The position numbers and the translations under genes were made by a program. A stretch of 64,000 nt of DNA from Streptomyces sp. A3M-1-3. GTDB lineage: Bacteria > Actinomycetota > Actinomycetes > Streptomycetales > Streptomycetaceae. This document shows, one piece after another, positions 1 through 64,000 of this stretch; position 1 is the stretch's first letter, and the number at the start of each line of letters is the position of its first letter. The stretch lies in NCBI RefSeq assembly GCF_024213665.1, contig NZ_JANAVP010000020.1:1-64000 (forward strand). Direction: 5' to 3'. The notes below the pieces were generated by a model. That model saw nothing but the letters and a program-made list of their open reading frames with translations. It did no database searches and was not told the origin of the DNA.

Positions 1-5
1 CCAAC

Positions 6-77
6 ACCGTTCGGGGCGCACGGCTGAGCAGCAGTCTTGGAAACAAGACTCACTCCCGCTCAGTCTCTAGGAACGGT
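6..77 (+). promoter_or_regulatory. Nested-hairpin leader (copy A) of the XRE gene
   Basis: Three nested perfect stems are visible: ACCGTTC (6-12) with GAACGGT (71-77), CTGAGC (24-29) with GCTCAG (58-63), and AGTCTTG-GAAA-CAAGACT (33-50) closed by a GNRA-type tetraloop. The only Shine-Dalgarno-like bases for the GTG at 80 (AGGAA, 69-73) overlap the outer stem, so the fold could control translation. A related element lacking the inner hairpin lies at 1779-1834. A role as an RNA regulator is inference; the sequence shows only the pairing and the duplication. Confidence 0.5.
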
Positions 78-79
78 AC

Positions 80-364
80 GTGGAGTCTCCCGCGGTGGTG
101 GCCGAGCGCGAGCAGATTCGCCTCGCACATGATCTGGGGCAGCTCGTCTACGACCGTCGTATGGCGCTTGGGCTGACGAGTTCCGAGCTGGGGCAGCGGC
201 TCGGAATGTCTGCCGACGAAGTCGAGGCCATCGAGCTGGGTGGGGTTCTGCCGGTCTCCTCCGATCTCCTGGCGAGGCTCGCTGCGGCGCTGGATGTTGC
301 GGTCGACCTGCACGTGGTCCCTGAGGGTCGCAACACGGTGGCTTTCGTCGCACGTGCTGCCTAG
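80..364 (+). CDS. XRE-family helix-turn-helix protein, possible antitoxin
   Basis: A 94-residue protein that is essentially one Cro/C1-type helix-turn-helix domain (about residues 14-72). The recognition region runs through SSELGQRLGMSADEVEAIELG and is followed by a Leu/Ala-rich helix ending LAAALDVAVDLHVVPEG. That ending is common in HigA-like antitoxins and small phage-type repressors. Such proteins bind DNA and often repress their own operon. The start is the GTG at 80, the only codon directly behind AGGAA. A toxin partner, if any, would lie upstream of the window. It could equally be an orphan regulator. Confidence 0.75.
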   Translation: MESPAVVAEREQIRLAHDLGQLVYDRRMALGLTSSELGQRLGMSADEVEAIELGGVLPVSSDLLARLAAALDVAVDLHVVPEGRNTVAFVARAA

Positions 365-375
365 CTGACGGCACG

Positions 376-409
376 CTGCCGGTCCACGGGATGTTCCTTG
401 GACCGGCAG
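376..409 (+). terminator. Hairpin after the XRE gene
   Basis: An 11-bp perfect inverted repeat, CTGCCGGTCCA / TGGACCGGCAG, with a 12-nt loop, lies 12 bp after the XRE stop and before the MFS remnant. There is no T run, as is usual for Streptomyces terminators. Confidence 0.5.
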
Positions 410-434
410 TGGGGCCCTCCAGGAAGATCGGCGG

Positions 435-1576
435 GTGGAAAACGAGCCCGCCGGGGCGTTCCGGCTCATCCGGGCGAACCGGCCGTTCCGCGTGGTGTGG
501 ACCGCCCGCTCGGTTTCCTTCCTCGGCGACTCACTCAGCCTCGTGGCCCTGATGCTGTACGTCGCGGACTCCACCGGGCAGGCCCTGGCGGTGGCGCTGC
601 TGCTCCTCGTCGGCGACTTCGCACCGGCGTTGCTCGGGCCGCTGACGGGCGCGATCACTGACCGGTTCGCCCACAAGCGGGTCATGGTGACCTGTGACCT
701 GTGACCTGTGAGCTGGTGCAGGCAGGGTTGATGGCGTTGATCGCGCTCTGGATGCCTTCGCTGCCCGTACTGCTGGTGCTCGTCGGGCTGCGCGCGATCG
801 CGGGCCAGATCTTCCAGCCCGCCTCGCGCGCCATCGTGCCCGCCCTCGTACGCGACCGTGACCTCGAAGGCGCCAACGCAGCCGTGGGGCTGGGCACCAA
901 CGGTGGCGAGACGCTGGGCCCGCTGGTCGCAGCCCTGCTCCTGCCGCTGCTGGACGTACGCGGTGTGCTCCTTGTCGACGCCGGTACTTTCCTGCTGTCG
1001 GCCGCCCTGCTGGTCATGTTGCCTGCGGCTCGGCCAGCGGCGTCGGCCTCTGACGCGGCCGCGAGGACTACGACGATGTGGAGCGATGCGAAGGACGGGC
1101 TGCGCTACATCGTGACCACTCCGCTGCTGCGGGCGATCGGGCTCGGCTTCTTCGCCGTGGTTGCCTTCAACGCGATCGACGACGTGGCCCTGGTCTTCCT
1201 GGCCAAGGACACCCTGCACGGCGGCGACTCGGCGGTCGGCCTGCTGCTGGCGGCGGTCGGCATCGGGCTGTTCGCCGGGTACGCGCTGCTCGGCGGCAGC
1301 CGGGGGCCGAAGCTGTCGATGACCGTACTGCTGCTGGTGGGCTTCGCGGTGAGCAGTGCGGGCAACCTGCTGACCGGCCTGGCCTGGTCGGTGGCCGCCG
1401 CGTTCGCCGTGCAGGCGACGCGCGACCTCGGCATCGCGGCGATGGATGTGGCCACCAACACCCTGATCCAGCGCACGGTGCCGACGGCTCTCCCTGGGAA
1501 CGAGGGCGGTTTAGCTCGATCGTGTGATGGTCGGCTTCCGGGCTTGCGGCGTCCTGGGCCGTCCGGGTTAACGTGA
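435..1576 (+). pseudogene. Broken MFS transporter (frameshift and 3' truncation)
   Basis: The first 89 codons (435-704) encode the start of an MFS_3-like exporter with two hydrophobic segments and a GAITDRFAHKR loop resembling motif A. The frame then stops, and the protein resumes in another frame from 701 (VTCELVQAG...). The cause is a triplicated 7-bp unit GTGACCT at 687-707; removing two units restores one continuous protein. The second frame carries further membrane segments up to NTLIQRTVPTAL near 1490, after which homology-like sequence ends and unrelated residues run to a stop at 1576. Roughly the last 60-70 residues expected for the family are absent. The GTG at 435 sits 8 bp after AGGAAG. 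Substrate unknown. Confidence 0.8.
687..707 (+). repeat. (GTGACCT)3 tandem heptamer inside the MFS gene
   Basis: Three perfect head-to-tail copies of GTGACCT, followed by a near copy GTGAGCT. One copy gives the in-frame reading VMVTCELVQ; three copies add 14 bp and throw the frame. This is the size expected for slipped-strand mispairing. Confidence 0.85.
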
Positions 1577-2048
1577 TCGTGTGATCTGGGACGCCGGGTA
1601 CGGCGCCGGCGTGCGGGGCCCCTGCTCCACCGGAGTGATGGTTCAGGGCTTCCCCGTCGCCTCTGGCCGTACCGATTTGGCCGGATCGCGCAGGGAACCG
1701 ACCTCCCGGGCCCGGACCACGCACAGGATGCGTGTCGCCGCCCCGGGGTTGAGTACGCCGGGGACCAGTGCGCCCAAGACCGTTCGGGGCGTGCGGCTGA
1801 GCGGGCTCACTCCTGCTCAGTCAAGAGGAACGGTACTGCTGGACCTCACGGCACCGCCGGTGGCCTTTTTTGCGGCGGGTACGGGGGGGCTTGATCGCGA
1901 CCGTGGCAGCGGCGGTCGCCCTGCGCCGGGCTGGGTAGTGACGGGTGGGCGGCGGGCACGCGGCAGCTGGGGGTGGACCGTTCCCTGGCGGCGATCGCCG
2001 AACGGTTCGGGCCAGGTCCGAGTCAGCCGGCGGCGGCATCGTGCTCGC
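1577..2048. other. Non-coding junction region with repeat remnants
   Basis: No convincing gene on either strand. An 11-bp direct repeat GATCGTGTGAT occurs at 1518-1528 and 1575-1585, spanning the MFS truncation point, and the second nested-hairpin copy lies at 1779-1834. The rest, up to the MFS gene that ends at 2049, shows no coding signal I trust. It looks like a scar where several rearrangements have met. Confidence 0.5.
1779..1871 (+). promoter_or_regulatory. Nested-hairpin element (copy B) followed by a T run
   Basis: Repeats the outer stem (ACCGTTC 1779-1785 with GAACGGT 1828-1834) and middle stem (CTGAGC 1797-1802 with GCTCAG 1815-1820) of the copy at 6-77, with matching linkers, but the inner GAAA hairpin is replaced by GGG. 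A short CACC-GCC-GGTG hairpin and six T (1866-1871) follow, like an intrinsic terminator. No gene follows in this orientation. Confidence 0.45.
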
Positions 2049-3239
2049 TCATGCGGAGCGATGGCGGCGGGCCCCGGCCAGCACCCAGAGGGCGAAGCCG
2101 CAGATGACCGCGAAGCCGATGGCGGCGCCCGTGGTGGCGCGGAGTGTGCCCAGTTGGACCGAGGCCACGCCGACCGCTACCACCGGCACCGAGAAACCGG
2201 CGTAGGCGGCGGTGAACAGTGCGGAGGTCACGGCGGCGCGCTGTTCCGTCGGGGAGATTCGGTTCACGGTCGCCTGCCCGCCGATGAAGACCAGGCCCAC
2301 AGCCGTACCGCCCAGCACCGTGCCCACCAGAAATGCCGGCAGGCTGGCATGGGCGAAAGCGAGCACGATCACCGCCAGCGCCAGGGGGAGCACCAACAGG
2401 CCCCCGCCGAGGGCGTGCCGGTCGGCGAGCCTGCGTGCCCGCAGCTCGGCTGTCGCCGCGACGCCGAAGAGCAGGAAGACGACCGCCCCGCCGAGCGCAT
2501 GACTCGTCCAGTGCAGGTCGTTGCCGAGGAACGACGGGATCAGCCCGACGAAGAGCCCCAGGACGAAGAAGCCGGAGAACACCCCCATCGCCGCAGGCAG
2601 GAACTCCGCCCGGATCGCGGCCGGAAGCCCGACGTCGAGGCGGGGCGCGATCCGCCGGTCCCGCGCGGCCACCGTCTCCGGGACCAGCGCGAGCGCGACG
2701 GCCGCGAGCGTGAGAAGTCCCAGGTAGACGGCGTAGACCAGGCGCGTGGGTGCTGGGGCGTACTCGCTCAGGAAGCCGGAGAGGAGCGGGCCGAGACCGA
2801 GGCCGATCATGGTCGCGGAGGTCGCCACCACCGCAGCCCGGCGCGCGTTCCGGCCCGGCTCCAGCTCGCTCAGCCCGGCGGTCGCCGGGGCCACCACGAG
2901 ACCGATGGCCAGGCCGGAGACCAGCCGGGCCAGGCACAGCATGAGGACGTTCTCCGCGGCGAGGAAGAGCGCCGCGCTCGCCGCCGTCAGCACCAGTGCC
3001 GCGCCGATCACGGGCCGCCGGCCCAGGTGGTCGGAGGCCCTGCCGAAGAAGAGCAGTGACACCAGCACGCCGACGGCGTACACACCGAAGATCACCGTGG
3101 TGAGGTCGGGTCTGAAGCCGAAGAGGGACTCGTAAACGACATAGAGAGGGGTTGGGATGTTCGCGCCGGCCAGCACCACCACAAGGATCCCGGCCAGCAG
3201 CGCGAAGTCCCGGCTCCGCCGCCCGGCCGTCACGACCAC
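2049..3239 (-). CDS. MFS transporter
   Basis: A 396-residue membrane protein with about 12 hydrophobic segments, typical of drug:H+ antiporter-type major facilitator proteins. The loop FGRASDHLGRRP (residues 66-75) fits MFS motif A (GxxxDxxGRR) between helices 2 and 3, and PATAGLSELEPGRNARRA lies in the region of helices 4-5. It probably exports a small molecule with proton exchange; the substrate cannot be told. Start chosen at GTG 3239 because AGGAGG lies five bases upstream; a second GTG at 3233 would be 11 bases away. Reading can be extended upstream, but that stretch has no recognisable protein content. It converges on the scar region at 1577-2048. Confidence 0.85.
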   Translation of the reverse strand: MVVTAGRRSRDFALLAGILVVVLAGANIPTPLYVVYESLFGFRPDLTTVIFGVYAVGVLVSLLFFGRASDHLGRRPVIGAALVLTAASAALFLAAENVLMLCLARLVSGLAIGLVVAPATAGLSELEPGRNARRAAVVATSATMIGLGLGPLLSGFLSEYAPAPTRLVYAVYLGLLTLAAVALALVPETVAARDRRIAPRLDVGLPAAIRAEFLPAAMGVFSGFFVLGLFVGLIPSFLGNDLHWTSHALGGAVVFLLFGVAATAELRARRLADRHALGGGLLVLPLALAVIVLAFAHASLPAFLVGTVLGGTAVGLVFIGGQATVNRISPTEQRAAVTSALFTAAYAGFSVPVVAVGVASVQLGTLRATTGAAIGFAVICGFALWVLAGARRHRSA

Positions 3240-3415
3240 GTCGACCTCCTGGTCTGCCCGAGGTGAGGAAAGTCCGCGCCCAGCATCTCCCTGCTGTTCG
3301 GACTCCGCAAACGCCTCACACGCGGTGTTCCGGCGTCCGCCGCACTGACCCAGACCCTGCTGACGGCCTCCGCCCGCACCGTCCGACCCGGGCCCAGGCC
3401 AAGTACCGCTTCCGC

Positions 3416-3904
3416 TCAGAGGGCCAGATGCATGATGTGCAGGCCGACGTAACCCTTCGTCGGGTGCCGGAAGCCCTCCGGGAGTGTGCCCAGTACCTCG
3501 AAGCCGAGCGACCGGTACAGCTTCACCGCATACTCGTTCGTCTCCACGACCGCGTTGAACTGCATCGCCCGGTACCCCGCCGCGCGCGCCCAGTCCACCG
3601 TGTACTCGCACAGCGCGCGGCCCACGCCCTGCCCCCCGTGCGCCGGGTCCACCATGTAACTGGCACTCGCGATGTGCGAGCCATTGCCCATGTGGTTGCG
3701 GTTCATCTTTGCCGTACCGAGGACCACACCCGCGTCGTCCACGTCGACGACCGTACGGTTCGGCGCCGACAGCAACCACCAGTCGCGGCCGTCCTCCTCG
3801 CTCAAGTCGAGCGGAAACGTGAAGGTCTCGCCCTCGGTGACGATCTGTTGGAAGAACGGCCAGATGGCGGGCCAGTCCTCCGTTGTGGCTTCTCTGATCA
3901 GCAT
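3416..3904 (-). CDS. GNAT-family N-acetyltransferase
   Basis: A 162-residue GCN5-related acetyltransferase, transferring acetyl from acetyl-CoA to an unknown amine. The acyl-CoA pyrophosphate-binding loop is GGQGVGRAL (about residues 90-98), preceded by the strand SYMVDPAH and followed by the helix CEYTVDWARAAGY, then the conserved NEYAVKLYRSLGFEVLG near the C-terminus. The start is taken at MLIREATTEDW (ATG 3904), where the family fold begins; an in-frame ATG at 3946 would add 14 unrelated residues. The ribosome site is weak. Transcribed toward the MFS gene at 2049-3239 but separated from it by about 175 bp. Confidence 0.85.
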   Translation of the reverse strand: MLIREATTEDWPAIWPFFQQIVTEGETFTFPLDLSEEDGRDWWLLSAPNRTVVDVDDAGVVLGTAKMNRNHMGNGSHIASASYMVDPAHGGQGVGRALCEYTVDWARAAGYRAMQFNAVVETNEYAVKLYRSLGFEVLGTLPEGFRHPTKGYVGLHIMHLAL

Positions 3905-4089
3905 GTGGACAGGATGCCGGTGCGCGCAGCGGCGCCGCCAACTCATTTCAACTGCCTCACGGCCAAATCCAGGCCCGCGCCCGGTGCGAGTTGGGCCCTC
4001 GGGCCCACGCCAGGCGCACCTACCCGCTTCTACCGTCTCCCACGACCGGAATCACTGGCACCACCCCACGAGAGACGGGAGTGCGGACC

Positions 4090-5640
4090 GTGACACGGAC
4101 CCGACGGGACCGCGGCGCCACCGCAGTCGACTACCTCGGCATGGTGGTCGTGGTCGTCGCGCTCATCGCCGGGATCTCCGCGACCGGCATCAGCGGCGCC
4201 ATCACCGGCGGCCTGCAGACCGCCCTCTGCCGCCTCTTCGGCGGCGACTGCGGCAGCGGCCCCGAAGCAGCAGGCAAGCCGGGCAAGCAGGACAAGGACT
4301 ACGAGCCCACGCTCTGCAACACCTCCACCGTCGAGGAGAAGGCAGGCGCCGAGGCGAAGATCGCCTGGTTCTCGTTCGGCAGCGAATACGGCTTCCAGGA
4401 GCAGGAGTTCAAGACTCCCGACGGCAAGACCAAGGTCTTCCTCACCTTCACCGACGCCGCCTCCGTCGGCGTCAAAGGCTCCCCGAAAGTCGGCGCGAGG
4501 ATAGGAAAGCTCGGCGGCGAGAAGGTCGAACTCGGCGCCGGAATCAAGGTCACCAACGGCGACACCTGGCTGTTCAACAGCAAGGAAGAGGCCAAAGAGC
4601 TACGCGACGACGTCGAACGCCTCAAAGCCCTTGAGATGTCGAACCGCCACTCCGCCGCGCACGGCGGCTCCGCAGGCAACGGCCTGCTGGCCATCTTCGG
4701 CAAGGGCCCCATCGCCGAGGAAGCGAACCTCCGCGACAAGCTCAACAAGCGCCTCGGCGACCAGCACATCAGCTTCGGCAGGATCAGCCTCGAAGGTACG
4801 GGCGACCTCGCGCTGAAGAAGGCGCAGAAGAGCGAGAACGGCCTCGGCCTCCAGCTCGGCGGCAAGCTCAAGATCGCCCCCGAGGCGACCATCACCAACA
4901 ACAACGCCACTCAGCCGCCGACGAAGGGCTACACCTACCAGTTCCAGCTGGAGTACGCCGGTACGGCCGACCTCACCTTCGGGCCCCTCAGCGACAAAGT
5001 GGAGAAGGGCCGGATCCGCACCGGAACGATGACGGTAATGCGCTACGCGGACGGGTCGGTCGCCCGGATCGACATCACCCAGTCCATCGAGACCCGCAGG
5101 ACTGAGAACGGCAAGATCACCGGAGACCGGAACGCCGGCAGCGGAGACACGGACGCCGCCGGGAAGCCGAAGAAGGACAAGGCCAGTGCGCAGAGCACGG
5201 ACAAGGACCGGGAGACGCACGTCGTCACCAACAGCCTGACGTTCCCACCACCCGGGGACGCGGCGACGGAGAGCGATCCGCGCAAGGCCAAGGAGGTCAG
5301 GGACAATCGCGAGACCGTCGAGAACTGGCTGGACGGCTCCGGCGGCAACACCGCCCCCTTCACTTACCTCTTCGGCGATCGCGCACCGGACCGGATGCCG
5401 GCCGACGCGGCCGACGCATTCGGCCGGCTGATGTTCCGGGACGGGATATCGAGCTACCAGCGGTTCACCGGCTCGGTCTCCGCCGAGGAGTACGGATTCG
5501 AGGTCAACCTCGGCCTCAGCCTCGGCGCGAAGCTCAGCTTCGAGAACAGCGACATGAAGCTGGAGGAGGCGAAGTTCCTGGGCGCCCCGAAGGCCGACGG
5601 GACCAGGGCGTACACGCCCTACAGCTACTGTGCGAACTGA
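4090..5640 (+). CDS. Large secreted protein with prepilin-like N-terminus
   Basis: A 516-residue protein starting at GTG 4090, eight bases after GGGAG. Its N-terminus, MTRTRRDRGATAVDYLGMVVVVVALIAGI, has a short basic leader, a Gly-Ala junction, an acidic residue at +5 after that glycine (D in place of the usual E), a following tyrosine and one hydrophobic helix. That is the layout of Flp/TadE-type prepilin signals. Unlike a pilin, about 480 hydrophilic residues follow, rich in Lys/Asp/Glu, with a pair of cysteines in CRLFGGDCG and CN at the end. I do not recognise the globular part. The lipoprotein gene follows 27 bp downstream and is probably co-transcribed. A prepilin-type peptidase is encoded at 8361. 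Confidence 0.7.
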   Translation: MTRTRRDRGATAVDYLGMVVVVVALIAGISATGISGAITGGLQTALCRLFGGDCGSGPEAAGKPGKQDKDYEPTLCNTSTVEEKAGAEAKIAWFSFGSEYGFQEQEFKTPDGKTKVFLTFTDAASVGVKGSPKVGARIGKLGGEKVELGAGIKVTNGDTWLFNSKEEAKELRDDVERLKALEMSNRHSAAHGGSAGNGLLAIFGKGPIAEEANLRDKLNKRLGDQHISFGRISLEGTGDLALKKAQKSENGLGLQLGGKLKIAPEATITNNNATQPPTKGYTYQFQLEYAGTADLTFGPLSDKVEKGRIRTGTMTVMRYADGSVARIDITQSIETRRTENGKITGDRNAGSGDTDAAGKPKKDKASAQSTDKDRETHVVTNSLTFPPPGDAATESDPRKAKEVRDNRETVENWLDGSGGNTAPFTYLFGDRAPDRMPADAADAFGRLMFRDGISSYQRFTGSVSAEEYGFEVNLGLSLGAKLSFENSDMKLEEAKFLGAPKADGTRAYTPYSYCAN

Positions 5641-5667
5641 CCCCGGGCGAACGGGAGGAGAGACGCG

Positions 5668-6243
5668 ATGTCACGTACGTACAGGTACTCGTACGCGAGG
5701 ACGCTCGCGGCGGCGGCCGCGATCGGTGTGCTCGGCGTACTGACCGGATGCGGCGCGCCCGAGGACGGCCCGTCCGGAGCCGGCGACGCACGCCAGAAGC
5801 TGCAAGCCGGTGCGGTCTCGCTCTCCTACCCCCAGGGATGGACGGAACTGCCCGCCGGCGGCAGAGGCAAGGCCGATGCCGCCGCCGTGCTGGTGGAGGG
5901 TACGGGCAAGAACCGGGACGAGGTCGCCAAGGTGGCCGTACAGCTGCGCTTCATGAAGGCGGGCGACGCGGGCACGGCGGCGGCGGGAGCGATGGCTTCG
6001 GTGCAGCCGGGGGCCAAGATCAAGGGCAACAAGCAGTTCCGGATCGGGGACCGGGATGCCGAACGGATCGACTACACGTACGCAGCCGGCACCGCCAAGG
6101 GCGGAGAACGAGTCCGCGGCGTCGATGTCGTGACGATGGACCCCGACGACGAGCCGGTGCTCGTACGGATCAACTCCACCGGGGACGCCCTGTCCGACGC
6201 GGAGATCAACCGCATCGTCGACAGTGTCGCGATCGCCGGATGA
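5668..6243 (+). CDS. Putative lipoprotein
   Basis: A 191-residue exported lipoprotein. An Arg/Tyr-containing n-region, an Ala-rich hydrophobic stretch and a lipobox LTGC (residues 25-28, lipidated Cys28) are clear. The mature part begins with a Gly/Ser/Asp linker and has a compact region with YPQGWTELP, then a C-terminal segment ending INRIVDSVAIAG, reminiscent of small surface lipoproteins of unknown function. The start at ATG 5668 is preceded by GGGAGGAG. The gene lies 27 bp behind the 516-residue prepilin-like protein, suggesting an envelope pair. Function unknown. Confidence 0.75.
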   Translation: MSRTYRYSYARTLAAAAAIGVLGVLTGCGAPEDGPSGAGDARQKLQAGAVSLSYPQGWTELPAGGRGKADAAAVLVEGTGKNRDEVAKVAVQLRFMKAGDAGTAAAGAMASVQPGAKIKGNKQFRIGDRDAERIDYTYAAGTAKGGERVRGVDVVTMDPDDEPVLVRINSTGDALSDAEINRIVDSVAIAG

Positions 6244-6255
6244 CTGCCCAGCCGG

Positions 6256-6873
6256 CTAGCCGGCAGCCATCCCCGCGTACGGGTCCGGATCGCCCGTGTC
6301 CGGGTTCAGCCCGGCCTGCCAGCGCCGCTGCTCCTCGCGCCAGTGCACGAAGCGCGGCGGGGCCCCGTCCCAGAAGACGAGGCTGACCGGGCACTCCTCG
6401 AAGTCGTCGAGGAAGAGCCTGCGCAGGAACTCGGCCATGCCGTACGGATGCACCGTGAACGTCGACGACGTATGGCGGCCGACCACCAGCACCGGCCAGC
6501 GGTCCGGATCGTCGTCCGTGGTCAGCCAGCACAGGATGTCCGGACCGGCCGTGACACCCCAGGCCAGGATGGCGGCGGGGTCGATGTCGAGGGGGCTCCG
6601 ACCGCCCTCGGCCTCCCAGGTGTAGCGGGCGTTCGCCGTCTCGCTCGCCATGGAGCCGGGCTCCCACTGGGGGCCTTGCTCCGGCAGCGGCAGCAGTACG
6701 CCCGCCTCGCCGTTGATCCCGCCGCCGCCGTAGGTCGCCATGAACGCCATGTAGTCGGCCGGGAAGCGGGTGTTCCAGAGGGCCTCGGCGGCCTCCCAGT
6801 CGACCTGCTCGTCGGTTCCGTGCACCGGCGGCATGAGCTCGGTCAGCGCCCTGACGTGTGGGTTTTCCCCCAT
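6256..6873 (-). CDS. SUKH (SMI1/KNR4) family protein
   Basis: A 205-residue soluble protein of the SMI1/KNR4 superfamily. The typical motifs are LWNTRFPADYMAFMATYGGGGINGE near residues 27-52, LLPLPEQG, and a later ILAWGVTAGPDILCWLTTDDDPDRWPVLVVGR. SUKH proteins in bacteria often act as immunity proteins against nuclease toxins of polymorphic or contact-dependent systems, but no toxin is adjacent. The ATG at 6873 follows a GAGGGG ribosome site. It converges with the lipoprotein gene, 12 bp between stops. Family assignment is fairly secure; role is open. Confidence 0.75.
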   Translation of the reverse strand: MGENPHVRALTELMPPVHGTDEQVDWEAAEALWNTRFPADYMAFMATYGGGGINGEAGVLLPLPEQGPQWEPGSMASETANARYTWEAEGGRSPLDIDPAAILAWGVTAGPDILCWLTTDDDPDRWPVLVVGRHTSSTFTVHPYGMAEFLRRLFLDDFEECPVSLVFWDGAPPRFVHWREEQRRWQAGLNPDTGDPDPYAGMAAG

Positions 6874-7050
6874 TGCCGCTACCCCTCTCCGTGCCCGCGC
6901 GCCTCGGTACAGCGCGGTCAACAATGCCGTACGCACTCTGCGCCGCCGGGCCCGGCCCCCGAATGACTGGGCCCTGGGGCCCATGTTCCCGGAGCGTCCG
7001 CTTCCGTACAGTGCCGCGAAACCAGCGCACCCGCGAAAGGCGGCCACCCC

Positions 7051-7515
7051 ATGCGCAGCAGCTCGCAGGAAACCCACCCCTGGCAGCGACGCAGCCGCAG
7101 CCGCACCGCGCGGGCCCCGGCCTTCTTCGCGCTGATGCGGGCCTGGGCCGCCGGGATCGTGGTCCTGCTGCTCAGTCAGTACATGCTCTGGAGCGCCGTC
7201 ACCGAACCACTCTCCACGGCGGAACACACCGGCGCCTTCGGCTGGCGGCTGCTGCTCTTCCACCTGCCGACGCTGCTGTGCGCGTTCCTCGCCACCCTCG
7301 CCGCGTCCCGCATCCACCCGGAACCCCACCGCGACCGACCCGTCCCGCACCTGGTGGCCGGCCTGACCGTCCCGCTGGCGAACCGGGCCGCGGACATGGC
7401 CCTGAACTGGCGGGTGCTGTCGGTGGAGGGCATCGCTGCCCCCACGGCAGCGGTGCTGGCGGGGTGCGCGATCGCGGTGGTGCTGGATCTGGCGATGGAC
7501 GGTGGCCGGCAGTAG
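7051..7515 (+). CDS. Small integral membrane protein, unknown function
   Basis: A 154-residue protein with a basic N-terminal tail (about 25 residues rich in Arg/Ser) and four predicted membrane segments: about residues 31-50, 65-86, 98-115 and 125-146. No family motif recognised. The start at ATG 7051 has GAAAGG upstream. It lies between the divergent SUKH gene and the convergent DUF192 gene, so it is probably monocistronic. Confidence 0.55.
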   Translation: MRSSSQETHPWQRRSRSRTARAPAFFALMRAWAAGIVVLLLSQYMLWSAVTEPLSTAEHTGAFGWRLLLFHLPTLLCAFLATLAASRIHPEPHRDRPVPHLVAGLTVPLANRAADMALNWRVLSVEGIAAPTAAVLAGCAIAVVLDLAMDGGRQ

Positions 7516-7546
7516 GGCCGAACGGTGTTGATTTGAGACCGGGGTC

Positions 7547-7571
7547 GGGCCGCCCGAGATCCCGGCGGCCC
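7547..7571. terminator. Hairpin between convergent genes
   Basis: GGGCCGCC (7547-7554) pairs with GGCGGCCC (7564-7571) across a 9-nt loop, between the stop at 7515 and the DUF192 stop, which it touches. Probably serves both convergent genes. Confidence 0.5.
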
Positions 7572-7933
7572 TAATCGACACTCACGCGTACCCCGGGCCG
7601 CAGGCCCCAGCGTTCCATCGCGCCCGCCTCCGCCTCCAGCACATGCCGTGACCGCAGCCGCGGCAGGCCGAGCCGTCCGGGCTGCATGGACCGTACGGCG
7701 ATGACGTTCAACCCCCGGTCCAGGTACGCGACATCGATCGCGAAGCGCATCCGGAACGTGTGCACACTGCCCGCGGGGGTCAGCAGGATCGCCCCGTCGA
7801 TGCCGTCGCGGCCGAGCAGCCCGCGGGTTCTGGCGCGGTAGGAGGCCGCGATCTCCAGCCGTATGTGTCCGTCTCCGGCGTCCTGCCCGGCGATCGTCAG
7901 CTTGCCCGTGCCGTCCTGCCGGCGCTGCCTCAT
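7571..7933 (-). CDS. DUF192 family protein
   Basis: A 120-residue protein of the DUF192 (UPF0127) family. Characteristic segments are LEIAASYRARTRGLLGRDGI, SVHTFRMRFAIDVAYLDR and VLEAEAGAMERWGLRPG, the last forming the closing strand. In other bacteria the family is found exported or cytoplasmic and has no established activity. In Streptomyces it commonly accompanies Tad/pilus-type genes (recollection, not shown here), which fits the prepilin peptidase just downstream. ATG 7933 chosen because AGGAGG lies 10 bases upstream; an in-frame start at 7999 would add only low-complexity residues. Confidence 0.8.
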   Translation of the reverse strand: MRQRRQDGTGKLTIAGQDAGDGHIRLEIAASYRARTRGLLGRDGIDGAILLTPAGSVHTFRMRFAIDVAYLDRGLNVIAVRSMQPGRLGLPRLRSRHVLEAEAGAMERWGLRPGVRVSVD

Positions 7934-8009
7934 GGCCCCAGCTCCTCCTGTCGAACGTCGAACGTCGGATGCGGGGGCGAGCGTACGCCCGTCGGCCACG
8001 GTCGGCAGG

Positions 8010-8213
8010 TCAGGCGTGTCCGCCGACCGTCACCCTCGCGCCCTCCAGCCGCAGCCCCACCGAGAGTTCCGCCGCGGACAGCACCTGCGCGTGCGCGCCG
8101 AGCATGGCGCCGGTGACCTCTGCGGGGGTGGTCTTCCCGGCCGGGGGCGTGAGCGACTGCCGGGTGAGGCGACGGGCGTTGGCTGCGGTCCAGGACACCG
8201 TGGTTGTCGTCAT
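8010..8213 (-). pseudogene. Remnant of a winged-helix AlkZ-like protein
   Basis: 67 codons from ATG 8213 match the N-terminus of the winged-helix DNA-binding (DNA glycosylase AlkZ-like, HTH_42) family: VSWTAANARRLTRQ, then MLGAHAQVLSAAELSVGLRLEG. Members are about 350-400 residues long; here a stop comes just after LRLEGARVTVGGHA, so more than 80 percent is missing. The next gene, DUF192, begins 77 bp further on. Probably non-functional. Confidence 0.6.
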
Positions 8214-8250
8214 GCGGTGACGGTAGATGCCATATAGGTCAGATACTGGC

Positions 8251-8325
8251 CTCCGGGCCCCGCTCCGGGCCCGCTCCGGGCCCGCTCCGGGCCCGCTCCG
8301 GGCCCCGCTCCGGGCCCCTGGGCCC
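8251..8325. repeat. About six tandem 11-bp GCTCCGGGCCC units
   Basis: Head-to-tail copies of GCTCCGGGCCC, some with one extra C, fill the space between the winged-helix remnant and the prepilin peptidase, ending about 35 bp before its GTG. Each unit contains CCGGG, so the array can fold on itself. No function evident. Confidence 0.8.
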
Positions 8326-8360
8326 ATGACCCGTGGCGCGCCGGTCCCTATGGTCTGAGC

Positions 8361-9125
8361 GTGCACCTGCTGCTGATCGTCCTCGCCGCCGGCTTCGGCG
8401 CGGCCGCCGGCCTGCTGCTGCCGCGTGCGGCGTACCGGCTCGCCGTCGAGCCGGACCTCCCGTGGCGTACGGAGTGCCCGGCCGGCCACCCGCTCACGGG
8501 CCCGGCCGCGGGATGGCTGGGCCCCGCGCGCTGCCGCCCCTGTGCGGCGGCCCCGCCCCCCGCCCTGCCCGACCAGGGCCGGTACGGCGTGCGGCCGGCC
8601 GCCGCGGCCCTGCTCACCGGCGGTGTGTGTGCGGCGCTCGCCGCGGCCGCCGGGGCCGTGCCCGAGGTGGTCGTGTGGGTGCTGCTCGCGCCGGTCGTCG
8701 TGCTGCTCGCCCTGGTCGACCGCGCCGTGCACCGGCTGCCCGACGCCCTCACCCTCCCGCTGGCCGCCGCGGCCGCGACGCTCCTGGGGGTCGCCGCGCT
8801 GGTGCCCGGCGCCGCCGGGTCCTGGCGGCCGGCACTGCTCGGCGGGCTCGCCCTCGGCTGCGCGTACTTCGTACTGTTTCTGATCAACCCGAACGGCATG
8901 GGCTTCGGCGACGTCAAGCTGGCGCTCGCGCTGGGGGTAGCTCTTGGGTGGTACGGGTGGGGGGTATTGCTCGTCGGAGCCTTCGCGGGCTTCCTGTACG
9001 GCGCCGTGTACGGGCTCGGCCTTGTGCTGCGGGGCCGGGCGGGCCGTAAGACGGCGATGCCCTTCGGCCCGTCCATGGCCGCGGGGGCGTTCACCGGGCT
9101 GCTGCTGGGCGCACTCGGGACGTAA
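8361..9125 (+). CDS. Prepilin peptidase (A24 family)
   Basis: A 254-residue polytopic membrane protease that cleaves the leader of type IV prepilins or Flp-type pilins on the cytoplasmic face. The two catalytic aspartates are visible: LVDRAVHRLPD (Asp120) and the hallmark NGMGFGDVKLA (Asp184). An N-terminal domain holds three cysteines (39, 58, 61), reminiscent of the zinc-type Cys cluster of bifunctional enzymes but with only three ligands. Seven or eight hydrophobic segments follow. The start is GTG 8361. Its likely substrate class is represented at 4090-5640. Confidence 0.85.
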   Translation: MHLLLIVLAAGFGAAAGLLLPRAAYRLAVEPDLPWRTECPAGHPLTGPAAGWLGPARCRPCAAAPPPALPDQGRYGVRPAAAALLTGGVCAALAAAAGAVPEVVVWVLLAPVVVLLALVDRAVHRLPDALTLPLAAAAATLLGVAALVPGAAGSWRPALLGGLALGCAYFVLFLINPNGMGFGDVKLALALGVALGWYGWGVLLVGAFAGFLYGAVYGLGLVLRGRAGRKTAMPFGPSMAAGAFTGLLLGALGT

Positions 9126-9185
9126 TCCCGGTGAGTCGGTGCATGCCGCACCGCATGCGAAGGGTTATGGTGGAAACCCCCCCTC

Positions 9186-9225
9186 GGGCCGGTCCGTATC
9201 CCCCCCACGGACCGGCCCGTTTTTT
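9186..9225 (+). terminator. Strong intrinsic terminator of the prepilin peptidase gene
   Basis: A 12-bp perfect stem (GGGCCGGTCCGT with ACGGACCGGCCC), a C-rich 9-nt loop and a run of six T at 9220-9225. One of few T-tailed terminators in the window. It also faces the convergent aldo/keto reductase gene. Confidence 0.85.
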
Positions 9226-9278
9226 CTGCTCACGTTTCTGTGGGCCGGCTGTGGAGCTGCTGCCGGCCCCGCCCGGTG

Positions 9279-10325
9279 TCAGCCCCGCCCGGCCCAGATG
9301 TTCGTACCCGGGGTGGACACCGCGAACGAGTCGATCTCCGTCAGCTCCTCGTCCCTGAGCTTGGCACCGGCCAGCGCCGCAACGTTCTCCTCGAGCTGCT
9401 TCACGCTCGACGCGCCGATCAGCGCCGAGGTCATCCGCTCGTCCCGCAGCACCCAGGTGAGCGCGAGCTGGGCCAGCGACTGGCCGCGGCGCTGCGCGAT
9501 GTCGTTCAGCCCGTTCAGCCGGCGCAGGACCTCGTCCGACAGCAGCTCCGGGTCCAGCGACTTGCCCTGCGTGGCGCGCGAGCCCTCCGGGATGCCCTTC
9601 AGGTACTTGCCGGTGAGCAGTCCCTGTGCGAGCGGTACGAAGGAGATGCAGCCCATGCCGGCCTCCTCCAGCGTGTCGAGCAGGCTGTCGTCCTCCGTCC
9701 AGCGGTTGATCATGGAGTACGAGGGCTGGTGGATGAGCGCGGGGACTCCCATCTCCTTCAGCAGCCGGGCCGCTTCCGCCGTCTGCTCGGAGTTGTAGGA
9801 GGAGACGCCGACGTACAGCGCCTTGCCCTGCTGCACGGCGGACGCCAGCGCGCCCATCGTCTCCTCGAGCGGCGTTTCCGGGTCGAAGCGGTGCGAGTAG
9901 AAGATGTCGACGTAGTCGAGACCCATTCGGCCGAGCGAGGCGTCGAGTGAGGACAGCAGGTACTTGCGGGAGCCCCATTCGCCGTACGGCCCGGGGTGCA
10001 TCAGATAGCCGGCCTTGGTCGAAATGAGCAGCTCGTCCCGGTATGCCGAGAAGTCCTGTGCGAACATCTTGCCGAAGTTCAGCTCGGCGGAGCCGGGCGG
10101 CGGACCGTAGTTGTTCGCCAGGTCGAAGTGCGTCACACCCAGGTCGAACGCCCGGCGCAGGATCTCGCGCTGGGAGTCCAGCGTCCGGTCGTCGCCGAAG
10201 TTGTGCCAGAGGCCGAGGGAGATGGCGGGGAGCTTCAGGCCACTGCGCCCGGTGCGCCGGTACTCCATGGAGTCGTAGCGCGCGGCGTCCGCCCGGTAAA
10301 GGCTGGGGAGAGAGGATTCAGTCAC
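9279..10325 (-). CDS. Aldo/keto reductase (YghZ/Gpr-like)
   Basis: A 348-residue NADPH-dependent aldo/keto reductase, a TIM barrel reducing aldehydes or ketones. The catalytic tetrad is visible: Asp68 and Tyr73 in FDLANNYG, Lys104 in ISTKAGY and His145 in FYSHRFDP. The cofactor-binding end includes LIGASSVKQLEENVAAL. The N-terminus MEYRRTGRSGLKLPAISLGLWHNFG and the overall pattern fit the L-glyceraldehyde 3-phosphate reductase (YghZ) branch of AKR14. GTG 10325 selected because GGGAGG lies just upstream; longer in-frame reading adds unrelated residues. Monocistronic, convergent with the prepilin peptidase gene. Confidence 0.88.
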   Translation of the reverse strand: MTESSLPSLYRADAARYDSMEYRRTGRSGLKLPAISLGLWHNFGDDRTLDSQREILRRAFDLGVTHFDLANNYGPPPGSAELNFGKMFAQDFSAYRDELLISTKAGYLMHPGPYGEWGSRKYLLSSLDASLGRMGLDYVDIFYSHRFDPETPLEETMGALASAVQQGKALYVGVSSYNSEQTAEAARLLKEMGVPALIHQPSYSMINRWTEDDSLLDTLEEAGMGCISFVPLAQGLLTGKYLKGIPEGSRATQGKSLDPELLSDEVLRRLNGLNDIAQRRGQSLAQLALTWVLRDERMTSALIGASSVKQLEENVAALAGAKLRDEELTEIDSFAVSTPGTNIWAGRG

Positions 10326-10467
10326 GCTTCCCTCCCTATCACGGACTTGTGACACACCTGGGTTGGGCCGCTGACAGCCGTGCGCAGTAGTGTGGCGGCC
10401 TCGGGGGACAGACTGACATTCCACGCTGACATCGCACGGAGTCATTGCACGGAGGGGCTGGAAGATC

Positions 10468-11229
10468 GTGAACCTGCGCGACCTGGTGTACGGGCTCTAC
10501 GCACGCCGGGTGGAAGGCCGACTCGACCACGCCCAGGTGCCCAAGCACATCGGCGTCATCCTCGACGGCAACCGGCGCTGGGCGAAGGCGTCCGGCGGTA
10601 CGACCGAGCAGGGCCACCAGGCCGGCGCGGACAAGATCCTGGAAATGCTGGGCTGGTGTGACGAGACCGACGTCGAGGTCGTCACCCTCTGGATGCTGTC
10701 CACGGACAACCTCGACCGGCCCGAGGAGGAGCTCCGCCCGCTCCTCGGCATCATCGAGAACACGGTCCGCAACCTCGCCGCCGACGGCCGCTGGCGGGTG
10801 CACCACGTGGGCACGCTCGATCTGCTGCCCGCCCGCACCCAGTCCGTACTGAAGGAGGCCGAACAGGCCACCGTCGGCAACAGCGGAATACTCGTCAACG
10901 TGGCCGTGGGGTACGGCGGCCGTCAGGAGATCGCCGACGCCGTGCGCTCGCTCCTCCTGGAGCACGCCGACAAGGGCACCTCCTTCGAGGAGCTCGCCGA
11001 GATCATCGACGTCGAGCACATCTCGGAGCACCTCTACACCCGCGGCCAGCCGGACCCGGATCTGGTCATCCGTACCAGCGGCGAGCAGCGCCTGTCCGGC
11101 TTCATGCTCTGGCAGAGCGCGCACTCCGAGTACTACTTCTGCGAAGTCTTCTGGCCGGCCTTCCGCAAGGTGGACTTCCTCCGCGCCCTGCGCGACTACG
11201 CGGCCCGCCACCGCCGCTACGGCTCCTAG
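10468..11229 (+). CDS. cis-Prenyltransferase (isoprenyl transferase, UppS family)
   Basis: A 253-residue cytosolic enzyme condensing isopentenyl diphosphate with an allylic diphosphate to make a Z-polyprenyl chain, the precursor of lipid carriers. The signature HIGVILDGNRRWAK contains catalytic Asp33 and the diphosphate-binding GNRRW (34-38). The C-terminal block DLVIRTSGEQRLSGFMLWQSAHSEYYF binds the IPP diphosphate and Mg. Actinobacteria usually encode two such enzymes, one making short chains and one decaprenyl or undecaprenyl; which this is cannot be told from sequence alone. GTG 10468 follows AGGGGCTGGAAG. Supply of isoprene units depends on ispH, present at 37355. Confidence 0.88.
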   Translation: MNLRDLVYGLYARRVEGRLDHAQVPKHIGVILDGNRRWAKASGGTTEQGHQAGADKILEMLGWCDETDVEVVTLWMLSTDNLDRPEEELRPLLGIIENTVRNLAADGRWRVHHVGTLDLLPARTQSVLKEAEQATVGNSGILVNVAVGYGGRQEIADAVRSLLLEHADKGTSFEELAEIIDVEHISEHLYTRGQPDPDLVIRTSGEQRLSGFMLWQSAHSEYYFCEVFWPAFRKVDFLRALRDYAARHRRYGS

Positions 11230-11233
11230 TCTA

Positions 11234-11452
11234 GGGGGTGTCCGGCCGATCATGCCGGGCTCCCGTCGCCTCGCACGCACATCTGCCGCGTTGGCCAAAT
11301 CCACCCATAGCTCCGCTATGGCCGAATCCGGCCGCCTTGCAGCTGCGCTCGGCATCCGGAGGATGAATCAAAGAGCCGAGACGGAGCGAGCGGAGCGAGT
11401 GCAGTGCACCAGCCGCCGCTCGCTGATCCGGCCTGATCGACCGGACACCCCC
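11234..11452. mobile_element. MITE-like non-autonomous element, 219 bp
   Basis: The left end GGGGGTGTCCGGCCGATCA... (11234-11258) and right end (11428-11452) form 25-bp terminal inverted repeats matching at 23 positions. The inside is non-coding and holds a perfect hairpin, CCATAGC-TCC-GCTATGG (11305-11321). TA precedes the left end and AA follows the right end, so a TA target duplication of IS630/mariner type is possible but imperfect. It begins only 4 bp after the prenyltransferase stop. I recall similar intergenic copies in other Streptomyces genomes but could not check. Confidence 0.7.
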
Positions 11453-11778
11453 AAGCCCTGCACCCCACCAGCCCCGGCGCCTTCACCAGCCGTTCACGAA
11501 CCGTCCGTCATATGCCATGGCATGGCGGCGCGTGTTCGAGGGAATACCCCTTCCAGGTCGACGTCCGAAAAGCACCGTCGGAGGACGTCGCATCTCAGTG
11601 GACGGCATGGGGTCGTCCGCCCGGGAGGCCCTTTGCACCAGGACGACCGTGTGGTTCGCACGAACCTCGTGGACGCGACGGAGGGCCGGCGCTCGGCCCG
11701 CGCATCGTGGCCTGAGCCCGGTCCTACTGCCCGCGACGCCGTCGCACCCCGACCTCATCCGAGGGGGTACGTCCTTCC
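11453..11778. other. Non-coding stretch upstream of phoH
   Basis: Between the MITE-like element and the PIN-PhoH gene I see no credible gene. The segment should contain the phoH promoter; no clear -35/-10 pair stands out. The GAGGGGG at 11761-11767 is the ribosome site. Confidence 0.4.
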
Positions 11779-13095
11779 GTGGTGACCAGCACAAAGCGCC
11801 GCATGCCCGACAGGCGCACCTACGTTCTCGACACCAGCGTCCTGCTGGCCGACCCGAACGCCGTGACCCGCTTCGACGAGCACGAGGTCGTGCTCCCGAT
11901 CGTCGTCATCACGGAGTTGGAGGCCAAGAGGCACCATCCGGAGCTCGGCTACTTCGCCCGGCAGGCACTGCGCCTTCTGGACGACTTCCGTATCCGGTAC
12001 GGCCGTCTCGACGCCCCCATCCCTCTCGGGGATCTGGGCGGCTCGCTGCGCGTCGAGCTCAACCACTCCGATCCCGGCGTGCTTCCGGCCGGCTTCCGTT
12101 TGGGGGACAACGACTCACGGATTCTCGCGGTCGCACGCAATCTGCAGGCCGAGGGGTACGACGTCACGGTCGTGTCGAAAGACCTTCCGCTGCGCATCAA
12201 GGCCTCGTCGGTCGGCCTGCTCGCCGAGGAGTACCGGGCCGAACTCGCCATCACCGACTCCGGCTGGACCGGTATGAGCGAACTGGCGCTCTCGGCGGAG
12301 CAGGTGGACCTCCTCTACTCCGAGGACACGCTGTACGTGCCGGAGGCGAGCGAAATGCCCGTCCACACCGGCCTGGTGCTCCAGTCCGAGCGCGGCAAGG
12401 CCCTCGGCCGTATCACGGCCGAGGGAAATGTCCGGCTCGTCCGCGGGGACCGCGAGGCCTTCGGCATCCATGGCCGCAGCGCCGAGCAGCGCATCGCGCT
12501 CGACCTGCTCCTCGACCCCGACATCGGCATCGTCTCGATGGGCGGCCGGGCGGGTACGGGCAAGTCCGCGCTGGCGCTGTGCGCGGGGCTCGAAGCCGTA
12601 CTGGAGCGCAGGCAGCACCAGAAGGTGATGGTCTTCCGGCCGCTGTACGCGGTGGGCGGGCAGGAGCTCGGATACCTCCCCGGCACCGAGGCCGAGAAGA
12701 TGAGCCCCTGGGCGCAGGCGGTGTTCGACACCCTCTCCGCCGTGGCCGGCCGTGAAGTGATCGAGGAGGTACTGGGGCGCGGCATGCTCGAGGTGCTGCC
12801 GCTCACGCACATCCGGGGCCGCTCGCTGCACGACGCGTTCGTGATCGTCGACGAGGCGCAGTCCCTGGAACGGAACGTCCTGCTGACCGTTCTGTCCCGG
12901 ATCGGGGCGAACTCCCGAGTCGTACTGACCCATGACGTCGCCCAGCGCGACAACCTCAGGGTCGGCCGGTACGACGGAGTGGTCGCCGTGGTCGAGAAGT
13001 TGAAGGGGCATCCGCTCTTCGCGCATGTCACCCTCACCCGCTCGGAGCGCTCGCAGATCGCCGCGCTCGTGACCGAAATGCTGGAGGAAGGTTAG
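11779..13095 (+). CDS. PIN-PhoH (PhoH2) ribonuclease/ATPase
   Basis: A 438-residue two-domain protein. Residues 13-150 form a PIN ribonuclease domain ([38 protein letters not shown] with acidic metal ligands). Residues 235-430 form a PhoH P-loop ATPase with Walker [10 protein letters not shown] (about 255-263) and Walker [11 protein letters not shown] (about 353-362). PhoH2 proteins in mycobacteria have sequence-dependent RNase and RNA-unwinding activity and there pair with an upstream antitoxin, PhoAT; no equivalent small gene is evident here. The GTG at 11779 is behind GAGGGGG. A hairpin follows the stop. Confidence 0.88.
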
Positions 13096-13100
13096 ATCGT

Positions 13101-13135
13101 CCCCTTTGCGTAGAGAAGCCTCTACGCAAAAGGGG
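13101..13135 (+). terminator. phoH terminator hairpin
   Basis: CCCCTTTGCGTAGAG pairs with CTCTACGCAAAAGGGG around a short loop, starting 5 bp after the phoH stop. Long stem, no T run. Confidence 0.7.
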
Positions 13136-13145
13136 CAAGGCAGTT

Positions 13146-13187
13146 GGCGCCGCCCGGCAAAGCGCAGGAGCTTAGCCGGGCGGCGCC
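13146..13187. repeat. 13-bp perfect inverted repeat, second hairpin
   Basis: GGCGCCGCCCGGC (13146-13158) and GCCGGGCGGCGCC (13175-13187) are perfect complements separated by 16 nt. Directly after the phoH hairpin; either a backup terminator or a structured RNA. Confidence 0.65.
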
Positions 13188-13517
13188 GCGTTGCGCGCCC
13201 CTTTCCGTAAAACAGCTGGGACAAACGAGGTGTGAGGTTTCACACGCAACGGAGAATTGCTTCGTGGCGTCGGCTTCCGGCAGAGTCTTGCTTCCGTCAG
13301 GCCCCGCATACGGCACACCTGTACCTCCAGAGGTACGGAGCACCACACAACTCAACAGCCGTTAGCCGTATGCCGCCCGAGCACCACGCGGCAATCCCCG
13401 CAAGGGAGTTGCCCACGGGCCCGCGCCTCCAGTGACCAGTCGCAATCGGAGGCCAGCGCCAGGGGCACGATTGCGTCCGCGAGGTCACCGCTGCGGAAGC
13501 TGCTGGAAGGACACAGT
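13188..13517 (+). promoter_or_regulatory. Long leader of the secreted transglycosylase gene
   Basis: 330 bp with no gene. It contains GTGTGAGGTTTCACAC (near 13230) and a second near-perfect hairpin, GTACCTC-CA-GAGGTAC (13321-13336). Cell-wall hydrolase genes of this type in Streptomyces are often preceded by a ydaO c-di-AMP riboswitch, but I could not find its conserved blocks here. Possibly a different structured leader. Confidence 0.4.
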
Positions 13518-14213
13518 GTGAGCCGGATCTCGGTCCGGGGATTCGCCGTGGCATCTGCCACTGCGGTCACCACAGTCGGCGCCGTCGTGGGTGTTGCCTC
13601 GGGCAACACCCAGCCCTCGAACGACCTCGAGGCGACCGCAGCCGGCACGACTCTCCTCACAGACATACCCGTTGGCGAGCAGGCGCAGGTCCAGACCGCG
13701 TCTCTGACCCAGCAGGCCGACGCCCAGGCTGCCGCCGCGGACACCGCGGCGAAGAAGTCCGCCGAGGAGGCCGCGCGACTGCAGGCCGCCAAGGACGCCA
13801 AGGCGAAGAAGGAAGCCGCCGAGGAGAAGGCCGAGCGCGAGCGCGAGGCGAAGGAAGCCGAGCAGGCTGCCAGCCGCTCCGCGGCCCGCGACGCGTCCAC
13901 GTTCTCGGTGCAGAGCTCGTACACCGTCGAGCAGGTCAAGGCCATCGCGCGCCAGATGGTGCCGGCCGACCAGTTCCAGTGCTTCAGTAACATCGTGAAC
14001 CACGAGTCCACCTGGAACTACCGCGCGGAGAACCCGTCCTCGGGCGCCTACGGTCTCGTCCAGGCGCTGCCCGCCTCCAAGATGGCCTCCGCGGGCGCCG
14101 ACTGGCGGACCAACCCGGCGACCCAGATCAAGTGGGGCCTCAACTACATGGACAGCCGCTACGGCAGCCCGTGCGGTGCCTGGAGCTTCTGGCAGGCCAA
14201 CAACTGGTACTAG
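13518..14213 (+). CDS. Secreted SLT-type lytic transglycosylase
   Basis: A 231-residue exported murein hydrolase. A weak signal peptide or anchor covers about residues 1-30 (RISVRGFAVASATAVTTVGAVVGVASG). Residues 64-122 are a Lys/Glu/Ala-rich coiled coil. The C-terminal domain is a short transglycosylase-like fold with NHESTWNYRAENPSSGAYGLVQ; Glu163 is the likely catalytic acid. Cys155 and Cys205 could form a disulfide. The end, SPCGAWSFWQANNWY, is typical. It would cleave peptidoglycan glycan strands during growth or germination. GTG 13518 is chosen because GGAAGGA is six bases upstream; longer in-frame reading lacks a signal peptide. Confidence 0.85.
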   Translation: MSRISVRGFAVASATAVTTVGAVVGVASGNTQPSNDLEATAAGTTLLTDIPVGEQAQVQTASLTQQADAQAAAADTAAKKSAEEAARLQAAKDAKAKKEAAEEKAEREREAKEAEQAASRSAARDASTFSVQSSYTVEQVKAIARQMVPADQFQCFSNIVNHESTWNYRAENPSSGAYGLVQALPASKMASAGADWRTNPATQIKWGLNYMDSRYGSPCGAWSFWQANNWY

Positions 14214-14260
14214 GTCCTGTCCGGCCCGCGCACCGAAAGGGGCCGGCCGACGTCAACTTC

Positions 14261-14297
14261 GCGGAGCCCCTCGCCGTCCTACGGTGAGGGGCTCCGC
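14261..14297 (+). terminator. Terminator after the transglycosylase gene
   Basis: A 17-bp stem with a single G-T pair and a 3-nt loop (14261-14277 with 14281-14297), in the short gap before the next gene. Confidence 0.75.
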
Positions 14298-14331
14298 GCG
14301 TGTACGGTCGCCCGGGGGGAAGGGAAGCATC

Positions 14332-15756
14332 ATGTCGAACATGCCAGGCTGGCTGGGCCGGCTCGGAACCGGGCTGACCCGGATGGAAGAGCGCCTGGGC
14401 GAGCGCCGCGCCGCAAGCCAGGCGGACGACGACGCGGACACGGGGGACGCGGATCGCGCGAGGCCGGCGGGCCGCGTCGCCGATCGCGCGGACCAAGCGG
14501 GATACGAGGGCCAGGCGGGACATGCGGGCCAAGCGGTCATAGCGCAGGAGGCCGCAGGCCGGCCCGCCGCGCCCGCTCCCGATCACGTCCCCGCGCCGCC
14601 CGCCTACTCACCGGCCGTCGCGGCCCGGCCGCACCCCGTGGACGCCGTCCCCTGGGGCATGCGGGTCGCGGCCGAGGCGAGCTGGCGGCTGCTCGTACTG
14701 GCGGGCATGCTCTGGGTGTTGATGCGGATCATCAGCGAGATCCGCCTGGTGGTCCTCGCGTTCGTCGCGGCACTCCTGATCACCGCGCTCCTCCAGCCCA
14801 CCGTGGCCCGGCTCCGGCGCCTCGGCCTGCCGCGCGGACTCGCCACGGCCGTCACCGCCGTCGCCGGCTTCATCATCATCGGACTCGTCGGCTGGTTCGT
14901 GGTCTGGCAGGTCATGGAGAACCTCGACAACCTCTCCGACCGGGTCAAGGACGGCATCGAGGAGCTCAAGCGCTGGGCGCTGGACAGCCCGTTCCATGTC
15001 ACCGAGAAGCAGATCAACGACATCGCGAAGAACCTCAGCGACACGGTCGGGACGAACACCGAGGAGATCACCTCGGCCGGACTCCAGGGCGTGACCGTGA
15101 TGGTCGAGCTCCTCACCGGCATGCTCCTGGCGATGTTCTCGACGCTCTTCCTGCTGTACGACGGCAAGCGCATCTGGCAGTGGGTGCTCAAGCTGGTCCC
15201 GGGCCAGGCCCGGCCGGGCGTCGCCGGCGCCGGTCCGCGTGCCTGGCGCACGCTCACCGCCTATGTGCGCGGCACGGTGATAGTGGCCCTGATCGACGCG
15301 ATCTTCATCGGCCTCGGCATCTACTTCCTCGATGTCCCCATGGCCGTGCCGCTGGCCGTGTTCATCTTCCTGTTCGCCTTCATCCCGCTCGTCGGCGCGG
15401 TCGTCTCCGGTGCGCTGGCCGTGGTCGTCGCCCTGGTCACCCAGGGCGTGTTCACCGCGCTGATGGTGCTGGTGGTCGTACTCGCCGTACAGCAGCTCGA
15501 AGGCCATGTGCTGCAGCCGTTCATCCTCGGCCGCGCGGTCCGCGTGCATCCCCTCGCGGTGGTCCTCGCGGTCGCCGCGGGTGGCCTGGTCGCGGGCATC
15601 GGCGGCGCGGTGGTGGCGGTACCGCTGGTGGCCGTGACCAATACGGTGGTCGGCTATCTGCGGGCGTACTCCCGCGGACAGGCGCTCCGCATCGGCCCGG
15701 CGCCGCACGGCGCGACGGCGGTCGGTAACGCGCCGACGACGGAACGGGACAGCTGA
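14332..15756 (+). CDS. AI-2E family transporter (PerM-like permease)
   Basis: A 474-residue membrane protein. Residues 1-100 are a cytoplasmic low-complexity extension rich in Ala, Asp and Arg, which is unusual for the family. From about residue 110 there are seven or eight hydrophobic segments with the family pattern: an extramembrane helical domain (MENLDNLSDRVKDGIEELKRW), then FIFLFAFIPLVGAVVSG and the C-terminal LEGHVLQPFILGRAVRVHPLAVV. The last is a near-invariant motif of this family. Members have been linked to autoinducer-2 export or Na+/H+ exchange; the substrate here is unknown. ATG 14332 follows GGGGGAAGGGA. Confidence 0.85.
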   Translation: MSNMPGWLGRLGTGLTRMEERLGERRAASQADDDADTGDADRARPAGRVADRADQAGYEGQAGHAGQAVIAQEAAGRPAAPAPDHVPAPPAYSPAVAARPHPVDAVPWGMRVAAEASWRLLVLAGMLWVLMRIISEIRLVVLAFVAALLITALLQPTVARLRRLGLPRGLATAVTAVAGFIIIGLVGWFVVWQVMENLDNLSDRVKDGIEELKRWALDSPFHVTEKQINDIAKNLSDTVGTNTEEITSAGLQGVTVMVELLTGMLLAMFSTLFLLYDGKRIWQWVLKLVPGQARPGVAGAGPRAWRTLTAYVRGTVIVALIDAIFIGLGIYFLDVPMAVPLAVFIFLFAFIPLVGAVVSGALAVVVALVTQGVFTALMVLVVVLAVQQLEGHVLQPFILGRAVRVHPLAVVLAVAAGGLVAGIGGAVVAVPLVAVTNTVVGYLRAYSRGQALRIGPAPHGATAVGNAPTTERDS

Positions 15757-15765
15757 CCTGGTGGG

Positions 15766-16377
15766 TCAGGACAGGCTTTCCCCGGCCTTCAGGAGGGCCG
15801 CGACGTCGAGGGTGACCTTGGCGCCGATCGACTCCGGCAAGGTGACCTGCTGGCCAGGTGCGTAGAGGGCGTGCTTGTCGTACTCGTTGGGGAGGGGGTC
15901 CGTCAGCACGCGCACCCGCCCGTTCTTGCGGTCGACGATCACGTATACGGGGATCTTGGCCTCGGCGTATGCGCGGACCTTGTTCCGCAGGTCGTTGTTG
16001 TAGTTGCTGCTGGTGACTTCCAGGACCAGGCGGAAGCAGGCGGGGTCGTAGCAGTTGTTCTCGATGAGGTGCTCTTCGATATCCGCGTCAACCACGGCGA
16101 AGTCGGGGATGGCATAGTCCTCCGGACCGTCAGGGAGCCAGACGCCGACACCCTGGGCGACCGAGGTCTCTCCGCCGTGCAGCCCGGCCGCGAGGAAGGG
16201 GATCATCAGGTCGGTCAGAGCGCGAGCATGTGGGAAATCCGGGGGCGGGGTCACGACGATGACTCCTCCGATGATCTCGACGCGGAAGCCGGGGTTCTGC
16301 TCCATGAGCTGGTTGGCTGCTTCGAGCAGGGTCGCCGGCGTGTCGCGATGGGGCTGCTCGACTGCTGCGGCAGACAT
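15766..16377 (-). CDS. Uma2 (DUF820) family putative endonuclease
   Basis: A 203-residue protein of the Uma2/DUF820 group, a PD-(D/E)XK nuclease superfamily branch greatly expanded in Streptomyces and cyanobacteria. Visible elements are the N-terminal helix, FRVEIIGGVIVVTPPP, the acidic strand YAIPDFAVVD, and RLVLEVTSSNYNNDLRNKVRAYAEAKIPVYVIVDRKNGRVRVL, where E and the later K supply active-site residues. Substrate and purpose unknown. ATG 16377 lies just behind AGGAGG. It stands alone, downstream of the ahpCD unit and separated from it by a strong palindrome. Confidence 0.82.
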   Translation of the reverse strand: MSAAAVEQPHRDTPATLLEAANQLMEQNPGFRVEIIGGVIVVTPPPDFPHARALTDLMIPFLAAGLHGGETSVAQGVGVWLPDGPEDYAIPDFAVVDADIEEHLIENNCYDPACFRLVLEVTSSNYNNDLRNKVRAYAEAKIPVYVIVDRKNGRVRVLTDPLPNEYDKHALYAPGQQVTLPESIGAKVTLDVAALLKAGESLS

Positions 16378-16468
16378 GGCGCCTCCTGGTGGCTGGTGTC
16401 GAGAGCATCATCGTAGGCCCGGCCGCCCCGGCATGTCCGGTAACGGAACGTGCACTCGTACGAGTGAA

Positions 16469-16512
16469 CGAAGGGGCCCACCGTCCGGAATTCCGGACGG
16501 TGGGCCCCTTCG
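16469..16512 (-). terminator. 44-bp perfect palindrome, ahpCD terminator
   Basis: A perfect uninterrupted palindrome of 44 bp centred on GGAATTCC, located 15 bp after the ahpD stop. It forms a cruciform/hairpin with essentially no loop and no T tail. Most likely the transcription end of ahpCD. Confidence 0.75.
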
Positions 16513-16527
16513 CGTGCGTACGAGCGA

Positions 16528-17064
16528 CTACTCGGCGGCGAGGACGGCCTCGGAGTCGAGGGTCACGCCGACCGCCTGGATCACCGAGGCGATCTTGAAC
16601 GCCTCCTGGATCGTCTCGCGGTCCACGCCGGCCTTGCGCAGCACCTGCTCGTGCGAGTCGAGGCACTGGCCGCAGCCGTTGATCGCGGAGACGGCCAGCG
16701 ACCACAGCTCGAAGTCGACCTTCTCCACGCCCGGGTTGCCGATGACGTTCATCCGCAGGCCCGCGCGCAGTGTCCCGTACTCGGGGTCCGACAGCAGGTG
16801 CCGGGTCCGGTAGAAGACGTTGTTCATGGCCATGACGGCGGCAGCCGACTTGGCGGCCGTGTACGCCTCGGCGGAGAGGTTCGCCTTGGCCTCCGGCTCC
16901 AGCTCACGCAGCACCTTCGGCGAGCGCGAGGCGATCGCGCAGGCGAGCACGGTGCCCCACAGCTGCTGCTGGGGCAGGTCGCTGTTGCCGATGACCGAAC
17001 CGAGGTTCAGTCGCAGGTCCTTGGCGTAGTCCGGGATCGCGGACTTCAGCTCGTCGAGGGCCAT
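16528..17064 (-). CDS. ahpD: Alkyl hydroperoxide reductase AhpD
   Basis: 178-residue alkylhydroperoxidase that passes electrons to AhpC and has weak peroxidase activity of its own. The active-site motif CGQCLDSHE gives Cys131, Cys134 and His138, with Glu119 upstream, matching the four-residue proton relay known from the mycobacterial enzyme. Length is typical. The start at ATG 17064 lies 3 bp after the ahpC stop, so the two are translationally coupled in one operon under OxyR control. Confidence 0.95.
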
Positions 17065-17067
17065 GGG

Positions 17068-17622
17068 TCACTCACCGGCCAGCAGCTTGACCGGGTCGAG
17101 GGTCTCCTCGCCGGACTTCCAGTTGCACGGGCACAGCTCGTCGGTCTGCAGCGCGTCGAGGACCCGCAGGACCTCCTTGGGGTTACGACCGACGGAACCG
17201 GCGGTCACCATGGCGAACTGGATCTCGTTGTTCTGGTCGACGATGAAGACGGCGCGCTTGGCGAAGCCGTCCTCGCCCTCGATGCCGAGGTCGCGCATCA
17301 GCTCGTGCCTGGAGTCGGCCATCATCGGGAAGGGCAGGTCACGCAGGTCGGCGTGGTCCTTGCGCCAGGCGTGGTGGACGAACTCGGAGTCGCCGGAGAA
17401 GCCGAGCACCTGGGCGTCGCGGTCGGCGAACTCGTCGTTCAGCTTGCCGAAGGCGGCGATCTCGGTCGGGCACACGAAGGTGAAGTCCTTGGGCCACGCG
17501 AAGATGATCTTCCACTTGCCTTCGTAGGTCTTGTGGTTGATCTGCTCGAACTCCTTGCCGCTCTCCAGCGAGACGCAGGCGGTCAGATCGAACGCGGGGA
17601 ACTTGTCACCGACAGTGAGCAC
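17068..17622 (-). CDS. ahpC: Alkyl hydroperoxide reductase AhpC (2-Cys peroxiredoxin)
   Basis: 184-residue peroxiredoxin reducing organic hydroperoxides and H2O2. The peroxidatic cysteine is Cys51 in DFTFVCPTE, and the resolving cysteine is in ELCPCNW near the C-terminus, followed by the helical tail. The start is GTG 17622 (MLTVGDKFPAF), behind GGAG; longer reading frames are not supported. First gene of ahpCD, divergent from oxyR with 135 bp between starts, so the operator controlling both should lie there. Confidence 0.95.
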   Translation of the reverse strand: MLTVGDKFPAFDLTACVSLESGKEFEQINHKTYEGKWKIIFAWPKDFTFVCPTEIAAFGKLNDEFADRDAQVLGFSGDSEFVHHAWRKDHADLRDLPFPMMADSRHELMRDLGIEGEDGFAKRAVFIVDQNNEIQFAMVTAGSVGRNPKEVLRVLDALQTDELCPCNWKSGEETLDPVKLLAGE

Positions 17623-17757
17623 AAACTCTCCTTGCAGTGAGGAAGAGGCCCTTTTTGGGGGCGTTCCACGGGGTTGGACGGATCGCCGATGGTGGCATGG
17701 CGGCCATTGATCACGGAAATAGCTAGACTGGGTCATCGTGATCGGAGGTACCTATCA

Positions 17758-18780
17758 GTGTCTGCCGGCAATTCTGCCAGTAACAGGGGAGCGAGCAGGG
17801 GCAAGCAGCCCACCCTCGCGCAGCTGCGCGCCTTCGCCGCCGTGGCCGAGTATCTGCACTTCCGCGACGCGGCCGCCGCGATCGGGATGAGTCAGCCCGC
17901 GCTGTCGGGGGCCGTCTCGGCGCTGGAGGACACACTCGGCGTACAGCTGCTGGAGCGTACGACGCGGAAGGTGCTGCTCTCGGCCGCCGGGGAGCGGCTC
18001 GCCGTACGGACCAAGGCGGTGCTCGACGCGGTCGGGGAGCTGATGGAGGAGGCCGAGGCGGTGCGGGCGCCCTTCACCGGGGTGCTGCGGCTCGGGGTGA
18101 TCCCCACGGTGGCGCCCTATCTGCTGCCGACGGTGCTCTGGCTGATCCATGAGCGGTACCCGGAACTCGACCTCCAGGTGCACGAGGAGCAGACGGCCTC
18201 GCTGCTGGACGGGCTGTCCGGCGGGCGGTTGGACCTGCTGCTGCTCGCGGTGCCGCTGGGGATGCCGGGAGTGACCGAACTGCCGCTGTTCGACGAGGAT
18301 TTCGTGCTGGTCGCGCCGCGTGACCACTGGCTGGCGGGGCGCAGCGACATTCCGCGCGAGGCGCTGCGCGAGCTGGATCTGCTGCTGCTCGACGAGGGGC
18401 ACTGCCTGCGGGACCAGGCACTCGACATCTGCCGGGAGGCCGGGCGCACTTCGGAAGGGGCGGGGCGCAGCCCCTCGTCTGAGGGTGGTGGCGGGCGACG
18501 GGCGGGCGGGTCCGCGGTGACGACCACCGCGGCCGGGCTCTCGACGCTGGTGCAGCTGGTCGCGGGCGGGCTCGGGGTGACGCTGCTCCCGCGTACGGCG
18601 CTGCGGGTGGAGGCCAGCCGTAACGAGTATCTGGCGACCGGCTACTTCGCCGAGCCGGCGCCGTCCCGGCGGATCGCGCTGGCGATGCGCACGGGCGCGG
18701 CCCGGCAGGAGGAGTTCACCGCCTTCGCGGACGCGCTGCGGGAGGCGATGCGGCCGCTTCCGGTGTGGCCGGCAGAGTAG
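17758..18780 (+). CDS. oxyR: LysR-family peroxide sensor OxyR
   Basis: 340-residue LysR regulator sensing hydrogen peroxide and activating ahpCD and its relatives. The N-terminal winged helix (residues 18-78, LAQLRAFAAVAEYLHFRDAA...SQPALSGAVSALEDTLG) is followed by the effector domain. The redox motif GHCLRDQALDIC gives Cys216 and Cys225, spaced like Cys199/Cys208 of E. coli OxyR. Directly after Cys225 there is a Gly/Ser/Arg-rich insert of about 17-26 residues (about 230-257) before TTTAAGLSTLVQL, which I do not expect in the family. GTG 17758 has GGAGGT eight bases upstream. Confidence 0.9.
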   Translation: MSAGNSASNRGASRGKQPTLAQLRAFAAVAEYLHFRDAAAAIGMSQPALSGAVSALEDTLGVQLLERTTRKVLLSAAGERLAVRTKAVLDAVGELMEEAEAVRAPFTGVLRLGVIPTVAPYLLPTVLWLIHERYPELDLQVHEEQTASLLDGLSGGRLDLLLLAVPLGMPGVTELPLFDEDFVLVAPRDHWLAGRSDIPREALRELDLLLLDEGHCLRDQALDICREAGRTSEGAGRSPSSEGGGGRRAGGSAVTTTAAGLSTLVQLVAGGLGVTLLPRTALRVEASRNEYLATGYFAEPAPSRRIALAMRTGAARQEEFTAFADALREAMRPLPVWPAE

Positions 18781-18805
18781 CCGGCCCGCACCGGGAGCGG
18801 GCCGC

Positions 18806-18925
18806 TCACTCGGTGCGCAGGGCCGTTCCGGGCGCATCAGCCGCCCACAGCGGCGGCAGGCTGAGCGCGGTGACCAGCAGGACGGCATTGCGCAGTTCGT
18901 CGGCGGTCAGCAGCGGGCCGGTCAA
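18806..18925 (-). pseudogene. 3'-terminal scrap of an ABC permease (FtsX-type)
   Basis: 39 codons from TTG 18925, overlapping the PadR stop (TTGA), read LTGPLLTADELRNAVLLVTALSLPPLWAADAPGTALRTE in pieces. One hydrophobic helix is followed by the ...LRTE ending common to FtsX-type permeases that follow padR in Streptomyces. All the rest of a permease of more than 800 residues, and the ATPase gene usually between, are missing. Confidence 0.45.
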
Positions 18926-19320
18926 TTCCGTACCTCCTGGGCGAGCTGGTCGAGGCGCGCGGCGGTGAGGTCCAGCCAGTGCAGGTCGGCCTCGAGGTGG
19001 AAGCGGGCGTGGTCGCAGATGAGCTTGTCGGCGAAGTCGCCGCCCTGCTTGCGCCGGGTGAGCTCGCGCATGAGGCGCAGATGCTCGGCCCGCTGGGTGT
19101 CGAGCAGGCCGGCCGCGCTGCGCTCGGTGAGCGGCGCGAGGACGACCTTGGTGTACAGCGTCGACTGGAGGTACGGCTCGGGTTGCGCGAGACAGCTCTC
19201 GACGTCGGTGACGCCGGCTGCGGTGATCGCGTAGCGCTTGCGCTCGGGACCGCCGCCGCCGGTCTCTATCCCGTCGAGCTCGACATGTCCGTTCAGCATC
19301 AGCAGCCGGGACATGGTCGA
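18922..19320 (-). pseudogene. PadR-family regulator lacking its N-terminus
   Basis: About 130 residues match the second half of PadR regulators. The recognisable part starts inside the wing (TMSRLLMLNGHVELDG), continues with the wing strand RKRYAITAAGVTDVESCL and ends with the dimerisation helix HLRLMRELTRRKQGGDF...LHWLDLTAARLDQLAQEV. The first half of the winged helix is absent. The match stops exactly at 19320, where the right end of an IS200/IS605-type scar begins. An ATG at 19314 exists, but the product would lack the recognition helix. Confidence 0.7.
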
Positions 19321-19560
19321 TTGAAGTTCCCTCCCTCGTAAGTGAGGGAGATTCCTGCCTCCCTTGCGGTGGCGGGTTTGACGCGGCGGGCGCGCCTGAC
19401 GACTGCCCTCCCGGCAGCCGGGAGGAGCGCGAGGCCCATCCGACCTACTTCGCCGGGTCCTGCGGCGGAGCCCCGCTCACCGTCGTCCGCCAGTACATCG
19501 AGCAGCAGCAACGGCCGGTATGAACGAGCACGGCCCGGAAGCGCAGAGGCGCTTCGCACC
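19321..19560. mobile_element. Scar of an IS200/IS605-type element
   Basis: Three pieces fit a gutted IS605-like element. First, a perfect hairpin CTCCCTC-gtaagt-GAGGGAG (19331-19350) resembles the right end downstream of tnpB. Second, 34 codons on the plus strand (19419-19523) match the C-terminus of a TnpA/IS200 transposase: PTYFAGSCGGAPLTVVRQYI then EQQQRPV-stop. Third, another perfect hairpin, GAAGCGC-AGAG-GCGCTTC (19538-19555), could be the left-end structure. tnpB and most of tnpA are deleted. The element interrupts PadR. Confidence 0.6.
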
Positions 19561-19590
19561 TCCGGGCTCTCCGCAGGTCAGCTGCGATTG

Positions 19591-19863
19591 TCACGATTCG
19601 GTACGGGGATCCTCCGCCGGCGCAGCACCCTGGCCGGGGGCGGGCTTGGGCGGCCGGCCCCGGCGCGGGATCGGGCCCGTGCCACCGGGCAGTCGGCCCG
19701 ACTCGGCCAGCGCGCGCCGCAGCAGGAACTCGATCTGCGCGTTGGCGCTGCGCAGCTCATCGCCGGCCCAGCGCGCCAGAGCCTCGTACACCAGCGGGTC
19801 CAGCCGCAGCAGCACCTGCTTGCGCTGCTGCGGCTTGCCCTGCGGGCTGCCGGGGTCCGTCAC
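19591..19863 (-). CDS. Ribbon-helix-helix DNA-binding protein
   Basis: A 90-residue protein. Residues 15-52 (KQVLLRLDPLVYEALARWAGDELRSANAQIEFLLRRALAESG) look like an Arc/CopG-type ribbon-helix-helix, with the alternating strand VLLRL and a helix ending in the conserved NAQIEFLLRRAL. A basic Pro/Arg/Lys tail follows. The start is the GTG at 19863 whose GTGA overlaps the SPFH stop, so the pair is translationally coupled. Probably a DNA-binding regulator or antitoxin-like protein; no toxin is next to it. Confidence 0.7.
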   Translation of the reverse strand: MTDPGSPQGKPQQRKQVLLRLDPLVYEALARWAGDELRSANAQIEFLLRRALAESGRLPGGTGPIPRRGRPPKPAPGQGAAPAEDPRTES

Positions 19864-20786
19864 TGGTAGAGCGTGCCGGTGTTGAGGACGGGCTGGGCGG
19901 CCCGGTCGCCGCACAGCACCACCATCAGGTTGCTGACCATCGCCGCCTTGCGCTCGGAGTCGAGCTCGACGATGTCCTGCTCGGCGATCCGGGTGAGCGC
20001 CATCTCCACCATGCCGACCGCGCCCTCGACGATCTGCTTGCGGGCGGCGACGACGGCTCCGGCCTGCTGGCGCTGGAGCATCGCCGAGGCGATCTCGGGC
20101 GCGTACGCGAGGTGGGTGAAGCGGGACTCGATGATGTGGACGCCGGCCGCCTCCACCCGGGCGTGCAGCTCTATGGCGAGCTTCTCGGTGATTTCCTCCG
20201 CGTTGCCGCGCAGCGAGAGGCCGTCCTCGTCATGGGCGTCGTACGGGTACTCGATGGCGATGTGGCGGACGGCGGCCTCGGTCTGGGTGGAGACGAACTC
20301 CAGGAAGTCGTCCACCTCGAACATCGCCTGCGCGGTGTCCTCGACCTTCCAGACCACGACCGCGGCGAGCTCGATCGGGTTGCCGTAGGCGTCGTTGACC
20401 TTGAGTACGGCGGTCTCGTGGTTGCGCACCCGGGTCGAGATCTTCGCGCGGGAGGTCAGCGGATTGACCCAGCGCAGTCCGTCGGTGCGGATCGTGCCGC
20501 GGTAGCGGCCGAAGAGCTGGACGACACGGGCCTCGCCCGGCGCCACCATGTTCAGCCCGCACATCGCGAGGAAGGCGGCGATGGCGACCATGACGCCCGT
20601 GATGATCAGGGCCGCCTCGGCGCCGCCCGAACCGGCCGCGGCGCCGGCGACGACGAGGGTGATACCGGCGGCCAGGCCGAGGAGGCCGAGGAGGAGGGCG
20701 AGCCCGCCGCCGATGCTGCGGGCGGCGAACTCGCGGACCCGCGGCTCCGGCATGTGCGGGAGGTCTGCGGTGACGTTCTCGGACAT
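19860..20786 (-). CDS. SPFH/Band 7 domain membrane protein
   Basis: 308-residue stomatin/flotillin-type protein. Two hydrophobic segments at about residues 26-50 and 58-78 anchor it; the SPFH domain follows ([31 protein letters not shown], ...[25 protein letters not shown], ...[26 protein letters not shown]). The C-terminal helix has [22 protein letters not shown]. Such proteins form oligomeric scaffolds at membranes; specific role unknown. ATG 20786 has GGGGA close upstream. It overlaps the ribbon-helix-helix gene by 4 bp. A 10-bp palindrome CTGATATCAG lies about 40 bp upstream and could be an operator. Confidence 0.85.
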
Positions 20787-20997
20787 GACTGGTCCCCGTT
20801 TCGGTCGATCTGCGGTCTATCAAACTGATATCAGATTACACACTCTCACAACCATGGACACCCCTCAGGAGTCGGTTCCGGTGAGACGGGTGCTCATTGT
20901 CACGTCCGGAAAGCCCGGATAGGCAGACCTTTGTCCACAGGCGCGGTGTTAGCTTTCTGAGCTGACGTCGGGGGTTGACGAGCGGAGCAATGGAGTC

Positions 20998-23283
20998 ATG
21001 GGCCGAGCGGAAGCACGACGAGCACGGCAGGGCGGTGCGCGCCGGGCGAGGAAGGCGGAGAAGCGGGGCGGTATACGCCGCTTCTTCACCTGGAGGAAGA
21101 TGCTGGGCACGTTCTTCGGGCTCTGCCTGCTCGCGATGGGCGCCTTCGTGGCGCTGTACTTCTATGTGGACGAACCGCAGCCCAACGCGCAGGCCCGGCT
21201 GCAGAGCAACATCTACAAGTACAGCGACGGCAAGAAGGTCCTGGCCCGCACCGGCCAGGGGGTGAACCGGCAGATCGTCGGCCTCGACCGGATCCCCAGA
21301 GACGTCCAGATGACCTTCCTCGCCGCCGAGAACAAGTCCTTCTACGAGGACTCCGGCATCGACTTCAAGGGCACCGCCCGTGGCCTGCTCAACACCCTCT
21401 CGGGCAAGGGCAGGCAAGGCGGCTCGACGATCACGCAGCAGTACGTCAAGAACTACTACCTCGAACAGGACCAGTCGGTCACCCGCAAGCTCAAGGAGCT
21501 GGTGATCTCGCTCAAGGTCGACCAGCGCATGGACAAGGACGACATCCTCGCGGGGTACATCAACACCAGCTACTACGGGCGGGGTGCGCACGGCATCCAG
21601 GCCGCGGCCCAGGCGTACTACGGCATCGACGCGGACAAGCTGAACGTCGGCCAGGGCGCGTACCTGGCCGCTCTGCTTCAGGCGCCCAGCTCCTACGACT
21701 GGCACGCGGCCACCCCGACCGGCCGGAAGTTCGTCCAGGAGCGCTGGGACATCATCCTCGGACACATGATCGACATGGGGAAGCTCGACGAGGCGAAGCG
21801 CGCCACCCTGAAGTTCCCCGTACCCAACGCACCGAAGGCCGCGCCCGGTCTGGAGGGCCAGACCGGCTACCTCGTCGATGCGGCCAGGGCGGAGCTGGAG
21901 CGGTCCGGGGTCTCCAAGCGGGACCTCGACGCCGGCGGCTGGACGATCACGCTCAACATCGACGAGAAGAAGCAGAAGAAGCTCGAGCAGGCGGTCAGGG
22001 ACCAGCTCGAGTCCAAGCTCGACCGCAAGGGCAACAAGGTCGACGCGACCGTGCAGGCCGGTGCGACCTCGGTGGACCCGAAGACCGGGCACGTGGTCGC
22101 GATGTACGGCGGTACGGACGCCACCAAGCACTGGATCAACAACGCCACCCGGACCGACTACCAGCCGGGCTCGACCTTCAAGCCCTTCGTGCTCGCCTCC
22201 GCTCTGGAGAACGAGTCCGTGACCCAGGACGGCAAGCCGATCAAGCCCAACACCATCTACGACGGCACCAGCCGCCGACCGGTGGAGGGCAGCGACACCG
22301 CCTTCGCCCCGCAGAACCTGGACAACAAGAGCTGGGGTCCCGTCACGGTCCAGAAGGGGACGAACCACTCGCTCAACTCCGTCTACGCGCAGATGATCGT
22401 GGATGTGGGTCCCGACGAGGTGAAGAAGACCGCGCTCGACCTCGGGATGAAGGACCGCGGTGCCTTCGACGAGCGCCCGGCCATGTCGCTGGGCCCGATG
22501 GGCTCCAGCACCCTGGACATGGCGGCCGCCTACGCGACCCTCGACAACCACGGTGAGAACGTCACCCCGTCGATCGTGAAGTCCGCCAAGCACGAGAACC
22601 GCGACGTCGAGCTGCCGGAGTCGGTCGGCGGGCAGGCGATCAGCCGCGAGAGCGCCGACACGGTCACCAAGGTGCTGACGGGCGTCGTCAACGAGGGCTC
22701 GGCGAGCGCGGTCAAGTCCAGCTCCTACGAGGCGGCCGGCAAGACCGGTACCTCCGAGCAGAACAAGTCGGCCTGGTTCACCGGTTACACGCCCGAACTC
22801 ACCACGGTCGTCGCACTGTTCGGTGAGTCCACCAAGGAGGGCGGCGGCCAGGTCTCACTGACCGGAACCGCCAACTCCGGCCGCGCCAACGGCGGTGGCT
22901 TCCCGGCCAGGATCTGGAAGCAGTACATGACCGACGCGCTGGCCGGCGGCGAGGTGAACCAGCGGTTCGACCTGGAGACGGACATGGGCGTGGTCGAGCC
23001 GCCCCAGACCCCGACCCAGGAAGCGACCGAGACGCAGGATCCGGACCCGACCGACACACCGACCGACGATCCGGACCCGACGCGTACGCCGCCGACCAAG
23101 ACCCCGGACCCGACCATCACGCCCGACCCGTCGCGAACCCCGCCGGGCGGCCTCATCGGCGGATCCGGCGGCGACACCGGCGGCGGCGACACCGGCGGTG
23201 ACACGGGCGGCACCAACGGCGGCACCAGCACGGGCGGCGACACCGGAGGCGAGGAAGACACCCTCCGGCCGCCGAAGCCGTAG
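20998..23283 (+). CDS. Class A penicillin-binding protein
   Basis: 761-residue bifunctional peptidoglycan synthase. It has a basic cytoplasmic tail (1-33), one membrane anchor (about 37-58), a GT51 glycosyltransferase domain with AAENKSFYEDSGID (catalytic Glu near 111) and GGSTITQQYVKNYYL, then a transpeptidase domain with STFK (Ser392), SLN (458-460) and KTGT (582-585). The last 100 residues are a Pro/Asp/Thr repeat region followed by a Gly/Asp/Thr-rich tail, typical for actinobacterial enzymes exposed to the wall. ATG 20998 is preceded by a weak GGAG. Transcribed alone. Confidence 0.92.
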   Translation: MGRAEARRARQGGARRARKAEKRGGIRRFFTWRKMLGTFFGLCLLAMGAFVALYFYVDEPQPNAQARLQSNIYKYSDGKKVLARTGQGVNRQIVGLDRIPRDVQMTFLAAENKSFYEDSGIDFKGTARGLLNTLSGKGRQGGSTITQQYVKNYYLEQDQSVTRKLKELVISLKVDQRMDKDDILAGYINTSYYGRGAHGIQAAAQAYYGIDADKLNVGQGAYLAALLQAPSSYDWHAATPTGRKFVQERWDIILGHMIDMGKLDEAKRATLKFPVPNAPKAAPGLEGQTGYLVDAARAELERSGVSKRDLDAGGWTITLNIDEKKQKKLEQAVRDQLESKLDRKGNKVDATVQAGATSVDPKTGHVVAMYGGTDATKHWINNATRTDYQPGSTFKPFVLASALENESVTQDGKPIKPNTIYDGTSRRPVEGSDTAFAPQNLDNKSWGPVTVQKGTNHSLNSVYAQMIVDVGPDEVKKTALDLGMKDRGAFDERPAMSLGPMGSSTLDMAAAYATLDNHGENVTPSIVKSAKHENRDVELPESVGGQAISRESADTVTKVLTGVVNEGSASAVKSSSYEAAGKTGTSEQNKSAWFTGYTPELTTVVALFGESTKEGGGQVSLTGTANSGRANGGGFPARIWKQYMTDALAGGEVNQRFDLETDMGVVEPPQTPTQEATETQDPDPTDTPTDDPDPTRTPPTKTPDPTITPDPSRTPPGGLIGGSGGDTGGGDTGGDTGGTNGGTSTGGDTGGEEDTLRPPKP

Positions 23284-23317
23284 GCCTGTCCGGCGGCCGG
23301 GAAGCGGGAGCGGGCGG

Positions 23318-23650
23318 TCAGCCGCCGTTCACGTTCTCGGCGATCCGGTCGCCGACCTCGTTGTCGATATTGCGCCAGAGCCGCACCGCCCGGTCCAGCA
23401 CCGGGCGCGTGACCCCGGCGCTCAGGTGGCCGCTGACGTTGGAGACGAACCGGTCGCGCGCCGCGTCGTCCAGGACCTGGCGGACCATCGTGCCCGGCTG
23501 GCCGCCGTAGGAGTTCGGTGCGTACGGGCGGGCCGCCCGGGGCGCGTCGTACCGCATCGGGCCGTCCTTCGCGTACGTGTTGACCTGCGAGCGCGGCCGG
23601 TTGGGCGGCAGCTGCGCGTAGTTCGGGCCGATCCGGTCCCACCAGAGCAG
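23318..23650 (-). pseudogene. C-terminal remnant of a catalase
   Basis: About 108 codons match the end of a monofunctional haem catalase: RIGPNYAQLPPNRPRSQVN, DGPMRYDAPRAA, YAPNSYGGQPG and the C-terminal VLDDAARDRFVSNVSGHLSAGVTRPVLDRAVRLWRNIDNEVGDRI. Everything upstream of the LGxNYxQLPxNRP segment, including the haem-binding and catalytic histidine regions, is missing; the homology stops near 23650 with stops in frame beyond. From ATG 23557 a 79-residue peptide could be made, but it would have no activity. Confidence 0.75.
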
Positions 23651-23732
23651 TCACTCCGCAGGCGCGACGTCGGCAACACTTGGACCCGGTCCAGTTCTGG
23701 TCCGCGTACAGAGCGTGACGCGCCGTCACCCG

Positions 23733-25844
23733 CTAGCTCCGAGAAGGCGCCGCCAGCTCGAACCAGACCACCTTTCCGCTGCTCAGCCGGGTCGCGCCCC
23801 ACCGCCGCGCCAGCCGGTTGACCAGGAACAGGCCCCGCCCGCCCTCGTCGGTGTCCCGGGCCCGGCGCTGCCGCGGCAACTGCGGCGAGTCGTCGCCGAC
23901 CTCGCAGCGCAGTACGTCCGTACGCAGCAGCCGCAGCGTGACGGGCCGCTCGGCGTACCGCACGGCGTTTGTCACCACCTCGCTGACCAGCAGCTCCACC
24001 GAGTCCGAGAGCTCCTCCAGGTCCCAGCGGGCCAGCGCCCGCCGGGCCAGGCGGCGGGCCCGGCCGGGGGCGCGCTCCTCCGGCTCCAGGAACCAGTACG
24101 CGACATCGCTCGGCGCGATCCCGTCGAAACGGGCGGCGAGCAGCGCGATGTCGTCGTCCCGGTCACCCGGGCCGAGCATGTCGAGGACCTCGTCGCAGAG
24201 CGCCTCCAGCGGCGGCGGATGGTCCGGCCCGGTCAGCTGGGCGGTGGCGGCCAGCCGCTCACGCAGCTGTTCGATACCGGTCCAGACGTCACGCAGCCGG
24301 GACTCGACCAGGCCGTCGGTGTAGAGGAGCAGCGTGGCGCCGGCCGGGGCGTCCAGCTCGACCGCCTCGAAGTCGACCCCGCCGACGCCGATGGGCGCGC
24401 CGGGCGGCACCCGCAGTACCTCGGCGCGGCCGCCGAGGTGCAGCAGAACGGGCGGCGGGTGGCCGGCGTTGGCGATGGTGATCCGGTGCGAGACCGGGTC
24501 GTACACCGCGTACAGGCAGGTCGCCATGCGGTCCGAGCCGAGCCGCTGGGCCTGCTCGTCGAGGTGGTGCAGCACCTCGGCCGGGGGCAGGTCCAGCTGG
24601 GCCAGGGTCTGCGCGGTCGTGCGCAGCTGGCCCATGATCGCGGCGGAGGTCATGGAGTGGCCCATGACATCGCCGACGACCAGCGCGACGCGGCTGCCGG
24701 GCAGCGGGATCGCGTCGTACCAGTCGCCGCCGACCCGCGCCGTCTCGGCGGCCGGCAGATAGCGGCTGGCGAGCCGGACGCCGGTCGGCTGGGGCAGCGA
24801 GTCGGGCAGCATGGTGCGCTGCAGCTCGTCGGCGATGTACGCCTCACGCCCGTACAGCACGGCCTTGTCGATGCCCAGCGCGGTGTGGGTGGCCAACTGG
24901 GCGGCCACCAACAGGTCGTTGGGCTCGAACGCGGGCCGCTCCGGGCGGCGCAGGAACACCGCGGCGCCGATGACCCGGCGCCGGCCGCGCAGCGGGGCGA
25001 GGATCGCCCGGTTGCCGTTCGGTACGGGAACGTCCTCGCCCAGCAGCTCCGGCAGCGCGGCGCGCGCGGCGGCGGAGGCGCCGAACACCGGCCGTACGCC
25101 CCGGAGTACCTCGTCCAGCGCACCGCCGGGGCGGATCTCGCACAGTTCGGCGGCGGGCAGGTCGGCCTGCATGAACAGGGGTTGCCGGGCGGGGTCGGTC
25201 TCCGGGTCCGCGGTGGTGTCGGTGCCCTCGTCGATCGGGCGGAGCCGGTCGGTACGCCTGAGCCGTAACACGACGGGACCGGCGGGCCGTTCGTCTCCGA
25301 CGGGCAGCGGGTCGCGCAGGTACACGAGGATCGCGTCGGAGAACGTCGGCACGGTGGCCCGGCAGAGTCCCAGCACGATCTCGTCGAGGTCTATGCCACG
25401 GGCGATCCGCCGGGTGGCTGCCCCCACGAACCGCAGCCGGTCCCCCTCGCGGCGGGCCATCCCGGGATCGGCGGCCTGTCCGGCATCGGCGCGTATGCCC
25501 GCGGGATCGGCGGCGAGGCCGCGGGCCGCCGGGGCGGCCCCGGCACCCGCCATGCCGAGCCCGTCCGCCATGCCGTGCGGCTCGGCCTTGCCGTGGCCGT
25601 CCGTCTTGCCGTGGCCGTCCGCGGCGGCGCCCGGTTCGTCCTCCCGGGGCCTGGGGCGCGGCTCGGCGGACCGCGGCTGGGGCGACGCGCCGCCGGCCGA
25701 CGGGGCGCCGGCCGACGGGGCGCCGGCCGGGGCTCCGGCGGCCGTTCCGGTACGCCGCTGCAGCGCTCCGCGCGGGTCCGCGGGCGCGGTCGGCCGGGCA
25801 GCTCCGGGCTGCGGGCCTTCGTGGGAGGTGGGGTACTCCGTCAC
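23733..25844 (-). CDS. GAF/SpoIIE-type PP2C phosphatase with anti-sigma ATPase domain
   Basis: 703-residue regulatory protein. The first 125 residues are low complexity (Ala/Gly/Pro with DGHGK repeats). A GAF-like sensor spans about 140-325, a PP2C/SpoIIE phosphatase domain 340-570 (LQRTMLPDSLPQP, GGDWYDAIPL, VVGDVMGHS, LLYTDGLVES, DRDDDIALL, metal-binding aspartates intact), and a HATPase_c domain 595-700 (LVSEVVTNAVRYAE, GGRGLFLVNRLARRWG). Such proteins dephosphorylate anti-anti-sigma factors and the ATPase part binds or phosphorylates partners; no anti-anti-sigma gene is adjacent. GTG 25844 has only a weak ribosome site. Confidence 0.88.
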   Translation of the reverse strand: MTEYPTSHEGPQPGAARPTAPADPRGALQRRTGTAAGAPAGAPSAGAPSAGGASPQPRSAEPRPRPREDEPGAAADGHGKTDGHGKAEPHGMADGLGMAGAGAAPAARGLAADPAGIRADAGQAADPGMARREGDRLRFVGAATRRIARGIDLDEIVLGLCRATVPTFSDAILVYLRDPLPVGDERPAGPVVLRLRRTDRLRPIDEGTDTTADPETDPARQPLFMQADLPAAELCEIRPGGALDEVLRGVRPVFGASAAARAALPELLGEDVPVPNGNRAILAPLRGRRRVIGAAVFLRRPERPAFEPNDLLVAAQLATHTALGIDKAVLYGREAYIADELQRTMLPDSLPQPTGVRLASRYLPAAETARVGGDWYDAIPLPGSRVALVVGDVMGHSMTSAAIMGQLRTTAQTLAQLDLPPAEVLHHLDEQAQRLGSDRMATCLYAVYDPVSHRITIANAGHPPPVLLHLGGRAEVLRVPPGAPIGVGGVDFEAVELDAPAGATLLLYTDGLVESRLRDVWTGIEQLRERLAATAQLTGPDHPPPLEALCDEVLDMLGPGDRDDDIALLAARFDGIAPSDVAYWFLEPEERAPGRARRLARRALARWDLEELSDSVELLVSEVVTNAVRYAERPVTLRLLRTDVLRCEVGDDSPQLPRQRRARDTDEGGRGLFLVNRLARRWGATRLSSGKVVWFELAAPSRS

Positions 25845-26064
25845 GCGTGGGATTCCGTCCGTTTGCGCTGGATGTGCGCTGCACTCAACTCAGTCGCGGT
25901 ATACCCGCTCAGCGGGAGGGACACCGTCAACTCCCTCCCTCTCGACCCCTCTCGTTTCCCTCTTGTGACGTTCGGTCAAGACCTGTGCATGGCAGCGTCG
26001 TTGCAGCTGCGCAGCCATACGGAGGACGATCCTACGTTTGAACCCCGGGGGCGCATCAAGGGTC

Positions 26065-26739
26065 TCATGACGTCATATGCGCCGGGGTGCGGTCCCAGTC
26101 CTCCGGCAGCACCGGCACGGTCCACCGCGGGTCCGGCCGCCAGTCCTGCCAGCCGTCACAGAACGGCCGGCCCCACGCCGTGATCACCTCGACCGCGGCG
26201 CGCCCCGCCCTTCTTACGCGCCGGGCCTGCCCGGCGTTCATCAGTCCGGCCCGCTGGGCCTGGTCGAACTCGTCCTCGTCCAGCCAGCGCCAGCTGCGGT
26301 CGGGATGCACGGCGATGTCGAGGAAGTGGTCCTCGGAGTCGACCCCGCGGACCCAACGGGTCCGCGGCGCCTCCAGGTTGACGTACCAGTTCTTGAAGCG
26401 CCAGCCGCGGTCCCAGAACAGCCAGACCGACCACGGCTCGCCGGGCCGGGCCAGCTTGAGCACGCCCGTGCCGAACCACTGCGAGCGGACCGTGGTGCGG
26501 GGCGCGGTGTAGCGGGTCGCGAGCGGCTCGTGATGTACGGGTGTGCCGTCCGCGAGTACCGGCTTCACGCACTCGGTGCCCGGCGCCATCCACACCGCAA
26601 GCAGATCCGGGGTGTCCTCGACGACGGTCACCGGGCGGCAGATGTGGACATGGCCGTTTCCCTCCACGGCGTTGCCGCGGTAGCGCCAGAGGATGTGGTC
26701 CCCCGGCGCCCAGTGGGAAGTGCCTGTCGTACCTGTCAT
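26065..26739 (-). CDS. DUF402 (FomD-like) hydrolase family protein
   Basis: 224-residue protein of the DUF402 superfamily, which includes FomD, a nucleotide-type hydrolase of fosfomycin biosynthesis, and nucleoside di/triphosphatases. Conserved elements are WSVWLFWDRGWRFKNWYVNLEAP, DHFLDIAVHPDRSWRWLDEDEF and the C-terminal WGRPFCDGWQDWRPDP; the Asp/Glu cluster in DIAVHPD/DEDEFD would bind metal. The exact substrate is unknown. ATG 26739. It sits downstream of fumC on the same strand with about 78 bp between, possibly read through, and is convergent with nothing nearby. Confidence 0.8.
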   Translation of the reverse strand: MTGTTGTSHWAPGDHILWRYRGNAVEGNGHVHICRPVTVVEDTPDLLAVWMAPGTECVKPVLADGTPVHHEPLATRYTAPRTTVRSQWFGTGVLKLARPGEPWSVWLFWDRGWRFKNWYVNLEAPRTRWVRGVDSEDHFLDIAVHPDRSWRWLDEDEFDQAQRAGLMNAGQARRVRRAGRAAVEVITAWGRPFCDGWQDWRPDPRWTVPVLPEDWDRTPAHMTS

Positions 26740-26817
26740 GCGCAGATCTTAGGGGCGCGGCCCGCCGACCGCTGCGGTATAGATCACGACGTCGGCCGGG
26801 CCAGGTGAACGCACAGG

Positions 26818-28221
26818 TCAGGGCCGGGTCATACGCAGCACGTCCAAGGCTTCGTCGAGCTGCTCCAGGGTCAGGTCGCCCCGCTCCACATAGCCGGATT
26901 CGAGGACCACCTCGCGGATGGTCTTCCGCTCGGCCAGCGACTTCTTGGCGACCTTGGCGGCCTCCTCGTATCCGATGTACTTGTTCAGCGGCGTCACGAC
27001 GGACGGGGACGACTCGGCGTACTCGCGGGCGCGCTCGACGTGGGCGGTGATGCCGTCGACGGTACGGTCGGCCAGCAGGCGGGCGGCGTTGGCGAGCAGC
27101 CGTACGGACTCCAGCAGGTTCTTCGCCATCACCGGCAGCATGACGTTCAGCTCGAAATTGCCGGCGGCGCCGGCCACCGCGACCGTGGTGTCGTTGCCGG
27201 TCACCTGGGCCGCGACCATCAGCACCGCCTCCGGGACCACCGGATTCACCTTGCCCGGCATGATCGACGAGCCCGGCTGAAGGTCGGGGAGGCTGATCTC
27301 GGCCAGGCCGGTGCGCGGGCCGCTCGCCATCCAGCGCAGATCGTTGCAGATCTTCGTGAGCGAGACCGCGATGGTGCGGAGCTGGCCGGAAGTCTCCACC
27401 AGCCCGTCCCGCGCCCCCTGCGCCTCGAAGTGGTCGCGGGCCTCGGTCAGCGGCAGTCCGGTGGTGTGGGCCACCTCGGCGATGACGGCGGCGGAGAAAC
27501 CGGGCGGGGTGTTGATACCGGTACCCACGGCGGTGCCGCCGAGGGGGAGTTCGGCGAGGCGCGGGAGTGCGGACCGCAGCCGTTCGACGCCGCTCCGGAT
27601 CTGGGCCGCGTATCCGCCGAACTCCTGGCCGAGGGTGACGGGAGTCGCGTCCATCAGGTGCGTACGGCCGGACTTGACGACGTCCCTGAACTCCTCCGCC
27701 TTGCGCTCCAGGGACGCCGCGAGGTGCTCCAGCGCCGGGATCAGATCGCGGGTCACGGCGGCGGTCGCGGCGATGTGGATGGAGGACGGGAAGACGTCGT
27801 TGGACGACTGCGAGGCGTTGACGTGGTCGTTGGGGTGGACCTCGCGGCCGAGTCGTTCGGTGGCGAGGGTGGCGAGGACCTCGTTCGCGTTCATGTTGGA
27901 CGAGGTTCCGGAGCCGGTCTGGAAGACATCGACGGGGAAGTGGTCGTCCCAGCGGCCCTCGGCGACCTCCGCCGCGGCCGCCTCGATCGCGCCCGCGATG
28001 TCCTTCTCCAGTACGCCCAGTTGCGCGTTCACCCTCGCTGCCGCTGCCTTGATCCGCGCCATGGCCTCGATGTGGGCCCGCTCCAGGCGCTGGCCGGACA
28101 GCGGGAAGTTCTCCACCGCCCGCTGGGTCTGTGCACGCCATTTGGCGTGCACGGGGACCCGTACCTCGCCCATGGAGTCGTGCTCGGTGCGGTACCGGGT
28201 GTCGTTCTGATCAGCAGTCAT
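26818..28221 (-). CDS. fumC: Class II fumarate hydratase FumC
   Basis: 467-residue iron-independent fumarase of the aspartase/fumarase superfamily, interconverting fumarate and malate in the TCA cycle. The three signature regions are present: [14 protein letters not shown], the catalytic-base region with [17 protein letters not shown], and the mobile loop [15 protein letters not shown] 28221 has GGAGGG upstream. An oxygen-labile class I fumarase is encoded 1.8 kb away (29982-31649), so the cell has a redox-robust alternative. Divergent from the SGNH hydrolase gene. Confidence 0.95.
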
Positions 28222-28279
28222 CTTCGCCGTCCCTCCAAAAAGTTGAGCAATTGTCTTGTTCGAAGTGTTCCCAAGTCTC

Positions 28280-28293
28280 TTACCGGCCAGTAA
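28280..28293. promoter_or_regulatory. Palindromic operator candidate between fumC and the SGNH gene
   Basis: TTACCGGCCAGTAA, 12 of 14 positions symmetric, in the 108-bp divergent intergenic region. Position suggests control of one or both genes; no regulator can be assigned. Confidence 0.35.
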
Positions 28294-28329
28294 ATACCTT
28301 CGGTAACACCTGAAATCGGGGAGGCGTAC

Positions 28330-29877
28330 ATGGCACGCACCAGACCCAGACCCAGACTCAGATGTACCGTCGCCGCTCTCGCGGCACTCGCGGCCGCCCT
28401 CGGCGGACTCACCGCAATCACCCCCACGGCCCAGGCTGCCCCCGCACCGGCCGCCCCCTCATCCACCCGCGTCGCGTCCACACCGCTGCCACCCGCACTC
28501 GAGACGATCCGCGCGGCCGAAGCGACCAAGCTCTACGGCAGCTCCGCCGAACGCCCGCTCGCCGAGCGCAAGACCGGCCTCATCTCCCTCGGCGACAGCG
28601 AGATCTCCGGCGAGGGCGTCGGCACGTACGAACCCGGCACCAACGGCCCGTCGAACTGGTGCCACCGCTCGCCCGACGCCGCCATCCACCGCACCGGAAT
28701 CCCCGCGGACGTCACGTACAACGTGTCCTGCTCCGGCGCGTACACCGGCAACATCCGCATCGGCGGCAGCAAGCAGTACGCCGACGAACTCGTGCAGAGC
28801 GACAACCTCGCCATCAAGGCCCGCAACACCCGGATCAAGATGGTGCTGCTGGTCGCCGGCGCCAACGACGACCTGCAGTTCGGACCGGTGATCACCGACT
28901 GCGTCACCCGGTGGTTCACCTTCCAGGGCGCCTGCGAGCCCAAGTACGCCCCCGGCTGGCAGGGCCGCATCGACGGCCTGGTGCCCAAGGTCGAGGCGAC
29001 GGTGGCGGACCTGCGTACGGTCATGCGGGAGGCGGGTTACGCCGACGGCGACTACAAGCTGGTCGTCATGGGCTACCCCGGCCCCATCGGCCCCGACATC
29101 TACGACAACCCGGGCTACTGGGGCAAGATCCCCGGCGGCTGCACCGGCTACGACCAGGACGCGGTCTGGGCCCGCAACGCGGCCGTACCCGGCTTCCAGA
29201 GCGGGATGCGCCGGGCGGCGAAGCAGGCCGGGGCGGTCTACCTCGACAACTCCCGCCTCTTCCACGGCCACGAGGTGTGCATGGACGACGCCTGGGCGCG
29301 CGGCCTGTACATCGACCTCGCCAACCCCTTCCCGCCGGACTCGAACTCGGTGCGCCAGTCCTTCCATCCGAACGTACGGGGCCACGCCGCCTTCGCCTCG
29401 TGCCTGACCCAGCTCTACAACTCGGGCCTGGACGAGGCGAGTTGCGCGGACCCGGCGAGTACCGGAAAGCCTCAGCTCTACCCGGGCGGCTGGGACGACG
29501 CGTATGAGCCGCTGAAGAACGAGGCCACGGGCACCTGCGTGGACGTGTACGGCGTCAGCAGCCGCAACGGCGCCAAGGTAGGGGGCTGGGACTGCAACGG
29601 TGCCCGCAACCAGGGCTGGTGGTACGACGCAGGCCGCAAGTCCCTGCACACCGAGCTGACCCACGACCGCTGCCTGGACGTCCCGAACGGCAGCTACACG
29701 GCGGGCACGGCGGCCGTGATGTGGAACTGCCACGGCGGCGCCAACCAGCAGTTCGTACGCCAGTCGGACACGATTCGTCCGGCGGCGGCGACGGGCCTGT
29801 GCCTGACCCTGGCGGGCTCGAAGGAGCCACTACGCCTGCAGCCCTGCACGGGCGCGCCGAACCAGCGCTTCGCGTAG
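28330..29877 (+). CDS. Secreted SGNH hydrolase with ricin-type lectin domain
   Basis: 515-residue exported protein. The signal peptide is residues 1-38 (twin-Arg-like basic start, cleavage near AQA-AP). The catalytic SGNH/GDSL domain follows: the nucleophile block is [10 protein letters not shown] (Ser90, GDSE rather than the more common GDSY), oxyanion glycine in CSGAYTGN, asparagine in AGANDD, and catalytic Asp/His near FHPNVRGH (His about 346). From about residue 390 a ricin-B-type lectin domain carries QxW-like repeats (NQGWWYD, NQQFVRQ, NQRFA). Likely an esterase or lipase targeted to polysaccharide. GGGGAGG precedes ATG 28330. Confidence 0.88.
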
Positions 29878-29907
29878 CAGGACTGGGGCTCCGCCCCAGA
29901 CCCCGGT

Positions 29908-29954
29908 CCTCAATCGCCGGACGGGCTGAAAATCAGCCCGTCCGGCGATTGAGG
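29908..29954. terminator. 22-bp stem terminator between convergent genes
   Basis: A perfect 22-bp stem (29908-29929 with 29933-29954) around an AAA loop. The arm sequence with TCAATCGCCGGACGGGCTGA is one I recall as a recurrent Streptomyces intergenic palindrome. It separates the SGNH hydrolase and class I fumarase genes. Confidence 0.85.
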
Positions 29955-29981
29955 ACACGCCCGAAGGGCGTCCACGGCGTG

Positions 29982-31649
<1,668 letters not shown>

Positions 31650-31851
31650 CGGGGCCATTCCTCACTCGGCAGACAGCGGCGCCGGCCTCCATTGGCAGCG
31701 CGTCAACCAGGGTAGAACCATCCGGACGCGCCGAGTCTGTGAGGTAAGGCTCAGTACGGGGGCCAGACCCGGCGCCCGGCCCGGCGGGTAAGGCCCGGTA
31801 CGCGGCCGCGCCCTACTATCGCGATCTATCGTGTCTCGGTATGCTCGCCGG

Positions 31852-32499
31852 GTGGACCTGGAAAAGCATGAACCCTCCGCCGTACGCGCGTCCGACGCCG
31901 ACCGCGACCGGATCACCGACATCCTCCGGGACGCGCTGGCCGAGGGCCGGCTGACCGCCGAGGAGCACTCCGAGCGGATCGACGGCGTGTACGCGGCCAA
32001 GACCCTCGGCGAACTCGAACCGCTGGTACGGGACCTGCCCGCGGCCGGCCCGCACCGGCCCTTGGCGGCCGCCCCCGCGTGGGCCGCGCCGGCGACGCCG
32101 CCCGGACCTGTCGCCACCGAGAACCTGGTCGCCGTCTTCAGCAGCTCGACGCGCAAGGGGCGCTGGCGCCCCGGCGCACGTACCCGTGCCGTCTCCGTCT
32201 TCGGCAGCGTCGAGATCGACCTCACCGAGGCGGTGTTCGAGCAGCAGCACATCGAGATCAACGCGACGTCCGTCTTCGGAAGTGTCGAGGTCTGGGTTCC
32301 CGAGAACATCACCCTGCGCGGATTCGGCACCGGCGTCTTCGGGAACTTCGAGGTGAAGACGAACGAGGACGCCGATCCACAGGCCCCGGTGGTGCTGATC
32401 CGCGGCTTCTCGGTGTTCGGCAGTATCGAGGCGCGGCCGAGGCGCGGCAGCCGCCTCGTCGATCTGCACAACCGGTTGCGCAAGCACCTCGGGCACTGA
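31852..32499 (+). CDS. DUF1707 (SHOCT-like) domain protein
   Basis: 215-residue protein common in actinobacteria. The N-terminal DUF1707 domain reads VRASDADRDRITDILRDALAEGRLTAEEHSERIDGVYAAKTLGELEPLVRDLP (about residues 12-63, in pieces of a conserved helical motif). A second half, VSVFGSVEIDLTEAVF...SVFGSVEVWVPENI...GFSVFGSIEARP, has three repeats of a beta-rich VFGS(V/I)E motif like cell-wall-active antibiotic response proteins (DUF2154). No signal peptide. The start GTG 31852 lies seven bases after TATGCT, so the message may be leaderless; GTG 31831 is an alternative. Function unknown. Confidence 0.8.
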   Translation: MDLEKHEPSAVRASDADRDRITDILRDALAEGRLTAEEHSERIDGVYAAKTLGELEPLVRDLPAAGPHRPLAAAPAWAAPATPPGPVATENLVAVFSSSTRKGRWRPGARTRAVSVFGSVEIDLTEAVFEQQHIEINATSVFGSVEVWVPENITLRGFGTGVFGNFEVKTNEDADPQAPVVLIRGFSVFGSIEARPRRGSRLVDLHNRLRKHLGH

Positions 32500-32663
32500 C
32501 GCAGGACGTCGGATGCCGGCCGCCGGACGCCGGACATGGCGAGAACCGGTCGAAATTCCGAGCGAAATTCCGAGTACCGGAACTCAGTGCATAGGCGCGC
32601 GCACAGCGGGTAGGGACAGCTGCATCGTCTCTCGCTCGCGAAGCCGTCGTCAGGAGTAGACCC

Positions 32664-33032
32664 GTGCAGCAACCGCCGCATCAGTCCCCGCAGGTCGCCG
32701 CAGTCCCGAGCCAGCGGGGGCCGGCTCGGGAAGATGCCGGACCCTGGCACTCGGAGGCGGTGTGCCGCCGGGACGAAGCCGGGCTGTTCTTCGCCCCCTC
32801 CACGGAGCCGACGGCCGCGAGGCTGTCGCGTGAGGAGGCCGCGAAGCGGGTCTGCGCACGCTGTCCGGTCATGGTCGACTGCCGGGAGCACGCGCTGCTC
32901 CAGCCGGAGCCGTACGGCGTGTGGGGCGGCATGACGGCCGCCGAGCGCCGCGTGGTGCTGGCCCGGCGCAGGCGGCGCGAGGTGGAGCTGCGCAAGGCCG
33001 CGCCGACGGGCCCGATCGCGGCCGCCGGCTGA
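32664..33032 (+). CDS. WhiB-family iron-sulfur regulator
   Basis: 122-residue WhiB-like protein binding a [4Fe-4S] cluster and interacting with the principal sigma factor. Cluster ligands are Cys34, Cys64, Cys67 and Cys73, in AVCRRDEAGLFFAP and RVCARCPVMVDC; the turn GVWGG (85-89) and a basic tail RRRRREVELRKAA complete the family pattern. GTG 32664 is preceded by AGGAG at eight bases. Position next to glpX suggests the Streptomyces WblI-type paralogue (recollection), so I give no symbol. Probably responds to redox or nitric oxide. Confidence 0.9.
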   Translation: MQQPPHQSPQVAAVPSQRGPAREDAGPWHSEAVCRRDEAGLFFAPSTEPTAARLSREEAAKRVCARCPVMVDCREHALLQPEPYGVWGGMTAAERRVVLARRRRREVELRKAAPTGPIAAAG

Positions 33033-33117
33033 CCGCTGCGTACGTACGACTCCGTACGTACTCGACCAATGGGGCGCCCCCGCCGCACAACGGGGGTGCC
33101 CCTGTCTACCTGTCCGC

Positions 33118-34152
33118 CTACTTCGCGCGGTCGAAGTCGATGGCGCTGTAGGCGCGCAGCTTCGACAGGCGGTGGGTCGAGTCGATCTTGCGGATCGTGC
33201 CCGACTTGGAGCGCATCACCAGCGAGGAGGTGGTGGCGGTCTCGGCGCGGTAGTGAACGCCGCGCAGGAGCTCGCCGTCCGTGATGCCGGTGGCGACGAA
33301 GAACACGTTCTCGCCGCTGACCAGGTCGTTCGTGTGCAGGACGCGGTCGAGGTCGTGACCGGCGTCGAGAGCGCGCTGACGCTCGGTGTCGTCCTTGGGC
33401 CAGAGCTTGCCCTGAATCGTGCCGCCGAGGCACTTGATCGCACAGGCCGAGATGATGCCCTCGGGGGTGCCGCCGATGCCCAGGAGCAGGTCGACGCCGG
33501 TGTCCTCACGTACGGCCATGATCGAGCCGGCGACATCGCCGTCGGAGATGAACTTGATGCGGGCGCCGGTCTCGCGGATCTCCTTGACGATGCCCTCGTG
33601 GCGGGGGCGGTCGAGGATGACGACGGTGACGTCCTCGGGGGACATGTTCTTGGCCTTGGCGACGCGGCGGATGTTGACCGACGGCGGGGCGGTGATGTCG
33701 ACGAAGTCGGCCGCCTCGGGGCCGACGACGAGCTTGTCCATGTAGAAGACCGCGGACGGGTCGAACATGGTGCCGCGGTCGGCGGCGGCCAGCACGGCGA
33801 TGGCGTTGGGCATGCCCTTGGCGTTGAGCGTGGTGCCGTCGATCGGGTCGACGGCGATGTCGACCTCGGCGCCGGTGCCGTCGCCGACCCGCTCGCCGTT
33901 GAACAGCATCGGGGCTTCGTCCTTCTCGCCCTCACCGATGACGACGACGCCGTTCATCGACACGGTGGAGACGAGCGTGCGCATGGCCTTGACGGCCGCG
34001 CCGTCCGCGCCGATCTTGTCGCCGCGGCCGACCCACCGGCCCGCGGCCATCGCGGCGGCCTCGGTGACCCGGACGAGCTCCATGGCGAGGTTGCGGTCGG
34101 GAGCCTCGGGCGAGACCTCGAGCTGGGACGGCAAGTTGTTGTGCTCGGTCAT
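33118..34152 (-). CDS. glpX: Fructose-1,6-bisphosphatase class II GlpX
   Basis: 344-residue gluconeogenic phosphatase. Metal and substrate motifs are [11 protein letters not shown] (about 73-83), the lithium-sensitive phosphatase motif DPIDGTTL (102-109) and the C-terminal [12 protein letters not shown]. The start ATG 34152 is the first with a Shine-Dalgarno-like AAAGGTG behind it; longer in-frame reading is unsupported. Divergent from the DUF4245 gene. The usual single gluconeogenic FBPase of actinobacteria. Confidence 0.94.
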
Positions 34153-34320
34153 CGGAGCGCACCTTTCTGTACGACGACGGCCGGAAAGAGGGTGCTGCGA
34201 CTCTATCGGTACGTCGATAAATTGAGCAGTGGGGGGCACGTATGAGCGGCATATCGGTATCCGCTCGGAATGGGCAACCCCTGGCGCAGCCGGCCGTCGG
34301 GCATGGGGGACGATGGACCC

Positions 34321-34845
34321 GTGGCTGGTATGCGAGGCAAGCAGACGGTGCGGGACATGATGCTGTCGATGGCGGTGATCGGCATCGCCGTCGCGGTCAT
34401 CTACATGTTCATTCCCCATGACGAGGACGCCGACCCGGTCAGGCTCGTCGACTACCGCGTCGAACTCCTGACGGCCCGGCGCGCGGCCCCCTATCCGGTC
34501 GCCGCCCCCGAGGGCCTGGCGAAGGACTGGCGGCCCACGTCGGTGTCGTACGAGCGGAGCAACGGCGACGCCTGGCACCTGGGCTTCCTCGACCCGGACG
34601 GGCAGTACGTGGCGGTCGAGCAGTCCACCGCTCCCGCGGACAAGTACATCCGCAAGGTCAGCCAGAACGCGGCGGAGACCGAGCAGACGCAGCAGATCGG
34701 CGACGAGACCTGGCAGCGCTGGGAGGGCCCGAAGTACGACGCGCTGGTGCGCAAGGACCAGGGCGCGACGACGGTGGTCACGGGCACGGCGTCGTACGAG
34801 CAGCTGGCGAAGATGGCGGCGGCGCTGGAGACCGAGAAGTCCTAG
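34321..34845 (+). CDS. DUF4245 membrane-anchored protein
   Basis: 174-residue actinobacterial protein of the DUF4245 family. One N-terminal membrane helix (about residues 13-31, [19 protein letters not shown]) leads to an extracytoplasmic domain with [41 protein letters not shown] and a C-terminal [15 protein letters not shown]...[19 protein letters not shown]. Gene placed back-to-back with glpX as in many actinomycetes (recollection). Start at GTG 34321 is the best guess; ATG 34330 is also possible. Function unknown. Confidence 0.75.
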
Positions 34846-34898
34846 CGCGCGGCGACGACCACGCACGCGCACGCACGACCACGCACGCGAACGCACGA

Positions 34899-34933
34899 AG
34901 GCCGCCCGCCCCGGAACCCGGGGCGGGCGGCCT
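34899..34933. terminator. Bidirectional terminator, 16-bp stem
   Basis: AGGCCGCCCGCCCCGG pairs perfectly with its complement across an AAC loop (34899-34914 with 34918-34933), between the convergent DUF4245 and nitroreductase genes. It is preceded by a CACGCACG-rich low-complexity run (34858-34898). Confidence 0.8.
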
Positions 34934-34963
34934 CGTTCGCGTACGGATCGCCGCCTACGCGTG

Positions 34964-35554
34964 TCAGACGGTGGTCACGACGTCGTCGTACGCCAGGCGC
35001 GGGCTGCGCGGCAAGGCCGCGTCGTCGCCCGGCTTGCCGATGTTCACGACCATCAGCGGGGTGTGGTCGCCGTCCAGGAACTCCTTCTGGACGCCGGCGA
35101 AGTCGAAGCCGGTCATCGGGCCGGCGGCCAGGCCCGCGGCGCGGACGCCGACGATGAAGTACCCGGCCTGGAGGGCGGCGTTGATCTGGGCGGACTGCTC
35201 GCGGACCGGGCGCTCGGCGAAGAACATGTCCTTGGCCTGCGGGAAGTGGGGGAGCAGCTGCGGGAGCTCCTCGTGGAACTCGTTGTCCGCGGCGAGGATC
35301 GCGACCAGCGGGGCGGCGGCGGTCTTCGGGCGGTTGCCCTCGGCCATGTGCTGGACCAGGCGCTCACGGGCCTCGGCCGAGCGGACCAGGACGACGCGCA
35401 TCGGGGTCTGGTTGAAGGCGGTCGGGCCGTACTTGATCAGGTCGTAGATCGCCTGAACCTGCTCCTCGGTCACCGGCTCGTCGGAGAAGGTGTTGGCGGT
35501 GCGGGCCTCGCGGAAGAGGAGGTCCTGGGCGGCGGAGTCAAGAACGAGGGTCAT
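34964..35554 (-). CDS. Nitroreductase-family protein (RutE-like)
   Basis: 196-residue FMN-dependent nitroreductase-fold protein most like malonic semialdehyde reductase RutE. Diagnostic blocks are [15 protein letters not shown] near the N-terminus, [48 protein letters not shown] and the C-terminal [17 protein letters not shown]. RutE acts in pyrimidine degradation in E. coli; with no rut genes around, the substrate is uncertain and general NAD(P)H oxidoreductase activity is possible. ATG 35554 has GGAAGG upstream. Confidence 0.85.
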
Positions 35555-35692
35555 GCTGGCGTACCTTCCGAGACGAGCAGAGGATCTTTACGCCGGGTGT
35601 AACCGCAGACCCATAGATTAAATTTCAACTACATGGGGAGTGTGACCCACCTCACGGCGGGCGGGCGGCATCGTGGGCGGGGCCGCGCCCGC

Positions 35693-35926
35693 TCAGTCGG
35701 CAGTTCCGGCGGGCTCGTCCCCGCCCTGGGACAGCGCCGCGTCGAGCCGGGCGCGAGCGCCCTCCAGCCAGCGGCGGCAGACCTTCGCCAGCTCCTCGCC
35801 CCGCTCCCACAGGGCCAGCGACTCCTCGAGCGTCGTGCCGCCCGCCTCCAGCCGGCGTACGACCTCGATCAGCTCGTCCCGTGCCTGCTCGTAGCCCAGC
35901 GTCGTGGCTTCGTCGGTGTTGGCCAT
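35693..35926 (-). CDS. xseB: Exodeoxyribonuclease VII small subunit
   Basis: 77-residue small subunit of exonuclease VII, which with XseA degrades single-stranded DNA to oligonucleotides. The family motif is clear: [53 protein letters not shown] 35926 (MANTDEATT) is chosen since the helical domain starts right after; upstream in-frame residues look random. It lies 61 bp behind xseA on the same strand. Confidence 0.93.
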
Positions 35927-35987
35927 GTGATCCACCCTAGGTGCGAGATACGACAACGATCGTGTGGGAGGGGCGGGCGTGACGTGG

Positions 35988-37196
35988 TCAGTCGGCGACC
36001 CGCACCGTGAACTCGCCCTCCGCGACCCGCGCACGGAGCTTCTCGCCCGCGCTCGCGTCCTCGGGGGAGCGGACCACGTGGCCGTCCGCCCGCTGGAGCA
36101 CCGCGTACCCCCGCTCCAGCGTCGCCGCGGGCGACAGCGCGACCACCCGCGCCCGGGTGTGGGACAGCTCGGAGTCCGCGCGGTCCAGCAGGTGGCCCAG
36201 CGTGCGGCGGCTCCGCCCGACGAGCCCGTCCACGAACTCCTCGCGCTCCTCGATCATCCGGTGCGGCCGCTCCATCACCGGCCGGGCCAGCGCGTGCGCG
36301 AGACCCCGCTCCTCCCGGTCCAGCACCCCGCGCACGGTCCGCAGCGCCCGGTCCCGCAACTGCTGCACCCGGTCCAGCTCCTCCCCGACATCCGGCACGA
36401 CCTTCTTCGCCGCGTCCGTGGGCGTCGACGCCCGCAGGTCCGCGACCAGGTCGAGCAGCGGCGAGTCCGGCTCGTGCCCGATGGCCGAGACGACCGGCGT
36501 ACGGGCCGCGGCCACCGCCCGTACCAACTGCTCGTCGGAGAACGGCAGCAGATCCTCCACGCTGCCCCCGCCCCGCGCCACGATGATCACATCCACGTCC
36601 GGCAGCTCGTCCAGATCCTTGACCGCCTGGACGACCTGGGTCACCGCGTTCACGCCCTGCACCGCCACGTTCCGTACCTCGAACCGCACCGCGGGCCAGC
36701 GCCGCCGCGCGTTCTCCAGTACGTCCCGCTCGGCCGCCGACGCGCGCCCGCAGACCAGCCCGATCAGCTGAGGCAGGAACGGCAGCGCACGCTTCCGGTC
36801 GAGGGCGAACAGCCCCTCGCCCGCCAGGGTCCGCTTCAACTGCTCCAGCCGCGCCAGCAGTTCACCGATCCCGACCGGCCTTATCTCCGTGGCCCGCAGC
36901 GACAGCTGCCCGCGCGGCGCGTACCACTCGGGCTTGGCGAGCATCACCACCCGCGCTCCCTCCGACACCACATCCGCGACCGCGTCGAAGACCTGCCGGT
37001 AGCAGGTGACGCCGACCGAGATGTCGTGCGACGGGTCACGCAGGGTCAGAAAGACCACCCCGGCCCCCGGGCGGCGCGACAGCTGCGTGATCTGCCCCTC
37101 GACCCACACGGTCCCGAGCCGGTCGATCCACCCCCCGATCAGCCGCGACACCTGGCCGACGGGCAGCGGCGCATCCGCAGACGTATTCAGAGCCAT
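35988..37196 (-). CDS. xseA: Exodeoxyribonuclease VII large subunit
   Basis: 402-residue catalytic subunit. The OB-fold nucleic-acid-binding domain covers residues 10-110 ([28 protein letters not shown]). The catalytic core has [48 protein letters not shown] and [28 protein letters not shown] coiled-coil C-terminal region ends [29 protein letters not shown] 37196. First gene of xseAB; divergent from ispH across about 158 bp. Confidence 0.95.
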
Positions 37197-37341
37197 GTAC
37201 GCAGATTAGGGGGTGGCACCGACACGGCCGCTCCGCCCGCTCCGCCCGTTCGGCCCGCTCGGCCCGCCCCGCCCTCGCGAGCACCCCGGGGCGATGAAGC
37301 CCCGCCCCTCCCCGAGGCCCTTGCGCCGACCGACGCGGCCT

Positions 37342-37347
37342 TACGAT
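37342..37347 (+). promoter_or_regulatory. -10 hexamer for leaderless ispH
   Basis: TACGAT ends 7 bp before the ATG at 37355, so transcription would start at or next to the initiation codon. TTGCGC at 37321-37326 is a possible -35 at short (15-bp) spacing. Confidence 0.5.
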
Positions 37348-37354
37348 GGTGGGC

Positions 37355-38386
37355 ATGACTGCTACGACTCCCCGCCCGTCGCCCGCCGCCACCCCGAGCG
37401 GAGACGCTGCGCGTCGCAGTGACAAACGCGTCCTCCTCGCAGCCCCCCGCGGATACTGCGCCGGCGTGGACCGAGCCGTGATCGCCGTCGAGAAGGCCCT
37501 CGAGCAGTACGGAGCGCCGATCTACGTCCGCAAGGAGATCGTGCACAACAAGTACGTCGTGCAGACCCTGGAGAAGAAGGGCGCCATCTTCGTCGACGAG
37601 ACGGAGGAGGTCCCCGAGGGCTCCATCGTGGTCTTCTCCGCGCACGGCGTCGCGCCCGTCGTCCACGACGAGGCCGCCGAGCGCAAGCTCGCCACCATCG
37701 ACGCCACCTGCCCGCTGGTGACCAAGGTCCACAAGGAAGCCGTCCGGTTCGCCAACGACGACTACGACATCCTCCTGATCGGCCACGAGGGCCACGAGGA
37801 GGTCATCGGCACCAGCGGCGAGGCCCCCGAGCACATCACCCTGGTCGACGGTCCCGAGGACGTCGCCAACGTGTCCGTCCGTGACGAGTCCAAGGTCGTC
37901 TGGCTCTCCCAGACCACCCTCTCCGTCGACGAGACGATGGAGACGGTCGACGCGCTGAGGCAGAAGTTCCCGCTGCTGATCTCGCCGCCGAGCGACGACA
38001 TCTGCTACGCCACGCAGAACCGCCAGATCGCGGTGAAGCAGATGGGCGCGGACGCGGACCTCGTAATCGTCGTCGGCTCCAAGAACTCCTCCAACTCCGT
38101 CCGCCTGGTCGAGGTCGCGCTCGGCGCGGGCGCGCGCGACGCCCATCTGGTCGACTTCGCCGACGAGATCGACGAGGCATGGCTGGACGGCGTCACGACG
38201 GTCGGCGTCACCTCCGGCGCCTCGGTCCCGGAGATCCTGGTGCACGGTGTCCTGGAGTGGCTGGCCGCGCGCGGCTACGCCGACGTGGAACTGGTCACCG
38301 CCGCCGAGGAGTCGATCACCTTCTCCCTCCCCAAGGAGCTGCGCCGCGACCTGCGTGCCGAAGCGGCGGACCTGTCGGGCCAGTGA
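37355..38386 (+). CDS. ispH: 4-hydroxy-3-methylbut-2-enyl diphosphate reductase
   Basis: 343-residue iron-sulfur enzyme of the last MEP-pathway step, giving IPP and DMAPP. The three cluster cysteines are Cys35 ([12 protein letters not shown]), Cys119 (DATCPLV) and Cys217 ([11 protein letters not shown]). Substrate-binding segments include [11 protein letters not shown] and [20 protein letters not shown] 37355 is favoured over the in-frame ATG at 37346 because the -10 at 37342-37347 overlaps the latter and there is no ribosome site, indicating a leaderless message. It feeds prenyl diphosphates to enzymes such as that at 10468. Confidence 0.95.
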
Positions 38387-38403
38387 GCGCGGGCGCCTGC
38401 CCG

Positions 38404-38409
38404 TAACGT
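38404..38409 (+). promoter_or_regulatory. -10 hexamer for leaderless ppgK
   Basis: TAACGT ends 7 bp before ATG 38417 and no ribosome site is present. It also lies 18 bp after the ispH stop, so ppgK has its own start of transcription. Confidence 0.5.
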
Positions 38410-38416
38410 GGAGTCC

Positions 38417-39157
38417 ATGCAGATCTTCGGCGTGGACATCGGCGGATCCGGGATCAAGGGCGCTCCCGTGGACCTGGACCGTGGAGACCTGGCGCAGGAG
38501 CGCCACAAGGTACTGACCCCGCAGCCGGCCACCCCCGACAAGGTGGCCGGCTGCGTCGCGGAGGTCGTCGGCCACTTCGGCTGGTCGGGCCCCGTCGGCG
38601 TCACCTTCCCCGGCGTCGTCACCGGCGGCATCACCCGTACCGCGGCCAACGTCGACAGCGGGTGGGTCGACACCGACGCGCGCGAACTGCTCAGCGGACA
38701 GCTGAACGGCCTGCCGGTCACGCTCCTCAACGACGCCGACGCCGCCGGCCTCGCCGAGATGACCTTCGGGGCGGGCCGTGGCCGCAAGGGGACGGTCATC
38801 GTGCTGACCTTCGGTACGGGCATCGGCAGCGCGGTCTTCACCGACGGCCGGCTCGTCGCGAACACCGAACTCGGCCACCTGGAGCTGCACGGTCACGACG
38901 CCGAGAAGCACGCCTCCACCAAGGCCAAGGAGGACGAGGACCTCAGCTGGCAGCAGTGGGCGCACCGGGTCGAGAAGTACCTCGCGCACATCGAAATGCT
39001 CTTCTCGCCAGAACTCTTCATCATCGGCGGCGGGGTCAGCCGCAAGGCCGACAAGTTCCTGCCCCTCATCGAGGGCGTGCGGGCCGAGACAGTGCCGGCG
39101 CAGCTGCAGAACAACGCGGGCATCGTGGGCGCGGCGATGGCGGCGGCGGGCCGCTGA
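38417..39157 (+). CDS. ppgK: Polyphosphate glucokinase
   Basis: 246-residue ROK-family kinase that phosphorylates glucose with polyphosphate or ATP. Motifs are [16 protein letters not shown] (phosphate-binding loop), [13 protein letters not shown], the catalytic-Asp region [30 protein letters not shown], and the actinobacterial segment [16 protein letters not shown] (in place of the CxCGxxGC zinc site of other ROK enzymes). ATG 38417 ([10 protein letters not shown]) is the leaderless start; GTG 38408 would overlap the -10. Confidence 0.93.
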
Positions 39158-39167
39158 GGGGGTCCGG

Positions 39168-39704
39168 CTAGCGGCGGGACCTGCGCCGACTCATGATCAT
39201 CACCTTCCGTACGGTGACGATCAGCCCGGCGACCAGCGTTCCGCCGTACAGCCAGCCGGCGTGCAGCGCCAGGGCGGTGACCACGCCCATCACATGACCG
39301 CCGAAGCTCTCGCTGCCGCCCGCGATGGGCAGCACGCCGACCGCGAAGGCGATCGGCACACTGATCGGCGCGGTGACCAGATCGGCGGGCCGCACCCACA
39401 GCGCGGTCGCGGCGCTCACCGGCAGGAAGAGCAGCCCGTACGCCGGCACCGACTCGTCGAACAGCAGCCGGCAGACACAGGCCAGCAGGAACATGGACGC
39501 CAGGGCGAACAGTCCGCCGCCGAGACCGGTGAGCCGGGGCTTGGGCATCCTGCGCAGCGGCTGCACCGCGGGCGGCATCGGACGCACGGGCCGGGCGGCC
39601 GCGACCCGGTAGAGGGCGGCGGTCTCACCGAGCGCCCCGGTGGGGGGCAGCGGGGTCTGGTGTAGCTGCTGGTGACGAGGCGGTCGCGTCCTGTGATGCT
39701 CCAC
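39168..39704 (-). CDS. DUF6542 membrane protein
   Basis: 178-residue protein with a basic/Pro-rich N-terminal 60 residues and four membrane segments matching the DUF6542 domain: LGGGLFALASMFLLACVCRLLF, YGLLFLPVSAATALWV, LVTAPISVPIAFAVGVL and HVMGVVTALALHAGWLYGGTLVAGLIVTV, ending in a basic SRRRSRR tail. Actinobacteria only; function unknown. GTG 39704 is chosen because TACGTT (39716-39711 on this strand) ends 6 bp upstream, consistent with leaderless initiation. It converges with ppgK. Confidence 0.75.
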   Translation of the reverse strand: MEHHRTRPPRHQQLHQTPLPPTGALGETAALYRVAAARPVRPMPPAVQPLRRMPKPRLTGLGGGLFALASMFLLACVCRLLFDESVPAYGLLFLPVSAATALWVRPADLVTAPISVPIAFAVGVLPIAGGSESFGGHVMGVVTALALHAGWLYGGTLVAGLIVTVRKVMIMSRRRSRR

Positions 39705-39710
39705 GCCACC

Positions 39711-39716
39711 AACGTA
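39711..39716 (-). promoter_or_regulatory. -10 hexamer for leaderless DUF6542 gene
   Basis: TACGTT on the minus strand, 6 bp before GTG 39704; no ribosome site. Confidence 0.45.
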
Positions 39717-39876
39717 GGTCGCCGGACGGCATCTATCCGGCTTTGGACACGCGCTTTGGCCGAGCTTGGCACTGAGTTCGACGTCATGTGGCTGAGAGGC
39801 AACCCCGACACGCCCGTAAACTGGTGGACCGGCCCACTCGGGGCCACGCCAGTCCTCACTCCAGGAAGTCGCCAAC

Positions 39877-40965
<1,089 letters not shown>

Positions 40966-41373
40966 GCGGGTGAAATAACACCACGTTGGTGTCCTGGCAA
41001 ATATGCAGGTCAGATGGGGCCCGACTCTTCGGAGTCGGGCCCCTGGTTTTTACCCGTGCTGGGATGGTGCTGGGAAATCTGATCCCTCGTCACCCGTCAT
41101 CACCCCTGCTCACCCCTACCGTGCTGGGTTCTAGGCAGGGCTTGTGTGCTAAGCGGCCGCAGCTCCACAGGCGGCTTCTGATCAGCCGCGATGCTCGTTG
41201 CGTGTGAGTTTCGTTCGTGGGTGACTGTCAGAGGGCCCGAAGGCGGTGGCTCAACCAGCCACGCAATCTCGCCCTTTGTACCCGCCCTCACTCGATCCAC
41301 TAGGCCGCCTGAGATGAAGTAAGATTCAATCTACGGAATAATCTATCTACGTTAATCACCCTGGGGTTGTGTC
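40966..41373. other. Non-coding left end of the element
   Basis: Holds the terminator at 41016-41051, three GTGCTGGG repeats and, at 41310-41360, an AT-rich stretch with AATCTAC/AATCTAT/ATCTAC repeats, the lowest-GC spot in the neighbourhood. It probably contains the promoter of the ATPase gene. No gene seen. Confidence 0.5.
41016..41051 (+). terminator. Terminator downstream of ychF
   Basis: GGGGCCCGACTC-ttcg-GAGTCGGGCCCC, a perfect 12-bp stem with a UUCG-type loop, followed by GGTTTTT. Confidence 0.85.
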
Positions 41374-42813
41374 GTGGAGTTCCAAGGTCGGGCCGGAGAT
41401 CTTGAACTGCTGGCCGAGCAGTACCGGACAGTGGCAGAGGGTGTTGGAGCCACTCGAGGGCGGGCTGTGATCATGACGGGCCGGCGCCGAGTGGGGAAGT
41501 CGCGACTGGTCCAGGAGTTCTGCGACCGCTCGGGAGCGCCGTACGTGGTGTTCCAGGCCACCCGGGGGCGTAACCCTGTGAGGGAGCGCGCCGACTTTGC
41601 CGCGACCCTCGCGCAGTCCCTACTGCCGGGGGTGGAGCTGGTCGCCGGCCTCCAGGCGCAGGACTGGAACCAGGCCCTGCGCTCGCTGGCGCTCGCGGTA
41701 CCCGATGACTCACCCAGCATCGCGGTGATTGACGAGGTGCCCTGGCTGGTCGAGCAGGATCAGGAATTCGAGGGCGCACTCCAAACTGTCTGGGACCGTC
41801 ACCTCTCTTCCAAGCCCGTGCTTCTGCTGCTGGTTGGCAGCGATACATCGGTGATGGAGGCACTGCAGTCGTACGGGCACCCGTTCTTCGGCCGGGCGGC
41901 GAAAATGACCGTCCGTCCCCTGAACCTGGCCGACGTGCAGGCCATGACCGAGCTCGACGCCGCAGGGGCCGTCGACGCCCAGTTGATCACTGGAGGATTC
42001 CCCGAGATCGTGCAGTCATGGCGGCCGGGAATGGGGCGTACGGCGTTCTTGCAGGCTTCGGTCGCCAATCCCCTCTCGCCCCTGCTGGTGGCTGGCGAGC
42101 TGTCCCTGCTGGGCGAATTCCCCGAGGCTTCGCACTCACGGGCCGTACTGGAAGCGGTTGGCAGCGGTGAGCGCACGTTCAGTGCGATCGCAGCCCAGGC
42201 CGGCGGCGCCAGCGCGCTGCCGTCCGGCACGCTCTCCCCGCTGCTGGCCATGCTGCAGGCCAAGCGAGTCCTGGCCGCTGATCTCCCCCTGTCCGTCAAG
42301 CCGGATAGCAAGAACAAGCGCTACCGGATCGCCGACCCGTATCTGCGGTTCTGGCTGGCCTTTCTGGCGCGCGCGATCCCACTCATCGAGCGTGGCCGCG
42401 GTGACTTGGCGCTGGAACGCATCGAGCGGTCATGGACCACTTGGCGCGGGCGAGCGGTCGAGCCACTGATCCGCGAGTCCTTGCTGCGTCTGATGCCCAA
42501 TGACAAGTGGCCCGAGACCGAGGCCATCGGCGGTTGGTGGAACCGTCAAAACAACCCCGAGATCGATCTCATCGGTGCAGACTGCGAACCGGTGGCCCGG
42601 CAGGTGCACTTCGTCGGGTCGGTCAAGTGGCTGGAGACCCAGCCCTTCGGCCGTCATGAGTACGACGCCTTGGTACGCGACATGCTCGCTGTCCCCGGTA
42701 CCGCCCCGGACACTCCGCTGGTCGCGGTCTCCCGCTGCGGGGTGGTCGATGATCTGCCGCTGACCGCGCACTGGGGACCGGAGGACCTCGTACGGGCGTG
42801 GCAGCCCCGATAG
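41374..42813 (+). CDS. DUF234-type AAA ATPase
   Basis: 479-residue archaeal-type (MNS clade) ATPase. Walker A is TGRRRVGKS (about 35-43) and Walker B SIAVIDEVPWL (about 115-125), then FGRAAKMTVRPL (sensor region) and a winged helix. The DUF234 hallmark YRIADPYLRFWLAFL is present, followed by a C-terminal nuclease-like half (WWNRQNNPEIDLIGAD...VGSVKWLETQPFG) with D-x-x and VxSVKW residues of the restriction-endonuclease fold. The substrate is unknown; related proteins occur singly in mobile DNA. GTG 41374 has only TGGGGTT upstream. First cargo gene of the element. Confidence 0.8.
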   Translation: MEFQGRAGDLELLAEQYRTVAEGVGATRGRAVIMTGRRRVGKSRLVQEFCDRSGAPYVVFQATRGRNPVRERADFAATLAQSLLPGVELVAGLQAQDWNQALRSLALAVPDDSPSIAVIDEVPWLVEQDQEFEGALQTVWDRHLSSKPVLLLLVGSDTSVMEALQSYGHPFFGRAAKMTVRPLNLADVQAMTELDAAGAVDAQLITGGFPEIVQSWRPGMGRTAFLQASVANPLSPLLVAGELSLLGEFPEASHSRAVLEAVGSGERTFSAIAAQAGGASALPSGTLSPLLAMLQAKRVLAADLPLSVKPDSKNKRYRIADPYLRFWLAFLARAIPLIERGRGDLALERIERSWTTWRGRAVEPLIRESLLRLMPNDKWPETEAIGGWWNRQNNPEIDLIGADCEPVARQVHFVGSVKWLETQPFGRHEYDALVRDMLAVPGTAPDTPLVAVSRCGVVDDLPLTAHWGPEDLVRAWQPR

Positions 42814-43231
42814 CCGCGGAACCCGAGGTCTCTCACCTCGCGAGTGCCCCTCGAACTACGGAGCGGCTTGAGGTTCACGCTGTGAACGGTGATGGGAGGT
42901 GCCTGAGCCCAGGCGCCCTCTTTCGATGATTCCGTGTGTCGGTGATTCCGTGGGGGCGTCGGACCGGAATGTGCAAGGGAGCCCCGCACAAGAGCACAGT
43001 CAACAGTGCGCTCCTCCTCGCACCTTGCGAGATGCGCGCGGCGACGAGGTCTGCCTCGGCCGGATCGGCCCCACTGCATCAACACCCGTATCTTGAGGAC
43101 CATCGGCACCAGAACGCGCCCTCCATGCGCCCTGCGCCCCTGTGAGCGCGCTCCCCCGCCTTATTGCTGCGGCTCAAGCTATGAGCCGGTGGTAAGCCAC
43201 CGCAAAGGGCTACAGCCTGGAGGGGGACGGC
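42814..43231. other. Non-coding gap inside the element
   Basis: 418 bp between the ATPase and the restriction-modification gene. No gene or tRNA seen. GGAGGGGG ends six bases before GTG 43232. The promoter of the latter should be here; none is obvious. Confidence 0.4.
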
Positions 43232-44086
43232 GTGCCGGAGGACTGGATTCGGGCTCTCGTGGCGGACTTCGGAGCCGAGTGCAGGGAGGGCCTGAGATTC
43301 AGCGACACCGAGGCATCGCTCAGCCCGCCGGTGAAGAAGCTCGTCGAGACATTTGGCAGACGCTGGAGACTGAACTCCCGTCTGCATCCGGAATTCCCTC
43401 TCCCGGAAGCGAGAGTGCGGCCCGACTATGCCGTGGAGAGCGGGGGACGTGTCACCGGCTTTCTGGAGTTGAAGGCACCCGGCCACGACATCACGCCGGA
43501 TGGCTTCACGAAGCGTGATCGCGAGCAGTGGGAGCTGATGCGGCAGCTCCCCAATGTCCTCTACACCAACGGACATACGTGGTGCTTGTACCGGGGTGGC
43601 CCGCTTCCCCTCCGGACAGTCCGGCTCGAAGGAGATCTGTACCGGTCCGGCAGCCGACTGTGCACGGCTGACCCGGACGGCGCCTCGTTGCGGGATCTGC
43701 TGCGCGACTTCCTCGGCTGGCAACCTGAACGGATCACCACCGTCCGCCGACTGGTGACTTCCATGGCTCCGCTGTGCCAATACCTTCGAGCAGAGGTGCT
43801 GGAGCAACTCGATATCGAGCGGCGGACGCCGGAAAGCGCGCCGGCTCGGCGACGTGCTCACAAGCCCTTCACCGCGCTCGCCCATCACTGGAGCAAGGTG
43901 CTCCTCCCATCGACCGACGGGCAGGACCCGGACCACATCTTCGCCGACCGTTACACGCAGACCATCGCCTTTGCTCTGCTCCTCGCCCGTACCGAGGGTT
44001 TGCGCCTGACAGGTCGGGATCTCGCCGCAGTGGCAAGTGAGTTGGAAGTCGAGAACACGGTCATGGGCCACGCCTGCAACTGCTGA
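43232..44086 (+). CDS. N-terminal fragment: PD-(D/E)XK nuclease-like domain
   Basis: 284 residues from GTG 43232, six bases after GGAGGGGG. The putative restriction nuclease site is R-P-D in RVRPDYAV (Asp about 65) with the ExK motif in GFLELKAPGHD (about 78-80), followed by NVLYTNGHTWCLYR, as in the nuclease domains of type ISP/IIG enzymes. The helical remainder ends at the frameshift. If made alone it would be an untargeted nuclease domain, so the split could have been selected to silence it. Confidence 0.65.
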   Translation: MPEDWIRALVADFGAECREGLRFSDTEASLSPPVKKLVETFGRRWRLNSRLHPEFPLPEARVRPDYAVESGGRVTGFLELKAPGHDITPDGFTKRDREQWELMRQLPNVLYTNGHTWCLYRGGPLPLRTVRLEGDLYRSGSRLCTADPDGASLRDLLRDFLGWQPERITTVRRLVTSMAPLCQYLRAEVLEQLDIERRTPESAPARRRAHKPFTALAHHWSKVLLPSTDGQDPDHIFADRYTQTIAFALLLARTEGLRLTGRDLAAVASELEVENTVMGHACNC

Positions 44087-44094
44087 CAGAAAGG

Positions 44095-46680
44095 GTGGAT
44101 GCCGAGTTCGCCCGTCGCCTCAACACCCTGGTCCAAGTGGTAGATGCCGTCGACTGGAAGTCGATCACGAAGCAGCGACCCGACGCCCACGTGTATCTCT
44201 ACGAGGACTTCCTCGAGGAGTACGACCCCGAGTTGCGCAGACGTTCCGGTACTTACTACACCCCTCCGCGACTCGTCCGTATGATGGTCCGTTTCACCGA
44301 CGCTGTGCTGCGAACCCGGCTCGACTGCGCGGAGGGCTTCGCCGATGGCCAGGTCACCGTCATCGATCCGGCGATGGGAACGGGCACCTTCCTCAGCGAG
44401 ATCATCGACACGGTCGCCGAGCAGCGGGCCCGACGGGGACAGGGCTTCCGCGGTGAGGCGGTGGAGCAGCTGGCAGGGCGACTAATAGGTTTCGAGCGGC
44501 AGATGGCGGCGTACGCGGTCGCCCAGATGAGGATCACCCAGACCCTTCGTGAGCAGGACACCCGCACACGGCTAGACGACTTGCGGCTCCATCTCGCCGA
44601 CACTCTTGCCGACCCCTACGAGAGGTCCTCGCTCTTCGCCTTTCTGCCCGCCGACGACGCGCTGGTCGAGAACAGCCGACAAGCGGATTGGATCAAGCGG
44701 GAACAGCAAGTGACCGTTGTGATCGGCAACCCGCCGGACCGTGAGAGGGCCGAAGGCGAGGGAGGTTGGGTAGAGGCGGGTTCCGAGAAGGAAGGCATCG
44801 CGCCTCTGCTCGACGCCTTTCGTCTCCGAGGGAGGAACGGCACCCAGGAGAACAAGCTCAAGAATCTCTACGTGTACTTCTGGCGCTGGGCCACCTACAA
44901 GGTGTTTGACCAGCACCGTCCTGAATCGCACCGTGGCATCGTCGCCTTTATCAGCACCGCGGGTTTTCTGAGTGGCCCGGGTTTCCGGGGCATGAGGGAG
45001 TACCTGCGCCGTACGTGTTCGGAGGGCTGGATCATCGACCTCAGCCCGGAGGGCATCCGGCCTCCGGTGCGGACACGCCTCTTCCCTGGAGTTCAACAGC
45101 AGCTCATGATCGCCGTTTTTGTCCGCAGTGGGGGCGACGAGAAGCCCGCCGGCATCAGGTACGTCGCTCTGGAGGGCACAGGCGAAGAGAAGTATGCGCA
45201 GCTTGAAGGTCTCACTCCTGACAGTGCGCAATGGCGTCCCGTGCGTTCAGACGCCCAGGCTCCTTTCACCCCCGCGGCGGAGGGCGACTGGGATACTTAT
45301 CCGGCCCTTGGTGACCTGTTGCCATGGGCGTTGCCCGGCGTGCTGCCGAAGCGCACATGGGTCTATGCCACGGACAACGACACGCTGCGGGCCCGATGGA
45401 GGAGACTGACCGCGGAGCAGAACGTCGAGGAGAAGCGAGCCCTGTTCCGGGAGACGCACAGCCGAACCGTGGACCGGCAGGTACATCCCCTGCCTGGCTC
45501 GGCACTGCCGAAACAGTCGATGATGGACAGCTCTTCTGCCTGCCCCGAACCAGTGCTGGTCGCCTACCGCGCCTTCGACCGGCAGTGGCTTATTCCAGAC
45601 AACAGAGTCCTCGACAGAAGCTCACCGGAGTTGTGGGAGAGCCAGATTCCCGACCAGATACGGATCGTTGAGCAGCACTCCAAGAAATTCGGCCCCGGGC
45701 CCGCCGTACTCTTCTCGGCTCTGTTGCCAGACCTTGATCACTTCGATGGCCGAGGGGGGCGTGTTCTGTCCCTCCTGCAGAAGGACGGCACACCCAACGT
45801 GGCTCCCGGCCTCCTACAGCACTTGGCTAACTCCTTCGGCTACCGGAACGTCTCTGCGGAAGATCTGGCTGCGTACATTGCAGCCGTCATCGCTCACCCT
45901 GACTTCACCTCACGGTTCGGGGATGAACTGACCACGCGAGGCGTTCGCGTGCCGCTCACCGGGGATGCCGCGCTGTGGTCGGAGGCGCTCTCTATTGGCA
46001 GGACCGTGATCTGGGCTTCGACCTTCGGCGAACGGTGCGTCGATCCGCAGGATGGGCGACCCGGGGGCGCTGATCAGATCTGGGAAACAGCGCTGCCGAC
46101 GATCACGTACCGGAAACAGGTCGGTAGACATGAGCTGCCTGAGCGATTCCTCTATGATTCGGACCGCCTGGAGCTGCGTCTCGGCAGCGGTGTCTTTGGG
46201 CCGGTGACGCCTGGTGTGCGCGGGTACCAGGTCGGCGGACAGAACGTACTCGACGGCTGGCTGAGGCGGCGAAGCGGCCCCCCGTCGTCCAAAGCGAGCA
46301 GCGAGCTGGACCGTATACGGCCGGACCAGTGGCTTCCTGCCTGGAGTGAAGAACTTCAGCATGTGCTGGCGGTTTTATGGCACCTGGTCGAAGTGCAACC
46401 CGCCCAATCCCTTTTACTCGACCGGGTCCTCGCTTCCCCACTGATCAGCGTGGAGGAGCTTCTCAGGCGCGGTGTTCTCCCCGTGCCGGAAATCGCCCGC
46501 CGCTCAGCTCCGGGGCCATCGCGTGACCAAACAATTCCAGGGACTGAGGGCATCGAACTACGGGAACCGCACGCAGTCAGGCCGATCACGCCGCAAGGCG
46601 ACGCGTCAGTGGAGGCTCCGACCCCGCGCCCACACGGAAGCAGGGAGCCCGGCAGCAATCGGCCGTACCGAAAACGGTAG
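44095..46680 (+). CDS. C-terminal fragment: N6-methyltransferase and specificity domain
   Basis: 861 residues from GTG 44095, without a convincing ribosome site, so translation is doubtful. The Rossmann methyltransferase has YYTPPRLV (54-61), SAM-binding DPAMGTGTFL (91-100), GFERQMAAYAVAQMR and motif IV GNPPDRERAEG (211-221), where Asp215 replaces the aromatic residue expected in NPP(Y/F). The type ISP_C specificity domain follows from about 390 (KRTWVYATDNDTLRARWRRL, YRAFDRQWLIPDNRVLDRSSPELW, PGLLQHLANSFGYRNVSAEDLAAYIAAVIAHPDF). A low-complexity basic tail of about 60 residues ends the protein. Confidence 0.7.
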   Translation: MDAEFARRLNTLVQVVDAVDWKSITKQRPDAHVYLYEDFLEEYDPELRRRSGTYYTPPRLVRMMVRFTDAVLRTRLDCAEGFADGQVTVIDPAMGTGTFLSEIIDTVAEQRARRGQGFRGEAVEQLAGRLIGFERQMAAYAVAQMRITQTLREQDTRTRLDDLRLHLADTLADPYERSSLFAFLPADDALVENSRQADWIKREQQVTVVIGNPPDRERAEGEGGWVEAGSEKEGIAPLLDAFRLRGRNGTQENKLKNLYVYFWRWATYKVFDQHRPESHRGIVAFISTAGFLSGPGFRGMREYLRRTCSEGWIIDLSPEGIRPPVRTRLFPGVQQQLMIAVFVRSGGDEKPAGIRYVALEGTGEEKYAQLEGLTPDSAQWRPVRSDAQAPFTPAAEGDWDTYPALGDLLPWALPGVLPKRTWVYATDNDTLRARWRRLTAEQNVEEKRALFRETHSRTVDRQVHPLPGSALPKQSMMDSSSACPEPVLVAYRAFDRQWLIPDNRVLDRSSPELWESQIPDQIRIVEQHSKKFGPGPAVLFSALLPDLDHFDGRGGRVLSLLQKDGTPNVAPGLLQHLANSFGYRNVSAEDLAAYIAAVIAHPDFTSRFGDELTTRGVRVPLTGDAALWSEALSIGRTVIWASTFGERCVDPQDGRPGGADQIWETALPTITYRKQVGRHELPERFLYDSDRLELRLGSGVFGPVTPGVRGYQVGGQNVLDGWLRRRSGPPSSKASSELDRIRPDQWLPAWSEELQHVLAVLWHLVEVQPAQSLLLDRVLASPLISVEELLRRGVLPVPEIARRSAPGPSRDQTIPGTEGIELREPHAVRPITPQGDASVEAPTPRPHGSREPGSNRPYRKR

Positions 46681-47019
46681 CCGGACACTGGACGGCGGGG
46701 TCGCGAGCCCGTGTTCCGCGACATGAGGCAGGGGATTGAACGCTCCGGTACGCGGTCCATCGCGATATCCATGGAGGGGCAACCCGCAAGCAGCTCGCTG
46801 GTGCGGATTGAGATCCGATCCGGCGGAGCCCACCGTCCCCAACCTGCTTCCAGCCTTCATCGCCTGCACCACTTGACGGGCGCCACCGCTCACGACGGCC
46901 GTGTGACCAAAGTGATGTCCGAGCTGCATGGTGCTGGGATGGTGCTCCCGTGATGGGACCGTGCTGGGATGACCCCCCGGAAGAGTCACATCTTCGCAGG
47001 TGGGAGCTCTGCCGCAGAC

Positions 47020-47036
47020 GTTCCGCTTCAATGTGT
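47020..47036 (+). repeat. Putative attR core
   Basis: GTTCCGCTTCAATGTGT, identical to 40947-40963, here followed by AA so that the copy would also recreate a stop codon (TAA) for a ychF 3' end. Confidence 0.75.
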
Positions 47037-47085
47037 AACAGTGCCGTTACTGCGCGCTAGATAATTCGTCAAGTGCGCAGGTCAG

Positions 47086-47117
47086 AAGGGGTCGGGCTCC
47101 GGTGAGCCCGACCCCTT
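47086..47117 (+). terminator. Terminator beyond attR
   Basis: A perfect 14-bp stem AAGGGGTCGGGCTC / GAGCCCGACCCCTT with a 4-nt loop. By position relative to the att core it is the counterpart of the hairpin at 41016. Confidence 0.8.
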
Positions 47118-47161
47118 CGTCGTCCCCGTGCTGGATGGGTGCCCGATATTCTGACGCGGGG

Positions 47162-47434
47162 TCAGCGGTGATCAGGTCTCGTAAACGGTGGAGCGATGTC
47201 CGACGTGAACGCCCAGACCACCAGTTCGCCGTTGTCGATCGTGTAGACGACGCGGTAGTCGCCGACTCGCAAGCGGCGGCGCTCGGGCTGGGACACGAGT
47301 GCGGTGGTGTTGAAGCCGAGGGGGTCGCTCTCCAGCTCGGTCAGCTTGGCCAGGATGCGCAGTGCCATGTCGCGAGGGATCTTCCGAAGCTCGGCCTGCG
47401 CCTCGGGTCGGAAGACGGTTCGGTACTCACTCAC
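47162..47434 (-). CDS. RelE/ParE-family toxin
   Basis: 90-residue type II toxin with the RelE fold: YRTVFRPEAQAELRKIP, then LESDPLGFNTTALVSQPERRRLRVGDYRVVYTIDNGELVVWAFTS. The Arg-rich RRRLRVGDYRVVY strand carries the residues that normally cut mRNA on the ribosome. The ATG 47434 overlaps the antitoxin stop by 8 bp, so the pair is translationally coupled, antitoxin first. Intact as far as can be seen. Confidence 0.88.
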   Translation of the reverse strand: MSEYRTVFRPEAQAELRKIPRDMALRILAKLTELESDPLGFNTTALVSQPERRRLRVGDYRVVYTIDNGELVVWAFTSDIAPPFTRPDHR

Positions 47435-47693
47435 TGCGCGCCAGCGTCTCCCTCATGATGTCCTCAATCGGGATGCCGGCCGCCGGGCTGGCCATACGCT
47501 CGTCAATGATCCGGTTGATCTCGCGCTCTTCCCATTCCTGGTACTTGCGCAGCACCTCGATCGACACCACGGCAGCGACTTCCTTGCCTCGGCGCGTGAT
47601 GACGGTGGGCACGTCGTCGCGGTCTGCCCGCTCTACGACCTCAGCCAGGTGCGCGCGCACGTCGCGGATGGACTCTATGGGCATCTGACTCAT
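47427..47693 (-). CDS. Phd/YefM-family antitoxin
   Basis: 88-residue antitoxin. The N-terminal DNA-binding fold is IESIRDVRAHLAEVVERADRDDVPTVITRRGKEVAAVVSIEVLRKYQEWEE; the C-terminal tail INRIIDERMASPAAGIPIEDIMRETLARSE would wrap the toxin. ATG 47693 is seven bases after TACGCT with no ribosome site, suggesting a leaderless, autorepressed operon; the palindrome GTGTACAC (47720-47727) overlaps the -35 region. Confidence 0.88.
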   Translation of the reverse strand: MSQMPIESIRDVRAHLAEVVERADRDDVPTVITRRGKEVAAVVSIEVLRKYQEWEEREINRIIDERMASPAAGIPIEDIMRETLARSE

Positions 47694-47700
47694 GCGCTCA

Positions 47701-47729
47701 AGCGTACCGAGTGTGCTATGTGTACACGA
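47701..47729 (-). promoter_or_regulatory. Promoter/operator of the Phd-RelE pair
   Basis: -10 TACGCT (47706-47701 on the minus strand), 17-bp spacer, weak -35 TCGTGT. An 8-bp perfect palindrome GTGTACAC at 47720-47727 covers the upstream element, as expected for antitoxin autorepression. Confidence 0.45.
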
Positions 47730-47787
47730 CTGCTTAGGTGAGCCGGGTGTGGTGCCTGTCGTGCCACTCGTTGAAGGGGGCCAGGTC

Positions 47788-48067
47788 GTGTCCATAACCG
47801 CGAGCGAAGCCCGCAAGGCTCTCTTTCCGTTGATCAAGAAGGTCAACGACGATCACGAAGCCATTGAGATCGTGTCCACATGGGAACGCCGTGCTGGTTT
47901 CCGCCGAGGACTACGCTGCGCTGCGTGAGGGCTCCTACCTCCTGCGCTCGCCGGCGAACGCTCGCCGACTGCTCAAGGCCTATGAGAATGCCCTGGCAAA
48001 CCTCAACGTCTCAGAGCGCGAGCTGATCGATCCCGACGTGACGGACGACGGTACGGGTGCCGCGTGA
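47788..48067 (+). pseudogene. YefM-type antitoxin, frameshifted
   Basis: From GTG 47788 the frame reads SITASEARKALFPLIKKVNDDHEAIEIVS, the unmistakable start of a YefM antitoxin, then goes out of frame at TCCACATGGG (about 47874-47883). The remainder, HGNAVLVSAEDYAALREGSYLL...ALANLNVSERELIDPDVTDDGTGAA, continues in another frame to 48067. Restoring two bases (giving VS-K-HGNAV) repairs it; the missing residue is the conserved Lys/Arg. The stop overlaps the start of the next gene, the usual layout for yefM-yoeB. Confidence 0.8.
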
Positions 48068-48351
48068 GGCTTGTCTTCGAGGATCAGGGCTGGGAGGACT
48101 GCACGTGGGCCGCTCGGTACAGCGGCGAGCCGGGGCCGCCGCCCGCTGATGTCGATGTCCTCGTTGTGGGTGATCCCGATGCCGACGCGCTCTTTGACCT
48201 TGCCGAAGAGGCCTCCCGACGGCTGCGTCGTGAGGTCAACGTGCATCGGGTCTCCGCCGAGGCGTGGGAGGCCCGCACGGATGATCCGTTCCTCGCCAGC
48301 GTTCGTGAACGTCCGCTGGTCCAGTTGAACCTTGACCTGGAGGCGCAATGA
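48064..48351 (+). CDS. Chimeric YoeB-start / MNT nucleotidyltransferase
   Basis: 95 residues. The first 15 (MRLVFEDQGWEDCTW) are the N-terminus of a YoeB toxin, and the reading frame overlaps the yefM remnant as yoeB would. From about residue 18 it becomes the MNT-type antitoxin nucleotidyltransferase: RYSGEPGPPPADVDVLVVGDPDADALFDLAEEASRRLRREVNVHRV in pieces. The DxD metal motif (ADVDVLVVGD) is kept, but the preceding GS of the GSx10DxD active site and the first helix are lost. A deletion seems to have fused the two genes. It overlaps the HEPN gene by ATGA. Confidence 0.7.
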   Translation: MRLVFEDQGWEDCTWAARYSGEPGPPPADVDVLVVGDPDADALFDLAEEASRRLRREVNVHRVSAEAWEARTDDPFLASVRERPLVQLNLDLEAQ

Positions 48352-48815
48352 CGCGTTGGGACCAAGGGCGGTCGACGGTCGACGCGCTCATCGGCGCCGG
48401 TGAGCTTGAACGCGTCCCCGCTTCCCGGCAGGCCGCCGAAGCGGAACTGGTCCGGGCGCATACGCATGTCGGCTCCGCGCGGCAGTTGTTGGCCACGGAC
48501 CCGGAGGGCGCGTACACCCTGGCCTATGACGCCGCGCGCAGGGCGCTGGCCGCGGTATTGCAGAACCAGGGACTGCGCGCCACCAGTCGTGGTGGCCATA
48601 CCGTCATCTACGCGGCCGTGCGAGCGCAGCTCGATCCGCCGCTCGGGTCCATACTGCGTCCCTTCAACCGCATGCGAGCCCGGCGGAACGAAGTCGAGTG
48701 CCGGTCGTCGGAGGCCCCCAGCGTGATGCCGGAGGAGGTTGCGGCCGACTTGACGAAGGTGGAGGCACTCATCGAGCTCGCGGAGAAGGCGATCCCGAAC
48801 ATGCCGCGCTATTGA
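48348..48815 (+). CDS. HEPN-domain protein (toxin of an MNT-HEPN pair)
   Basis: 155-residue HEPN protein, the RNase-toxin half of MNT-HEPN modules. Helices LVRAHTHVGSARQLLATDPEGAYTLAYDAARRALAAVLQNQGLRATSRGGHTVIYAAV contain an Arg-x(4-6)-His motif typical of HEPN RNases. ATG 48348 overlaps the stop of the chimeric gene (ATGA). Intact length. MNT partners neutralise it by adenylylation, which the truncated neighbour may no longer do, so the survival of this gene is notable. Confidence 0.8.
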   Translation: MTRWDQGRSTVDALIGAGELERVPASRQAAEAELVRAHTHVGSARQLLATDPEGAYTLAYDAARRALAAVLQNQGLRATSRGGHTVIYAAVRAQLDPPLGSILRPFNRMRARRNEVECRSSEAPSVMPEEVAADLTKVEALIELAEKAIPNMPRY

Positions 48816-48836
48816 GGCCTCGATCGCCTGCTCGGC

Positions 48837-48859
48837 GGCCGGGCTTGTTGAGTCCGGCC
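48837..48859. terminator. Weak hairpin between convergent genes
   Basis: GGCCGG (48837-48842) pairs with CCGGCC (48854-48859) between the HEPN and DMT gene ends. Confidence 0.4.
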
Positions 48860-48876
48860 CTTCGTCATTGGGTGGT

Positions 48877-49845
48877 TCAGTTCCTGCGTTCGGTGCTGAC
48901 GATGACGCAGACGCCCGCCACCACTACCGCGCCGCCGACTGCGATCGGCCAGGTCAGGTGCTCGTTCAGGATCAGGCTGCCCAGCAGTACCGCCACCACC
49001 GGGTTGACGTACGCGTACGTCGAGACCAGGGAGAGGGGGGCTGTGTGCAGGAGCCAGGCGTATGCCGTGAAGGCGACCAGGGAACCGAAGATGATGAGGT
49101 AGGCGAGGGCGAGCCAGGAGCGGGTGGAGATTTCGGCCACGTTGAGGCCCTGGTGCTCGCCGCGGGTCAGGCCCAGCAGGAGGCAGCCCAGGCCGCCCGC
49201 CAGCATTTCGTACGCGCTGGTCGCGAAGGGGTTGGCGGGCATCGGGATCTTCGACGAGGAGAAGGAGCCGACCGACCACAGCAGGGTTGCGACGATGATC
49301 GTGAGGACTCCGGAGAGCTTCACCTCGCCGCTCAGGCCGGGCACGGTCAGCACCACCAGGCCCGCCAGGCCCAGCAGTACGCCGCCGAACGTCCGCAGGG
49401 GCGGCCGGTCGCCCGAGGCCGTCCGGAGCATGACCACCCACATGGGCACCGCGGCCACCAGGAGTGCGGCGAGGCCGGATGGGACCGTGGTCTCGGCGAG
49501 GACGACCAGGCCGTTGCCGCCGAGGAGCAGGAGGAGGCCGACCACCGTGGCGGAGGCGAGCTGCCGTGGCGTGACGCGCAGGGCGGCCGGGCCCTGCCGC
49601 CAGGCCACCAGCGCGGTGAGGAGCAGGCCCGCCACGATGAACCGGCTGCCCGCGGAGAGGAACGGCGGCATCGTCTCCACCGCGATACGGATCCCCAGGT
49701 ACGTGGAGCCCCACAGGACGTAGACGATGGCGAGGGCGCCCCACACCGTGCCGGAGACCCGCCGGGCCGTGGGCGGTTGGGGTGGTTGCGGCGGTATGCC
49801 GGTGAGGGAGGCCGCGGGCTCTGCCGGCGCTTTTCGTGTGGACAC
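48877..49845 (-). CDS. DMT-family (EamA) exporter
   Basis: 322-residue drug/metabolite transporter with ten membrane segments in two EamA halves: IVYVLWGSTYLGIRIAVETMPPFLSAGSRF in the first and LAYLIIFGSLVAFTAYAWLLHTAPLSLVSTYAYVNPVVAVLLGSLILNE in the second, the latter diagnostic of the YdcZ/RhaT-type superfamily. Substrate unknown. The start is GTG 49845, eight bases after the -10; there is no ribosome site. In-frame ATG 49905 would lie inside the palindromic operator region. Confidence 0.87.
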   Translation of the reverse strand: MSTRKAPAEPAASLTGIPPQPPQPPTARRVSGTVWGALAIVYVLWGSTYLGIRIAVETMPPFLSAGSRFIVAGLLLTALVAWRQGPAALRVTPRQLASATVVGLLLLLGGNGLVVLAETTVPSGLAALLVAAVPMWVVMLRTASGDRPPLRTFGGVLLGLAGLVVLTVPGLSGEVKLSGVLTIIVATLLWSVGSFSSSKIPMPANPFATSAYEMLAGGLGCLLLGLTRGEHQGLNVAEISTRSWLALAYLIIFGSLVAFTAYAWLLHTAPLSLVSTYAYVNPVVAVLLGSLILNEHLTWPIAVGGAVVVAGVCVIVSTERRN

Positions 49846-49853
49846 GAGGCATG

Positions 49854-49882
49854 ATCCTAAGGATTCGGCTGGGTAACGCCAA
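49854..49882 (-). promoter_or_regulatory. Promoter of the DMT exporter
   Basis: Minus-strand -35 TTGGCG (49882-49877), 17-bp spacer, -10 TAGGAT (49859-49854). The start codon is eight bases beyond, so the transcript is leaderless or nearly so. Confidence 0.6.
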
Positions 49883-49888
49883 GATTTC

Positions 49889-49904
49889 TGCCCGAATTCG
49901 GGCA
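49889..49904. promoter_or_regulatory. 16-bp perfect palindrome, operator candidate
   Basis: TGCCCGAATTCGGGCA, six bases upstream of the exporter -35 box. Position suits an activator or, if extended occupancy, a repressor. The neighbouring gene on the same strand ends at its other side. Confidence 0.5.
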
Positions 49905-49917
49905 CAGGGAAGCGATT

Positions 49918-50784
49918 TCAGGGGCTGAGCAAGGTGTTCAGCTCGTGGTAGTCGACGGCATCGGAGACGGCGGTGTAGGTGCCGGCCGAGAGGAGTTCCT
50001 CCGTCGCGCGTCGCGCTACGGCGTACGCCGCCTCGGCCACGGAGGAGCCCAGGCTGACGCGGGCGACGCCCAGCCGGGACAGTTCGGCGACCGTGGGGGA
50101 GCCGGGGCCCGCCAGGATGTTCAGCGGGGCGGGCACGGCCTGAGCGAGGGCGGCGATCGTCGCGGGGTCGGCGACGCCCGGGACGAAGATGCCGTCCGCG
50201 CCGGCGGCGACGTACGCCTTCGCGCGGGACACGGTGTCGTCGAGGCGGGTGGCCGCGGCGCCGAGGCCGAACAGGTAGGTGTCGATCCGGGCGTTGAGGA
50301 AGAGCGGGATGCCGGCGGCGTCCGCCGCGCCGCGGGCCGCGGCGATGCGCTCGGCCTGTTCGGCGGGCGCCCGGCGGCCGTCCTCGAGGTTGACGCCCAC
50401 GGCCCCCGCCGCGAGGACGCCCGCGACGGTCGCGGCGACCCCGGCCGGTGTGTCGGCGAAGCCGCTTTCGATGTCGGCGGAGACGGGGACCGAGATGGCC
50501 GCGGCGACCCGGGCGATGAGGTCCAGCGCGCGGTCGCGGTCGAGCGCGTCACCGTCCGCCGCGCCGAGACTCCACGCCACACCCGCGCTGGTGGTGGCCA
50601 CCGCCGGCGCGCCGGCCGCCTCGGCGAGCCGGGCGCTGGCGACGTCCCAGGCGTTGGCCAGCGGGAGCGGGGTGGCGGCGGTGTGCAGGGAACGGAAGGC
50701 GACGGCCTTCGCGTGCTGGGCCTGCTCACGCTGCTGAGCCGTCTGCTCAGCCGTCTGCTGCGGCTGTTCTGTCTGCTGTGTCAT
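49918..50784 (-). CDS. Isocitrate lyase/PEP mutase-family enzyme
   Basis: 288-residue TIM-barrel protein of the ICL/PEP mutase superfamily. Conserved blocks are LANAWDVASARLAEAAGAPAVATTSAGVAWSLG, ISVPVSADIESGFADTPAG, GAVGVNLEDGR and NARIDTYL, with the metal ligands Asp/Glu in DIESGF and NLEDG. The usual active-site loop cysteine (KKCGH) of true isocitrate lyases is absent, so a C-C or P-C lyase of unknown substrate, such as an oxaloacetate or 2-methylisocitrate-type enzyme, is likely. A Gln/Thr/Glu-rich N-terminal 25 residues precede the barrel. ATG 50784. Confidence 0.85.
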   Translation of the reverse strand: MTQQTEQPQQTAEQTAQQREQAQHAKAVAFRSLHTAATPLPLANAWDVASARLAEAAGAPAVATTSAGVAWSLGAADGDALDRDRALDLIARVAAAISVPVSADIESGFADTPAGVAATVAGVLAAGAVGVNLEDGRRAPAEQAERIAAARGAADAAGIPLFLNARIDTYLFGLGAAATRLDDTVSRAKAYVAAGADGIFVPGVADPATIAALAQAVPAPLNILAGPGSPTVAELSRLGVARVSLGSSVAEAAYAVARRATEELLSAGTYTAVSDAVDYHELNTLLSP

Positions 50785-51374
50785 GACCGCAGTTCATCAG
50801 GCGGTGCGGTCGAACGCTGGCGAGAATCCGACATCGAGGTGGCGGGCGCTTTGGGGAAGCGGTGGAGAAATGGCGGAGCCCTGGTGTGCATCCTCGCCGA
50901 CGGTGACGGCCCGGTGACGGGCCTCGCGGGATCCCGAGTAAACCGCGGCCGTTGTAACGCCCCTGTGAAACCGGCTGCCTGAGCCGGAGTTGGCTTGATC
51001 TCTGCGGCGGAGAAAGTCGGAGAAGGCCAGGTCCCAGCGCCTCGGCCCGGGCCGGCCGGGCTGGTGGGAGAGGTCGTGTCGTGGATCGGAGGGCGCCCGC
51101 CGGGCCGCCGCATCGCAGCGGACCGGGCTGCCGTCCGCGTCGGCCTATGTCGCAATTGGTGACGTGGTGTCATGGCGACTGTGTGGCAGGCGCGTTACGC
51201 GTGTGTAGAACCCTTGTGGGATTCCTATGCATGCGTCAATCTTTCGCTGGCAGTAGGACGACGGACCGGCGCAGAACCCGTAGCGGCGGATTGTCATGTC
51301 CCTGTCGATCTATCCCCAGCACCCCCCACAGCACCCCCCACCGCAACGCACCACCTATGAGGAGGACCCCTCAC
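50785..51374. other. 590-bp divergent intergenic region
   Basis: Between the lyase-family gene and the subtilase gene. No gene that I trust on either strand. It must contain both promoters and a long leader for the protease; GAGGAGG lies nine bases before ATG 51375. No riboswitch motif recognised. Confidence 0.4.
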
Positions 51375-52949
51375 ATGTCTGTGATGCGTCATTCCCGGCG
51401 AAGAATTGCCGGCATCAGTGCGACCGCAGTCGCCGCCCTCGCACTCGGCGCGGTCTCCGCGCTCCCCGCCGTCGCCGCGGACACCGCCGCCGAAGGCCGG
51501 ATCGAGAACGCGGGCGCCCCAGGTGCCATCGCCGGCAGCTACATCGTCACCCTCGACGAATCGGCGGCCGACGCCGGCTCCGCCGAGGGTCGCGCGCTTG
51601 CGAAGAAGTTCGGCGCGAAGATCAAGAAGACGTACCACGCGGCTCTCAACGGCTACGCGGTCGAGCTGACCGAGGCCCAGGCGAAGAAGTTCGCCGCGGA
51701 CCCGGCCGTCGACTCGGTCGTACAGAACCGCGTCTTCACGGTCTCCGGAACCCAGCCCAGTCCGCCGTCCTGGGGTCTGGACCGGATCGACCAGAGGAAC
51801 CTTCCGCTGAACCAGAGTTACACCTACCCGGACAAGGCCGGCGAGGGCGTCACCGCGTACGTCATCGACACCGGTGTCCGGATCAGCCACAGCGACTTCG
51901 GCGGCCGGGCCTCGTACGGCTACGACGCCATCGACAACGACAACACCGCCCAGGACGGCCACGGCCACGGCACGCACGTCGCCGGAACCGTCGCCGGCAA
52001 CGCCTACGGTGTCGCCAAGAAGGCCAAGATCGTCGGCGTCCGCGTGCTGAACAACCAGGGCTCGGGCACCACCGCCCAGGTCGTCGCGGGCATCGACTGG
52101 GTGACGCAGAACGCCGTCAAGCCGGCCGTCGCCAACATGAGCCTCGGCGGCGGCGCGGACTCCGCGCTCGACACGGCCGTACGCAACTCCATAGCCTCCG
52201 GCATCACCTACGCGGTGGCGGCGGGCAACGAGTCCACGAACGCCAACACCAAGTCGCCCGCCCGGGTGACCGAGGCGATCACGGTCGGCGCCACCACCAG
52301 CACGGACGCCAAGGCGAGCTACTCGAACTACGGAAACGTCCTGGACCTGTTCGCGCCCGGTTCGTCCATCACCTCGTCCTGGAACACCAGCGACAGCGCG
52401 ACGAACACCATCTCCGGTACGTCGATGGCGTCCCCGCACGTCGCCGGCGCGGCCGCCCTGTACCTGGCGGACAACCCGTCGTCCACGCCGGCGCAGGTGT
52501 CGACCGCCCTGGTCAACGCCGCCACGCCGAACGTCGTCGGCAGCCCGGGCACCGGCTCGCCGAACCGCCTGCTGCACGTCGGTGGCGGCACCACCCAGCC
52601 ACCCGGCCCGAAGTTCGAGAACACCGCCGACTACGCGATCAACGACAACTCCACCGTGGAGTCGCCGATCACCGTCAGCGGAGTAGCCGGCAACGCGCCC
52701 GCGACCCTGGGCGTCCCGGTCGACATCAAGCACACCTACATCGGTGACCTGAAGATCGACCTGATCGCCCCGGACGGTACCGCTTACACCCTGAAGGGGT
52801 ACGGCACGGGCGGCAGTTCGGACAACGTGCTTCAGACCTACACGGTCAACGCGTCGTCCGAGGTGGCCAACGGCACCTGGAAGCTGCGGGTGAGCGACAA
52901 CGCGAACATCGACACCGGCAAGATCGACTCCTGGGCGCTGCAGTTCTGA
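51375..52949 (+). CDS. Secreted subtilisin-family serine protease
   Basis: 524-residue exported S8 protease. A signal peptide (about 1-35, ending ALPAVAA) is followed by an inhibitor_I9 propeptide (about 50-115, [16 protein letters not shown]...[28 protein letters not shown]) removed on activation. The catalytic triad is Asp165 (VIDTGVR), His198 (GHGTHVAGT) and Ser350 ([12 protein letters not shown]), with oxyanion Asn in AAGNES. From about 410 a P/Homo B domain ([23 protein letters not shown]...[23 protein letters not shown]) stabilises or targets the enzyme. ATG 51375 with a strong ribosome site. Confidence 0.93.
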
Positions 52950-52967
52950 CGCGCGGGTGAGCTGAAG

Positions 52968-52999
52968 GCGGGGGCGGTCGCTGCGGCGGCCGCCCCCGC
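52968..52999 (+). terminator. Terminator after the subtilase
   Basis: GCGGGGGCGG pairs with CCGCCCCCGC around a 12-nt loop, 18 bp after the stop. Confidence 0.65.
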
Positions 53000-53076
53000 T
53001 TCGTTCCTCGGCGCATGGCCACCGCGTACGATTCGCGCAGCCGTTCGCATGATCTCAACGAGGAGCACCGCACTCC

Positions 53077-54246
53077 GTGGACACACCTCCGCCGCCCCCT
53101 TCCGGACAGGTGCCACAGGGCTGGCCGCCGCCCCCGCAGCATCCGTACGGATACGGCTATCCGTATCAGCAGCAGCAGCCGCCGCTCAACGGGCTGGCCG
53201 TCGCCTCGCTCGTGCTCGGTCTCCTGTGCTGTCTGCCGATCGGTCTCGTACTCGGGATCGTCGCCCTCTCGCAGATCAAGAGGAAGGGCGAGCGCGGTCA
53301 GGGCCTGGCCACCGCCGGCATCGTGCTCTCGTCCGTCTCGACGCTGTTCCTGGTGATCGGCCTCGCCGTCGGCGGGGCGAGCGGCTTCCGGGACGCGTTC
53401 GAGGACGGGCTGGAGGCGGGCTCCCGGACCCGCAGCACCATGGATCTGACCACCGGGGACTGCTTCAACGTCCCCGGCGGCGACCTCGAGGCCGAGGTCT
53501 ACGACGTCACGGTCGTGCCCTGCACCGAGCAGCACGACGCCGAGGTGTACGGCACTCACACCCTCGACGGAACCCTCCCCGGCCCCGAGGCCCTCGCCGC
53601 GGAGGCGGATGAGCAGTGCTGGCGGCTCCAGGACAAGTACGCGATGGACCCCTGGGCGGTGCCCGATCACGTCGACACCTACTCCTACTCGCCCACGAGT
53701 GAGAGCTGGAAGCTCGGCGACCGGTTGATCACTTGTGCCTTCGGGTCGGAGGACGGACCGCTCAGGAGCTCGCTGAAGCAGGAGGCCACGTCGATCGACG
53801 CACACCAGCTCGCCTACCTTCAGGCCGCCCATCCGACCGACTTCGTCGCGGCCGATGCTCCCGAGGCGGAGATCGAGGAGGACCTGGAGAGCTACCAGGT
53901 CTGGGCGGAGGAAATGTCGGACACGCTGACCGGGCAAGCGCGGCAGTTGCGCGCGCATGCGTGGCCGGCGTCGGCGGACAAGGCGGTCAAGGACCGGATA
54001 CGGGAGATCGAGGGCGCGCAGAAGCACTGGGCGAAGGCGGCCGGGGCGGCCGACGAGGAGACGTTCTGGAAGCACTGGGAGGCGGCCGACCTGGCCCTCG
54101 ACATCGAGGTCCAGGCGAAGGACGCCAAGGCACGCGAGGCGCTCGGCCTCGACACGACGCCTCCCGTGTACGACGACGAGGACTCCAGTGCGGGCGACAG
54201 CGAGGGTGCCAACTCGACGGGCGGGTCCGGGTCCGGGTCGGCCTGA
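53077..54246 (+). CDS. DUF4190/septum-formation-type membrane protein
   Basis: 389-residue actinobacterial membrane protein. A Pro/Gln/Tyr-rich N-terminus (PPPPPSGQVPQGWPPPPQHP) precedes a DUF4190 hairpin of two membrane helices (about 38-62 and 75-98), with QIKRKGERGQGLATAGIVLS between. The outside part resembles the Septum_form domain: TMDLTTGDCFNVPGG...VTVVPCTEQHDAEVYGTHTL...DEQCWRLQDKY, with four cysteines suited to disulfides. A long helical C-terminus ends in a Ser/Gly tail. GTG 53077 is behind GAGGAG. Confidence 0.78.
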   Translation: MDTPPPPPSGQVPQGWPPPPQHPYGYGYPYQQQQPPLNGLAVASLVLGLLCCLPIGLVLGIVALSQIKRKGERGQGLATAGIVLSSVSTLFLVIGLAVGGASGFRDAFEDGLEAGSRTRSTMDLTTGDCFNVPGGDLEAEVYDVTVVPCTEQHDAEVYGTHTLDGTLPGPEALAAEADEQCWRLQDKYAMDPWAVPDHVDTYSYSPTSESWKLGDRLITCAFGSEDGPLRSSLKQEATSIDAHQLAYLQAAHPTDFVAADAPEAEIEEDLESYQVWAEEMSDTLTGQARQLRAHAWPASADKAVKDRIREIEGAQKHWAKAAGAADEETFWKHWEAADLALDIEVQAKDAKAREALGLDTTPPVYDDEDSSAGDSEGANSTGGSGSGSA

Positions 54247-54520
54247 GGCCGTACCCGTCCCGGTACCCGACCCGTCCCGGTCCCCGCCTTGAGGAAGGGC
54301 TCTTTCCTGTACGGGAACGAGTGCGGGCGCAGGAGCCGTGTCGTGCATGCGGGAAGCTATTGGTCTGGACCATTCAGGTCAAGGGGCTTGATCGCCATAC
54401 CTGCGGTAAGTGCTGCGTAAGGGCAAGTCATCACATCGAGTGAAACTTTGGCCTGTGCTTGCGGTCAACGACCCACGGTTGCCACGCTGTTGCTGTCTGT
54501 CAACCTGATGGGAGTGGCTA

Positions 54521-55273
54521 GTGACATTCGGTGAGCAGCCGGCCTATCTGCGCGTCGCGAGTGATCTCCGGCAGAAGATCGTCAGCGGTTCGCTGCCACC
54601 GCACACCAGGCTGCCCTCGCAGGCCCGCATCCGCGAGGAGTACGGCGTCAGCGACACCGTCGCCCTGGAGGCGCGCAAGGTGCTGATGGCCGAGGGGCTC
54701 GTCGAGGGCCGCTCCGGCTCCGGGACGTACGTACGCGAGCAACCCGTCCCGCGCCGCGTGGCCCGCACCGGCTATCGCGCGGGCGGCGGCTCGACGCCCT
54801 TCCGGCAGGAGCAGGCCGACGGTGGCGTGCGCGGCACCTGGGAGTCCAGCAGTGAGCAGGCGGAGGCTAGCCGCGAGGTCGCCGCGCGGCTCGGCATCGC
54901 GCCGGGCGAGCGCGTGATGTGCACGCGGTACGTCTTCCGGGACGCGGGGGAGCCGATGATGCTCTCCACGTCATGGGAGCCACTCGCCGTCACCGGCCGT
55001 ACGCCCGTGATGCTGCCCGAGGAAGGGCCCCTCGGCGGCTGCGGGGTGGTCGAGCGGATGGCCGCGATCGACGTCGTCGTGGACAACGTCGTGGAGGAGG
55101 TCGGCGCGCGTCCTGGTCTGGCGGAGGAGATCATGGCGCTCGGCGGGGTCCCCGGGCATGTGGTGCTGGTCATCGAGCGGACGTACTACGCGTCGGGGCG
55201 GGCGGTGGAGACCGCCGATGTGGTGGTCCCGGCGGACCGGTACCGGATCGCCTACCACCTGCCCGTGAGGTAA
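54521..55273 (+). CDS. GntR/HutC-family transcriptional regulator
   Basis: 250-residue repressor. The winged helix (residues 8-72, YLRVASDLRQKIVSGSLPPHTRLPSQARIREEYGVSDTVALEARKVLMAEGLVEGRSGSGTYV in the GntR pattern) is followed by a UTRA effector domain (about 95-245, EVAARLGIAPGERVMCTRYVFRDAGEPMMLSTSWEPL...VVERTYY-like VLVIERTYYASGRAVETADVVVPADRYRIAYHL). The ligand is unknown, commonly a sugar phosphate or amino acid derivative. GTG 54521 with GGAGTGG upstream. Downstream gene is not closely coupled. Confidence 0.88.
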   Translation: MTFGEQPAYLRVASDLRQKIVSGSLPPHTRLPSQARIREEYGVSDTVALEARKVLMAEGLVEGRSGSGTYVREQPVPRRVARTGYRAGGGSTPFRQEQADGGVRGTWESSSEQAEASREVAARLGIAPGERVMCTRYVFRDAGEPMMLSTSWEPLAVTGRTPVMLPEEGPLGGCGVVERMAAIDVVVDNVVEEVGARPGLAEEIMALGGVPGHVVLVIERTYYASGRAVETADVVVPADRYRIAYHLPVR

Positions 55274-55657
55274 CCGCCGCCGCCCAGGCCGGTGGGGCAC
55301 CGCGCCGGCGCTCATAATTCCGGCCGGTTTGGGTGTGATGGTGGCCGCCTCGACCGTACCGATTCCGGCCGTTTTCAGGCTGTTCGGCAGATACGCCGGA
55401 AGCCTCTTCAGCGTTCATCGCGACCGGACTCGCCCTGGCGGCACCGGGATTGACGCCCCGTCATGCCTGCTCCCGTGCGCGCTGTTGTGCGCCCCCTTCG
55501 CACGAACCGCCGACTGGCTGGATGCTACCTGTGAGCCGTACCTCTTTGTGAAAACCCGTATCCGCTCAGTAAAGGTCGGGCGTAAGCTCGGGCATATGCG
55601 GATTGCGGTTTCCTGGGGACTCTCAGAGGTGCGCACGACGGCGGAGGGTAAAGCGCA
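55274..55657. other. 384-bp non-coding region
   Basis: No gene seen. AT-richer than the surroundings around 55540-55600 (GTGAAAACCCGTATCC...GTAAAGG), which suggests the promoter of the small downstream gene. Ribosome site GGAGGG at 55643. Confidence 0.4.
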
Positions 55658-55843
55658 ATGAACGACAGCGACGCTGTTCTGCCGTGGCTGGTCATACGGC
55701 AGGACGACAACGGCAACCGCTACCGGGTGGGCAGATACGCCACCCGTGCCGAAGCCCAGAAGATCGTTGACAGCCTCGATGACCGGGGGCACAAGCAGCT
55801 CTACTGGGTCGAGCGGATCGGTCAGAGCGCGACGCGCAGCTGA
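55658..55843 (+). CDS. Small SPOR-like domain protein
   Basis: 61 residues, cytoplasmic. The sequence LPWLVIRQDDNGNRYRVGRYATRAEAQKIVDSLDDRGHKQLYWVERI resembles a single SPOR repeat (strand-helix-strand with VG-Y-x-T-R-x-E-A). Similar mini-proteins occur throughout Streptomyces; role unknown. GGAGGG stands about ten bases before ATG 55658. Confidence 0.7.
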   Translation: MNDSDAVLPWLVIRQDDNGNRYRVGRYATRAEAQKIVDSLDDRGHKQLYWVERIGQSATRS

Positions 55844-55868
55844 TCGCATCGGTGTACAGGGATTCACA

Positions 55869-55874
55869 TAGGCT
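55869..55874 (+). promoter_or_regulatory. -10 hexamer for leaderless Nudix gene
   Basis: TAGGCT ends 6 bp before ATG 55881; there is no ribosome site in the gap. Confidence 0.45.
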
Positions 55875-55880
55875 CCGCCC

Positions 55881-56285
55881 ATGACTGAACGCGTCGTCGT
55901 GGGCGGAGCCCTCTGCCATCGGGGGCGGCTGCTGGCCGCCCGGCGCAGCGCCCCGCCCGAGCTGGCCGGCCGCTGGGAGCTGCCCGGCGGCAAAGCCGAG
56001 CCGGGGGAGAGTCCGGAGCAGGCGCTCGTGCGCGAGCTGCGCGAAGAGCTGGGTGTCGAGACGGAGGCGCTGGAGCGCATCCCCGGCGAGTGGCCGCTGA
56101 AGCCCGGATACGTCCTGCACGTCTGGACCGCCCGGCTGCTCTCCGGCGAGCCGCGTCCGCTCGAGGACCATGACGAACTGCGCTGGCTCGGGCCCGATCA
56201 GGTCGGCGAGGTCGACTGGCTGGATCAGGACAGGCCCGCGGTGGCCGAGGCGGTACGCCGACTCCGGGCGGGGGCGCGCGGTTGA
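55881..56285 (+). CDS. Nudix hydrolase (MutT-like)
   Basis: 134-residue pyrophosphohydrolase. The Nudix box is complete, beginning at Gly37 (GGKAEPGES...RELREELG, residues 36-58), including Glu52, Glu55 and Glu56 that bind metal. N-terminal VVVGGALCHRGRLLAARRSAPPELAGRWELPGG and C-terminal LRWLGPDQVGEVDWLDQDRPA fit the MutT/8-oxo-dGTPase group that sanitises oxidised nucleotides. Probably leaderless from TAGGCT. Confidence 0.88.
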   Translation: MTERVVVGGALCHRGRLLAARRSAPPELAGRWELPGGKAEPGESPEQALVRELREELGVETEALERIPGEWPLKPGYVLHVWTARLLSGEPRPLEDHDELRWLGPDQVGEVDWLDQDRPAVAEAVRRLRAGARG

Positions 56286-56423
56286 CGGTGTACGCCGTTC
56301 GCGCCACAGTGCGCCATCGGGAGCGGTAGTGCGCCCGGAATGCAGGGTATGTGGCTATTAGTCCGCCTTAAACCCCCTGATGACCGGACATCAGTCCGCT
56401 CTTGGTCCGGGAAGTGATCGGCT

Positions 56424-56840
56424 TTGATCCACACCGACGGCGACTGTGCCGAGTGGACCTTCCCCGCCGAGCCCGACGCGGTGCGAACCGCCCGCCATGT
56501 CGTGCGCGCAACCCTGCGCGCCTGGGGTCTCGACACGGTCAGCGATGTGACGGTGTTGCTGGTCAGCGAGCTGGTGACCAATTCCCTGCGGTACGCCTCC
56601 GGCCCGATCGGGGTCCGGCTGGCCCGGCTCGATGCGGCCGGTGACGCCCCGTCCGTACGTACAGCCCTGCTCGTGGAGGTTTCCGATCCGCTGCCGGACC
56701 CGCCGCTGGAGCGCAAGGCCGCGGCCGACGACGAGGGGGGCCGGGGCCTGCATCTGGTGGCAGTCTCGGCGCAGCGCTGGGGAACCCGCCACGACGAGTC
56801 GGGGAAAACCGTGTGGTTCGAGCTGGCCCTGCCCGGTTAA
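56424..56840 (+). CDS. Stand-alone anti-sigma-type ATPase (HATPase_c)
   Basis: 138-residue GHKL ATPase of the RsbW-like group plentiful in Streptomyces. The N box is LLVSELVTNSLRYASG, the G1/G2 boxes DEGGRGLHLVAVSAQRWG, then KTVWFELAL. They act as sigma-factor antagonists or phosphorylate anti-anti-sigma factors. The TTG at 56424 is the best start seen, with GGGAAG about ten bases upstream. The next gene, 188 bp on, is a SpoIIE-like phosphatase with the same ATPase fold, so the two may belong to one partner-switching circuit. Confidence 0.85.
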   Translation: MIHTDGDCAEWTFPAEPDAVRTARHVVRATLRAWGLDTVSDVTVLLVSELVTNSLRYASGPIGVRLARLDAAGDAPSVRTALLVEVSDPLPDPPLERKAAADDEGGRGLHLVAVSAQRWGTRHDESGKTVWFELALPG

Positions 56841-57028
56841 GAGAGTGAAGGGACACCAACGAGGGACACCAACGAGGGACCACGACGGGGAGCACAACGA
56901 TCGCGAATCACCGGCTCAAAATGAACGAGACCGTGCTGTGATCGTGAACGCCGTGCCGCCAATGGCCGTAGTGCTGAATACTGCCGTCAAGGCCGGTCCG
57001 GGTGCGGTGAGCTGGAGGGGACGGTCGC

Positions 57029-59716
57029 GTGAGCGAGATACCTGCCAAGGCGGAAACGCCCGAGGAGCCGACGGGCGACGCGATGTGGCAGAGCAGTCCG
57101 CCTGGCTCGATCTACGACTACATCAGGGTCGCGTCCTTCTCGATCGGGCCCGACGGGCTGATCGACCAGTGGAGTCTGAGGGCCGGGGAACTGTTCGGGC
57201 TGGCCGCGCGGGATGCCGTCGGCAAGGATCCGGTCGAGGCGTTCCTGCCGGCCGAGGCGCGGGACCGCGGACACCGCAAGGTCGCCGAGATACTCGACGG
57301 CAAGGAGTGGACCGGCCTGGTTCCCTTCCGGATGCCGGACCGGGGCGGCGCGCACGGGGTCGCCGAGATCTATGTGATGCCGACCGAGACCGAGGGCGGC
57401 GACCGGGCCGCGCTCTGTATCGTGGTCGACGTCGGTGCGCTGCGGCGGATTGAGACCGATCTTGCCGCCTCACAGGCGATATTCGGCCAATCCCCCTTTG
57501 GCTTCCTGCTGTTCGGTACAGATCTGACGGTCCAGCGCGCCAACCGGCGCTTCGCCACCGTCTTCGGCGGCGCGGCGGACGACCACCGCGGCAAGACCGT
57601 GCACGACTACCTCTCCCGCGCCGAGGCGGACCGGATGACCGCCGCGCTCCAGCGGGTACTGGAGACCGGCGAGGCCGTCACCGACATGCAGCTCGTGGGC
57701 GCGGCACCGGGCAGCAAGGAACGCAGGCACTGGTCGATCAACCTCTACCGGGTGCACAGCGGCGCCGGCCACCCCGTCGGGGTCGCCGGCCTCGGCACCG
57801 ACGTCACCCGCCGCCACCTCGCGGCCCGCGAGGCCGCCAACGCCCGGCGCAACCTCGCCCTGCTGAACGAGGCCGGCGCCCGGATCGGCAACTCGCTGGA
57901 CCTGGAGACCACCGCCCGGGAACTCCTCGACGTCACCGTCCCCGGCTTCTGCGACCTGGCGTCCGTCGACCTCTACCAGGGGCTGCTCGCCGGCGACGAG
58001 GCCCCGCCCGGCCGCTGGGGGTCCCCTCATACCGGAGGCTACGGGGGAGGCAGCGCCGAACTGCGCCGGGTCGCCTTCGCCAGCGCCGTCTCCGACGCCC
58101 CGCTGGCCGCTCCCTGGTGCGTCGCGGAAGGCAGCGACCCTGGCCCGATCGCGGTGGGCGCCGTCCACCGCTATCCGTTCAACTCGCCGTGCGCGGGCGC
58201 GCTGCGCACCGCCCGACCCCGGTTGATCGAGGACCCGGCGTCCGACGACCTCATCCAGTGCACGCTCGCCGTGCCGATGGTCGCCCACGACACCGTCGTC
58301 GGGCTCGCCCAGTTCTCCCGCACCAAGGGCAGCGAGCCCTTCGGGGAGCGGGACCGGGCGCTCGCCGTCGAGCTGGCGGCCCGCGCCGCGGTCTGTATCG
58401 ACAACGCCCGCCTCTACCGGAGGGAGCACGAGCGCGCGCTGATCCTCCAGCGCAGCCTGCTGCCGCCCGGCGACCCCGAGGCCGCCGGGCTCGACATCGC
58501 CTGCCGCTACCTGCCCGGCAATACGGCCACCGAGGTCGGCGGGGACTGGTTCGACGTCATCGAGCTGCCCGGCCACCGCACCGCCCTGGTCGTCGGCGAC
58601 GTGATGGGCCGCGGACTGCGGGCCGCCGTCGCGATGGGTGAACTGCGCACTGCCGTACGGACATTGGCGCTGCTGGACCTGGAGCCGGCCGAGGTGCTGT
58701 CCGCGCTGGACGAGATCGCCCGCGGCCTCGGCGCCCCCGGAGGCGGCCGGCAGGCCCCGCGGGCCGCCCTCCAGTCCCGGGACGCCGACCTCTCCGAGGT
58801 CTACCTCGCCACCTGCCTGTACGCGGTGTACGACCCGGTAACCCGCCGCTGCACCTTCGCCAACGCAGGCCATCTCCCGCCCGTCCTCGTCGAGCCCGGA
58901 GAGCCCGGTGAGCCCAGCCGGCCGGCGCTGCTGCTCGAAGTGCCGCCCGGGATGCCGCTGGGCGTCGGCGGCGAGCCGTTCGAGGAGGTCGAGGTGGAGC
59001 TGCCCGAGGGCGCGCTCCTCGCCCTGTACACCGACGGTCTGGTCGAGTCCCGCGACCATCCGCTCGACGAGGGCCTGCGGAGCCTGCGGAGCGCCCTCGC
59101 CGATCCCTCCCGCCCTCCCCCAGCTACCGCTGGGAGGTGCCCCCAGCCCGGCCACCACTCCTCAACGACGGGGCTGCGCGCCGACCCCTCTCGATCGCTC
59201 GAGGACGTCTGCGACCACGTACTGAACACCCTGGACACGCGGCACGGCGAGGACGACATCGCCCTGCTGATGGCCAGAGTCCAGGGCCTGCCGCAGGACG
59301 CGGTGGGCGACTGGCAGCTGCCGCGGGAGCCGCGCTCAGTGGGCCGGGCCCGCGAACTGGCCCGTGGCCGGCTGATCGCGTGGGACCTCGAAGCCCTGGT
59401 CGACACCACGGAACTGCTGGTGAGCGAGCTCGTCACCAACGCCCTGCGGTACGGGGAGGGTGAGATCCGGCTCCGGCTGCTGCGCGACCGTACGCTCGTC
59501 TGCGAGGTGTGGGACTCCGGCCTGGTCCAGCCGCGCCGGCGGCGGGCGCGCGACACCGACGAGGGCGGCCGCGGGCTCCAGCTCGTCGGCCTGCTCAGCG
59601 CGGCATGGGGCAGCCGCCGGACGCCGCGCGGCAAGACCGTCTGGTTCGAACTGCCGCTGCCGGACGGACAACCGGCGGCCGAACTCTCCGTCGAGCAGCT
59701 GCTCAGCATGTACTAG
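57029..59716 (+). CDS. PAS-PAS-GAF-PP2C phosphatase with anti-sigma ATPase domain
   Basis: 895-residue multidomain regulator. PAS domains lie at about 30-135 (SIGPDGLIDQWSLRAGELFG) and 145-265 (GQSPFGFLLFGTDLTVQRANRRF), GAF at 280-460, SpoIIE/PP2C at 470-750 (LQRSLLPPG, GGDWFDVIEL near 504, VVGDVMGRG, LYTDGLVES, GEDDIALLMA) and HATPase_c at 775-880 (LVSELVTNALRYGEG, DEGGRGLQLVGLLS). Two spots look like small in-frame insertions of Streptomyces palindromic repeats: WGSPHTGGYGGGS in the GAF domain and PPPATAGRCPQPGHHSST in the phosphatase. GTG 57029 is behind GGAGGGG. Confidence 0.9.
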   Translation: MSEIPAKAETPEEPTGDAMWQSSPPGSIYDYIRVASFSIGPDGLIDQWSLRAGELFGLAARDAVGKDPVEAFLPAEARDRGHRKVAEILDGKEWTGLVPFRMPDRGGAHGVAEIYVMPTETEGGDRAALCIVVDVGALRRIETDLAASQAIFGQSPFGFLLFGTDLTVQRANRRFATVFGGAADDHRGKTVHDYLSRAEADRMTAALQRVLETGEAVTDMQLVGAAPGSKERRHWSINLYRVHSGAGHPVGVAGLGTDVTRRHLAAREAANARRNLALLNEAGARIGNSLDLETTARELLDVTVPGFCDLASVDLYQGLLAGDEAPPGRWGSPHTGGYGGGSAELRRVAFASAVSDAPLAAPWCVAEGSDPGPIAVGAVHRYPFNSPCAGALRTARPRLIEDPASDDLIQCTLAVPMVAHDTVVGLAQFSRTKGSEPFGERDRALAVELAARAAVCIDNARLYRREHERALILQRSLLPPGDPEAAGLDIACRYLPGNTATEVGGDWFDVIELPGHRTALVVGDVMGRGLRAAVAMGELRTAVRTLALLDLEPAEVLSALDEIARGLGAPGGGRQAPRAALQSRDADLSEVYLATCLYAVYDPVTRRCTFANAGHLPPVLVEPGEPGEPSRPALLLEVPPGMPLGVGGEPFEEVEVELPEGALLALYTDGLVESRDHPLDEGLRSLRSALADPSRPPPATAGRCPQPGHHSSTTGLRADPSRSLEDVCDHVLNTLDTRHGEDDIALLMARVQGLPQDAVGDWQLPREPRSVGRARELARGRLIAWDLEALVDTTELLVSELVTNALRYGEGEIRLRLLRDRTLVCEVWDSGLVQPRRRRARDTDEGGRGLQLVGLLSAAWGSRRTPRGKTVWFELPLPDGQPAAELSVEQLLSMY
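58016..58050 (+). repeat. Short palindromic repeat inside the PP2C gene (1)
   Basis: TGGGGGTCCCCTC...CGGGGGAGG, an imperfect hairpin of a type I recall as recurrent in Streptomyces genes and spacers. It adds about 12 codons in frame without a stop. Confidence 0.5.
59107..59145 (+). repeat. Short palindromic repeat inside the PP2C gene (2)
   Basis: CTCCCCCAGC...GCTGGGAGGTGCCCCCAG, arms complementary over CCCAGC/GCTGGG. In frame, encoding a Pro/Cys/Gly-rich stretch where related phosphatases have none (compare the 23733 gene). Confidence 0.55.
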
Positions 59717-59737
59717 AGGGCGCGCCCCCGTACCGCC

Positions 59738-60454
59738 TCAGGCGGCACGGCCCTTGAGGGCAGCGAGCCGTGCGTCGACCTCCGCGCTGTCCGCGAGGCT
59801 GTCCAGGCTCTCGAACTGCGCGTCCAGCGAAGAGGCGGTGAGTTCCTGCTTGCCCATCGCCTTCGCTTCCTCGCGCCGCACCTTGTCCTCGAACCGGCTC
59901 AACTCGCTTGTCGGATCGAGGACGTTGACGTTCTTCACCGCGTCCATCATGGTGTGCTGGGCCTGCGCCGTCTTGGCGCGGGCCACCAGCTCGGAACGCT
60001 TCGCCTGCAGTTGTGTGAGCTTGTTCTTCATCTGGTCCAGGCCGTTCTTGAGCTTGTCGACCACCTCCGTCTGGGCGGCGATCGTCGGCTCGGCCGTTTT
60101 CGCCTCCTGCTCCGACTGGAGCTGGCGGCCGAGTGCCACCTTGGCCAGGTTGTCGAACCTGTCGGCTTCCGCCGCCGATCCGCCCGACCGCAGCTCGTCG
60201 GCCTTCTTACTGGCGGCCAGCGCCTTCCCGCCCCACTCTCTGGCCGCGCCCACGTCCTCCTGGTGGTCCTGCTCCAGGAGCCGCAGGTTGCCGATGGTGG
60301 TGGCGACCGCCTCCTCCGCTTCCGCGATGTTGTTGGTGTAGTCGCGGATCAGCTGGTCGAGCATCTTCTCCGGCTCCTCGGCCTGGTCCAGCAGGGCGTT
60401 GATATTGGCCTTCGCCAGCTGGGTCACACGGCCGAGGATCGTCTGCTTGGTCAT
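59738..60454 (-). CDS. PspA/IM30 family membrane-stress protein
   Basis: 238-residue almost entirely helical coiled-coil protein of the PspA/Vipp1/ESCRT-III family. The N-terminal amphipathic helix is MTKQTILGRVTQLAKANINALLDQAEEPEKMLDQLIRDYTNNI; the core has many heptads (QMKNKLTQLQAKRSELVARAKTAQAQ). The protein binds stressed membranes from the cytosol. ATG 60454 follows AAGGAGA. It lies 50 bp downstream of the TPM-domain membrane protein gene on the same strand and is likely its operon partner. Confidence 0.9.
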   Translation of the reverse strand: MTKQTILGRVTQLAKANINALLDQAEEPEKMLDQLIRDYTNNIAEAEEAVATTIGNLRLLEQDHQEDVGAAREWGGKALAASKKADELRSGGSAAEADRFDNLAKVALGRQLQSEQEAKTAEPTIAAQTEVVDKLKNGLDQMKNKLTQLQAKRSELVARAKTAQAQHTMMDAVKNVNVLDPTSELSRFEDKVRREEAKAMGKQELTASSLDAQFESLDSLADSAEVDARLAALKGRAA

Positions 60455-60504
60455 CAGGGTTCTCCTTGTACGGAAGACGGAAGGGGGTCGATGAAGGGGA
60501 AGAG

Positions 60505-62628
60505 TCAGAACCGGCCACCGCCGCCCATCCGGCCGCGTGTGCCGCCGCCCCCGAACGAGCCGGGCCCGCCGCCGAAGCCGCCGCCGAACCCGCCCCCGCC
60601 GAAGCCCCCGCGACCCCGGCGGCCACCGCCCAGGATCTCGCCGAGGATGATTCCGCCGAGCATGGCGCCGCCCATGCCGCCGCCCCCGCGCCCGCCGGCG
60701 ATACCGCCCCCGCCGTACGGATTGCTGTACCCGCGCACGTCCTGCTCGGCCAGGGACTGCGCCTGCCGGGCCAGCGCGTCGGCCTGCTGCGCCTCCGCCA
60801 GGGCAGCCGTGGCGTCCGACCGCGCCAGCGCGTGCGACTGCTCCAGGTGCCGCTGGGCCTCCGCGAGCCGGGTGCGGGCCTGGCTGCCGACCGCTCCCCG
60901 GCTGGTCGTGATGTAGTCCGCCGCCGCGCCGATCGCGCTGCGCGCGGTCAGCAGCGCCTGGTCGAGGAGGGCCCCAGCGCGCCGGCTGCTCACCTCCCGC
61001 TCCCGGGCGCCCAACAGCGCCTCGTCCAGCACCGCGTCGGCCTCCTCGATCCGGCGCAGCGCGTCGATGGGGTCGTACCGGCCGCTCTCCTGCTCCTGCC
61101 GTACGCCGGCGAGGACGGCCTCGGCGCGTCCGATGCGGCCCTGGAGGTCGGCGGTGGACACCCCGACCGGCGTCCCCTTGAGCAGACCGCGCGCATCGGC
61201 GAGATCCGTCTCGGTCTCGTCCAGCGCACCGGGCAGCTTGCCCGCGGCCTCCGCCAGCTCCTGCGCGCGGCGGTCGATCGCGGCGATGAGGGTGGCGGCC
61301 TGGCCGACGGCGCCCTCGGCGGCGCGTACGAACACTGCGCCCTTGCCGTTGTCGCCGCTGTCGACCGCCTGCCGGGCCCGGTCGAGGCTGGTGGCGGCGA
61401 ACTCGAGCCGGTCCCCGGCCTGTTCGGCGTTCCCGGCGACGGGGGCGGCCGCGGAGCCGGCGTACCGCTGCCGCATCGCGGTGAGGGTGGCCTCGGCGGT
61501 GCCGGTACGGCCGGTCAGCTCGCGGAACGCCTCCTCGGCGGTGGCCAGCGCCTGAGGGGCATTCTGCTCCAGGGCGCGCAGCCGGTCGAAGTCCGCCGAC
61601 TCGGCGTCGAGGCGCCGGTCGGCCTCGGTGCACCGCGCGACGATCTCCTCCAGCATCCGGCGGCGGGTCGCGTCGTCCTCGGGGAAGGCGTCGTCCAACT
61701 GCTGCCGGATCCGGAAGGCGGCGGTCAGCTCGGTCTTGGCGTACGTGACCGCCTCGGTGAACGGCAGGGCCGCCTCGTCCCCGAACTGGGCTGTGGCGAA
61801 GCCCAGTTCCTCGGCGCTGGTGCGGATGGCGTCATCGGTCTCGACGAGCAGCCGCCGGGCCTCGGCGTCCAGTTCGGGCAGCGGCGTCGGCGGCGGCTCC
61901 TGCGGTCCGCCCCAGCCGGGGTGTCCGTGGGGTGTGGTCCGCGTCCCGGCCCGCCGCTTCCTGCGGGTGTACGCGTACGCCGCCAGCGCGCCGACCGCGC
62001 CCACCGCCACGATGGGCAGTACGAGATCCCCGGCGCCGCTCTCCCCACCGGTGCCGGGGCCCCCGGGGTCGGCCGGGCCCGGCGTGATCGCCGGGGTCGG
62101 CACGGGCCGGCCGGCCAGCACCGCGGCGTATCCGTCGGCGGCGCCGATCGCGGCGCCCGCCCAGTCGTTCTGCCGGAGCGCGGGCTCGACGGCGGTGCCG
62201 GCGACGTCCCGGAGCTGCTCTGCGGTGAACCCGGAGTCCAGGGAGGCGGAGTAGGCGTACTGCCGGTCGTGCGTCGCGATGGCCAGCAGCAGGTCGCTCT
62301 GCCCGAGCCCGCTGCGCTCGGCGGTCGCGTCGGCCCAGCTCTGCGCGGACCTGCCGGAGAAATCACGGACGTACGCGACGAAGAGCTGCACCCGCTCGCT
62401 GTCGAACAGCCGGTCGAGTGACGCGGCAACGGCGCTCCGCCGGTCGCCGAGCGCCCCCACCCGGTCGGTGATCTGCCCCTCCCGGGACAGCACGATCGGA
62501 TCATCGGCCCGAGCCGACGGCACGGCGCCCCCGGGCCCGCCGACCGCGAGCACGAGCGCGGCGACGGCGGCAAGGACGGCCCGTACGGCGAGGGGGAACC
62601 TGGCGGGACATATGGGCGACTGCGTCAC
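60505..62628 (-). CDS. TPM-domain exported membrane protein with Gly-rich tail
   Basis: 707 residues. A signal peptide (about 1-42, ending AVPSARA) is followed by a TPM_phosphatase domain (about 43-170, QITDRVGALGDRRSAVAASLDRLFDSERVQLFVAYVRDF...LLLAIATHDRQYAYSASLDSGF). A membrane helix lies at about 200-222 (LVLPIVAVGAVGALAAYAY) with a basic stop. A cytoplasmic helical region (about 240-610) is rich in Ala/Glu/Arg, and the last 85 residues are an extreme Gly-rich tail (GGGGFGGGFGGG, GGGGRF). GTG 62628. Upstream of, and spaced 50 bp from, pspA. Confidence 0.83.
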   Translation of the reverse strand: MTQSPICPARFPLAVRAVLAAVAALVLAVGGPGGAVPSARADDPIVLSREGQITDRVGALGDRRSAVAASLDRLFDSERVQLFVAYVRDFSGRSAQSWADATAERSGLGQSDLLLAIATHDRQYAYSASLDSGFTAEQLRDVAGTAVEPALRQNDWAGAAIGAADGYAAVLAGRPVPTPAITPGPADPGGPGTGGESGAGDLVLPIVAVGAVGALAAYAYTRRKRRAGTRTTPHGHPGWGGPQEPPPTPLPELDAEARRLLVETDDAIRTSAEELGFATAQFGDEAALPFTEAVTYAKTELTAAFRIRQQLDDAFPEDDATRRRMLEEIVARCTEADRRLDAESADFDRLRALEQNAPQALATAEEAFRELTGRTGTAEATLTAMRQRYAGSAAAPVAGNAEQAGDRLEFAATSLDRARQAVDSGDNGKGAVFVRAAEGAVGQAATLIAAIDRRAQELAEAAGKLPGALDETETDLADARGLLKGTPVGVSTADLQGRIGRAEAVLAGVRQEQESGRYDPIDALRRIEEADAVLDEALLGAREREVSSRRAGALLDQALLTARSAIGAAADYITTSRGAVGSQARTRLAEAQRHLEQSHALARSDATAALAEAQQADALARQAQSLAEQDVRGYSNPYGGGGIAGGRGGGGMGGAMLGGIILGEILGGGRRGRGGFGGGGFGGGFGGGPGSFGGGGTRGRMGGGGRF

Positions 62629-62688
62629 ATAAGAGAGGCTATGGGGTGTTACGGGCCATCGCGACCGGGCGGACCGGCAGCGATCCGC

Positions 62689-63039
62689 TCAGCGGCGCGG
62701 TCCCGGTATCACCTCGAGCCGTGGCTCGGTTCGTGCGCGGGGTGCGATCGCGTCGCTGTAGTGATGGTCGAAGGGCAAGATCACCGGCCGTGTCAGCCGC
62801 CAGGCCAAGGCGGCGTTGACCGTGTCCGCCCCCCGAGGCGCGCGAGGGCGCCGAGACTCGTGACCGCGTCGAGCGCTGCGCGCTCCCCAGCGCGTCGCGT
62901 GAGCAAGTGGTCGAGCTCCGCCAGCACCAGCGGTGAGACGATCAGGATTCGCGGGGGCGTTGAGGGCCGCCACCGCGGACTGCTGATCAGCATCGCGCCG
63001 GTTGTGGGCGGCGACCAGAACGCAGGGTGTCCGCGACTG
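62689..63039 (-). pseudogene. PIN-domain toxin with several frameshifts
   Basis: Conserved PIN segments appear in order but in three frames: VLVAAHNRRDADQQSAVAALNAP, then LIVSPLVLAELDHLLTRRAGERAALDAV, then TVNAALAWRLTRPVILPFDHHYSD...LEVIPGPRR. The frame changes fall at a C run near 63022, at GCGAATCC near 62948 and at a G run near 62835. Between the second and third segments the sequence is also too short for a complete domain. It directly follows a ribbon-helix-helix gene, the normal order for such pairs. Confidence 0.7.
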
Positions 63040-63330
63040 CTACGGGCGGGACGTCGGGCACCGGCCGAATCCCTCTCGGAGGTACTCGTCCGTGCGGGCG
63101 GCGAGATCGGCCGGACCGTCGAACAGCCCCCACTCGGGCACGCGCGGATCGTCACCGATCGGCTCCGACGGGATCGTAAGAGATCCCGCGGCCCACTCCT
63201 CGATGACCTCCTCAGGCGTGCGGCCGAGAACAGCGGCCAGATCCCGCAGTATGGCGGCCCTTGCCCCCGTGACCGTCACGCTCGCGGTGATCTGCTCGTC
63301 CTGCGGAGGTTCGGCAGGCTGGTCCTCCAT
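63040..63330 (-). CDS. Ribbon-helix-helix antitoxin-like protein
   Basis: 96 residues. The region ITASVTVTGARAAILRDLAAVLGRTPEEVIEEWAAGSL resembles a ribbon-helix-helix (strand ASVTV then two helices), and the tail with VPEWGLFDGPADLAARTDEYLREGFGR would bind a toxin. ATG 63330 with AGGAG ten bases upstream. The stop abuts the PIN remnant, whose activity is lost, so this is an antitoxin that has outlived its toxin. Confidence 0.65.
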   Translation of the reverse strand: MEDQPAEPPQDEQITASVTVTGARAAILRDLAAVLGRTPEEVIEEWAAGSLTIPSEPIGDDPRVPEWGLFDGPADLAARTDEYLREGFGRCPTSRP

Positions 63331-63562
63331 CGTTCCTGAACTCCTCATGGTGGCGAGAAGTCCCATTGTGCCCGTATCTCATTCGGCTCCGCAGGGGTCT
63401 GCGCACCCGGGTACAACAGGACGCGGATCGGCCCGGCGGCGTTTCCGGGTCGGTCAGGGCCGGCAGCCCGCCCTCGGCGAGCCAGTTCAGGAACGAGGCC
63501 CGCTTGCGACGCCTGACGCTTTCGGACCCGTCCGCACCCAGGAGTTCTTCGTCCATGTCCGC

Positions 63563-64000
63563 TCACTCCCCGCGGCGGCGGATCTTGTTGCCCAGCCAGA
63601 CCAGCGGGTCGTACTTCTTGTCCACCGCGCGTTCCTTGAGCGGGATCAGCGCGTTGTCGGTGATCTTGATCTGCTCCGGGCAGACCTCCGTACAGCACTT
63701 GGTGATGTTGCAGTAGCCGAGCCCGTGCTCGTCCTGCGCGGTCTTTCTGCGGTCCAGGCCGGCGTCGGCCGCCGCGTCCAGCGGGTGCATGTCCAGCTCC
63801 GCGACCCGCATCAGGAAGCGCGGACCCGCGAACGCCGTCTTGTTCTCCTCGTGGTCGCGCACCACATGGCACGTGTCCTGGCACAGGAAGCACTCGATGC
63901 ACTTGCGGAACTCCTGCGAGCGCTCCACATCCATCTGCTGCATCCGGTACTCGCCCGCCTTCACCCCCGGCGGCGGCACGAAGGACGGGATCTCCCGGGC
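63563..64000 (-). CDS. Fumarate reductase/succinate dehydrogenase iron-sulfur subunit (partial)
   Basis: C-terminal 145 codons; the 5' end lies beyond the window. Ferredoxin-type motifs are clear: CIECFLCQDTCHVV (CxxCxxCxxxC) and YCNITKCCTEVCPEQIKITD, ligating the 4Fe-4S and 3Fe-4S clusters. The sequence RFLMRVAELDMHPLDAA and the end KKYDPLVWLGNKIRR fit the actinobacterial SdhB/FrdB of about 250 residues. The subunit carries electrons between the flavoprotein and the quinone site. With two fumarases in the window, the neighbouring TCA steps are well represented. Confidence 0.88.
   Translation of the reverse strand, partial: AREIPSFVPPPGVKAGEYRMQQMDVERSQEFRKCIECFLCQDTCHVVRDHEENKTAFAGPRFLMRVAELDMHPLDAAADAGLDRRKTAQDEHGLGYCNITKCCTEVCPEQIKITDNALIPLKERAVDKKYDPLVWLGNKIRRRGE

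What the first reader, a model, noticed from the sequence alone, without database searches (positions are those of the whole stretch)
6..1834. Duplicated nested-hairpin element flanking a small mobile-looking block
The element at 6-77 and its shorter relative at 1779-1834 share the outer ACCGTTC/GAACGGT stem, the CTGAGC/GCTCAG stem and linkers, but copy A has an additional 18-nt GAAA-capped hairpin. In copy A the ribosome site of the XRE gene overlaps the outer stem; in copy B a T-tailed hairpin follows. Shared stems with a variable insert suggest a structured RNA rather than chance. The two copies enclose an XRE gene and a broken exporter, suggesting duplication or element ends.
Basis: partly seen in the sequence, partly recalled or inferred. 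Interest (0 to 1): 0.6.

Follow-up and report, generated by a model that had tools for sequence, protein, structure and literature searches.

The report
Transposon right ends encoding guide-RNA scaffolds
The two hairpin elements are the right ends of two related jumping genes of the IS607/TnpB kind, folded RNA scaffolds that most likely aim a DNA-cutting enzyme, and the second copy belongs to a tiny gene-less relative that has kept the scaffold.

Summary
Copies 6-77 and 1779-1834 are two of 22 confident matches in this Streptomyces genome. They are not a riboswitch, nor the two ends of one element: each is the RIGHT END of a separate IS607-family (TnpA serine recombinase + TnpB) element and, by its fold, the 3' domain of a TnpB guide RNA (reRNA). 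Copy A sits inside the XRE gene: orthologues in 3 other genomes read through GAGG(G/A)|T where copy A stops. Copy B ends a left-truncated ~335 bp MITE at the broken exporter's 3' end. The nested hairpin is half the fold: another covarying helix crosses the outer stem as a pseudoknot, as published for TnpB reRNAs. Right ends stop sharply: T follows GGAACGG in 175 of 179 distinct ends, then variable flank, the predicted guide. MITEs keep ~260 nt of structured RNA with compensatory changes, group apart from TnpB-linked ends and co-occur with tnpB (33 of 37 MITE genomes versus 66 of 258). The kind is known; the notable part is a protein-less lineage that apparently kept a guide-RNA scaffold. No activity was tested.

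The parts
1..76 (+). copy A: right end (last 76 nt) of an IS607/TnpB-type element ('type 3'), cut by the contig start; 3' domain of its predicted reRNA scaffold
   Evidence: 99% identical over 80 nt to C84:275-354 and 100% over 76 nt to the end of C10; the C84 copy is preceded by a TnpB C-terminus, 52% identical over query 398-506; boundary from XRE orthologues
6..77 (+). pseudoknot strands: ACCGTTC 6-12 pairs with GAACGGT 71-77, next to the guide; stem-loop GGCTGAGC 22-29 / GCTCAGTC 58-65; GAAA-capped hairpin AGTCTTG 33-39 / CAAGACT 44-50; GCGCAC 16-21 is the 3' strand of the helix whose 5' strand is off the contig
   Evidence: structure counts on 16 type-3 right ends; the C84 copy carries the missing strand
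78..97 (+). predicted guide of copy A (about 20 nt after the fixed T77; the length is taken from published IS607 systems)
   Evidence: T in 175 of 179 distinct ends, then variable; PMC10711439, PMC11061315; GGGG + window 77-95 has no match in the genome but its own flank at up to 3 mismatches
77..364 (+). XRE/HTH gene, 5'-truncated by copy A; possible restart at GTG 80 with AGGA supplied by the element
   Evidence: HTH_31 E 1.4e-8; orthologues L064-L066 continue upstream
435..1499 (+). MFS exporter pseudogene: two frames (435-704, 701-1576) meeting at a 7-nt tandem repeat (687-714), 3' end missing at the miniature element
1500..1833 (+). copy B: miniature non-autonomous element (MITE), about the first 31 nt of its left end missing; the right part is the reRNA-like region
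   Evidence: seven full-length relatives of 358-365 bp in the same genome
1768..1834 (+). copy B 3' domain: helix GTGCGC 1768-1773 / GCGTGC 1789-1794 (two wobble pairs), pseudoknot 1779-1785 / 1828-1834, stem 1795-1802 / 1815-1822
   Evidence: covariance model match 69.3 bits, pair counts on 69 distinct MITE rows
1835..1854 (+). predicted guide of copy B
   Evidence: as for copy A

Best explanation
Both hairpin elements are the 3' domain of a TnpB right-end RNA (reRNA/omegaRNA) lying at the right end of IS607-family transposons of Streptomyces. Shown here: they end mobile elements at a fixed boundary (GGAACGG|T); related elements with the same right end encode an IS607 serine transposase and a TnpB-like nuclease; the RNA strand covaries as stem-loop + pseudoknot + stem-loop; copy A sits in the XRE gene; copy B belongs to a protein-less MITE lineage that keeps a similar RNA. 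Inferred: the RNA is transcribed across the right end into the flank, TnpB binds it, the flank is the guide, and TnpB cuts the empty target site (flank preceded by a GGGG-type TAM), helping the elements to be retained; MITEs borrow TnpA and TnpB in trans. Copy B has lost its left end and copy A's left part is not assembled, so these two copies may be immobile now.
For: Genome-wide copies. TnpA of the intact element on C41: NCBIfam IS607 transposase 195.6 bits, cut-off 110, Pfam Resolvase. TnpB: guided_TnpB E 6e-11, below its cut-off; borderline Cas12f sequence match E 0.0086; Foldseek top hits AsCas12f, then Cas12g and RuvC, although the model is poor; D277/E338/D415 invariant in 19 rows. Of 190 right-end rows (179 distinct), 100 (96 distinct) have more than 300 aligned residues of tnpB upstream and 34 rows also tnpA. 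Fixed T then variable flank; left junction GGGG 36, AGGG 3 of 39 distinct MITE sites. Interrupted XRE gene. Covariation: type 3, type 2, MITE 3' domain, MITE body, last 263 nt of 14 type-3 elements (19 of 77 pairs with two-sided changes). Architecture as in PMC10711439 sections 25-26 (right-flanking base fixed and part of the scaffold; pseudoknot required).
Against: No transcript or cleavage data. TnpB misses the curated cut-offs, has no Pfam hit, and its model has mean pLDDT 54. No Rfam family matches, RAGATH-18 included. The outer (pseudoknot) stem hardly varies, so covariation does not prove it. In MITEs the crossing helix shows a two-sided change in one cell only and is unpaired at one position in 14 rows. 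The inner stems of type 2 are only 76.9% paired in the register I gave. Some measures do not beat the shuffles clearly: further pair types in type 3 (478 of 500 shuffles as high) and in MITEs (39 of 500); pairs with two-sided change 19 of 500 and 21 of 500. Related rows inflate shuffle controls. Only one insertion site has orthologue proof: the L005 MITE site was not clean (relatives carry 522-739 bp there) and the L008 site could not be read across.
Confidence: 0.9

Rival explanations
1. The conserved fold is only the DNA end recognised by the IS607 transposase (TnpA); it has no RNA role, and the MITEs keep it because they need ends.
For: It sits exactly at the right end, and the MITEs share the left-end motif GGGGT....AACTGCT with TnpA+TnpB elements (25 of 34 rows, one mismatch allowed, some rows being the same place).
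Against: Compensatory changes extend over about 260 nt, far from the end. In 35 MITEs the inner region has 15-nt block conservation of 0.78-0.94, against 0.72-0.82 plus one block of 0.94 in the left 105 nt. The pairing crosses as a pseudoknot and takes in the flanking T.
Confidence: 0.06
2. cis-regulatory RNA (riboswitch or attenuator) of the XRE gene and exporter, as hinted by the first reader.
For: AGGA 69-72 precedes GTG 80 and overlaps the outer stem.
Against: The flanks downstream of the right ends are variable. The three XRE orthologues found lack the element and continue upstream of the insertion point.
Confidence: 0.01
3. Copies A and B are the two ends of one composite element carrying XRE and exporter.
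For: They flank a 1.7 kb block.
Against: Same orientation, both right ends; copy B has its own left part from 1500. The block query matched only itself in the home genome and XRE-sized pieces in 3 of 294 other sampled genomes (E<=1e-20, two candidates scored per genome).
Confidence: 0.02

Closest known systems
IS607 TnpB with reRNA (ISXfa1, PMC10711439; ISFba1 with RAGATH-18, PMC11061315)
   Same: TnpA serine recombinase + TnpB; RNA at the right end running into the flank; fixed right-flanking base inside the scaffold; pseudoknot next to the guide; G-rich motif on the other side of the site (published TAMs 5'-AGGAG or 5'-GAGGG; here GGGG/AGGG at the left junction)
   Different: No Rfam match to RAGATH-18; this TnpB clade shows GVDTNADH at the presumed RuvC-I and no cysteine pairs between E338 and D415; here there is also a protein-less lineage
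ISDra2-type IS200/IS605 TnpB-omegaRNA (mentioned in the passages read of PMC10711439; details recalled)
   Same: pseudoknot between the guide-flanking bases and a stem-loop; guide from the flank
   Different: Y1 transposase and a TTGAT-type site there (recalled); right-flanking base variable there (PMC10711439 section 25)
PATEs and other MITEs of IS200/IS605 (Haloquadratum, PMC3119063, seen only as a search listing)
   Same: short gene-less relatives of tnpB-bearing IS (recalled)
   Different: other IS family; I recall, without a call, that guide RNAs have been noted in some such elements

Membership tests
IS607 family (parent element) | serine-recombinase TnpA | tested here: met
   C41 TnpA NF033518 195.6 bits over cut-off 110, Pfam Resolvase; 34 of 190 right-end rows have tnpA upstream. 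Not visible for copy A itself (contig edge).
IS607 family (parent element) | insertion at a matching dinucleotide without a longer target duplication | tested here: inconclusive
   XRE site GAGG(G/A)|T in 3 orthologues and right junction GGAACGG|T fit, but copy A's left junction is not assembled and no other site has a clean orthologue.
TnpB / Cas12f-like RNA-guided nuclease | RuvC D-E-D triad | tested here: met
   D277, E338, D415 invariant in 19 sequences; their assignment to the triad is inferred
TnpB / Cas12f-like RNA-guided nuclease | curated family score | tested here: not met
   42.2 bits against cut-off 100 for NF040570, 29.8 against 32 for TIGR01766; Pfam none. I therefore write TnpB-like.
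TnpB / Cas12f-like RNA-guided nuclease | C-terminal zinc finger (common, not universal, PMC10711439) | tested here: not met
   no CxxC pairs between E338 and D415
TnpB reRNA / omegaRNA | structured RNA overlapping the tnpB 3' end up to the transposon right end | tested here: met
   263-nt consensus of 14 type-3 elements with 19 of 77 pairs two-sided; MITE query positions 124-372 align to tnpB 3' ends
TnpB reRNA / omegaRNA | pseudoknot with guide-flanking bases | tested here: met
   the helix crossing the outer stem has two-sided changes at 4 of 6 pairs in type 3, 3 of 6 in type 2, 1 of 6 in MITEs; the outer stem is conserved rather than proven
TnpB reRNA / omegaRNA | guide-dependent cleavage next to a TAM | not testable with these tools
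   needs an assay
RAGATH-18 (Rfam) | covariance-model match | tested here: not met
   no match at gathering score in the window or 8 loci; not among the 2 matches at E<=5 in one type-3 right end. That the library holds RAGATH-18 is taken from PMC11061315.

The most novel reading that the evidence does not exclude
The miniature elements are stand-alone guide-RNA transposons: one old lineage that encodes no protein, moves with a borrowed IS607 transposase, and programs a borrowed TnpB with a fresh guide at every new insertion site, so that selection on guide function in trans has held the RNA fold more tightly than the outer left end.
Probability: 0.45. Interest if true: 0.7.

Novelty: new variant of a known kind. 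Interest (0 to 1): 0.45.

Why it matters
It explains a dispersed repeat family of Streptomyces (matches in 90 of 295 sampled genomes, the home genome included) as TnpB guide-RNA elements, gives a covariance model for an RNA that no Rfam family matched, and offers a natural test of whether TnpB acts in trans on gene-less relatives.

Tried and rejected
Riboswitch/attenuator of the XRE gene: not supported by the three orthologues. Known Rfam RNA: none in the window; three sub-threshold matches at 1-2000, among them scr5239 at 19.1 bits against 64; none in eight loci; two chance-level matches in a type-3 end. Composite element: rejected. A second, clean empty site: at the L005 site the flanks are 522-739 bp apart in the 7 of 11 relatives where both aligned; at the L008 site, of 3 relatives only one aligned and only away from the junction. 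In-frame joining at L008 (codons E-E-G|Y-D-H) and at the C41 element is my own reading of printed sequence, with no orthologue proof. Second target for guide A: only its own flank. Promoter/terminator scan of 1-2000: 0 of each. The TnpB model is poor, so the Foldseek result is only supportive. Literature: no paper on guide-RNA-bearing IS607 MITEs, or on IS607 reRNAs of Streptomyces, was recognised in the listings, several of which showed only the best rows; most subscription papers are not held, so this is weak evidence of absence.

Rows dropped: one search left out seed L105 and, before the scan, loci L001 (copy A itself), L012, L018-L048, L063 and L067 as redundant, truncated or chance-level; it gave 193 rows on 192 loci. 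One search dropped 3 of the 193 without a recognisable end; the 190 left hold 179 distinct ends. One search kept unique, complete rows only (91 TnpB-linked, 63 MITE); one search aligned 61 of the 63 (A2, not used for counts). One search was given 77 MITE sources and matched 76; the counts use its 69 distinct rows. A6 has 72 type-2 rows; six of other lengths were left out (L050, L166, L181, L182, L212, L228). A5 was not used for counts because type-2 rows aligned poorly to the type-3 model. One search kept 39 distinct left junctions of 80 MITE rows plus two lone left ends. One search kept 35 MITEs with both ends and length 340-400. One search leaves out seven proteins tried (L212 and L110 have a stop in frame; L161, L179, L050, L098, L107 were dropped with them). 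The 37 MITE genomes are my pick from the table (one piece covering at least 290 of 374 query bases; two candidates were scored per genome there, five). MITE rows were found with a MITE query, so MITEs of independent origin would be missed.

Full report
WHAT IS THERE. The two hairpin elements exist as described. A search of the home genome (7.13 Mb, 94 contigs; the window is the first 64 kb of contig C19, so window base 1 is a contig end) with copy A gives 29 rows, 17 of them (16 places) at E<=0.004; copy B's element gives 19 at E<=0.001. A covariance model later gave 27 matches, 22 at E<1e-4. Many copies lie at or very near contig ends (C19, C10, C51 twice, C5, C34, C13, C46, C55, C72 twice), as expected when repeats break an assembly. 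The genus is Streptomyces: genome G173 contig C19 has the length and hit position of NZ_JAPEMV010000001.1, Streptomyces sp. NBC_00249, and G173 is listed as 'same genus'.

TWO DIFFERENT ELEMENTS. Aligning the copies shows three types. Type 1, to which copy B belongs, is 358-365 bp in the seven full copies of this genome measured, with a constant left end (GGGGTCGTCAGCTGC...) and right end (...GGAACGG); copy B lacks about the first 31 nt and starts at 1500. Type 3, to which copy A belongs (C84:275 99%, C10 end 100%), and type 2 (C33, C41, C5; C12 is a diverged relative) are about 75% identical to each other and carry a protein frame that runs into the right end. Type-1 positions 124-372 align with the tnpB 3' end and right end of such elements. 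Type 1 is therefore a MITE: a left end plus the RNA-coding right part.

PARENT PROTEINS. On C41 a 192-aa protein matches the NCBIfam IS607 transposase model (195.6 bits, cut-off 110) and Pfam Resolvase. It overlaps a frame (P0001, 510 aa as used) which matches guided_TnpB only weakly (42.2 bits, cut-off 100), has no Pfam family, has a borderline Cas12f sequence match (E 0.0086), and whose poor model (mean pLDDT 54) nevertheless retrieves AsCas12f first, then Cas12g and RuvC. D277, E338 and D415 are invariant in 19 relatives, and no cysteine pairs stand between the last two. I call it TnpB-like. A scan of reference genomes kept the best 80 of 155 loci: mostly Streptomyces, also Kitasatospora, Actinacidiphila, Nonomuraea, Streptosporangium, Actinomadura and Actinopolymorpha.

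BOUNDARIES. Over 190 right-end rows (179 distinct) the base after GGAACGG is T in 186 (175) and C in 4, and the next bases are variable. Over 39 distinct MITE left junctions the element is preceded by or begins with GGGG (36) or AGGG (3); 25 of 34 TnpA-linked rows show the same left motif at the expected distance, one mismatch allowed. Copy A interrupts the XRE gene: in 3 of 294 other sampled genomes orthologues read GCC GAG GGG TAC, GCC GAG GGG TGC and GCC GAG GGA TAT, encoding AEG(Y/C), through the point where the window changes from GGAACGG to TACGTGGAG. So the element ends at 76, T77 is host DNA, the XRE start codon proposed at 80 is a restart at best, and the Shine-Dalgarno-like AGGA comes from the transposon.

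THE FOLD. The nested hairpin is incomplete. In 16 type-3 ends a helix just 5' of the outer stem's first strand pairs with bases inside the outer stem, e.g. GTGTGC/GCACAC, GAATGC/GCATTC; 4 of its 6 pairs change on both sides. In 72 type-2 ends 3 of 6 do; in MITEs 1 of 6, with 94.8% of cells paired. It crosses the outer stem, giving a pseudoknot: stem-loop 1, its apical loop paired with the last bases before the guide, and a second stem-loop between. The outer stem itself is nearly invariant, so it is conserved but not proven by covariation. Cells paired, two-sided cells and the covariation score beat all 500 shuffles in the three sets; the number of further pair types and of pairs with two-sided change do not do so in type 3 and MITEs (478 and 19, 39 and 21 of 500 shuffles as high), and related rows inflate such counts. 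The inner stems of type 2 are only 76.9% paired in the register I gave. PMC10711439 (sections 25 and 26 and passages read) reports for IS607 TnpB a fixed right-flanking nucleotide that belongs to the scaffold and a pseudoknot needed for activity; PMC11061315 (abstract and sections 5, 6, 10 read) reports IS607 reRNAs and TAMs 5'-AGGAG or 5'-GAGGG. The features match, though no Rfam family, RAGATH-18 included, was hit.

THE MITE LINEAGE. A MITE query matches in 90 of 295 sampled genomes, home genome included; some of these matches are right ends of tnpB elements. Of 37 genomes with one piece covering at least 290 of the 374 query bases, 33 also hold a TnpB at E<=1e-30, against 66 of the other 258 (Fisher p 7e-14; the 37 were picked by me from the table, and shared phylogeny is not corrected for). 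In 35 full MITEs the inner RNA part is mostly better conserved than the left-end part (15-nt blocks 0.78-0.94 against 0.72-0.82 with one block of 0.94). A consensus fold of their last ~266 nt has 73 pairs, 10 with two-sided changes; the 51 pairs outside the 3' domain are 97.8% paired with 24 two-sided cells against 8.5 +/- 2.2 in shuffles (the structure came from the same alignment, which favours it). The last 263 nt of 14 type-3 elements give a fold of broadly similar layout with 19 of 77 two-sided pairs. On a tree of 73 right-hand regions the 35 MITEs are one side of a 100/100 branch (the bootstrap had not settled), so compensatory changes among them arose after the lineage separated, within the limits of a sample drawn with a MITE query.

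MECHANISM. Shown: transposon right ends, IS607-type relatives, a covarying pseudoknotted RNA, a fixed boundary, a variable flank. Inferred from published IS607 and IS605 systems: TnpB binds the RNA, the ~20 nt after T77 and T1834 are guides, the enzyme cuts the empty site, and MITEs use TnpA and TnpB in trans. Copy B has lost its left end and is probably no longer mobile, but its 3' RNA domain scores like those of intact copies (69.3 bits).

VERDICT. The kind is known; the protein-less guide-RNA lineage is the part worth a follow-up.

Noticed in passing
window 687-714: A 7-nt tandem repeat (GTGACCT) coincides with the frameshift between the two halves of the MFS exporter ORF (435-704 and 701-1576).
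   Followed up: partly
G000:C72 (L253) 1-74 and 3299-3373, ends of C13, C46, C55, C5: Near-identical type-2 right ends at several contig ends: probably further collapsed copies of a TnpB element; C72 is a 3.4 kb contig with one such end at each side, in opposite orientation.
   Followed up: partly
L005 site, C10:86320: The stretch between the conserved flanks is 522-739 bp in 7 relatives but 80-116 bp here without the MITE, so a deletion or gene loss may have gone with the insertion.
   Followed up: no
MITE left part, element positions 46-60 and 106-120 (L005 copy): A motif (GATCGTGTGAT) occurs twice; the first copy is the best conserved block of the left part (0.94): possible TnpA binding sites or promoter.
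   Followed up: no
G000:C22:44734-44824 (L257): A diverged right end (41.5 bits) with no TnpB or TnpA match in the 3.5 kb fetched around it: perhaps an older relic.
   Followed up: partly
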